IMG/VR virus record: IMGVR_UViG_3300009414_000041
Location: 1 to 33,145 of that record
Length of the DNA stretch: 33,145 nt
Reading direction: 5' to 3' (one strand)
Origin: a virus
The notes beneath the pieces are model-generated. The model had not been told where the DNA came from. It did not search any database and saw only the letters and a program-made list of their open reading frames with translations. Below, piece by piece: positions 1-33,145 of this stretch. The position numbers and the translations under genes were made by a program. Each line of letters opens with the position of its first letter. Within the stretch, counting starts at the first letter, position 1.

Positions 1-854
1 AAGAGTGGCTTAGAACTGCAAGAAACAAAACTCCTGAAGAAATACTAAATATTATAAGCGGATGGAAAAAAGAAAGAGGGGATAAACTTCCTGACACTAC
101 GACTGATATCGATGAGACTGAGAGAGGGGAACCCGGATATAGTATAGGATCATATTCATCTGCTCCTTGGTCGCCTATATACCAAGACTATCTAAGAAAG
201 AATTTTGGTGGTGGCAATCCTTTTATGAATCAGTTCGTGTCCCAGCAGGGATTAGCAGGAGATCCTTTAAGAAGGACAGCTTGGACTCAGTTCTTATTAC
301 AGGAAGCTGAAGATGATCCGTGGGCTGGAGATATTCAAGGGCAAACAATCACTTCAAGTGGGGCAACGCCGGGAAGGTTATTTGGTGGACTATCCGATAA
401 TCCTAATGCTAATCCTTATAGCGATTTTCTTGATGATTATAAACCCTTAGAAGGCGATGCTTTATTAAAAAAGATTAATGAAGTTGTAGGTTTCTTAGAA
501 ACTGGTGGCCCTACTAAAGATTTTGATTTTAATGAACAATATACTAACGAAGAATTAGCTGGATATAGATGGCAGCAACGGTTTGGGATGACAAGTCCTA
601 ATTCAGATCAGAACCAACAGGCACTGGCAGCTCTACCTATTATGCAAAAAACTCCTGTTACTTTACAGAATGAAACATCCTCTATATTAAAGAGGCTTCA
701 TGACCAATGGGTAGCTAATCCTAATACTGACCGTGACGAAGGTTGGCTACAGTATGTTGTCAGAAATAATTATTTTGGTATGATTGGGGATACAACTCAG
801 TATGCCACCCCGTCAATAGATGTTGGGGATACCGGAGACTATCTTACTTATTAA
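1..854 (+). CDS. Partial structural-type protein, 5' end outside window
   Basis: The first ATG in this frame is at 225, but the frame is open without a stop from base 3, adding 74 codons whose sequence looks protein-like. The true start therefore lies upstream of the window. The protein is rich in N, Q, W and Y with no membrane segment. It is paralogous to the next gene. Both have a short SP..xY..(W/Y)L segment followed by NPFM, then TNE(E/Q) with a nearby RFG, and both have a TP(V/M).L..ETS.IL(K/R)RL.DQW block near the C-terminus (around base 650-720 here). Function is unknown. Its place just before the giant protein and the head genes suggests a virion or assembly component. Confident as a gene, not as to role. 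Confidence 0.8.
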   Translation, partial: EWLRTARNKTPEEILNIISGWKKERGDKLPDTTTDIDETERGEPGYSIGSYSSAPWSPIYQDYLRKNFGGGNPFMNQFVSQQGLAGDPLRRTAWTQFLLQEAEDDPWAGDIQGQTITSSGATPGRLFGGLSDNPNANPYSDFLDDYKPLEGDALLKKINEVVGFLETGGPTKDFDFNEQYTNEELAGYRWQQRFGMTSPNSDQNQQALAALPIMQKTPVTLQNETSSILKRLHDQWVANPNTDRDEGWLQYVVRNNYFGMIGDTTQYATPSIDVGDTGDYLTY

Positions 855-866
855 AGGGAGAATGTT

Positions 867-1454
867 ATGACAACCATAGGGCAAAGTGCATATTCACCAA
901 TGGCAGCTACTTATCGTAATTGGCTGCAAACTCAAGCACTTGCTAATCCATTTATGGCACAGCAAGCACGATTCGGAGTAGACCCTGCACAGTTAGCATA
1001 CTGGAGCTTGGGTTTACAGAGTGAATCTGATTGGGCCCCCGGAACTAATCCATTTGCAGAGTTTCTAGGTGGTGACATTACAGGTCAAGCAACATGGAAC
1101 CCAGTGGGAATGTCTGCCGCTGATTGGGCAACTCGTGCAGGAAATGTGGGCACTACATTAGGGTTGAGTGGTCCTGATTTAACTAATGAACAAATATCTA
1201 TACAAGATAGATTTGGTGGAATAGGTGGTGATACGACTGCTCAACAAGCTATTCAAAATCAGGCAGCCTTGGTAAATCAGGCTGTCTTAGGTAGAACTCC
1301 TATGGCATTGCGTGGAGAAACTTCAAATATTCTACGAAGATTATTTGACCAGTGGTACGGACAGGAAGGCACTGATGAGAACGCTAGTTATCTTAACTGG
1401 GCAAGGACCGCACCGGGTGGAGTTTTTGCAAGATTTAATGTACCTACCACATAA
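867..1454 (+). CDS. Paralogue of the preceding gene, structural-type protein
   Basis: This 195-residue protein starts at an ATG with GGAG six bases upstream. It repeats the plan of its neighbour: N-terminal YSP..ATYRNWL and NPFM, central NPFAEFLGG, TNEQ followed by RFGG, and C-terminal TPMALRGETSNILRRLFDQW. The two genes therefore arose by tandem duplication and have diverged strongly. There is no signal peptide, membrane helix or catalytic motif. Its stop (TAA) overlaps the ATG of the next gene (TAATG), which suggests translational coupling. The family is not one I can name. A virion-associated role is inferred only from position between the missing left-hand packaging genes and the giant protein. 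Confidence 0.85.
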   Translation: MTTIGQSAYSPMAATYRNWLQTQALANPFMAQQARFGVDPAQLAYWSLGLQSESDWAPGTNPFAEFLGGDITGQATWNPVGMSAADWATRAGNVGTTLGLSGPDLTNEQISIQDRFGGIGGDTTAQQAIQNQAALVNQAVLGRTPMALRGETSNILRRLFDQWYGQEGTDENASYLNWARTAPGGVFARFNVPTT

Positions 1455-1813
1455 TGACACAAGAAAATCCTTATAACTATGCTGAAGGTGATGACTGGAC
1501 TACAGGAGAATACTTAAAACAAAATCCTGCTGCAGCTTACTATTCCTATGCCAATGATTGGGCTGGAACTGGAGGGCCAAGGCAGGAACAGTATTACCAG
1601 AATCAGTTCCAGAATATATATAACCAGTATCTGGGTTCTCTTGGTACTCAGTTGCGTGGTGGCACTATTCCTTCTACTGCAGAGGGAGAAAATACTTGGG
1701 CTGGATATCTCCAGAACTATGACTGGACAGATCAATATACATCCTTGTCTCCTCAAATGAGAGGAGATTTTGAGTCTATGTTTAATCCTAGAACCCGACA
1801 GATATACTTCTAA
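1454..1813 (+). CDS. Small Q/N/Y-rich protein of the same cluster
   Basis: A 119-residue protein, very rich in Q, N, Y and W (for example YYQNQFQNIYNQYLGSLGTQ in its middle). It begins and ends with TAATG junctions, so it is likely translated by coupling between the paralogous gene before it and the giant gene after it. Its composition and segments such as ENTWAGYL resemble the two upstream proteins, but I cannot align it to them convincingly by eye. It may be a shortened third member of the same family. No catalytic or membrane features are visible. Function unknown, probably acting with the giant protein. Confidence 0.8.
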   Translation: MTQENPYNYAEGDDWTTGEYLKQNPAAAYYSYANDWAGTGGPRQEQYYQNQFQNIYNQYLGSLGTQLRGGTIPSTAEGENTWAGYLQNYDWTDQYTSLSPQMRGDFESMFNPRTRQIYF

Positions 1814-4800
1814 TGGGACAAGACATAGGATTGCGTGAAAGAATCGCCAACATGCTCTCTGACGCTAGTCAGTCTGAGTGGGCTTCTTTTGCTATGCCGG
1901 GAACTGACACGGCTATTTCTGCAATCGGCTATGCAATTGAGCCGGATATCGGAAGCCCTTTTGAAAGACAACTTGATTCTCTTCAGACCCCTATAGATAG
2001 AGCGTTTAGTTTTGTAATTGATAAGCTCAAGGGTGGATCAGGAGTTGATACTCCTTTATCTCCAAGACAGCAGAATATCACTAATACTATTTTGTCTGAC
2101 ATAGGAATATCAGAAAACATTACAGAACCTATGTCTCTATCTGGTTCAGATCTTTCATATTGGTTTGAAAAATACGGACGAGCATCGCCGACATCTCCTG
2201 TATATAGTCAAGCTGATACAGTAGAAGTTATCTTAGATAATATGTCAGAAGCTAATAAACAGGCTCAAGCTCTATATGATCGTGGCTATCGTAAAATATC
2301 TTCAAGCGACCACTTTATATTAGATGGAGAAGATAAGACCGGAAGACCTATTAAAAAATATAGTGGCAATAAGGTAGAGCAATGGAGCAAGGTTTCGGGT
2401 GCTCCTAAAAATATTACTGTTATTCCAGATCCTATTAATATTGATGATAGTGGTTTTGAGACAGATAAATATATAAGAGAAAATAATTTAGATAGCAATA
2501 CCAATGAAGTTTATACAAATTCTGAATTTATAGGTATGGTTCAGAAGAGTGTCTTAGATGGAGCTGTTCCAACCAGCGTTCCAGAGATGGCATTGAAAGG
2601 CGGGGGGGAATTAGTTGCTGCTCTTGGAACTCTTGGACAATCTGCTATAGCTATAGAAGCTCAAGAAAACTATGGCATGATGAAAACAGACGGGTGGGAA
2701 GGAGCATTAAATGCAGTTACCTTTGCATTTCCTCCATTCACAGCTTTGTTTGGAGCCCCTGATGTATATGCAGGAGTTATATTTAAATCATTAACATCGG
2801 GTCCGGCAGGAAGATCATTATTTAAATCTAACTATAGGGCACTATATAACTGGGTTGCCAAAGAACCTGATTTGGATATTTCGACTATTACTCCAGATAT
2901 GGTTAATAAAAGAAAAATATTTCAGGATCAAGGCATTCCTGAAGATATGGTAGAACTAACTATGAATATGTGGACTAATGCCGGAGCAGCAAAAGGTAAT
3001 CCTAATCTGTTATTTGAGAACACTGCTGTCAGGGTTATTCCCGATATAGATCCTAAGAGTCCCGGTAGTTTTGCTATAGAGGCTACAAATAAACATTCTA
3101 ATCAATCTACTTACTTTAAGATTAGTCCTATTAATGCTGATATAGATAGAAGAGTTAGGCAGACTACTGAAGAATTTCTAGACTTTGTTGATAACTATTC
3201 AGAATCGATTGGTAGTAGGTTTCCTGATAACTTTGGAGGCTATAACCCTAAAGATAAAACCTTTAAGGTGGGGAGTAGGGATACTTCCGGTAACAGTCTT
3301 ATTAAAACTCTTTTTGTACCTCGAGGAAAAAGAGGACAGGGGGGACGAGGAGCTGAATTACCCATTAATGATCTGTTCGGAGAGTATTCAGGATTAAATG
3401 TAAGTCTTGAAGAGATGAAATGGATTGGACTTGAAGACTGGTTAACAACTAACTACAAACCTCAAAACAGAATTAAGATGACTGAGTTAAGAGAGTTTGT
3501 AGAAAAGAGCCGAATGAAATTAGTTATGTGGAAAGGGAATGACCACTTTGGAAGTCCTGAGTACGGAGCAGTTACTGCTGGTCCTAATCTTGGTAATAAT
3601 ACTGTTTTACTAACACAAATTGATATAGCTAATCTTCCTGACGACAGTACTATTAAACATATGTTTCATCCTTTCAGGGACTTAACTGAAGATATGGTAG
3701 AAGATGAAGATATAGAAGGATTACAAAGTTTATTCTCTACATTTAAAGGACATTACTCTGAGCAATTAACAATAGTTAGTAGAGACCCTGCAAGTACATT
3801 AAGTGAAGCAGAAGAGATAACTGATTTCTATAAGTTTATTCCTGAAGAAGTAATGACACCTACTATTACAGGCAAAACAAAAGTACCTATAACAGATAGA
3901 AATAATATATTTATGACTGCAAGGTACCAATCTAATGTTATATATGAAGATGGTGTTCCTAAAAACACTATGGAAATATTAGAGATACAGACTGATGTAT
4001 TAGATACGGATATTGGTAAGGATGCATTTAAAAAGAAAATGTCCGTTGACTTTAAGTCAGGAGATACCTTGCCGGGCAGATCTTTAACGTGGACTGGTAT
4101 GGGTGGAGCTAAGTGGAATTTTCAAGTGAATGGAGGGGATATAACTATTACTCCTCTTAATAATTCTGCTATGCAAAGAGGAGTAGACACTGCTCCATTT
4201 GAAACAATGTTAGGTAAGTTAGAGATGTTAAGTCAACGTAGTGGGGCATTAACAGTTAATGTTATAGATCATCCTTCGCAAGCTAAATTTCCTTTGATAG
4301 GAATTTCTTTTCCGAAAGAAACTATGCCTTGGGGTGATGTATCAAATATTGATATTGATCCAAAAGTAATTGATGAAATGCTTGAAGTTATCATAGAAGG
4401 TCGTCCCAGAGAGATTTTACCAAGAGATATACGTTGGTCTAAAGAACAATTATTAAATGGAGAATCTGGATTCCAAATTATTCCCAGACAACTTGGCGAT
4501 GATACAGTCTGGGATATTTATGATGGCCCAAAATTAGCGTCTGGTGAGAATGTTATAGCAGATACATTAGCTTCTGAAGATGATGCCGTATATACACTAT
4601 GGTCTATGCTAGATAGTATGCATAAAGACACAATACATAATAATGCTCCCCTTCCCCCTAATCTTATATTTGATAAAGGGTGGCATATGCCTATCTTAAG
4701 AGAAGGTTTTGTTCATGGAGCTATGTCTGGCAAGTCCTATATCACAATAGATAGTGCTGGCGGTGTGATGCAAAGCTATGGGGATGCTGCCCTTAAATAT

Positions 4801-7800
4801 TCTGGCACTAGATACGGCGAAGCCGTCGGAGAATTTAGAGCACAGATACTACCAACACGAATACAGAACTCGATAAAAGCTGTTAGAAGGGCTGTAGACG
4901 AGGGAGTAAATTCATGGAAAAAGAGCCCTAAAGAACCAACTATAGACGGCATGCCTATAAGAGAAATCCCTGAAGATTTTAGAGCTGGAGTTGAAGCTGA
5001 CCCCCAACTGGAATCTATGGGAATGAGGTTGGAACGCCAAACTCCTATAGAAGAAGTTCGTATTGATGATGTGCGTACCGAAGTGGCACTAGAAGCTGAA
5101 ACTGAAAGGGTAGCCGGACTTGCAAATGAGATGGAAAGACGAGGGGTAAAGATGACCCCTGATATTCGAGGAGAAATTGATGCATCACAAGATGCATTAG
5201 GGCAAGCTGGCAAAAGGGTAAATTCTTTATTATACGATGCTATTGCTAAAAGACATGGCGGTAAATCTATAACTAAGTTCGACACTATTTTAGATGATAG
5301 TAATACTAGAGAGATGGGATTCGCACTCGATGAACTTCTTGTAGATGATCCTCCTATGGGATCAACAAGAGCTAACCAGCTAATAGAGGATATTGAAAAT
5401 GAGGCTCAAGGCATATTAGATTCTGGGAAACCTAAAAATACAGGAACACTTATTAAAGGGGCCCAGAAGATTGTCGGAGATATTTTAAGGATGTCTGGAC
5501 ATTCTAGTCTAAAAAATGAACATGCAAAAATACTTATAGGAGCAAAATGGAAACCTACTGGTGTTATGGAAGTTACCCCAGAAGAGCTTATAAATCCTTT
5601 TGGGTTTACTGATGAACAACTACAAATTATTGGTCTTAATAAACCTCCCACAAATGCCTATTTTGATTTAAGAGGTGAGGGTCCAATTCACGAAAGAATT
5701 GAAAAGCTTTCTTGGATGTTGGGCTATGGTGATGAGCCCGGTGATATATATGAAAGCTTTGGATATAGATTAGGTTCTTATGTTTTCAGCGATCAAGAAG
5801 CTGACACACAGGCAGCAAAATTTCTTCAGAGAGCCATTGATAATCTTGATGATATTCCTTACAAGTTAGATGTTGAAGATAACGATATGGGTCGAGCATT
5901 ACTTAATGTATTTGATAATGTTACAGCTCAATCTGTAATAGATAAACTTGATGAGGGTTTTACTACAGCCGATGATGCCAGATCAGGTCTTCTAAATGAT
6001 GCTATATCTGCTTTAGATCAAGAAACTATTTCTGAATTATCAGAGGATGCGACATCTATTGGCCTTATAAGAACAGAATTAGAGACTGGACGTTACGCAC
6101 ATTTAGGATTAGTTCCTCCTAAAGTATTAAACAATTATGAAAGTGGACCATCTAGACCTATTCAACTTATGATGGAAAATGGTGATATAGAGATACGTCA
6201 AGGATTTAGCCATTCTGTTAAAAACCATCTTGAATTAGCAGGATTGGCTACGCATAATGTCCGATACAGTTCAAGTCAAGAAGATATTTTAGAAACAATT
6301 CTAGATGCTGCATTAGATGTTGCCCTTGAGAGTGGAACTATATCCAGTAAAAGCGACTTAATAGATCATCTTGGTATGAATCCACTGGCAAAATTATCTT
6401 TTGGAGAGACAGATAAGGGTAGATGGATACATTCTATTGATCTTAATAAAAGTATTGTTGACGATCAGGGTAATTACATTCCAGAACTAGGTTTAAAAGG
6501 TAAACCAAATAGTAAATTCCCCCATGCTCCTACTACATTAGGAGAAGCTATCCGTGTTGGATATATGAGACTGTACCAAACTACAGACGAACTACCAATA
6601 GGCGGTAGGATATTAGGATTTACAGATATATTTAGTGATGGTACTTACCTTGTAAGCCTTACTAAGTCTGCTGACTTTAGAACTGCCATACATGAGTACG
6701 GTCATGTACTAAGAAGAAACTTAACTAACGAGCAATTAAAAGTTGCTGGTGAGTTTTCAATGGGGCCAGAGGTATTTAACGCTTTAGATAATAAAAATAT
6801 CTGGACTAGAGAAGGGGAAGAGGCATTTGCTGATGCCTTTGAACTCTATGTTACTACTGGATATGCCAAGACTAGAGAACTTAAAAATGTATTTGAAGTA
6901 TTTAAAGATTGGCTTATTAAAACATACAGGTCTATTAGAGGTACAGAACTTGAAGAGAACCTAAGTCCTGAGTTAAAGGCAATGTTCGATGATCTGGCTC
7001 GACCTGTAACTCCATCTAATAGAAAGATTAAGAATAATGTTCTTGAACATGAAGAAGCTACAGCCAATGCTTTCTTTGGTAATAAGAATAAGACTGTCAG
7101 GATTCCAGAAGATCCTGATAGGTTATATAGAAAGGATCATACTACTGTTGATAGGTTAGCCCTTGAGCCCGATGAAGTTATTAGGAAAAGAGTAAGAGCA
7201 GTTAGGTCGGTAGGGAAGCTATTAGAAAAACATAATCTTACAAAGGTTCAATTGTTAAAGGCAGGATATGTAACTAAAACACGCATCACTGGTAGCACTG
7301 GAAGAGTGAGGACCGAATATCGTATTCATAAAAAAGATGTTGAATCTTATCTAAGACATGAAGATAGACCTAAACCAAGTATAGAAGCCACAGATCCTGC
7401 TATCATTAATCTGCCTAGCCATGATGCAAAACTTAGCTGGCATCAGAAGAGAGCTGTTGATTCTTTAGATCCTCCCAAGCCACAAGTTATTGATTCTAAA
7501 GCATACAGAGAAGCAGGAAAACCTACCTTCCTTGGTAATTACATATTAAAATACTTAGCTAAACATCCAAAGTCTTCTGTAGATAATATATATGGAGCTA
7601 TAGTAAAAGAGTCTCAATCAAAATCTTCAACTGCTTGGAAAAAACTTTCAAGGAAAGCTGAATTTTATAATAGGGGTCAAAGTAAGTTTGTTCATCCTTC
7701 AGACAGGCGACCTCAAGGGATTCCTAATAAAGCCAGAATAGAAAGAGAACTTACTAGAGTAACAGGGACACGAACTCCCGGTTATGTAAAGGGTCCGAAA

Positions 7801-10800
7801 TTTCTTTATGACCCTATTGGTCCTTATGTAGAAGTTGATGAAGATGGATTGTGGTCAGTTATGCCACAGGACCGACTGTATAAGATTGTCGATGACGAAG
7901 GGACACCGCCTAAAGGAATAGATGAAGCAGGGCAAGTTACTCCTCCCATTGAATCTTTATCTTCGTTACAGAATATAGAGAATGTTATTAGTGCTAACTT
8001 TATTGTTAATAACTATCGGAGATTAGCTCAGACTCCGGGCCTTAAACATATTATTAGTAGATTAAATCCTGCCAGTGCAGCAAATGATCCACTATCTAAA
8101 TCATTAATTGCACATGCCATGCTTAAAGAAGAGGGTAAACAGAAAGCAGAAATTGCTTTCACAAGATTATCTAGGCTGGGTTCTCAACGTAAAGTCTTTG
8201 GCGAACTAGACGATACAGGAAGAATTGCAGAAGGTCCACTTAGAGGTAAGAACGTAAATGATATACGTTCTAACTATTCAGAATATGAATCTTCTTTAAG
8301 TGAAGCTCAGAAAGAATGGGTTCAAATTGCTAATGCTATTGAAGATGCAAAACTGGCAATGTTTAGAGCAGAAGGTATAGACATTAATGAACTCGCTGTA
8401 ACAGAAGGTGGACATTACGCTGGTCGTAGATTAATGGGTCGTGTATTTGTTGATGGTGAGTATGTAGATATCGGAGTTGTAGCCGGGCCGGGCAGACCCG
8501 GAACAAGATCTGCTCAAGAAAAGGAAAGATATTTTGAGACTGCCGAAGAAGCTATAGAAGCTGGATATAGATATCTTGATGATGATGAAGCACTATTAAT
8601 GAACCTACAGGCTGCCTATAGAAGAGTAGCTGACAAGAGAGCAGTTGACCATATTGTTAACAATGTAGTTTCTACCAGAACAACTGGTGCTCCTGAAGAA
8701 TTAATACAAAGCAGAGGATTGGCTGGTAAACGATTAGCTGCTGCAAAAACACTAATAGAAGAAATACAGAGAGCTAAACGTGGTGGCCAAATAACAGCAC
8801 AGGCTCGCAAGTCTATTGAGAATATGCTACCTGAGATAGAGGGTATGCTTGGTGATACTGCTGCAATATCACTAGAGCAACTTATAAAAGCTGGACGTAT
8901 TGCAGAAGACCAACCTAGTACATTTGTACCGCAGAAAGGAATGATTAAGGCTCTCTTCCGAAGAGTTCAAGAATTAGAGCAGCAAATTGATGATATAACA
9001 GAAGCTGGCATGCAAGTACCTTCAGAGTTATATCAGAGATTAAATAAAATGAGAGGAGATCTAGGATTTCAAAAGCATATGGTTGCCGAAGCCTATGCAA
9101 ACTATAAAGCCTATGGAACCTTTGAGTACACATGGAGTAAATCAGCTACCAGTATTCTTGTAGCTGATAGGGTTGGAGCATTAGATGAAATACTAGAACT
9201 TGTTAGAGGCAAGCCTGTTATAGGAACTACTTCAGGTGGAAAGCAAACTACTTATTATCGTGGAGGTCTTGTCGATTCATTAAAAGCTGAGAAGGCAGAA
9301 ATAGATCTTGAGATTTCAAATCTTAGACTAGAACAACCAAAATTATTTGAAGGTAGCTTGGGTCAACAGGTTCCTGCCTTTGCCGGTAAATTCTTTACTA
9401 AGGATCAGCCTTTAAGTTTAAGAAAACCTGACGGATCTAAGATGCGTGGCATAGATGTTCAGAGAGCTATTGGTCAGGCAATGGTAGACAACAGGGAGTT
9501 TAGTGAGGCTTTAAATTCTATTAATACTGCTAACTCTATGTTTAGGTTCTTCCAATTAGCTGGTGACATGTCAGCATTCGGAATACAGCTTTTGTTCTTA
9601 TGGGGACAGACAGTTAGGAATCCACTATTTATGGCTAAAGCTATGAAGGGATTTGTCTCTGCATTTGTAGACCCAACATTCCATCAGAACTATATACATA
9701 ACCATAGGGAGCTTTTATCAAAACATCCCGGCATGATGATATCTACTGGAGGAACAGAGTTTACTGAATTTACTAGGTTAATGGCTAATGCTGGATTTGT
9801 AAGAACTAAACCAATAAGAGTTTCAAAAGAAGTATTAGAGAGAGTACCCGGTCTTCCACAGGCAGGAAGGACATATGTAGGACTTCTAAAGAGGGCACAG
9901 TCAGGATTTGAAACAGCATTAGATGTAGCTGGTATCGAAATGGCAAAGGCATTTGAAGGGCGATATTCTCATCATGCAGACGTACAGCAGATAGATGACT
10001 TTATTAATGAGTTTAGAGGGCTTGCTAATCCAGCTAGGCTGGGTGTTTCTACAAAACAAAGACAATTAGAAACTCTAGCTTTGCTCGCTCCAAGATATAA
10101 CAGGGCTATAGCAGCAATGTTAGGAGATGTCTTTAGTGGAAATATAAGAGGGAATGAAGCCAGAAAGACACTGGCTGCTGGTATAGGAAGTATTATGGCA
10201 ATGGCTGTTGCTATATCTTTTGCGAAAGGAGAAGATCCAGAAGAGGTAGCAGAACACTTTAATCCCACTAGCCCTATGTTTATGACTTGGAATGTAGGTG
10301 GAACTAATATTGGAGTTGGATCTAAAGTAAGATCTCTCATCAAGCTTGGAGGAGGAATCTATGCTACTGGATCAGGAGATGATCCTATAGATCTATTTAC
10401 TCTTAGCATGGACAATCCCGGTATACGATTCGTAAGAGGTAACGCATCTCCAGTTGTAGGATCTGCGATTGATATCCTTTCAGGAAGAACTTATATGGGA
10501 GACCCTGTATACGGTGGATCTCCTTGGGATATAAAGGGCCACATAATAAACTTTACTAAAGAAGAAATAGCTCCAAAGACGATGCCTATATGGGCACAGG
10601 CCGTAGTTCTTGAAGGTGGTAACCCTCAACAGAGAGCTATAAAGGGACTTGTTGAATTCGTTGGGGGCAGAGCATATCCACAAGGATCATTCCAAATGCT
10701 ACGGGGATACGCACAGGAACATGTAGGTATTGATTATGAAGACATGGAACCATTTGAGAGAAGAATATTAAGAGAATACCTCTCAGACGAGCTAGACCCT

Positions 10801-11379
10801 ATGCTTCTTGAGAAAGTAAAGCAAGGAGATAAAGATGCCCAATACTGGTTAGCAATAAAGCAATTAGACGAAGAAAGATTCTCGAGGGAAGAAGCACTGT
10901 TAAAACAGTTTATGAATCCTAGAAAGTATCCTAGATTTTTAGTGCGTGGGGCACAAGTACTTAGGCAAGAATTTAGTGATCTTCAAGAACAGCATGCTAC
11001 TCAGAAAGCATCATTAAATAAACAGTTTGGTATGTACCAAGACGATCAAACTTTTGATAAGAACGACCCTAAGAAATTTATATTATCGGAATGGTATAAC
11101 TTATATGATAAAGCAACTGATCCAGATTCTGGTGCTTTTGATTATGAAAGACTACAAGCATTACAACGTAATTTCTATAAGAAGACTCTTCCGAATGGAG
11201 ATTCTTATAATCAATATAAAGACTTTATTATTAGAAATACATCTAATACTCGACACCCTAAAGGATACGAGACTGTTATGTCCAGAAATACTGTCGAAAG
11301 ATGGCAGCGTGCAGAAGAAGCAAGAGTTGACTTCTTAAGAAACAGAGGTAAGTGGTCCAATATATTGGACAGCCAGTAA
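1813..11379 (+). CDS. Giant 3188-residue polyvalent/internal virion-type protein with HEYGH metallopeptidase motif
   Basis: This gene occupies 9.6 kb as one uninterrupted frame, coupled to the preceding gene by TAATG. A zinc metallopeptidase signature, HEYGH, lies at residues 1627-1631, followed about 40 residues later by EGEEAFADAF, where E1669 or E1670 could be the third ligand. Residues about 1780-1960 look like winged-helix or other DNA-binding segments (basic, TKVQLLKAGYV). A coiled coil is likely at about 2377-2420. Hydrophobic stretches occur near 304-325 and 2788-2806. The C-terminal third (LLAPRYNRAIAAML, then SPVVGSAIDILSG near 2880) resembles the tail of large phage proteins with fused polyvalent domains, from memory rather than a search. 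It sits between the left-hand genes and the scaffold, as ejected internal proteins or MuF-like fusions often do. Injection with the DNA is an inference. No methylase or helicase motifs were seen. Confidence 0.85.
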   Translation: MGQDIGLRERIANMLSDASQSEWASFAMPGTDTAISAIGYAIEPDIGSPFERQLDSLQTPIDRAFSFVIDKLKGGSGVDTPLSPRQQNITNTILSDIGISENITEPMSLSGSDLSYWFEKYGRASPTSPVYSQADTVEVILDNMSEANKQAQALYDRGYRKISSSDHFILDGEDKTGRPIKKYSGNKVEQWSKVSGAPKNITVIPDPINIDDSGFETDKYIRENNLDSNTNEVYTNSEFIGMVQKSVLDGAVPTSVPEMALKGGGELVAALGTLGQSAIAIEAQENYGMMKTDGWEGALNAVTFAFPPFTALFGAPDVYAGVIFKSLTSGPAGRSLFKSNYRALYNWVAKEPDLDISTITPDMVNKRKIFQDQGIPEDMVELTMNMWTNAGAAKGNPNLLFENTAVRVIPDIDPKSPGSFAIEATNKHSNQSTYFKISPINADIDRRVRQTTEEFLDFVDNYSESIGSRFPDNFGGYNPKDKTFKVGSRDTSGNSLIKTLFVPRGKRGQGGRGAELPINDLFGEYSGLNVSLEEMKWIGLEDWLTTNYKPQNRIKMTELREFVEKSRMKLVMWKGNDHFGSPEYGAVTAGPNLGNNTVLLTQIDIANLPDDSTIKHMFHPFRDLTEDMVEDEDIEGLQSLFSTFKGHYSEQLTIVSRDPASTLSEAEEITDFYKFIPEEVMTPTITGKTKVPITDRNNIFMTARYQSNVIYEDGVPKNTMEILEIQTDVLDTDIGKDAFKKKMSVDFKSGDTLPGRSLTWTGMGGAKWNFQVNGGDITITPLNNSAMQRGVDTAPFETMLGKLEMLSQRSGALTVNVIDHPSQAKFPLIGISFPKETMPWGDVSNIDIDPKVIDEMLEVIIEGRPREILPRDIRWSKEQLLNGESGFQIIPRQLGDDTVWDIYDGPKLASGENVIADTLASEDDAVYTLWSMLDSMHKDTIHNNAPLPPNLIFDKGWHMPILREGFVHGAMSGKSYITIDSAGGVMQSYGDAALKYSGTRYGEAVGEFRAQILPTRIQNSIKAVRRAVDEGVNSWKKSPKEPTIDGMPIREIPEDFRAGVEADPQLESMGMRLERQTPIEEVRIDDVRTEVALEAETERVAGLANEMERRGVKMTPDIRGEIDASQDALGQAGKRVNSLLYDAIAKRHGGKSITKFDTILDDSNTREMGFALDELLVDDPPMGSTRANQLIEDIENEAQGILDSGKPKNTGTLIKGAQKIVGDILRMSGHSSLKNEHAKILIGAKWKPTGVMEVTPEELINPFGFTDEQLQIIGLNKPPTNAYFDLRGEGPIHERIEKLSWMLGYGDEPGDIYESFGYRLGSYVFSDQEADTQAAKFLQRAIDNLDDIPYKLDVEDNDMGRALLNVFDNVTAQSVIDKLDEGFTTADDARSGLLNDAISALDQETISELSEDATSIGLIRTELETGRYAHLGLVPPKVLNNYESGPSRPIQLMMENGDIEIRQGFSHSVKNHLELAGLATHNVRYSSSQEDILETILDAALDVALESGTISSKSDLIDHLGMNPLAKLSFGETDKGRWIHSIDLNKSIVDDQGNYIPELGLKGKPNSKFPHAPTTLGEAIRVGYMRLYQTTDELPIGGRILGFTDIFSDGTYLVSLTKSADFRTAIHEYGHVLRRNLTNEQLKVAGEFSMGPEVFNALDNKNIWTREGEEAFADAFELYVTTGYAKTRELKNVFEVFKDWLIKTYRSIRGTELEENLSPELKAMFDDLARPVTPSNRKIKNNVLEHEEATANAFFGNKNKTVRIPEDPDRLYRKDHTTVDRLALEPDEVIRKRVRAVRSVGKLLEKHNLTKVQLLKAGYVTKTRITGSTGRVRTEYRIHKKDVESYLRHEDRPKPSIEATDPAIINLPSHDAKLSWHQKRAVDSLDPPKPQVIDSKAYREAGKPTFLGNYILKYLAKHPKSSVDNIYGAIVKESQSKSSTAWKKLSRKAEFYNRGQSKFVHPSDRRPQGIPNKARIERELTRVTGTRTPGYVKGPKFLYDPIGPYVEVDEDGLWSVMPQDRLYKIVDDEGTPPKGIDEAGQVTPPIESLSSLQNIENVISANFIVNNYRRLAQTPGLKHIISRLNPASAANDPLSKSLIAHAMLKEEGKQKAEIAFTRLSRLGSQRKVFGELDDTGRIAEGPLRGKNVNDIRSNYSEYESSLSEAQKEWVQIANAIEDAKLAMFRAEGIDINELAVTEGGHYAGRRLMGRVFVDGEYVDIGVVAGPGRPGTRSAQEKERYFETAEEAIEAGYRYLDDDEALLMNLQAAYRRVADKRAVDHIVNNVVSTRTTGAPEELIQSRGLAGKRLAAAKTLIEEIQRAKRGGQITAQARKSIENMLPEIEGMLGDTAAISLEQLIKAGRIAEDQPSTFVPQKGMIKALFRRVQELEQQIDDITEAGMQVPSELYQRLNKMRGDLGFQKHMVAEAYANYKAYGTFEYTWSKSATSILVADRVGALDEILELVRGKPVIGTTSGGKQTTYYRGGLVDSLKAEKAEIDLEISNLRLEQPKLFEGSLGQQVPAFAGKFFTKDQPLSLRKPDGSKMRGIDVQRAIGQAMVDNREFSEALNSINTANSMFRFFQLAGDMSAFGIQLLFLWGQTVRNPLFMAKAMKGFVSAFVDPTFHQNYIHNHRELLSKHPGMMISTGGTEFTEFTRLMANAGFVRTKPIRVSKEVLERVPGLPQAGRTYVGLLKRAQSGFETALDVAGIEMAKAFEGRYSHHADVQQIDDFINEFRGLANPARLGVSTKQRQLETLALLAPRYNRAIAAMLGDVFSGNIRGNEARKTLAAGIGSIMAMAVAISFAKGEDPEEVAEHFNPTSPMFMTWNVGGTNIGVGSKVRSLIKLGGGIYATGSGDDPIDLFTLSMDNPGIRFVRGNASPVVGSAIDILSGRTYMGDPVYGGSPWDIKGHIINFTKEEIAPKTMPIWAQAVVLEGGNPQQRAIKGLVEFVGGRAYPQGSFQMLRGYAQEHVGIDYEDMEPFERRILREYLSDELDPMLLEKVKQGDKDAQYWLAIKQLDEERFSREEALLKQFMNPRKYPRFLVRGAQVLRQEFSDLQEQHATQKASLNKQFGMYQDDQTFDKNDPKKFILSEWYNLYDKATDPDSGAFDYERLQALQRNFYKKTLPNGDSYNQYKDFIIRNTSNTRHPKGYETVMSRNTVERWQRAEEARVDFLRNRGKWSNILDSQ

Positions 11380-11392
11380 GGAAATATATAAT
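11365..11392 (+). promoter_or_regulatory. Sigma70-like promoter for the head operon
   Basis: TTGGAC at 11365-11370 and a perfect TATAAT at 11387-11392 are separated by 16 bases. The predicted start is near 11399. It overlaps the end of the giant gene and precedes the scaffold gene at 11435. A copy of the genome-wide 16-bp palindrome lies at 11404-11419, just inside the predicted transcript, which is a natural operator position. Confidence 0.6.
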
Positions 11393-11403
11393 ATATGTTA
11401 GTA

Positions 11404-11419
11404 TTGAGTTTAAATTCAA
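11404..11419. repeat. 16-bp palindrome copy 1 (TTGAGTTTAAATTCAA)
   Basis: Matches the consensus TTGAGTTTAAACTCAA in 15 of 16 positions. This is the only copy lying entirely between genes, and it follows the -10 box of the head promoter by 11 bases. The position fits an operator where a bound dimer would block transcription start or escape. Confidence 0.75.
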
Positions 11420-11434
11420 ATACATGGAGACCTT

Positions 11435-12190
11435 ATGACAACCAATTCTGATATACCAGTAGAGCCAGAAGAGCAACAAGCAGAAGGTGCTATTGGTAGT
11501 ACATATACAGAATATGGACCGACAGATACGGAGGCAGAGCCAGTTTCAGATGTGGCTTCCGACTTTCCTCCGGCTCCAACCACACCTGAGACTACTCTGT
11601 CTCCCCCAACTGATGATCCCGTTACCCCTGTTCCCAACGCCGACCCAACTCTTCAACAACAACAAGATGAAGTTGCTCGCCAAAGAAGAGAATATGAGGC
11701 GATCCAAGAACGTGACAAGATTATTTCCAATCTTGAACAAGAAGCTCTTCAAATGGAGCAGAAACTTTTACGAGAGGGGTATTCCGATAGTGAAGCAAAA
11801 CAGCAAACTATGGGTCATCTTGAGGGGCGAGTCAACCAGATACAACAACAAAGAAATGCTCAACAGCAAGTAGACGTAGAAAGAGGAAAGCGAAATGCTT
11901 CAATACATTTCGCTAAGAAATATAATTTAGGTCTTGAAACTCTTGGTAGTTTAGAACAAGCCAGAAATCCTAAAGAAATGGAAGACATGGCTAAAACTAT
12001 ATCTACTATGGAGTCGCAGAGAAAAGAGATAGCAGAATTAAAGTCACGATTAGCTCCACAGCAATCGTTTGACACTAATACTCCTAGCCCTGCTGCTGCG
12101 ACAAACGATGATAGATTGCTAGACGCATATCTAGCAGGGGATAGATCTGATGCAGCAACTGCTGCAGCAGCAAAGTTACTAGGAATATAG
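11435..12190 (+). CDS. Probable capsid scaffolding protein
   Basis: A 251-residue protein immediately upstream of the major capsid gene, the classical scaffold position. Residues 1-70 are acidic and proline-rich with low complexity. Residues about 75-140 and 170-205 are Q/E/K/R-rich and strongly predicted coiled coil (for example ISNLEQEALQMEQKLLREGY). The C-terminus is alanine-rich. The absence of catalytic motifs and the overall disordered, helical character fit phage scaffolds, which fill the procapsid and leave before or during packaging. The start ATG has GGAGA five bases upstream. Transcription probably comes from the promoter at 11365-11392. The role is inferred from position and composition, not from a conserved motif. 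Confidence 0.75.
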   Translation: MTTNSDIPVEPEEQQAEGAIGSTYTEYGPTDTEAEPVSDVASDFPPAPTTPETTLSPPTDDPVTPVPNADPTLQQQQDEVARQRREYEAIQERDKIISNLEQEALQMEQKLLREGYSDSEAKQQTMGHLEGRVNQIQQQRNAQQQVDVERGKRNASIHFAKKYNLGLETLGSLEQARNPKEMEDMAKTISTMESQRKEIAELKSRLAPQQSFDTNTPSPAAATNDDRLLDAYLAGDRSDAATAAAAKLLGI

Positions 12191-12199
12191 GGGGGCGTA

Positions 12200-13066
12200 A
12201 TGGCTCAAACTGCAACAACAGGAAACCTTGAGAAAGCACAGAAGACTATTATTGCCACTGCTAGATATACAGAGGAGCACAATGCTCCAGCTATGGCACT
12301 GATAGAGTCCATGAATCTGCCAAAGGGATCGTCAACAGTGACAGTTCCTAAAGTTGGTCAGATGTCTATGAGTGATCTTGTCGATGGACAAGACATCATA
12401 GATGAAGAAGAGATTGGGATGACTACTGTAGATCTCACAGCTAGTGAGGTTGGAGCTAAAATTATTCTTACGGATAAGCTAGTAAGACAGATGGCTCAGA
12501 ATGTCTTCTCTATCATAGGGCGACAGCTCGGTGATGGAATGGCCCGAAAGAAAGATACAGATGTACATGCTCTGTATTCTGGATTGAATGGAGGAACAAC
12601 TCTTGGAGCTGCTGGTGGAGCAGTAACGCTGGCTAAGATTGCTGGTGCGATTGCCTACACTAAAGCTAATAAGTTTGGTTCTCAGGTATATATCCTTCAG
12701 CACCCTAATGCTGTATATCAGATAGCTGCTACTGCTGTAACAGCATCTACTACATATCCAGTTCCTGCTGGATGGTCTTCTGATTTGCTTGGCAACTTCT
12801 TTAGTGGGCTCCGACCACTTAATGGAGTACCAATCTTTGAAGACGGAAACCTTTCAATAGATAGTAGTGATGATGCTATTGGTGTCATAGCTGCTAAAGA
12901 CGCATTGGTAGTTCTTAACTCAGTAGATACTAGAACAGAGAGGCAGAGAGATGTTTCTCTTAGGGCTACTGAAGTGGTGATGACCGCCGATTACGGGGTT
13001 TTTGAGCTAGACGATAGTCGAGGAGCACCTCTTACTTATGATGCTTCTGCTCCTGCGACAAGTTAA
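12200..13066 (+). CDS. Major capsid protein (HK97-fold type)
   Basis: The 288-residue product has features I recognise from phage coat proteins: an early helix, then a segment on target to the E-loop (VPKVGQMSMSDLVDGQDIID), a helical spine region after TDKLVRQMAQNVFSIIGRQLGDGMARKKD, a P-domain and A-domain with the typical KFGSQVYILQHPNAVYQIA, then LNGVPIFED and a C-terminal VSLRATEVVMTADYGVFELDD. This fits the HK97-fold coat of marine podoviruses and siphoviruses. The start has an unusual all-G Shine-Dalgarno-like run (GGGGGG) a few bases upstream. It lies directly between the scaffold and a small Cys-motif protein in the head operon. Confidence is high for capsid identity and lower for which subfamily. 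Confidence 0.88.
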   Translation: MAQTATTGNLEKAQKTIIATARYTEEHNAPAMALIESMNLPKGSSTVTVPKVGQMSMSDLVDGQDIIDEEEIGMTTVDLTASEVGAKIILTDKLVRQMAQNVFSIIGRQLGDGMARKKDTDVHALYSGLNGGTTLGAAGGAVTLAKIAGAIAYTKANKFGSQVYILQHPNAVYQIAATAVTASTTYPVPAGWSSDLLGNFFSGLRPLNGVPIFEDGNLSIDSSDDAIGVIAAKDALVVLNSVDTRTERQRDVSLRATEVVMTADYGVFELDDSRGAPLTYDASAPATS

Positions 13067-13076
13067 GGTATAAAAT

Positions 13077-13400
13077 ATGGTTAGCTTTAGGGATAGAAAA
13101 AGCATGAGAGAAGAGCTGACTGGAATTGGCTATTCTTGGGAGTATCTGGATACATGGCAGCCAAAGACAGTCTTATACAGACATGCTGATGGCTTAAATG
13201 CAGAAGGAGAAGTTGTTCATCCTTATGGCACAGAAGTTCGGGGGGTTCCGGGAAACCCAGATTATGTAATTAAAAAATCAAAGATAGGATTCTTTCCGTA
13301 TCCCCCTAATGAACATTGTAATTGTATATGGTGTGTAGAAAGAAAAGGTAAAGAAGAAGCTGTAACGATTGACCGTGGCTCTTCTTCCTCTAAAAAATAA
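13077..13400 (+). CDS. Small protein with CxCxxC cluster next to the capsid gene
   Basis: A 107-residue protein starting ten bases after the capsid gene, with AAGG upstream of the ATG. The N-terminal half is charged (SFRDRKSMREEL). Near residue 80 is HCNCIWC, a compact Cys/His cluster able to bind zinc. The C-terminus is a Ser/Lys-rich tail. I do not recognise the family. Its position between capsid and decoration genes suggests a minor head or completion protein, but it could also be a small regulator carried in the operon. Confidence 0.75.
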   Translation: MVSFRDRKSMREELTGIGYSWEYLDTWQPKTVLYRHADGLNAEGEVVHPYGTEVRGVPGNPDYVIKKSKIGFFPYPPNEHCNCIWCVERKGKEEAVTIDRGSSSSKK

Positions 13401-13410
13401 CGGTTGATCG

Positions 13411-13450
13411 CAGGGGTAAGCCCTGTAATAAGTAACCTTTAAGGAGGTTA
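13411..13450 (+). promoter_or_regulatory. Hairpins over the ribosome binding site of the decoration gene
   Basis: Two small inverted repeats lie in the leader. CAGGG/CCCTG (13411-13425) has a 5-base loop. TAACCT/AGGTTA (13433-13450) has a TTAAGG loop, and its stem and loop include the very strong AAGGAGG ribosome binding site. The second could make translation of the following gene depend on RNA folding. Short stems make this tentative. Confidence 0.35.
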
Positions 13451-13453
13451 GAT

Positions 13454-14224
13454 ATGTCTTTTCCGCAAACAGTTAATTTGTCTTATGGAATGGAAAAAGT
13501 AGAAACTTCTGGACAAAAGCAGAAGTTAGGAACAAGAGCAACTACCCCAGACGGCAGAGTGTTCTATTATGCAAGGGATGACGGAACGGCACTTGCCACA
13601 GCCGGAAAGATTGTTGACGGTACTGTTGTAGTTGCTGCACACGATATGGATGTTGCTGCTACTGCTGCTCATAGTGTTGGTGACACAACAATTAGCATAG
13701 AAGTACCAACTACTGACTTAACCAAAGACCAATATGCAGATGGATACTTGATATTCAATGATGGGCCGGGCGAAGGTGAAGTCTATAGAATCAAGTCGCA
13801 TCCTGCTCACGATGCATCTGCCGATAACACGGTCATCATCACGCTTGATGAAGAAGATGGAATAAGAACTGCATTGACCACTTCTTCTTTATGTGGATTA
13901 AGGCAAAACCTTTATGCAGGAGTAAAACTCATTGATGGCGATGGCACTCAGTCAACGGGGCCACTTGGCGTTACGCCTATTCCAGTAACTGCTTCTTACT
14001 ACTTCTGGCTTCAAACATATGGCATTGCTGCTGTTGAGGTAAGCGGAACTACAGCTATGACCTTAGGTAATGCTATTGAGGTCAGCGAAGTGTCAGGACA
14101 GAGCGGTATGGCCACTTTGCATGATTCTTCAGGTGCTACTGACTTGGAACCAATTGGTGTTGCAATAAGTATTGCTGCGGTTTCTACTGACTATCAGCAA
14201 GTAATGTTAAAAATACGATCGTAA
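13454..14224 (+). CDS. Probable head decoration/capsid-associated protein
   Basis: A 256-residue, beta-rich, Thr/Ala/Val-rich protein with a very strong Shine-Dalgarno (AAGGAGG), indicating high expression. Its sequence (GDTTISIEVPTTDLTKDQYA, then GPGEGEVYRIKSHPAH, and a C-terminal half with GLRQNLYAGVKLID and LGNAIEVSEVSGQSGM) resembles capsid-stabilising proteins that many aquatic phages encode just after the coat gene. There is no membrane segment or enzyme motif. The decoration role is inferred from location, composition and expected expression. A minor tail or cement protein is the alternative. Confidence 0.6.
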   Translation: MSFPQTVNLSYGMEKVETSGQKQKLGTRATTPDGRVFYYARDDGTALATAGKIVDGTVVVAAHDMDVAATAAHSVGDTTISIEVPTTDLTKDQYADGYLIFNDGPGEGEVYRIKSHPAHDASADNTVIITLDEEDGIRTALTTSSLCGLRQNLYAGVKLIDGDGTQSTGPLGVTPIPVTASYYFWLQTYGIAAVEVSGTTAMTLGNAIEVSEVSGQSGMATLHDSSGATDLEPIGVAISIAAVSTDYQQVMLKIRS

Positions 14225-14227
14225 TTA

Positions 14228-14590
14228 GTGAACGAACTCTGGACTCCTCAAGGATCTAACTTAGTCTCTTCTTATACAGGAGGGAATAATGCTGAGACAG
14301 GGGAGTCCATAGTTATACATACCTTTCACTTCCACGATAAGGAAAGTGGTAGGCGTTCCGTTGTAAAGGTTCCTGCCGACTCCACTGTGTCGCAATCTCA
14401 TATAGAAGATATGGCAGCACAGGCATTTGAAAACTGGTTGCTTGAGATTAAACTCAAAGGTAAAATAAGAAAGCCAACACCAGAACAGAGGAAGGAAGTC
14501 GGTAAAGCAATTAGAGAATTTAGAGAGTACGCTGCTAAACGCAGAGAGAGTACTAATAAAAAGATCTATTACAAAGGAGCCAATACATGA
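14228..14590 (+). CDS. Hypothetical protein of the head-tail region
   Basis: A 120-residue protein starting at GTG three bases after the previous stop, without a clear ribosome binding site, so translation is probably coupled. The N-terminal half is polar with a HTFHFHDKESGRRSVVKVPADS segment (broken here at functional boundaries). The C-terminal half is a basic amphipathic helix region (TPEQRKEVGKAIREFREYAA). It overlaps the next gene by four bases (ATGA). A copy of the genome-wide palindrome lies within it at 14442. Family unknown, possibly a head-completion or assembly factor. Confidence 0.7.
   Translation: MNELWTPQGSNLVSSYTGGNNAETGESIVIHTFHFHDKESGRRSVVKVPADSTVSQSHIEDMAAQAFENWLLEIKLKGKIRKPTPEQRKEVGKAIREFREYAAKRRESTNKKIYYKGANT
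14442..14457. repeat. 16-bp palindrome copy 2 (TTGAGATTAAACTCAA)
   Basis: 15 of 16 positions match the consensus. It is inside the 120-residue gene, where the codons run CTT GAG ATT AAA CTC AAA (L-E-I-K-L-K). This is the only copy in the interior of the virion operon. Confidence 0.7.
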
Positions 14591-14784
14591 GTGAGCCTAT
14601 TCAGCCTACAACTGAAGATATTAATGCAGTTCTTAATCAGAACCCTACTGCCCAGATGCAATTACAGATTCAGATGCTATCTAGAGTTTTAAAAGAAAGA
14701 GATGATGAAATAGAATCTCTTAAAGAGCAGTTGTCGGCTACAAACGGTACAGGCTCTATAGAGAAATTAGAAAAAGTGAAATAA
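14587..14784 (+). CDS. Small coiled-coil protein
   Basis: A 65-residue acidic protein. Residues about 22-52 form a heptad-like coiled coil (MQLQIQMLSRVLKERDDEIE then SLKEQL). The ATG overlaps the stop of the preceding gene by four bases and has AAGGAG eight bases upstream, so the start is well supported. Small coiled-coil genes of this kind are common between head and tail genes of phages. Their function is unknown, and an assembly chaperone is possible. Confidence 0.7.
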   Translation: MSEPIQPTTEDINAVLNQNPTAQMQLQIQMLSRVLKERDDEIESLKEQLSATNGTGSIEKLEKVK

Positions 14785-14796
14785 TGGAGGAGTACT

Positions 14797-16083
14797 GTGG
14801 TTATCCAGAAGCGAACTCGTCAGGAGATACGACAGTCCGTAGGATATAACCTTGGTGCTTTACATATAGGTACTGCTACCGCTACTCCCGGATCTTCTGG
14901 CACTACTACCCTAACTGACACTGTTCTGTATGGTGGTAATGACGTATACAACGGAAGATATATCTGGTTCTATAACGATGTCTCCCAGTCTACTAATAGA
15001 GAAGTAGAACGGCGTGTCTCTGATTACGTTACAGGAGGTACGGTAACTGTTCAGGCTTTCCCTGCCACAACTACTGTCAATGATAAGTATGAGATGTGGG
15101 ATAACTATTCACCCACTCAGATTAATGAATTTATTAATCAGGCTATAGTGGATGTTACTGGTCAGGTATACGACCCTCTAGAGAGTCAAGACATACATAT
15201 GAATGGGCACATTGGTAGGTTCAACACGCCTACCAACTTTGCCATGATTAATAAAGTTCAATACAGAAGTAAGTTTACTTGGACTTCAATTCATCAATGT
15301 AATGCGGTATTTGATTCCAGTGTGGACTCAGACTTTGATGTATCTGTAGATAGTGAGGATAAGGTACAGGGTTCAGGTAGTAATAAGTTTGTTATTGCTA
15401 TAGGAGGTAGTGCCGGAGATATAGCAGGAGATACCTTTACCGCTAAAGATATTAGTAAGTACGACTACCTAGAGTTCTGGGTTAAGAGTACAGTAGCAAC
15501 GTCAGCAGGAAACCTTAAGATACATCTTGATGATGCAGCTATAACTACTGTCACTATAGCTGCAGCTACGATTTTAGAATCGGTTGATGTTCCAGCTTTA
15601 TCAGCAGACACTTGGACTCATTGTCGAGTAGCTTTATCTAACCCGGAATCTAATACAGCTATCACTGCTGTTGCTCTTGAATACGATTCAGATCTAGGGG
15701 CATGCACAGTAAGACTTGATGATATAAAGGTAGTACAAAACGATTCGGCTACTTGGACTGATGTTCCATCCCATCTATGGAGTATTGATAAGGCTTCTCA
15801 AGATATTGTATTCACTAGAGATGGAATAAGATTTGTAGGATATAACCTATTAAAGTTAAAGGGTGGGGACAAGCCAGCAGTTTTAACATCTGACTCTGCT
15901 ACATGTGAAGTAGATGATGGATATGTAATTAATAAAGCTACTGCTTTAGCTTTGTCCTCTAACTCTGGTGGCCCTGCTACTGATCCAGATAACAATAGAC
16001 AACAAGCAGCGTTCTACTATGGAATGTCAGAGCAGAATAAACGAGCATTCCCATTCTTAGTTGGCGTTAGGACTATATCGTAA
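14797..16083 (+). CDS. Head-tail connector-like protein with inserted beta-sandwich domain
   Basis: A 428-residue protein starting at GTG behind a strong GGAGGAG site. The N-terminal part (RTRQEIRQSVGYNLG, later TQINEFINQAIVDVTGQVYD) looks like the helical adaptor or tail-tubular type that docks on the portal. Residues about 165-315 form a separate beta-rich module (YDYLEFWVKS, later LKIHLDD, DTWTHCRVAL, LDDIKVV) typical of carbohydrate-binding-like jelly-roll folds. The C-terminus (EQNKRAFPFLVGVRT) returns to the adaptor-like part. The next gene is a beta-propeller tail protein and starts at a TAATG overlap. Taken together this suggests a connector ring displaying a beta-sandwich outward. 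The assignment is structural inference. Confidence 0.55.
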   Translation: MVIQKRTRQEIRQSVGYNLGALHIGTATATPGSSGTTTLTDTVLYGGNDVYNGRYIWFYNDVSQSTNREVERRVSDYVTGGTVTVQAFPATTTVNDKYEMWDNYSPTQINEFINQAIVDVTGQVYDPLESQDIHMNGHIGRFNTPTNFAMINKVQYRSKFTWTSIHQCNAVFDSSVDSDFDVSVDSEDKVQGSGSNKFVIAIGGSAGDIAGDTFTAKDISKYDYLEFWVKSTVATSAGNLKIHLDDAAITTVTIAAATILESVDVPALSADTWTHCRVALSNPESNTAITAVALEYDSDLGACTVRLDDIKVVQNDSATWTDVPSHLWSIDKASQDIVFTRDGIRFVGYNLLKLKGGDKPAVLTSDSATCEVDDGYVINKATALALSSNSGGPATDPDNNRQQAAFYYGMSEQNKRAFPFLVGVRTIS

Positions 16084-18041
16084 TGGTAGCAACGGTCATT
16101 GAAGAGAATGAAGTATCTATAAATGGGGTTCACTACCCTGTTACAAGACCTATACAGGCTATATTAGCTTCTTTATATCCACCTAAAGTTACTATCGGTG
16201 ACACCTCAAGAGACTCACAGACAAGGGCATCTGTCATATCTTGGGCAGACTGGAGAGGTGGTCTTGGTATTGAGAGGATGGAGGGGACTGTTGATGTAGA
16301 TAAAACATGGTGGTCTACAGCACAGCTTAGATATAAAAGGCATCTGGTATTACCGCCTCTGTCTAATAAGACAGGATCAAATGGAACTTTAGCTGCATCA
16401 GCTCACGCTATAGCAGGATTAACATCAGCAGTTATTGGTGAGCTTAGTGATTCCATATACGCATGTTGCGACCATAAAGTATTAAAGTACACATCCGCTA
16501 CAGATGTCTGGGCAGTAGTGGCTACTCTTGGTGCTAATGCAACAGATACCTTAACGGTTAATCTTGGAGGGACTGTATATATTATCTTTGCTCATACTAC
16601 TGGATATACATACAGTACTGACGGAGCATCGTGGACGGCTGACACTACGCATACTGCAAAGTATATGACATGGTGGGACAATAAACTGTACTGGATTAAT
16701 AATGCTGGTCAGTTATATAACGCTACTTCTCCAAGTGGGTCTCCTACTACAGATGCACTGCTCCCACTTCCTGCCGGATATGTAACAGATCTCTTTATTG
16801 CCAGAGATTCTTCTGGCAATCCAATCATCTATGCCTCTACAAAGGTAGGATTGTTTGCTCATGATGCTACTAATACGAAATGGGTAGAGACTGAAGTAGA
16901 CTTTCCATTCCATCCATATAATGGAATAGGAACAAGAAGATGGAGAGACTCGGTATATTTTCCTGCTGGTCTGGGTATATATAAATATATTAATGGATCT
17001 AACAATGCTGTTATTACTACAGTAGGACCAGACAAGGATGATGGGCTACCCTCAGAGGCTAGAGGAACTATTAAACGCCTAGATGCATCTCACAATGAGC
17101 TTCTAGCTATGGTAGATGCTACTACTGCTCCAGTTGTTGCCTCTACTGCTATAACTGGTAACTTCCAATGGAGTGCCGTGCAACACGGACACGGTTCTCC
17201 TGTTATGCCAAATGATACAGGCAAGAGTGGTATATACGGATATAACGAAGTCGGATGGCAGACTAAATGGTATGCTCCTGATGCTGGTAAACCAATATTA
17301 GATACTCATGTTAGTAATGCACATGGCGATTACAGATTATGGTGGGTATTTGATAATGATGTATACAATATGAAGATAGCTTCAGACATTATTAATCCAT
17401 CTCAGCTTGCAGATTTTGAATACGCTAAGACAGCAGATCATTACACTCCTTGGTTCGATGCCGGACAGGTTGAAGTTGATAAGCTGGCATTAAGATTAAA
17501 AGTAGAAGCAAGCGATCTAAGCTCTAATGAAAAGCTAGTTGTTCAATATGAATTAGATCACGCAGAAAATTCTCTGTCTATTCAGACAGGTGATACCGAT
17601 GTAACTTCCACTACTATGGGGGCTGTGAAGGGCGTACAGACGTTTAACTTTGGAGATAGTAGCTCAGTATTAAATGGTAAAGTTTTCAGGGCTATTCGAT
17701 TTAAGGTATCACTTAGTAGAGAAGACTCTGATACTGATGCAGCTAAGAAGTTATCTCCTGATCTTATATCTCTTACCTTTGAGTATAGAAAGAAACTGGA
17801 ATCTAAGTGGGGCCACTCAGTAACAGTAGACTTCTCTAAAGAATATAAAGGTAAGACCCCTCAAGAGCTACGGAATAATCTTATATCTGCTATAGAAAGT
17901 AGACAGCTAGTTGAATTTACATTTAGAGATGATAGTGGTGGTGACCGTAATTACTATGTAGATATAGCATCAGCTTCTGGTTTGGAATATACAGGCTATG
18001 ATGAAAGAGGTCATTCGCAAATCACATTGGTTGAGCCATGA
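16083..18041 (+). CDS. Beta-propeller tail protein (nozzle/hub-like)
   Basis: A 652-residue protein with many short beta-strand repeats containing W, Y and G (for example DNKLYWINNAGQLYNATS, then LFIARDSSGNPIIYASTKVG, then YPF-type blades). This is characteristic of the propeller domain in tail-tube or nozzle proteins of short-tailed phages. The N-terminus (NGVHYPVTRPIQAILASLYP) and the C-terminal beta domain (VEFTFRDDSGGDRNYYV) flank it. The start is coupled to the connector gene by TAATG, and the end overlaps the next gene by four bases. No enzyme motif is visible. It probably forms the tail tip with the connector. Confidence 0.65.
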   Translation: MVATVIEENEVSINGVHYPVTRPIQAILASLYPPKVTIGDTSRDSQTRASVISWADWRGGLGIERMEGTVDVDKTWWSTAQLRYKRHLVLPPLSNKTGSNGTLAASAHAIAGLTSAVIGELSDSIYACCDHKVLKYTSATDVWAVVATLGANATDTLTVNLGGTVYIIFAHTTGYTYSTDGASWTADTTHTAKYMTWWDNKLYWINNAGQLYNATSPSGSPTTDALLPLPAGYVTDLFIARDSSGNPIIYASTKVGLFAHDATNTKWVETEVDFPFHPYNGIGTRRWRDSVYFPAGLGIYKYINGSNNAVITTVGPDKDDGLPSEARGTIKRLDASHNELLAMVDATTAPVVASTAITGNFQWSAVQHGHGSPVMPNDTGKSGIYGYNEVGWQTKWYAPDAGKPILDTHVSNAHGDYRLWWVFDNDVYNMKIASDIINPSQLADFEYAKTADHYTPWFDAGQVEVDKLALRLKVEASDLSSNEKLVVQYELDHAENSLSIQTGDTDVTSTTMGAVKGVQTFNFGDSSSVLNGKVFRAIRFKVSLSREDSDTDAAKKLSPDLISLTFEYRKKLESKWGHSVTVDFSKEYKGKTPQELRNNLISAIESRQLVEFTFRDDSGGDRNYYVDIASASGLEYTGYDERGHSQITLVEP

Positions 18042-18439
18042 CAACTCAGCAAATCCCAGAGATGCCATCAACTTGGGAGGGCTCCGGTCCTGAATGGATT
18101 ACATATGTGGTATTACAACAGCTTGGTAAAATTCCTGATGAGGATTTTACCTATCAGAGTCCTCTTATGGGAGGCAGATTAGATAAAGGTGGATCAGTTG
18201 TAGACTTTATGTTTAAAGATCCTCCTGATCTGGCTATAAATGTACAGGGAAATTACTATCACTATGGCATGGGAACGGAGACAGCGACTAGGGATATATT
18301 GGCTCGTGTACAATTAGCATCTATAGGAGTTATATTAATATTTATAGATGAAGATCGCTTAGAAGATAATCCCTTTTATTATATTCGGGAAGCATTGAGA
18401 TATAGAGATCACTCCAGATTAGGAGGTAGAGGACTGTAA
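18038..18439 (+). CDS. Small PD-(D/E)XK-like endonuclease among tail genes
   Basis: A 133-residue protein between the propeller and fibre genes. Its core runs GGRLDKGGSVVDFMF, then PDLAINVQGNYYHY, then ASIGVILIFIDEDRL. The pattern is an aspartate after a Gly-rich strand, a second strand ending in VQG, and a late hydrophobic strand before a helix. It matches small VSR/DUF559-like restriction-fold nucleases that recur in phage tail gene clusters. The expected catalytic Lys is not obvious, since Q replaces the usual E/Q-X-K segment. It may be weakly active or a structural derivative. Overlaps of four bases before and one base after (TAATG) tie it to tail gene expression. Confidence 0.55.
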   Translation: MTTQQIPEMPSTWEGSGPEWITYVVLQQLGKIPDEDFTYQSPLMGGRLDKGGSVVDFMFKDPPDLAINVQGNYYHYGMGTETATRDILARVQLASIGVILIFIDEDRLEDNPFYYIREALRYRDHSRLGGRGL

Positions 18440-20916
18440 TGGCATATGACGATATAGTACTTAAAGGATATGTATATGACGATGCCGGGAATGGGATTAG
18501 TGGAGCTACAGTAAAAGTTTATCAAGGTGATTCAGCCGAGACTTCTACACATGGCTCTTCATTAGATGATACAACTACTAGTACTGATGGTATGTGGACT
18601 ATTACCTCTTCCAACAGTGCTACTACTGCGAATAATAGACTGGATGTAGAAGTAACATCCTCTGGTGGTGGTTCTAAAAGACGTATCAAATATAGGGACT
18701 CTATACAAGTAGAGAACATAGATACTGAAAAGATAATACTAAGGGCAATAGACGCTGGCAATGCAGATATGCATTTCTTTGCAGATGAGGCTGATGACGC
18801 AGGAGATTACTGGCGAATAAGAGTTACCCCTAGTGATACATTTCTTATTGGTTCAGATAAGGCAGTAGAAGGCACCATCATTGACTACGTTACTATCACT
18901 AACGGTGCTAATGCAGCAGCATCAGTTGTTGCATTGGGTGGTAGCCTTACAGTAGGCGGTGATCTTACAGTATCTGGCGATGACATCACCATGAATACCA
19001 ATACTGATACAGCAATACTTGTAGCTGACGGCACTAACTATAATCCTGTAGTTCCCAGTGGGGTCATAGACCTTGCTAACGATGGGGCGTTTACATTAGA
19101 CAATACAGTTATATCGAGCCAGACAGAGATTACATCGGGAGTAGTTGTTGCTGATGAGTTACTTTATTCTGATGGTGGTGTGATTAAGAAGATTGGACTT
19201 GATAACTTTGTCGAACTTACACCAGCTCTTGCTACTGAAGATGCTATAGCCGATGGTGATTACATTCTATTCCTTGATGGTGGTGCTACTGGCAACATGA
19301 ACAAGGAAGCAGTCCATGATTTGGCTACTTTGTTTGCTGGTGCTGGTATGACAGCTACAAGTTCTGTAGTAAACGTCATAGGAGGTGACGGTATTACCGC
19401 TAACTCTAATGATGTAGCGGTAACAGCAGCCCAGACAACTATCACTTCTGTATTAAATGCAAGTTTAGTTATTGGTAGAGATGGACACAATGATATAGAT
19501 TTCACTACTGATAATACTGTTAGGTTTAGAGTAGGTGATGAAGACCAACTCACACTAACTGATGGGGCTTTAACCCCATCTTCTAATGCTATTGTGGACT
19601 TGGGAACTGATGCTCTTGAGTTTAAAGATGCTTACTTTGATGGTACGTTAGAAGCTGATACCATTACGATTGGCGGTACTAATATACTTACAGGAGCAAT
19701 TGTCACAACTGTAGGTACTATCACTGCTGGTACATGGGAGGGAACTGCTATAGCTTCTGCATACCTTGACGCAGATACAGCACACCTAAGTGGAACGCAA
19801 ACTTTTAGTGGTGCAAAAACATTTTCTGCTGCTGCAACTCTAGCTACAGGTACTACTATAGGTAACCTTACTCTAGCTGATGGAAGTATCACTGACTCTG
19901 GTGGAGCATTAGACTTTGGTAATGAAACCCTGACAACTACAGGGGTTATTACTGCTGGTGGATTTACTATAGGTAGTGCAGCAATACTAGAAGCAGAACT
20001 GGAGATACTTGATGGTGCTACTGTTACTACTACTGAGTTAAACCTCATTGATGGTGGTACAGCTAGAGGTACTACTGCTGTTGCCAGTGGTGACGGTCTG
20101 CTAGTTAATGATGGCGGTACTATGAGGATGACTAATGTAGATACAGTATCTACATACTTCTCAAGTCACAATGTAGGTGGTGGAAATATAGTTACAACAG
20201 GAGCATTGGACTCTGGCTCCATTACTTCTAACTTTGGAACTATAGATACTGGTTCTAGTACTATCACAACAACAGGGCTTATATCTGGTGGCTCTTTAGA
20301 TATAGATAATGTACTTATTAATGGCACGACCATAGGGCATACTGATGATACAGACTTAATGACTGTAGCTGATGGAGTGCTTACAATTGACGGTGACCTA
20401 ACTTTTACTGGCCCTCAAGAGATTACAACTTCATCAGGTGCATTGTCTATAAATCCAACGACAAATACAATTGTCAAAAACCTTGCTGTTGTCCATGACC
20501 CCGATGCAGGTATAACAGATGCTTGGGTACATGTGACTATGGATATTGTTAATTACACTTCAGCAGCAACAGCATTAACCATTACTCCTTCTACTTCATC
20601 AGGTTCATGGACGATGGGTTTGGTAGAGGTATGGGTTATGGGGCATCATTCTGGTCATGATGAGGGCTATACACTTAACCGCTGGAAATTTGAGATTAAT
20701 GATGGCAATCCAACAGTTACCCAGATTGGAAGTGATGAAACAGGGGGAAATTCTCCACCTGTTCTTGATGTGGCTGACTCCTCAAACGATATTATTGTAA
20801 CAGTAGCAAAAAACGCACATCCGAATGCTACTAGACTTGATGGAACCCTGTATGCAAGACTTTTTCTCCCCAATGGTGCAGGAAGTGGACTCACATACAC
20901 AATTACTAAGACATAG
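18439..20916 (+). CDS. Tail fibre protein
   Basis: An 825-residue protein. Residues 1-100 form a carboxypeptidase-regulatory/Ig-like domain (LKGYVYDDAGNGISGATVKV), a common virion-anchoring module. Residues about 150-680 are a long T/S/G/D/A-rich shaft with degenerate repeats such as LTVGGDLTVSG, GTITAGTWEGTAI and ILDGATVTTTELNLIDGG, as in trimeric fibre shafts of aquatic phages. The last 140 residues form a distinct C-terminal domain (WTMGLVEVWVMGHHSGHDEG then LYARLFLPNGAG), probably the receptor-binding or trimerisation tip. A perfect GATGGGG/CCCCATC hairpin at 19561-19580 lies in the coding sequence. It probably determines adsorption, and its low complexity may favour recombination. Confidence 0.8.
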   Translation: MAYDDIVLKGYVYDDAGNGISGATVKVYQGDSAETSTHGSSLDDTTTSTDGMWTITSSNSATTANNRLDVEVTSSGGGSKRRIKYRDSIQVENIDTEKIILRAIDAGNADMHFFADEADDAGDYWRIRVTPSDTFLIGSDKAVEGTIIDYVTITNGANAAASVVALGGSLTVGGDLTVSGDDITMNTNTDTAILVADGTNYNPVVPSGVIDLANDGAFTLDNTVISSQTEITSGVVVADELLYSDGGVIKKIGLDNFVELTPALATEDAIADGDYILFLDGGATGNMNKEAVHDLATLFAGAGMTATSSVVNVIGGDGITANSNDVAVTAAQTTITSVLNASLVIGRDGHNDIDFTTDNTVRFRVGDEDQLTLTDGALTPSSNAIVDLGTDALEFKDAYFDGTLEADTITIGGTNILTGAIVTTVGTITAGTWEGTAIASAYLDADTAHLSGTQTFSGAKTFSAAATLATGTTIGNLTLADGSITDSGGALDFGNETLTTTGVITAGGFTIGSAAILEAELEILDGATVTTTELNLIDGGTARGTTAVASGDGLLVNDGGTMRMTNVDTVSTYFSSHNVGGGNIVTTGALDSGSITSNFGTIDTGSSTITTTGLISGGSLDIDNVLINGTTIGHTDDTDLMTVADGVLTIDGDLTFTGPQEITTSSGALSINPTTNTIVKNLAVVHDPDAGITDAWVHVTMDIVNYTSAATALTITPSTSSGSWTMGLVEVWVMGHHSGHDEGYTLNRWKFEINDGNPTVTQIGSDETGGNSPPVLDVADSSNDIIVTVAKNAHPNATRLDGTLYARLFLPNGAGSGLTYTITKT

Positions 20917-20930
20917 TACAGGAGTGTAAG

Positions 20931-21167
20931 ATGGCGATTACCAAGACAGACGCAGAACTGGAAGCCCTCACAGTAGAGGTCGCTTCAGATGGCACTGTAA
21001 ATGTTATTGCACGATGTAATTATGCATTGTTAGATGACAGTACAGACCCTGATACAATTATTACTCGTACTAGGACAGGTCAGTTTACTGTATCTAATGC
21101 AACATCATCAGAAAAAACAGCAATACAAAGTCTTATATCAAAAGCCAAGATTATTGCAGTCGCATGA
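20931..21167 (+). CDS. Small conserved-type phage protein
   Basis: A 78-residue protein starting at an ATG with GGAG upstream, 14 bases after the fibre gene. The sequence (ITKTDAELEALTVEVASDGT, later STDPDTIITRTRTGQFTVSN) predicts two or three beta strands followed by a helix (SEKTAIQSLISKAK). I have a general impression that such proteins follow fibre genes in marine phages, but I cannot name the family. It could be a fibre chaperone or a small virion component. Confidence 0.75.
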   Translation: MAITKTDAELEALTVEVASDGTVNVIARCNYALLDDSTDPDTIITRTRTGQFTVSNATSSEKTAIQSLISKAKIIAVA

Positions 21168-21192
21168 CAGTAGCCATATAAGGTGAGTATCT

Positions 21193-22269
21193 ATGTTCAA
21201 GAAGATATGGAAGAAACCTAACATACCTAGAATCTCTATACCGAAACCGCACATACCCAGACTGCATATACATCTGGGTATTCCTGATGTATTAAAAAGA
21301 TGGTGGGCTACGCTAAAAGCTGTGCCTATGAATATTGTTAGGTCACCTATCGGAGCATATAGACAGTTAACTAAATGGAGAGACTGGATATTCGCAAAGA
21401 TTGAATATCTAAATTCAGAATCAGAGAAATGGAAACGAGCGTTTAATATCGTAAAGTCTCCATACAGTTTCTTGAGAATGATGGGCTTCAGCCCACAGAT
21501 GGCTATTGGATTACTGGCTTTAGGTTCAACCGCCGGGACAGGGGCTATAGTCAACGAAACTTTGCTCGCAGAAAGGTCATTTTCACGAGGCGATTCTGGC
21601 GTATACGCAGCTCCACATGATGTGCCAACTACATATGAAGAAGGAGATAACACTCTCCGTATTGTACTTGGATCTACTCCAGTACGAGAGATTACGATAG
21701 AGAACGTGAGTGTTGGTACTGTGTTCACGGGGTCTGCTCTCCCTGCTAATGAAACTACGGCTGTTCTCATTGGTGGAGTTGACGTAGACTCAGGAACAGA
21801 TACCGTACTAGAGATAGGGGAACTCATAATAGAAAAGAGTAGATGCAAGAGTATGGACTTTACATCTATTAATGCCCATACGATTAAGGTCATAGGCAAT
21901 GCCAGCGATGGTCAAAGTATTAATGTCACACCCGGAACTGCAAGGATGAGAGCTATAGGTGGTGGCCATCATCAAGCAGAAGCTATGGTTACGTCTGGCG
22001 GTACATATGACCGTATACACATAGATGCTCCTACCAGTGCTGTTAACGGAAAGATAGGAACACTAAGATTAAGTAATCTATTTACCAAAGGTGGAGCCTG
22101 TACATTTACAAGGATGGAAGTAGGTACATTAATCATACAGTTAAATGAAGTAGGCAATGACGGAAACTTCAGTACTAAAGAATTCTCTATTGCAGCTAGT
22201 GTAACTGGTGCAAATTGGACTGTCACAGACAATGTAGAATTAGCAATGACGGAGCCAACGACCCAATAG
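21193..22269 (+). CDS. Membrane-anchored, beta-rich protein with basic proline repeat at N-terminus
   Basis: A 358-residue protein. Residues 4-30 are a basic repeat of P-x-(I/L)-P type (KKPNIPRISIPKPHIPRLHI). Residues 35-90 are basic and aromatic (WWATLK, TKWRDWIF, EKWKRAF). A hydrophobic helix follows at about 96-118 (MAIGLLALGSTAGTGAIV). The remaining 240 residues are beta-rich with repeated GT(L/V)-I motifs suggesting a beta helix or stacked sandwich. The order basic leader, membrane helix, beta domain suggests a protein associated with the cell envelope or with DNA delivery. It is the last gene of the virion operon. No known family recognised. Confidence refers to the gene, not to the function. 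Confidence 0.7.
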   Translation: MFKKIWKKPNIPRISIPKPHIPRLHIHLGIPDVLKRWWATLKAVPMNIVRSPIGAYRQLTKWRDWIFAKIEYLNSESEKWKRAFNIVKSPYSFLRMMGFSPQMAIGLLALGSTAGTGAIVNETLLAERSFSRGDSGVYAAPHDVPTTYEEGDNTLRIVLGSTPVREITIENVSVGTVFTGSALPANETTAVLIGGVDVDSGTDTVLEIGELIIEKSRCKSMDFTSINAHTIKVIGNASDGQSINVTPGTARMRAIGGGHHQAEAMVTSGGTYDRIHIDAPTSAVNGKIGTLRLSNLFTKGGACTFTRMEVGTLIIQLNEVGNDGNFSTKEFSIAASVTGANWTVTDNVELAMTEPTTQ

Positions 22270-22286
22270 CCGGAGGATATATATAT

Positions 22287-22457
22287 ATGTTTTATATATT
22301 TAAAGTTATATATAAGTACAGGCATATAATGCCTGAACTTATAGAATTTATAGAGTTATGTACTAGTGTCAAATCAACTAATGGTGGACTCACAAAGCGT
22401 GAGTCCTCCAAGTTAATGAAACAATACTGGGTATTGGTAAAGAAACTATCGGCTTGA
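22287..22457 (+). CDS. Small hypothetical protein before the control region
   Basis: A 56-residue frame starting at 22287 with GGAGG ten bases upstream. Downstream ATG 22329 is a weaker alternative. The N-terminus is aromatic and hydrophobic (MFYIFKVIYKYRHIM), and the C-terminus (GGLTKRESSKLMKQYWVLVK) is a basic helix. Two hairpins (22319-22335 and 22386-22406) lie in its coding sequence, and its stop codon lies in the palindrome at 22454. The coding potential is modest, so it may be a leader peptide or a real small protein. Confidence 0.45.
   Translation: MFYIFKVIYKYRHIMPELIEFIELCTSVKSTNGGLTKRESSKLMKQYWVLVKKLSA
22319..22335 (+). repeat. Perfect hairpin CAGGCAT/ATGCCTG
   Basis: 7-bp perfect stem with a 3-base loop (ATA), containing the possible downstream start ATG 22329 of the 56-residue frame. 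It could hide that start codon. No U-tract follows, so it is not a terminator by itself. Confidence 0.4.
22386..22406 (+). repeat. Perfect hairpin GGACTCAC/GTGAGTCC
   Basis: 8-bp perfect GC-rich stem with an AAAGC loop inside the 56-residue frame. There is no U-tract, so a terminator is unlikely. It is one of several hairpins packed between 22.3 and 22.85 kb. Confidence 0.5.
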
Positions 22458-22469
22458 GTTTAAACTCAA
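22454..22469. repeat. 16-bp palindrome copy 3 (perfect TTGAGTTTAAACTCAA)
   Basis: Perfect 16 of 16 copy, overlapping the stop of the small upstream frame and lying 51 bases before the -35 box of the promoter that serves the Cro-like gene. This makes it a good candidate for autoregulation by that protein. Confidence 0.8.
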
Positions 22470-22488
22470 ACAACTAGATAGATCTAAA

Positions 22489-22522
22489 CAAGAGGTTCCT
22501 TGAGAATATCAAGGAACTCTTG
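22489..22522 (+). terminator. Long hairpin, possible terminator or attenuator, overlapping a promoter
   Basis: CAAGAGGTTCCTTG (22489-22502) pairs with CAAGGAACTCTTG (22510-22522) in a 13-bp stem with one bulged G and a 7-base loop, followed by ACATTTATTTT. It would end rightward transcription of the virion operon imperfectly. Its 3' arm ends in the -35 box (TTGACA) of the promoter at 22520, so it could also be an operator. Confidence 0.45.
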
Positions 22523-22548
22523 ACATTTATTTTCCCCGATGATAAACT
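22520..22548 (+). promoter_or_regulatory. Sigma70-like promoter for the Cro-like gene
   Basis: Perfect TTGACA (22520-22525), 17-base spacer, TAAACT (22543-22548). The predicted start is near 22555, 25 bases before the preferred ATG at 22580. It probably drives the regulator and possibly the replication genes beyond. Confidence 0.6.
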
Positions 22549-22579
22549 GGATGTCCGAGTTCACCCCACGGAGAACGAT

Positions 22580-22753
22580 ATGAGAACAGAATTGAAATGG
22601 ACAATAGTTGAATGGTTAGAGAAAGAAGAACGCAGTCAGGCATACTTGGCAAGGAAAGCAAACATGTCTGAAGAACACCTAAGTAGAATTATGAATGGGC
22701 ACTGTGAGCCAAAGGAATCAACAGAGGAGAAAATTATGTCAGTAATAAAATAA
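22580..22753 (+). CDS. Small Cro/XRE-type helix-turn-helix regulator
   Basis: 57 residues from ATG 22580 (CGGAG six bases upstream). A longer TTG start at 22520 would overlap the promoter and is less likely. The pattern WTIVEWLEKEERSQAYLARK, then ANMSEEHLSRIMNGHCEPKE, matches the XRE/Cro helix-turn-helix: a helix ending in ..SQAYLA, a turn and a recognition helix (SEEHLSRIMNG), followed by the usual short tail helix (TEEKIMSVIK). Such proteins bind palindromic operators as dimers. The perfect 16-bp palindrome 111 bases upstream, and the seven other copies, are candidate sites. This pairing is inference. It is the only Cro/CI-type protein in the window. Confidence 0.75.
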   Translation: MRTELKWTIVEWLEKEERSQAYLARKANMSEEHLSRIMNGHCEPKESTEEKIMSVIK

Positions 22754-22754
22754 A

Positions 22755-22787
22755 AGGGACTAGCAATCGCCACAATTACTAGCCCCT
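22755..22787 (+). terminator. Hairpin after the regulator gene
   Basis: AGGGACTAGCAAT pairs with ATTACTAGCCCCT in an imperfect stem (11 of 13 pairs) with a 7-base loop, beginning just after the regulator stop. There is no clear U-tract, so partial termination or RNA stabilisation is as likely as true termination. Confidence 0.35.
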
Positions 22788-22820
22788 CGAACAAAGCACC
22801 ATCTATCAGGGAGACAACCT

Positions 22821-22843
22821 AATAGCAACGGCTATTTATTTAT
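22821..22843 (+). terminator. Weak terminator-like hairpin
   Basis: AATAGC/GCTATT with a 4-base loop, followed by TATTTAT. The stem is only 6 bp and AT-rich, so it is weak. It lies in the 136-base space between the regulator and the zinc-ribbon gene, where I see no other gene. Confidence 0.3.
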
Positions 22844-22889
22844 AGCATACCCAGATATTGTGGTCAAATAAATAAGTGGATCAATATAT

Positions 22890-23138
22890 ATGACAAAAAA
22901 GAAACCATGCGATCAATTAGCAGAACCAAAGAATCATCATTGGATAATAGAAAGACCCAATGGTAAGACAAGTCAAGGACAGTGTAAGAACTGTGGATAT
23001 ACAGGAGATGAGCTAGGCAGGACATTTACTAACACAGCAGAAGTTTATAACAACAGAAGAGTTAACGGCAAAGTACAAAAAATTAAAGAGATAACCATAA
23101 AGGGAAAGAAAACGCCATGGCGACTACGGAACTGGTAA
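22890..23138 (+). CDS. Small zinc-ribbon-like protein
   Basis: An 82-residue protein with an HHW followed by SQGQCKNCGYTG, giving His and Cys ligands (C2 plus HH) near residues 16-36. The rest is basic (NNRRVNGKVQKIKEITIKGK). The HHW...S.G.C..CG pattern resembles small zinc-finger proteins frequent in phages, often near transcription or replication genes, but I cannot assign a named family. It overlaps the annealing-protein gene by 22 bases, so the two are expressed together. A nucleic-acid-binding or transcription role is a guess. Confidence 0.65.
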   Translation: MTKKKPCDQLAEPKNHHWIIERPNGKTSQGQCKNCGYTGDELGRTFTNTAEVYNNRRVNGKVQKIKEITIKGKKTPWRLRNW

Positions 23139-24217
23139 GAACAACAGACTACACAATAGACGATGTACGATCATTATTGCAGAGCAAGGGTGGAGTACAG
23201 CCATCAGACCTAGAACTACAGGTCTTCGTAAAGACATGTCAGACAGTAGGGGCTAACCCACTACTGAATGATATGCATTTAATTAAATACTCTAACAATA
23301 GCCCTGCCTCATATGTCACAGGTAAGGACTTTTACACCAAGAAAGCAAGGGCCAATGGTGCCAGTTGGATAGGTGGAGTTATAGTACTCAGAACAATAGA
23401 CGGACAGAGGTCTGTCGTGAAAGAGTCGGGATCATTTGCATTACCTGACGATCAACTGGTAGGTGGATGGGCTAGTGTCAGTACACCAGACGGACCATTT
23501 GAGTCCAGTGTATCAATGGAAGAATACTCGAGTAATCAATCTACATGGAAGAAGATGCCAGCCACCATGATAAGAAAGGTAGCATTGGTACATGCTCTCA
23601 GAGAGGCATACCCTGATGTATTCTCAGGACTATATGACTACTCAGAAATGCAACAGAAGTTTGATGAGCAGGGTATAGATTTAGGCACAATGGTAGAAGA
23701 TGAGAAGACTACCATCATAGACAGTACACCTAAACACTCAAGCCCTATCGTCAACCATGCACAAGACATGGGTGCAACCATAGTCAGCGAGACTGTCATG
23801 GCACAGGAACCAACACCTCAACCACAAATAGTACAAATCCCAGCACCAATAGTGCCAGAGAAACAGGACTCAATTATCTGTCCGCTGCACGGAAAGTCTA
23901 TGAACCTAAGAAGCGGTAACTTTGGAGACTACTACTCCCATCCAGAAGAGGGCTACAAGAAGGGGTGGTGTAACTGCACAGAGGCAAGGCCGTCTGGAGA
24001 ATTTACAGTCGCATGGCTCAATGTAATTAGTGAAGCCCATGGTAGTGAACTCGCAACACAGGTGGAATCAATAGGGAAGGACCAAGATGTGGCATGGTGG
24101 ATCAACATAGTCAATAACGGTTTGAGCGTAAACTCAAATTGTATACAGTGTGGATCGCAGGGCGATGTCGTAGTTAATGGACAGTACTACTGCGTAGCGG
24201 ATGCACCAGATGACTAA
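23117..24217 (+). CDS. RecT/Bet-family single-strand annealing protein with C-terminal Cys extension
   Basis: 366 residues. Residues about 1-195 match the RecT/Bet annealing family: the early helical region (DLELQVFVKTCQTVGANPLL then DMHLIKY), VTGKDFYTKKARANG, and the hallmark KMPATMIRKVALVHALREAY. These proteins pair single strands during phage recombination and double-strand break repair. Here the family domain is followed by a proline-rich linker (about 215-250) and two Cys clusters, CPLHG with WCNC (255 onward) and CIQCG near 342-345 with a terminal Cys. A copy of the palindrome lies in the linker to the second cluster. The partner exonuclease is two genes downstream. The extension is unusual for the family. 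Confidence 0.85.
   Translation: MATTELVRTTDYTIDDVRSLLQSKGGVQPSDLELQVFVKTCQTVGANPLLNDMHLIKYSNNSPASYVTGKDFYTKKARANGASWIGGVIVLRTIDGQRSVVKESGSFALPDDQLVGGWASVSTPDGPFESSVSMEEYSSNQSTWKKMPATMIRKVALVHALREAYPDVFSGLYDYSEMQQKFDEQGIDLGTMVEDEKTTIIDSTPKHSSPIVNHAQDMGATIVSETVMAQEPTPQPQIVQIPAPIVPEKQDSIICPLHGKSMNLRSGNFGDYYSHPEEGYKKGWCNCTEARPSGEFTVAWLNVISEAHGSELATQVESIGKDQDVAWWINIVNNGLSVNSNCIQCGSQGDVVVNGQYYCVADAPDD
24122..24137. repeat. 16-bp palindrome copy 4 (TTGAGCGTAAACTCAA)
   Basis: 14 of 16 positions match. It is inside the annealing protein gene and reads TTG AGC GTA AAC TCA AAT (L-S-V-N-S-N) just before the last Cys cluster. Confidence 0.7.
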
Positions 24218-24548
24218 GAATAGATATCAAGCAGTTATCGAATCAATAAACCACAGTCATCGTGGTCGTAATAACAAACGGCGTGGCAAAGAGTATGAAC
24301 GCCGAGTAGCTAGAGCATTAGGTGGGGTCAGGAACATAGACAGTGCCCGGCCTCACACTGATGTGGAAACAGACGATGCAGTATACGAAATCAAAAGCAC
24401 CCAGTCCTCTACTCCTGCTTGGTTAGACAAAGCCACTAGTCAGCTAAGTAAGGCCTCAATAGAGTCCAAGAAGGACAAGGGTGGTGTGATTAAGGTATAC
24501 ACCAAAGGCAAAGCACGAGCATTCTTAATACAGGAGATAGAGATTTAA
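24210..24548 (+). CDS. Holliday-junction-resolvase-like nuclease (PD-(D/E)XK)
   Basis: 112 residues from ATG 24210. ATG 24201 is possible, but GCGGA is better spaced from 24210. The core has an N-terminal basic region (GRNNKRRGKEYERRVARALG), then D51 or D55, then YEIKS (E60-x-K62), the E/D-x-K active site of the PD-(D/E)XK fold. The order RGKEYERR...D...EIK fits small archaeal-type or phage resolvases that cut branched DNA. It overlaps the annealing protein gene by eight bases and ends in TAATG with the exonuclease. Together the three make a recombination set. Confidence 0.7.
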   Translation: MTKNRYQAVIESINHSHRGRNNKRRGKEYERRVARALGGVRNIDSARPHTDVETDDAVYEIKSTQSSTPAWLDKATSQLSKASIESKKDKGGVIKVYTKGKARAFLIQEIEI

Positions 24549-25447
24549 TGAAGTATTGGCATTGGGATAAAAACAACAATGGATCTAGCTTGTCGGTAGA
24601 TCAAGTAGCAAGAGGCAGAGGGCATGGGTATAAGGTCACAAGCGATGTACCTGAGTTCCTCTCTCTTGGAGAGATCGAAGGCAAGTCACTACCATCTGTC
24701 ACCACTATCATCAATAGTGCAGACGGTAGTAAGACAGAGGGAATCAGGCGGTGGTCTATTAACCAGACACTTGATTACATATCAAATAACTTAACAGTGG
24801 ATGATGTACTTGATAAAGCTAAAGGATACTCAGAAGAAAAGTTTAAAGAGTCTGGCAAGAAAGGCACTCGTATACATAGAACAATGGAACTATATCTACA
24901 AGATCCATTTAATTGTGATAAATGGATAGGAGAACTAGATGCAGGGCTTGATAACATTCACAATATATTCCTAACACTAGAGAAGATTCGTAATTTTATA
25001 AAGTCAGAGGGACTGACAATAGTAGGGCAAGAACTACCAGTGTTTAATGCAGAGTACCAGTACGGTGGAAGCATAGACCTACTACTGTCTAACCAGAAGG
25101 ATACGATATATGTATGTGACTTAAAGACTGGTAGTAATATCTACTTCAAAGACGGGGTACAAGTTGCTGCCTATGTAGCATGCATAATCAGTATGTTAAA
25201 GAACAGCATAACACCTTGGGAAGGCTATCAAGATACTATGCCTTGGGGTGATAGGGTAATGGATAAGTTAAAGATCGGCGGTATAGTGTTCCACTTATCA
25301 GAGGACAAGCCAGACAACAGTACTGTTAACTGGGTTCCAGAGGGAGTGATACAGGGTACATCCTTTATATCTGCATGGAACTGGTATAACTCACAGAAGC
25401 AATATAAATTCTCTAGTAAAAAGCTTAATAACCTTGAACTGCAGTGA
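24548..25447 (+). CDS. RecB/Cas4-like exonuclease (PD-(D/E)XK superfamily)
   Basis: 299 residues, coupled by TAATG. The N-terminal PSVTTIINSADG and the KKGTRIHRTMELYL helix with H109 are typical of the RecB-nuclease subfamily. The active site is an early Glu (QELPVF, about 162), D177 in GGSIDLLL and D191-x-K193 in CDLKTG, followed by QVAAYVACI. Such enzymes resect double-strand ends so that the annealing protein can load. The neighbouring annealing protein, resolvase-like protein and ATPase support a replication/recombination role. Length is as expected for the family. Identity is strong at superfamily level. Confidence 0.8.
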   Translation: MKYWHWDKNNNGSSLSVDQVARGRGHGYKVTSDVPEFLSLGEIEGKSLPSVTTIINSADGSKTEGIRRWSINQTLDYISNNLTVDDVLDKAKGYSEEKFKESGKKGTRIHRTMELYLQDPFNCDKWIGELDAGLDNIHNIFLTLEKIRNFIKSEGLTIVGQELPVFNAEYQYGGSIDLLLSNQKDTIYVCDLKTGSNIYFKDGVQVAAYVACIISMLKNSITPWEGYQDTMPWGDRVMDKLKIGGIVFHLSEDKPDNSTVNWVPEGVIQGTSFISAWNWYNSQKQYKFSSKKLNNLELQ

Positions 25448-25466
25448 CTTTGTATGTCAGAAGTTA

Positions 25467-25679
25467 ATGACTTGTAAATGGGATATGCCAATAGCCTCAC
25501 GTTATTGTGAGGCTATTTGGTATCCACCGCCACAGGACAAGGAAGAACCATACAAGCGTAGTGAAGATACTTGGGAAAGAGTTAAGCCCAAGTTTAATGA
25601 GCAAGCACGACAGAGAAAAACATTTAGGGAGACAGAGTTTTATGGTAACCCACAACGTATTACAGAAGACAGACAATGA
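25467..25679 (+). CDS. Possible 70-residue protein overlapping the ATPase start
   Basis: The frame runs from ATG 25467 (an alternative TTG start is at 25434) and overlaps the preferred ATPase start (25642) by 38 bases. The ribosome binding site is weak. The product is polar and basic (MTCKWDMPIASRYCEAIWYP at the start, then KKTF-like basic helices) with two Cys near the N-terminus. A perfect 11-bp hairpin (25490-25517) lies in its first codons, so the region may instead be a terminator with little coding. I give it moderate odds. Without it, 194 bases between the exonuclease and ATPase genes hold only the hairpin. Confidence 0.45.
   Translation: MTCKWDMPIASRYCEAIWYPPPQDKEEPYKRSEDTWERVKPKFNEQARQRKTFRETEFYGNPQRITEDRQ
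25490..25517 (+). repeat. Perfect 11-bp hairpin between exonuclease and ATPase genes
   Basis: AATAGCCTCAC and GTGAGGCTATT form a perfect stem with a GTTATT loop, followed by TTGG rather than a U-run. A terminator or mRNA-processing or stability element is possible. It begins 43 bases after the exonuclease stop. Confidence 0.55.
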
Positions 25680-26904
25680 TGGTGTTCAGTATCACATTGA
25701 ATGTAGCTTAGATACTATTACATTTTTAGCAGAGAATATCAGGAAGACAGACACTGGTGTTCATGCTCACTTAGAAATACAGTTCAATACTAAACCACTG
25801 GCTTATACAGTATGTAACATAGAGAGAAATGGAGAGCGTACATCTCTATGCAATGAGGCGTATAAGTTCTTAGGTGCTACTCCAGCAGACGCTGAGTCTG
25901 TCGTACCAAAGGGCAGACTCAAGGAACAACTCAATTACTTTTGCCAGAATGTATGGAGTTCATATCTAGAGATATCAGCACCCATAATGGTAGAGGGTAC
26001 AACAGACACGAGCTCAGTACTCTATGCGTTAAAGCCTCATGTACTAGAGGGTGGTGGCACTATCATGTACGGCAAGCCGGGCAGAGGTAAATCTTTTACC
26101 GCTATGATGATGGCACTAACAGTTAACTATTCAGCTAACCACTACTGGGAAACATCAGGTGGCAAAGCTATGTACGTTAACTTAGAAAGACCAGAGAGGA
26201 CCATACCGCCAAGGGTGGGGGCAGTAGCTAAAGCTTTGGGTTTAAACTCAAATAGCCTGACCGTCTTCAATGGCAAGGGTGGAACTCTGGTTGATTACAA
26301 AGATGTACTCGAAGAATATATCAAGACCCAAGACATTAAGTTCCTAGTACTAGACTCTGTTAGTAGAGCAGGAATGGGAGACATGAAAGAGGATAAGGTA
26401 GCTACAGCTATCATCAATACAATGAACAAGCTAAACATATCGTGGTTAGGCATAGCACATACCCCTAAGTATGACGATAGAGTGTACTACGGTAACAGTC
26501 AGTTCGAGGCAGGGGCTGATGTCATGCTCAGACACTCATCAGAAGTGATAGATGACAAGGGTAGTATAGCTGTACTGTTAGAGGTTACTAAGTGTAATGA
26601 TATGCCAAAGCCAAAGCCTATGGGCTTACACTATAGCTTCACTGAACATGGGCTTGATAGTGTTAGGTTTGCCACACCAGAAGAAACAAAGAACTTAATG
26701 AGTGCGGAAGCTAACCTATTCCAAACAATAAAAGAACTGATGGGAGAGATAGGGGCAATGTCCGCTACCACTATGGCAGATAAGTTAAACACAGACAGGT
26801 CAATGATTATTAACCAGTTAAAAATAATGATCAAGTCAGGTAGCGTAGTGGCAGTAGGGCAAGAGGACAATGAAAGAACATATGGGTTGGCTCACAAGGA
26901 GTAA
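25642..26904 (+). CDS. RecA-fold (RepA/AAA_25-like) replicative helicase ATPase
   Basis: 420 residues from ATG 25642. The same frame is open upstream to 25507, but that extension is basic and lacks conserved features. Walker A GKPGRGKS is at 144-151 and Walker B FLVLDS near 234-239. A later strand, LNISWLGIAHTPK, carries the sensor residues, as in RepA-like hexameric helicases and KaiC/RadA relatives. The C-terminus (ATTMADKLNTDRSMIINQLK then IMIKSGSVV) is a winged helix. An N-terminal ~120 residues may hold an inactive primase-like or interaction domain. It would unwind or load at the replication fork. The neighbouring recombination genes and small Cys proteins fit a replication operon. Confidence 0.8.
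   Translation: MVTHNVLQKTDNDGVQYHIECSLDTITFLAENIRKTDTGVHAHLEIQFNTKPLAYTVCNIERNGERTSLCNEAYKFLGATPADAESVVPKGRLKEQLNYFCQNVWSSYLEISAPIMVEGTTDTSSVLYALKPHVLEGGGTIMYGKPGRGKSFTAMMMALTVNYSANHYWETSGGKAMYVNLERPERTIPPRVGAVAKALGLNSNSLTVFNGKGGTLVDYKDVLEEYIKTQDIKFLVLDSVSRAGMGDMKEDKVATAIINTMNKLNISWLGIAHTPKYDDRVYYGNSQFEAGADVMLRHSSEVIDDKGSIAVLLEVTKCNDMPKPKPMGLHYSFTEHGLDSVRFATPEETKNLMSAEANLFQTIKELMGEIGAMSATTMADKLNTDRSMIINQLKIMIKSGSVVAVGQEDNERTYGLAHKE
26236..26251. repeat. 16-bp palindrome copy 5 (TTGGGTTTAAACTCAA)
   Basis: 15 of 16 positions match. Inside the ATPase gene, reading TTG GGT TTA AAC TCA AAT (L-G-L-N-S-N), about 50 residues after the Walker A motif. Confidence 0.7.
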
Positions 26905-26906
26905 AG

Positions 26907-27122
26907 ATGGGTACACCATGTGACCTAAAGCAAAAGTTTGACACAAAAGAAGAGGCCAATTTAGAAAGAATAAGCTACATGAAAAGAGTTGTATTACTGC
27001 TATCCCCTATGGTTGTATATAAATGTGAAGAGCACAAGTGCTATCATATAGGGCATAGTAAAACAACCGATCAGCGTAGGGCATTTTGGCAAGTGATGAA
27101 CTGGTGGAGAAAGCATGTATGA
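26907..27122 (+). CDS. Small Cys/His protein downstream of the ATPase
   Basis: A 71-residue protein, AAGGAG six bases before the ATG, three bases after the ATPase stop. A C-terminal VYKCEEHKCYHIGHS segment supplies Cys and His residues that could bind zinc. The rest is charged and helical. I cannot assign a family, although similar small proteins occur in phage replication operons. It overlaps the next frame by eight bases. Confidence 0.6.
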   Translation: MGTPCDLKQKFDTKEEANLERISYMKRVVLLLSPMVVYKCEEHKCYHIGHSKTTDQRRAFWQVMNWWRKHV

Positions 27123-27384
27123 CCACGACATAGATAGAATTGATGGAGCTATATACTCTGGTTTAGTGGGGGCTGTCCTTAAAGGGGCCCCCACTTTTTA
27201 TTATCTGTGTGAGTGTGCTGTATTCTGGATGAATGTCGGTTCTGTAGAACCTGAGTACATATGGGACCGAGTTAAGAAGGGAACAGAGTATGAGTCTGTC
27301 CCCTTTAAGGTTTATACCCATGAGGCATGGGCTGACTTGGCATTGTTAATTAGAAAGAATGGTGTTAAGCAAACCCTACTTTGA
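27115..27384 (+). CDS. Possible 89-residue protein crossed by a terminator
   Basis: The frame overlaps the preceding gene and runs into the convergent operon by 20 bases. A strong intrinsic terminator (27166-27202) lies inside its codons 18-29, so most transcripts should stop before the gene is complete. The C-terminal part (YIWDRVKKGTEYESVPFKVY then THEAWADLALLIRKNG) looks protein-like. A shorter start at ATG 27229 would avoid the hairpin. It may be a read-through product, a gene with its own start or a non-coding open frame. No family recognised. Confidence 0.4.
   Translation: MYDHDIDRIDGAIYSGLVGAVLKGAPTFYYLCECAVFWMNVGSVEPEYIWDRVKKGTEYESVPFKVYTHEAWADLALLIRKNGVKQTLL
27166..27202 (+). terminator. 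Strong rho-independent terminator of the replication operon
   Basis: GTGGGGGC (27166-27173) pairs perfectly with GCCCCCAC (27187-27194), and TTTTTATT follows at once. The 13-base loop can itself partly pair (CCTT/AAGG). It is on the + strand, near the end of rightward transcription, and faces the leftward operon. Confidence 0.8.
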
Positions 27385-27559
27385 TCTTGTTCGCTTTCTT
27401 ATAGCGATCAATCTCTTTGCGTTCAATCCTAAGACCATGATGCTTAGTACCAACTGTATAAGCTGCTATAGTACCTTCCTTTATCATCTGGTATAGAGTT
27501 GTCTTGTGTACCCCTAGTTCTAAGGCAGCTTCTGCTACCCTGTATGGTTCATTTATCAT
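27365..27559 (-). CDS. Excisionase/MerR-type helix-turn-helix protein
   Basis: 64 residues in the HTH_17-type pattern. YRVAEAALELGVHKTTLYQMIKEG is a helix-turn-helix in which the second helix reads HKTTLYQMI, followed by a GTIAAYTVG wing, a GLRIERKEID strand and a basic tail. Such proteins bind DNA as excisionases, recombination directionality factors or repressors. The gene is last in the leftward operon and overlaps the previous gene by four bases (ATGA). GAGG lies seven bases upstream of its ATG. No integrase is visible in the window, so temperate behaviour is not shown. It could be the regulator of the leftward operon. Confidence 0.75.
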   Translation of the reverse strand: MINEPYRVAEAALELGVHKTTLYQMIKEGTIAAYTVGTKHHGLRIERKEIDRYKKANKIKVGFA

Positions 27560-27741
27560 GTAGCTACCTCTTCATCTGAATTTAAACCTACTGTCATTGT
27601 GATAGTTATATTACGAAAGCCGTCTGCGTCTTTCTCTTCTTCGCATCCGATATGTTCTCCGGTTACGAAGTTAAGATCATGACCGTAGTGCTTTGATAAC
27701 ACCGTATGTAAATCGTCTATAAATTCTGATAGTCCAGCCAT
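27556..27741 (-). CDS. Small hypothetical protein
   Basis: 61 residues, acidic, with a helical N-terminus (GLSEFIDDLHTVLSKHYGHD) and a beta-like C-terminal part (FRNITITMTVGLNSDEEVAT). The start is coupled to the preceding gene by TAATG and has AGGAG eight bases upstream. Length, codon layout and operon position support a real gene. No motif or family recognised. Confidence 0.6.
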   Translation of the reverse strand: MAGLSEFIDDLHTVLSKHYGHDLNFVTGEHIGCEEEKDADGFRNITITMTVGLNSDEEVAT

Positions 27742-28025
27742 TACACTGCTCCTGTTCCATAAAAATAATCTTCTTCTTCTCTTGCACTCATCGCTGCCTC
27801 TGGTAGATGGTCATATGTATTATTAGAATCTTGGAATCCAAAGTTTGCATCAGGATATTCTTCTTGTGCTTCTTCTAGTGTCATGAACCCATCTATATAT
27901 GTCTTACGTTGCTGTCCTGCTAGTAAAGATCCTTGTTCCCATGTTCCCCATCCATATACATTGAATGGCATACCGCCATACCCTGATCTGTCTGGCTCTA
28001 TGGTGTAGTAATCGTTGTCACTCAT
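27741..28025 (-). CDS. Small hypothetical protein, tyrosine/glycine-rich
   Basis: 94 residues from ATG 28025. The frame is open further upstream, but AAGGAGG eight bases before this ATG and TAATG coupling to the preceding ATP-grasp gene decide the start. It is acidic and aromatic, with YTIEPDRSGYGGMPFNVYGW, a basic segment and ALEEAQ-like helices in the second half. No catalytic motif. It directly follows the ATP-grasp domain gene, so it could be a partner or a substrate-like protein of that system. That is only context-based inference. Confidence 0.65.
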   Translation of the reverse strand: MSDNDYYTIEPDRSGYGGMPFNVYGWGTWEQGSLLAGQQRKTYIDGFMTLEEAQEEYPDANFGFQDSNNTYDHLPEAAMSAREEEDYFYGTGAV

Positions 28026-28834
28026 TACACTGCCTCCTTCATGGCTGTAATTTCCCTTACCTGTAGTATCCAAGGCTTATAATTTTTATCTATGGCCCAC
28101 TCAATATCTACTGGTCTTTTATAGTTAGCCTCTAACCTTTTAGCTTCTGCCCATATGGATTGCATTGCTATATCATTACTCCAATGCATGTCTCCAAAGA
28201 TTGACTTTGATGGAAACACTTTGCGATGTAGAAAGGCATGTTGTGATTCGTTATTGCCATCTACTACTCCACCTACACCTTGTTCCCACTCTACTAACAT
28301 CTGATCTGAGCCACCTACTGGCTCCTTAGAGAAGAGAACACCTGAGATCTTGGCATCTACCATAGGCATGATGATTACTGCTACGTCATTCCGGTATTTA
28401 TCTTCAAAATTATGGTAGTGATGTGACACTCCCATTTTATTTAGGTATGCCTCTGACCTAGCTGTATTAGCTGAGCCTCTCACTTCTCTTACTGCTTGTT
28501 CTAATCCGGTAATAGGAACATTGAGTTTAGACTCAAATATTCCAGCATAGCTCTGGTCTTTGCCGTCTTCCATTGAAGCAGATGACCTGACTGCATACCG
28601 TCTACCGTTAGTGACTGGGACACCGTTAACATAAACATAATCGTTTCCTGCTATGCTGTACCATGCCTCTAGTACTGTTCGTTCTATCTCTGAGTCAGGG
28701 CATGTGGCTACTATTGTTACCCAGTCTGGGACCATGTTAGATGCTATGTTCCTTAACTGCCTAGCCTTGCCACCTACCTCTTCGTCACCCCAGTTATTGT
28801 TATTGTCCTTAGTAGATAGATAAGATATTTCCAT
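28025..28834 (-). CDS. ATP-binding domain of a PEP-synthase/PPDK-like phosphotransferase, stand-alone
   Basis: 269 residues from ATG 28834 (TAATG coupling, AAGGAG upstream). It carries the ATP-grasp signatures of pyruvate phosphate dikinase N-terminal domains. GGKARQL with K23 is near the start. RYAVRSSASMEDG with R83 is followed by SYAGIFESKLNV. A later strand, VIIMPMVDAKISGVLFSKEP, leads to the GVGGVVDG loop. The C-terminal DIEWAIDKN with D243 and E245 precedes PWILQVREIT with Q258 and R260. In PEP synthase and rifampicin phosphotransferase this domain phosphorylates a His on a swivelling domain. Here it is short, lacks the other domains and is a separate gene. The His domain is encoded 3.5 kb upstream in the same operon. 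Substrate unknown. Confidence 0.85.
   Translation of the reverse strand: MEISYLSTKDNNNNWGDEEVGGKARQLRNIASNMVPDWVTIVATCPDSEIERTVLEAWYSIAGNDYVYVNGVPVTNGRRYAVRSSASMEDGKDQSYAGIFESKLNVPITGLEQAVREVRGSANTARSEAYLNKMGVSHHYHNFEDKYRNDVAVIIMPMVDAKISGVLFSKEPVGGSDQMLVEWEQGVGGVVDGNNESQHAFLHRKVFPSKSIFGDMHWSNDIAMQSIWAEAKRLEANYKRPVDIEWAIDKNYKPWILQVREITAMKEAV
28521..28536. repeat. 16-bp palindrome copy 6 (TTGAGTTTAGACTCAA)
   Basis: 15 of 16 positions match. It lies in the ATP-grasp gene where the antisense-strand codons read TTT GAG TCT AAA CTC AAT (F-E-S-K-L-N), which is part of a motif constrained at protein level. So this copy satisfies both codes. Confidence 0.65.
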
Positions 28835-29325
28835 TACTCTATGTCTCCTTCTGTATTTCCATATGCACAAGCTCCGCATTTCATTCCGGCCTGTACTCTA
28901 GCGTCATCTTCTTTTACCTCTCCACATTCACCACATATCATTAGCTTTGTAGACAGTGCAAATGTTATTGCTTGCATCTGTTGCTTTTGTAGTTGTGTTA
29001 GTGCAACACCTACACTTCTGCATGCTTGCTCTGTATGTACCATGATCCTAGCGATGTAAGAGTTTAGATCTTTCTCACTCTCAAATACTGGTACATGATG
29101 GTTGTGGTTCTGTAGTTCTGTTATATATGTAGGACAGCCATCGCCTTTGCGATTGCAATTTACCATAGGTATAGGTACTTGTAGTTCCAGTAGGTGTTTG
29201 ACTATATCCTTTGATGGATGAGAGAAAAACTGTGGTGATGCTGTTAACAATGTGCCGTCACCATCTCTGGTTGAATTGATTATTACTTCTAGGTTTAGTT
29301 CTTTACTTGGAAACTGTTGGCTCAT
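28834..29325 (-). CDS. Hypothetical protein with C-terminal zinc ribbon
   Basis: 163 residues from ATG 29325. The C-terminal part has two Cys pairs, CGECG and MKCGACAYG, about 17 residues apart, a zinc ribbon. The N-terminal 90 residues have no recognised motif (SPQFFSHPSKDIVKHLLELQ, then a Cys and Gly-rich NCNRKGDGC segment). It lies between the phosphatase gene (23-base overlap) and the ATP-grasp gene (TAATG). It may be an adaptor or nucleic-acid-binding partner in that group. Function unknown. Confidence 0.7.
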   Translation of the reverse strand: MSQQFPSKELNLEVIINSTRDGDGTLLTASPQFFSHPSKDIVKHLLELQVPIPMVNCNRKGDGCPTYITELQNHNHHVPVFESEKDLNSYIARIMVHTEQACRSVGVALTQLQKQQMQAITFALSTKLMICGECGEVKEDDARVQAGMKCGACAYGNTEGDIE

Positions 29326-30166
29326 CTGCTCTTTCCTTTCTCACCTTTGTTAGTACGTTGTAGTATTGTTTAATTAATTGTTCTTGTGCTACTGTTTCGA
29401 TTGCCCTGTTGCAGTGCTCCTTTCTTACCTTCTCTATTGCTTCATCTGCTGTGTAGTTTTGGAATACCAGTATGCCAGCTAGTAGTGTGCCAGTTCTGCC
29501 ATGACCACCGACACAGGCTATGTCTAGTTTTTCCCCATGCTTTATCTGTGTCATGCACCAAGCTACTATCTCACTGAAGTCTGTTAAAGGTAGAACCCCC
29601 ATGTCACTCCAGTTAATTACGATGTATGGATAATCATTCTCTTGGAATAGCTGACTGAAATTGTTGTCAGGTCTGAAGTCAGAGGTAAACATAACTCTGG
29701 CTTTCATCCAAGCATCATCTAAGTAACAGCCCATTGTTACCTCTGGTCTGTCACCTTTCTTTAGTGAGCCTGACCTAGATGATAGGTATACAGTTTCACC
29801 ATTGCGTAATTGAAACTTGTCCCTGTTGTGACCACAAGGTACTATCTTTGGGTAGTATTTCTTATGGGGTTGCTTAGTTGACTGGAATCCGGGCATAGTG
29901 GTTTGCTTACCGTACCCATAGAAGTCATCTGATGTATCACCTATAAGACTATCTACTGCTTCCAGTAGTACTAGTTCTTTAGTATAGAATGTATCGAGTT
30001 GCATTTGCTTCTCGTTATATACATCTACCTTATTGCCTCGTTGCTCTATGACCTCTGCTTCCTGTCCACTTGGTAGTCTAACTATGTCACCTGATAAATA
30101 TACTGTTGTCTTTCCCACTTGTAATAAACCCTTTAGGCTTTTGATTCCTCGTTGCAATATTCGCAT
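29303..30166 (-). CDS. Dual-specificity/tyrosine phosphatase-like protein
   Basis: 287 residues from ATG 30166, chosen because AAGGAG lies eight bases upstream. The longer frame to 30253 overlaps its neighbour and lacks a site. The C-terminal domain has the cysteine-phosphatase motif CVGGHGRTG (C218, R224, the CX5R signature) with a preceding beta strand, and WSDMG (D188) may supply the general acid. The N-terminal half (about 1-150) is a separate basic, beta-rich region with a CGHNRDKF segment. Phosphatases of this type remove phosphate from Tyr/Ser/Thr or other substrates. Between the two split phosphotransferase genes, this could be the reverse enzyme of a phosphorylation cycle. This is inference. 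Confidence 0.75.
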   Translation of the reverse strand: MRILQRGIKSLKGLLQVGKTTVYLSGDIVRLPSGQEAEVIEQRGNKVDVYNEKQMQLDTFYTKELVLLEAVDSLIGDTSDDFYGYGKQTTMPGFQSTKQPHKKYYPKIVPCGHNRDKFQLRNGETVYLSSRSGSLKKGDRPEVTMGCYLDDAWMKARVMFTSDFRPDNNFSQLFQENDYPYIVINWSDMGVLPLTDFSEIVAWCMTQIKHGEKLDIACVGGHGRTGTLLAGILVFQNYTADEAIEKVRKEHCNRAIETVAQEQLIKQYYNVLTKVRKERADEPTVSK

Positions 30167-31077
30167 AGACAATGCTCCTTTATAAAATCCTCTTTGAATA
30201 ATTGATGTACCATTCTGTTTGTTCTGTTCCATAGTTTGCAGTAGAAACCCCATTGGTTTAGATCTAACGATGTCTTAATACCCATTGTGTTCCACCATTT
30301 GTTGAAGTAAGTACCGTTGTTATGTTGTAGTCCCCAACATGTATCTATGAATGTATGTGGTGTTATATGTCCTCTCTCGTACATGTATAGAGTGTTTGCT
30401 ATGTTGCCCCAAGGTAAGCCACCATACCCACCGTTGTATCTCTTTGGTGTATTGAAACAACTAACTGCCCACTTCAGTGCTAGTGTTCCGTACCTCTGTC
30501 TGAACCAGTACCATCCTTCCCATGCTGAGTTACGACTGCCTCTTATAGTCTCATCCTTTAGTGCTATCTGTAGTGGCCTTGCTAAGTTTGTTGTATTCTT
30601 AGCATGTCTCAACTCTCCACCTACTGCCATGTCTGTGTATCTACAGAACTGATCCAGTATTATTTTTGTCTTAGCAGTTAGGTACGGTTCATACTTCTTA
30701 GGGTCTATGATTGTTCCTAGTGTTAAGAGATAGTAGTCTGCTGATTCTTTAGCTAAACTCCACTCCATACCCTTTAGTCCCCATTGGTTGTCTCCTGTCT
30801 TTATTACTTTGGCTGCCGTACTACTTGCCTTTGATGTAGGTGTATACTGGCTGAGTAATGTCTGGGTAGGACTGGCTCCTGATAGCTTCTGGTAGTAGTC
30901 AGCTTGCCATTTCCCTGTAGTTATTACCTTTGTTGTTCCAGCCCCATTAGTAAATGAAGTTTTCTCTGTGATTTTCCAAGGGTATGTTGTTTGACTACCA
31001 TGATTAAGGTATGGTTTCTGAGTAAAATTGTATAGATCCCAGACGTTATACCCAGCATGTATTGTATACACCGTCAT
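30133..31077 (-). CDS. Hypothetical 314-residue protein, Trp/Tyr-rich, with C-terminal CxxC
   Basis: The protein starts with AAGGA six bases upstream and is three bases after the previous stop. It is rich in W, Y, N and G. Segments include YNVWDLYNF, YLLTLGTIIDPKKYEPYLTA, SRNSAWEGWYWFRQRYGTLA and GGYGGLPWGNIANTLYMYER, and the last residues contain CLCEYC. Helical character dominates and there is no membrane segment. I recognise no family or active site. It belongs to the leftward operon, next to the phosphatase (34-base overlap) and the SprT-like gene, so a role with that set is possible. Confident as a gene, unknown as to function. Confidence 0.75.
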   Translation of the reverse strand: MTVYTIHAGYNVWDLYNFTQKPYLNHGSQTTYPWKITEKTSFTNGAGTTKVITTGKWQADYYQKLSGASPTQTLLSQYTPTSKASSTAAKVIKTGDNQWGLKGMEWSLAKESADYYLLTLGTIIDPKKYEPYLTAKTKIILDQFCRYTDMAVGGELRHAKNTTNLARPLQIALKDETIRGSRNSAWEGWYWFRQRYGTLALKWAVSCFNTPKRYNGGYGGLPWGNIANTLYMYERGHITPHTFIDTCWGLQHNNGTYFNKWWNTMGIKTSLDLNQWGFYCKLWNRTNRMVHQLFKEDFIKEHCLCEYCNEESKA

Positions 31078-31080
31078 CTC

Positions 31081-31767
31081 TTATCCTTGTAGCTCGAAGT
31101 CTGAGTTACATGTAGTGCAGTATGCTGTTAGATTGGTATAGCATCTGACATTTGTCGGTGTTAGACATGAGCATGACCATTTCTTTTGTTTGTTTACCTT
31201 TGGTTTACTTACCTTGGGTATAGTGACAGTGATACTACTTGATTCTGGTAGCTGTTCAGTTGAGTTTAAACTCAAGTCTGGCTGATAGGTTGGGTCATAC
31301 TGGAGTATCTCTCCTATGAACTGGCCCTCTCCTATTCTCCTTAGTACCTCTGAGAATACGTCAGGGTCTAGTGCTTTGGCATCTCCATTCTTATCTACCT
31401 CTACGCCCCACTGTTTCATGCTGTCTTGAAATGCTTTGTTGTGATACCACTTACCAGCCCCTTTCTGTATATCTATGTCAGCATGAGTAGCATTATGTAG
31501 TGTTGCCAGTATGAGATCTAATCCCTTGATGTCTGGATGTATGTCGAAGTGGTGCTTGAGCCCTATGCTATCTGCTTCAAAGTAATACTCACCTGACTTC
31601 TTAAGTCTGGTGTCAAATCCTACTATGATATCTGGTAGGTTGTACTTGAATAGCTGTTCATTGATGACATCGAATAGAGTGTATGCCCTGTCTGCTTTCT
31701 CTCTATGCTTCCAGTCAAGGCTAGTCCTAGCATGTTTTGATATCTGATTGTTAAGTCCTCCGGCCAT
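31081..31767 (-). CDS. SprT-like zinc protein with degenerate active site (HNATH)
   Basis: 228 residues. The central block LATLHNATHADIDI, followed by KGAGKWYHNKAF, matches the SprT/Spartan-type pattern LLHE.(V/I)HA...(G)...YHN..F, with H91, H95 and a later H109 available as zinc ligands. The catalytic Glu expected at position 92 is Asn, so ordinary peptidase activity is doubtful. The C-terminal residues 199-220 (CSC, then C209, then CTTC) form the zinc ribbon usual for this family. The N-terminal half has a helical region (KADRAYTLFDVINEQLFK). Start coupling is TAATG. Family members cut DNA-protein crosslinks or other substrates. This one may bind them without cutting. A copy of the palindrome lies within it at 31260. 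Confidence 0.7.
   Translation of the reverse strand: MAGGLNNQISKHARTSLDWKHREKADRAYTLFDVINEQLFKYNLPDIIVGFDTRLKKSGEYYFEADSIGLKHHFDIHPDIKGLDLILATLHNATHADIDIQKGAGKWYHNKAFQDSMKQWGVEVDKNGDAKALDPDVFSEVLRRIGEGQFIGEILQYDPTYQPDLSLNSTEQLPESSSITVTIPKVSKPKVNKQKKWSCSCLTPTNVRCYTNLTAYCTTCNSDFELQG
31260..31275. repeat. 16-bp palindrome copy 7 (perfect)
   Basis: Perfect 16 of 16 copy in the SprT-like gene. The gene strand reads TTG AGT TTA AAC TCA ACT (L-S-L-N-S-T), located in the linker between the peptidase-like domain and the zinc ribbon. Confidence 0.8.
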
Positions 31768-32366
31768 TAGTTCTCCTCGTCTTTATATGTATAGATTTTG
31801 GTGATGCTTTGCTCTAGTTTATTTGTAATTACTACTAGCTCATCATATATTTTGTACAGTTCCCCTTCTGTTGCTTTGTTTATTGGTGGCTCAGATTTAT
31901 ACGGTGCTCTTTCAACTACTGGTTTAGTAGCTTTAAACACTGAGTACTTGATCCATTTGAATAGTGATATGATCCAGTTAGTTATCGGGTTGCTCCTCTT
32001 CTTGAATCTGTTATGACGATATGCTCTTGACCTGTAGGGTAATCCTCTTTTAGATACTTTCATTGAGCTAGACACTGGATAGTCTGTGTCTGACTTGCTC
32101 TCAGTATCATTGATCTCTGCGTTATACTTTAAGTCAGGATCATACTTAACTATTTGTTGTAGCTGTTTGATCACTAGATCTGTGGCCTTGTAGTTTCTAA
32201 GGTTGGGCCTTGAGTTGATGCCGTATTTCTGTAAGACAGCATAGATACTACTGCTAGACACTCCGCTCTTAGCTGATATAGTATTTTCCTTATCGAACTT
32301 AGTCTTTACTACTAAGCCTTGCCTTGCTAGTTTGACGATAGTTAGTTCTACTTGTGGCGTTAGCAT
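31767..32366 (-). CDS. Putative helix-turn-helix protein, basic
   Basis: 199 residues, start behind AGGAGG five bases upstream. The N-terminal 50 residues resemble the recombinase/Hin-type helix-turn-helix (TIVKLARQGLVVKTKFDKEN then ISAKSGVSSSSIYAVLQKYG), a DNA-binding pattern found in transposases and phage regulators. Residues 105-160 are very basic (KRGLPYRSRAYRHNRFKKRS) with a hydrophobic segment, WIISLFKWIKYSVFK, that may touch a membrane or DNA. The C-terminus is a charged helix. It lies between the His-domain gene and the SprT-like gene. A regulator of this operon is plausible, but the function is unproven. Confidence 0.6.
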   Translation of the reverse strand: MLTPQVELTIVKLARQGLVVKTKFDKENTISAKSGVSSSSIYAVLQKYGINSRPNLRNYKATDLVIKQLQQIVKYDPDLKYNAEINDTESKSDTDYPVSSSMKVSKRGLPYRSRAYRHNRFKKRSNPITNWIISLFKWIKYSVFKATKPVVERAPYKSEPPINKATEGELYKIYDELVVITNKLEQSITKIYTYKDEEN

Positions 32367-32379
32367 ATGTCCTCCTATC

Positions 32380-32697
32380 CTATGTAGTTAGCTCTAGTAT
32401 CATTGCTTCTTTGATACTTTTAACTGAGATTGTTACTCGTCTTCCTGCTAATTCAGTCGCTCTTTTGGTGTTTACTACACATGGTTTGCCCATCTCTCTT
32501 GCTACTATGGCAGCGTGGCATGTAATAGATCCTCTGTCTGTAGCTATACCAGATGCTAGTCTCATAGCTGGTACGTTGTCTGGTGTAGTCATGGTTGCTA
32601 CCAGTATGTCTCCCTCTGTAAAGTCTGGGTCATCTGGTAGTCTGGCTGTGCCAGTAGCTTCTCCGATGTATGCTCCAAGTCCCGAGTAATTAGTCAT
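32380..32697 (-). CDS. Stand-alone phosphohistidine (PEP-utilising enzyme mobile) domain
   Basis: 105 residues, a complete swivelling domain. GEATGTARLPDDPDFTEGDI opens it, then TMTTPDNVPAMRLASGIATD, then the catalytic GSITCHAAIVAREMGKPCVV with H61 as the phosphorylated residue. It closes with ATELAGRRVTISV. In PEP synthase, PPDK and rifampicin phosphotransferase this domain carries phosphate between the ATP-binding site and the substrate site. The ATG has GGAG eight bases upstream. It is separate from its expected ATP-grasp partner, which is encoded downstream in the same operon. Neither protein has the pyruvate- or drug-binding domain, so the acceptor is unknown. Confidence 0.85.
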   Translation of the reverse strand: MTNYSGLGAYIGEATGTARLPDDPDFTEGDILVATMTTPDNVPAMRLASGIATDRGSITCHAAIVAREMGKPCVVNTKRATELAGRRVTISVKSIKEAMILELTT

Positions 32698-32774
32698 ATG
32701 CTGTCTCCTTTATGGCGTTTGTTCTACTTGCCCTGACTGGTGGCGAGTAGCAATAGCTTACCATAACTACTCTA

Positions 32775-32800
32775 GAAGTCAATGTATTACCATTGACTTC
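32775..32800. promoter_or_regulatory. Perfect 10-bp inverted repeat, possible leftward promoter/operator
   Basis: GAAGTCAATG and CATTGACTTC with a TATTAC spacer, in the 135-base gap between the His-domain gene and the 83-residue gene. On the leftward strand TTGACT is followed after about 16 bases by TAAGCT, a weak promoter match. This gap is the largest in the operon. It could be an operator, a weak promoter or a processing hairpin. Confidence 0.4.
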
Positions 32801-32832
32801 GTTTGAGTATGTTCTGGTATAACTTGGGTCTG

Positions 32833-33084
32833 CTATGTGGTGAATGGGTCTTCCCATATGTAAGTACCGTAGGGTACTGTGTCATATGAATGTGTTCTGT
32901 AGTATGGCTTAGTGTTTGAGTTTAAACTTAACTTGTCGTTAGTATCTGCCGTACCCCATCCATGAATACTGGTGTTGTACCAGTTCACTATGTCTATTAT
33001 CTTTTGCTCTGCTGTTTTCGATCCGTCTTTGTGTAAGAAATGGTAGGCATTGTTCCATTGTATTTGTTCGTTGCTATTCCCCAT
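32833..33084 (-). CDS. Small hypothetical protein
   Basis: 83 residues with TGGAG eight bases upstream of the ATG. The N-terminal half is helical and charged (NEQIQWNNAYHFLHKDGSKT, then EQKIIDIVNWYN), while the C-terminal half is aromatic (SYDTVPYGTYIWEDPF). A palindrome copy lies within it. No known family. It overlaps the preceding partial frame by 11 bases, so it is part of the same leftward operon. Confidence 0.65.
   Translation of the reverse strand: MGNSNEQIQWNNAYHFLHKDGSKTAEQKIIDIVNWYNTSIHGWGTADTNDKLSLNSNTKPYYRTHSYDTVPYGTYIWEDPFTT
32916..32931. repeat. 16-bp palindrome copy 8 (TTGAGTTTAAACTTAA)
   Basis: 15 of 16 positions match. On the gene strand it reads TTA AGT TTA AAC TCA AAC (L-S-L-N-S-N) in the 83-residue gene, the most upstream copy in the leftward operon within this window. 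Confidence 0.7.
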
Positions 33085-33145
33085 TGATAGTCTCCAGTAG
33101 TTCTTTTATCTCCTCTATCTGCTGTAGTATTTCTGTCATGTCTAT
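33074..33145 (-). CDS. C-terminal end of a protein cut by the window edge (or 21-residue peptide)
   Basis: The leftward frame is open from the window edge to a TAG at 33074 and overlaps the 83-residue gene. It contains an ATG at 33139 that gives MTEILQQIEEIKELLETING, a coiled-coil-like helix. It is either the end of a longer gene or a very small one. More sequence is needed to decide. Confidence 0.4.
   Translation of the reverse strand: MDMTEILQQIEEIKELLETINGE

Follow-up and report, generated by a model that had tools for sequence, protein, structure and literature searches.

What does a phage do with a protein of 3,188 residues whose gene lies among the head genes and which matches a single known family? 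The question is raised by a virus record of IMG/VR, 33,145 bases long and analysed here over its whole length (hereafter, the window). The features of the window that bear on it are listed below; residue numbers are those of the giant protein, and L-numbers denote other contigs.

1813-11379, + strand: giant open reading frame (ORF) of 3,188 aa, with an ATG start and without an internal stop
1813-6186, + strand: N-terminal part, aa 1-1458, without a known domain; fast-evolving (dN 0.91 against L102)
6568-7062, + strand: zincin metallopeptidase domain, aa 1586-1750 (phrog_9880, alignments, structural model with realignment, profile scan)
6691-6705, + strand: HEYGH active-site motif, aa 1627-1631 (alignment of relatives)
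6820-6822, + strand: E1670, probable third zinc ligand (invariant in a 56-row alignment)
7063-7944, + strand: basic stretch, aa 1751-2044, apparently for the most part a lineage-specific insert (gap in L102; K+R 19%)
7945-11376, + strand: C-terminal module, aa 2045-3188, conserved in L102, L015 and L016 and predicted to be mostly helical
10168-10224, + strand: hydrophobic segment, aa 2786-2804 (Kyte-Doolittle), conserved in the clade
3-854, + strand: C-terminal end of a 596-aa protein encoded between the portal candidate and the giant (full length at 2665-4455 of L003)
867-1454, + strand: 195-aa protein, a paralogue of the 596-aa protein
1454-1813, + strand: 119-aa protein, whose stop overlaps the start of the giant
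11404-11419, no strand: copy of the palindrome TTGAGTTTAAACTCAA between the giant and the scaffold-like gene (palindrome scan)
11435-12190, + strand: scaffold-like protein of 251 aa, called from its position and sequence character, without a family match
12200-13066, + strand: major capsid protein (MCP; PF25209, E 2e-9; PHROGs major head protein)

The giant protein and its relatives

The ATG of the giant and the stop of the preceding 119-aa gene overlap by one base (TAATG). Four other IMG/VR contigs (L002, L003, L004 and L017) contain copies 99-100% identical to the giant, the L003 copy being 99.7% identical over the whole protein. Two contigs (L015 and L016) encode relatives 53-56% identical to its C-terminal part, and L102 encodes a complete relative of 2,935 aa, 35% identical overall, in the same gene order. 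Because of these copies and relatives, the ORF is not a chance one, and the protein of 3,188 residues named in the original prediction is borne out. When the whole giant was searched against Pfam, NCBIfam and PHROGs, phrog_9880 was the only match, and aa 1-1458 had no family match in these three collections. The protein had also been called a fusion. This description holds for a zincin domain and for a weakly winged-helix-like insert, outside which Pfam, PHROGs and NCBIfam gave no known domain.

The zincin domain is followed by the basic stretch, most of which is aligned with a gap in L102 (246 of 294 residues) and much of which L015 also lacks. The K+R content of this stretch is 19%, compared with 10-13% in the other parts of the giant. 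This basic insert of up to about 250 aa, largely absent from relatives, looks lineage-specific. Winged-helix proteins were weakly matched at aa ~1787-1852 and ~1902-1991 (VIA Z 2.9-3.9), and the winged-helix-like region proposed earlier is kept here, at the strength of these structural matches, as a plausible feature of the modelled insert. A hydrophobic region had been proposed as well, and one strong segment agrees with it (aa 2786-2804, Kyte-Doolittle 1.88); L015 and L102 have hydrophobic counterparts.

The part after the zincin domain is 1,450 aa long, or about 1,200 aa without the insert. An AF2 model of the C-terminal part had a pLDDT of 46 and, at this low confidence, was mostly helical. 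When the C-part profile was compared with 18 others, only one cluster was similar, and marginally so (score 41, decoy maximum 27.5, probability 21%), and we do not claim a relation to it. A scan of genome contigs with the C-part of the giant found no relative, and two hunts with regular-expression motifs in the C-parts linked only clade mates, apart from a chance-like match in L058. LPD38 (PF18857), considered as a possible look-alike of this C-part, gave no match anywhere; this result is uninformative, since the controls had no match either.

The zincin domain

The phrog_9880 match covers aa 1608-1726 (E 1.5e-13). A tblastn search with the zincin stretch found large proteins of Caulobacter, Pseudomonas, Xanthomonas, Vibrio, Cobetia, Leptolyngbya and archaeal phages. 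When viral contigs were scanned with an alignment of eight rows, at least 426 stretches were confirmed by tblastn, and 80 loci were kept; giant zincin proteins are thus present in numerous uncultured phages. Among 86 more distant relatives, near-identical copies being left out, 72 have HExxH and 13 have HExxxH (L032, L033, L034, L035, L036, L037, L046, L051, L054, L067, L068, L070 and L091). The one relative with neither motif in its best-scoring stretch, L005, has a second stretch that contains HEIGH. As HExxH was not part of the scan pattern, which lay on the ExFAxxFE helix downstream, its conservation gives a largely independent test. All 56 rows of the alignment, which were chosen to contain HExxH, have H1627, E1628, H1631 and E1670, and from the sequences E1670 is likely to be the third zinc ligand.

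AlphaFold modelled the zincin core (aa 1600-1729, residues 131-260 of the model) with block-mean pLDDT values of 82-95. Foldseek with the 576-aa zincin model found no significant match in the PDB. On realignment, however, the top 12 rows were all the M34 gluzincin catalytic domain. Z was about 5, with rmsd 5.1-5.4 over 92-98 residues except in one row; these values are weak alone. Gluzincin is the fold family named for the MPTase in a survey of polyvalent proteins (PMC5512222). A zincin sequence profile ranked zinc peptidases first in the PDB at non-significant E-values, and the model had three significant matches in a viral library, all of them fragments of large proteins, one of which has the same product name as the RefSeq BPP-1 homologue. 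Sequence and model together strongly support a genuine zincin domain around HEYGH as the zinc-peptidase core of the giant. The original prediction had placed a peptidase core here and had singled out E1628 for mutation. The numbering is right, as HEYGH is aa 1627-1631, and the domain and structure searches agree with the peptidase core through the signs of a zinc-peptidase fold at aa 1600-1729, the gluzincin realignment and the kept metal-site residues. Furthermore, the glutamate is kept along with the ligands, and HExxH or HExxxH is present in 85 of the 86 relatives; therefore catalysis is indicated. A literature search found no demonstrated activity for the peptidase of giant zincin proteins.

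Among 70 complete ORFs that contain the zincin domain, the median length is 2,756 aa. Before the zincin they have between 311 and 2,929 aa, and after it a median of 1,121 aa (interquartile range 1,091-1,310). Outside the zincin, the C-parts fall mostly into clusters without detectable relation. Pfam searches with the non-zincin parts of 20 relatives found ART-PolyVal (three members), LPD1, LPD5, LPD14, LPD22 and LPD23, and also ddrB-ParB, DNA methylase and GNAT domains. In cultured podoviruses, the gene of the giant relative follows those of the tail nozzle, the internal virion protein and the structural lysozyme and precedes that of the tail spike; relatives of the zincin giants hold the ejection-protein slot there. 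Our literature search found no virion proteome containing a direct homologue of the giant. The conserved post-zincin length, the kept metal site and a very fast N-terminal part suggest a common delivery chassis with variable host-facing cargo.

Gene neighbourhood and evolutionary rates

The near-identical contig L003 reaches further upstream than the window, and the order in it is terminase large subunit (TerL; phrog_2), 592-aa portal candidate, 596-, 195- and 119-aa proteins, giant, 251-aa scaffold-like protein and MCP; the portal candidate is called from its position and a weak profile link. The giant is thus encoded by a phage with TerL (by PHROGs, in L003) and adjoining virion genes that include MCP. 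L102 has the same gene order, with counterparts 78% (portal candidate), 90% (MCP), 83%, 85% and 73% identical; a 256-aa protein downstream of MCP is divergent (31% identity to its L102 counterpart). The giant is likewise followed at a short distance by an MCP in the contigs of a second group (L023, L031, L039 and L044). The 596-aa and 195-aa proteins are paralogous (26% over 220 columns, E 5e-9).

When the window lineage is compared with L102, pS is 0.64-0.74 for MCP, the portal candidate, the 428-, 251-, 596-, 195- and 119-aa genes and the N- and C-parts of the giant, 0.78 for the zincin and 0.40 for a 107-aa gene. The dN values rise from 0.07 in MCP, 0.12 in the 107-aa gene, 0.13 in the portal candidate and 0.20 in the 428-aa gene, through 0.38 in the 119-aa gene, 0.40 in the 251-aa gene, 0.44 in the zincin and 0.51 in the C-part, to 0.65 in the 195-aa gene, 0.88 in the 596-aa gene and 0.91 in the N-part of the giant. 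The fastest genes measured are therefore the giant and its upstream neighbours, whose dN is far above that of the capsid genes at similar pS. In the N-part, non-synonymous change is about 13 times that of the capsid protein at similar synonymous divergence, a contrast that is approximate because synonymous sites are near saturation; for the same reason, exchange with a distant lineage is a possible source of it. We infer that the pace of the giant and the upstream genes fits host-facing or co-ejected proteins rather than parts of the shell. The 596-aa and 195-aa proteins, which evolve almost as fast as the N-part, are possible co-ejected partners of the giant.

One alternative is that the giant is a capsid-internal maturation peptidase, mainly a morphogenesis factor, which would cut itself, the scaffold or neighbouring proteins in the prohead. 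Many phages encode a prohead protease between portal and scaffold/MCP. The giant occupies this slot, and its peptidase domain is conserved; furthermore, DdrB of P1, which bears an MPTase, is reportedly cleaved before packaging (PMC5512222). However, 3,188 aa is far above the size of known prohead proteases, the pace of change in the N-part does not suit a shell-processing enzyme, and in cultured podoviruses the homologous zincin is found in the ejection slot, away from MCP. Moreover, MCP has no obvious cleavable N-terminal domain, since it is short (288 aa) and a separate scaffold-like gene is present. We thus consider a maturation peptidase unlikely.

Comparison with known systems

Iyer et al. 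(2017) surveyed the polyvalent proteins of phages and described a zincin-like MPTase, together with a set having HExxxH (PMC5512222). The giant is similar in having a zincin with HExxH and a downstream Glu in a large phage protein, and its zincin relatives carry ART-PolyVal, ddrB-ParB and LPD domains or, in 13 cases, HExxxH. It differs in that no second domain of known activity was found by Pfam or NCBIfam. The Pfam model MPTase-PolyVal (PF18818) matches neither the giant nor N4, although N4 was assigned an MPTase in the survey (PMC5512222).

The virion RNA polymerase gp50 of coliphage N4 is encapsidated in 4 +/- 1 copies per virion and is ejected. Its N-part is followed by a C1 domain that contains HExxH and then by a C2 of 1,125 aa, which is helical and for which no structural relatives were reported; the C-terminal domain of gp50 regulates the polymerase (PMC12633501). 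The protein is reported to be packaged unprocessed, and its encapsidation requires the region that includes the MPTase (PMC5512222). The variable N-part, zincin and long C-part of the giant match gp50 in layout and lengths. The profile link between the two zincins is weak (on HELVH of N4; score 34.8, decoy maximum 24.1, probability 6%), profile comparison of the two C-parts gave no link, and the N-part of the giant had no link to the N4 polymerase and N-terminal domain, although the positive control worked. No RNA polymerase was matched when the N-part was compared with the N4 RNAP domain and the whole protein with PDB sequences, searches by sequence that may miss one.

Giants with phrog_9880 in short-tailed phages (Cobetia Carin1 gp32, Pseudomonas AF gp16, Caulobacter Jess A and Bordetella BPP-1 Bbp10) share the homologous zincin and have a C-part of about 1,100 aa behind it. 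By blastp, the zincin of the giant matched Carin1, AF, Jess A, CP2, Vibrio 1.021 and vir555 (E about 1e-8 to 1e-12). However, these giants are encoded after internal virion proteins and the structural lysozyme, whereas that of the window is encoded before scaffold and MCP, and their N- and C-parts have no detectable relation to those of the window giant.

Together, these results make it probable that the giant is an encapsidated and ejected cargo protein of a tailed phage, belonging to the polyvalent zincin class. The zincin is common to a large family of giant phage proteins with the metal site kept, its model is confident, and the realigned top matches are gluzincins. In cultured podoviruses, relatives adjoin internal virion proteins and structural lysozyme, and several relatives have polyvalent-protein Pfam domains. 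The gene itself lies in a head module, between portal candidate and scaffold/MCP, as in L102; the layout, with a median post-zincin length of 1,121 aa, is that of gp50, and the giant and its upstream genes have a dN far above that of the capsid genes. The relatives and the neighbourhood suggest packing in the capsid and delivery into the host with DNA. Injection with DNA and processing in the capsid had both been proposed, and by analogy the family evidence fits both, given the relatives in the ejection slot, the polyvalent-protein domains and the N4 layout. The giant is a new, fast-changing example of a known, poorly understood class of phage proteins.

As cargo, the giant would be made from the head-gene region and packaged in the capsid. 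The conserved C-terminal module of about 1,150 aa may serve in packaging or membrane anchoring, as the N4 region encompassing the MPTase is needed for encapsidation. The protein would cross the portal and tail in extended form and enter the host ahead of or with DNA, where the zincin, through H1627, E1628, H1631 and E1670, may cut the giant itself, freeing the N-terminal part, or a host protein. The N-terminal 1,450 aa or so would face the host, and a possible role of the basic insert within aa 1751-2044 is DNA binding. One further reading, which we consider doubtful, is that this insert, with its resemblance to winged helices, and the N-terminal part together make up an injected machine of a new type that acts early in infection, such as a take-over factor that binds DNA or a channel across the membrane combined with an effector. 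Self-cleavage by the zincin after entry would then release this machine, and the C-terminal module would stay as an anchor.

Another possibility, which we regard as quite improbable, is an ejectosome-like structural or channel protein whose zinc domain is vestigial or purely structural and which acts without proteolysis. The reported unprocessed packaging of gp50, which has the same layout, and the regulation of the polymerase by its C-terminal domain are in its favour, as is the single hydrophobic helix conserved in the clade. However, the general-base glutamate is kept with the ligands throughout the relatives with either motif, which argues against the loss of catalysis.

Two further proteins were considered. 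A T7 gp16-type internal virion protein, encoded after tail and internal virion genes and often a transglycosylase, does not fit the giant, whose gene lies before scaffold and MCP and for which Pfam and NCBIfam gave no transglycosylase match. The HK97-type prohead maturation protease, which is small and serine-type and shares the portal-MCP slot, does not fit the 3,188-aa size and the zincin domain.

Tail type and other genes of the window

No tail-tube, tape-measure or tail-chaperone gene was recognisable in the window, and thus the phage is probably short-tailed. Relatives of its MCP are found in phages annotated with siphovirus-like tail genes, including pelagiphages with tape measure proteins (HTVC026P and others). 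The downstream proteins of 428 and 652 aa had no tblastn match in phage records. It is very improbable that the giant is a tape measure or other tail protein, as its great length, its apparent richness in helices, an insignificant match to Pfam TMP_3 in one of four relatives (E 0.92) and the tape measures of those MCP relatives might suggest, because it precedes MCP in a window where no tail-tube or chaperone gene was recognised, and because, in cultured phages with short tails, its relatives are encoded downstream of the tail nozzle and internal virion proteins.

Some minor observations were made elsewhere in the window. Two separate genes in an opposite-strand block encode the halves of a split PEP-synthase-like pair, a PPDK_N ATP-binding domain at 28025-28879 (- strand, E 2e-30) and a PEP-utilising mobile domain at 32380-32697 (- strand, E 5e-24). 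The ORF at 29303-30253 (- strand), which lies between them, had weak matches to dual-specificity phosphatases (E 4e-4 to 5e-3, below the Pfam cut-offs), which conflict with its match to a PHROGs family labelled thymidylate synthase (E 7e-20). The palindrome TTGAGTTTAAACTCAA occurs in eight copies with at most two mismatches, starting at 11404, 14442, 22454, 24122, 26236, 28521, 31260 and 32916, whereas 0.32 copies are expected at up to three mismatches and none of 100 shuffles reached eight. One copy lies in the 55-nt gap between the giant and the scaffold-like gene, and others are inside ORFs; the palindrome is possibly an operator or a replication or packaging site.
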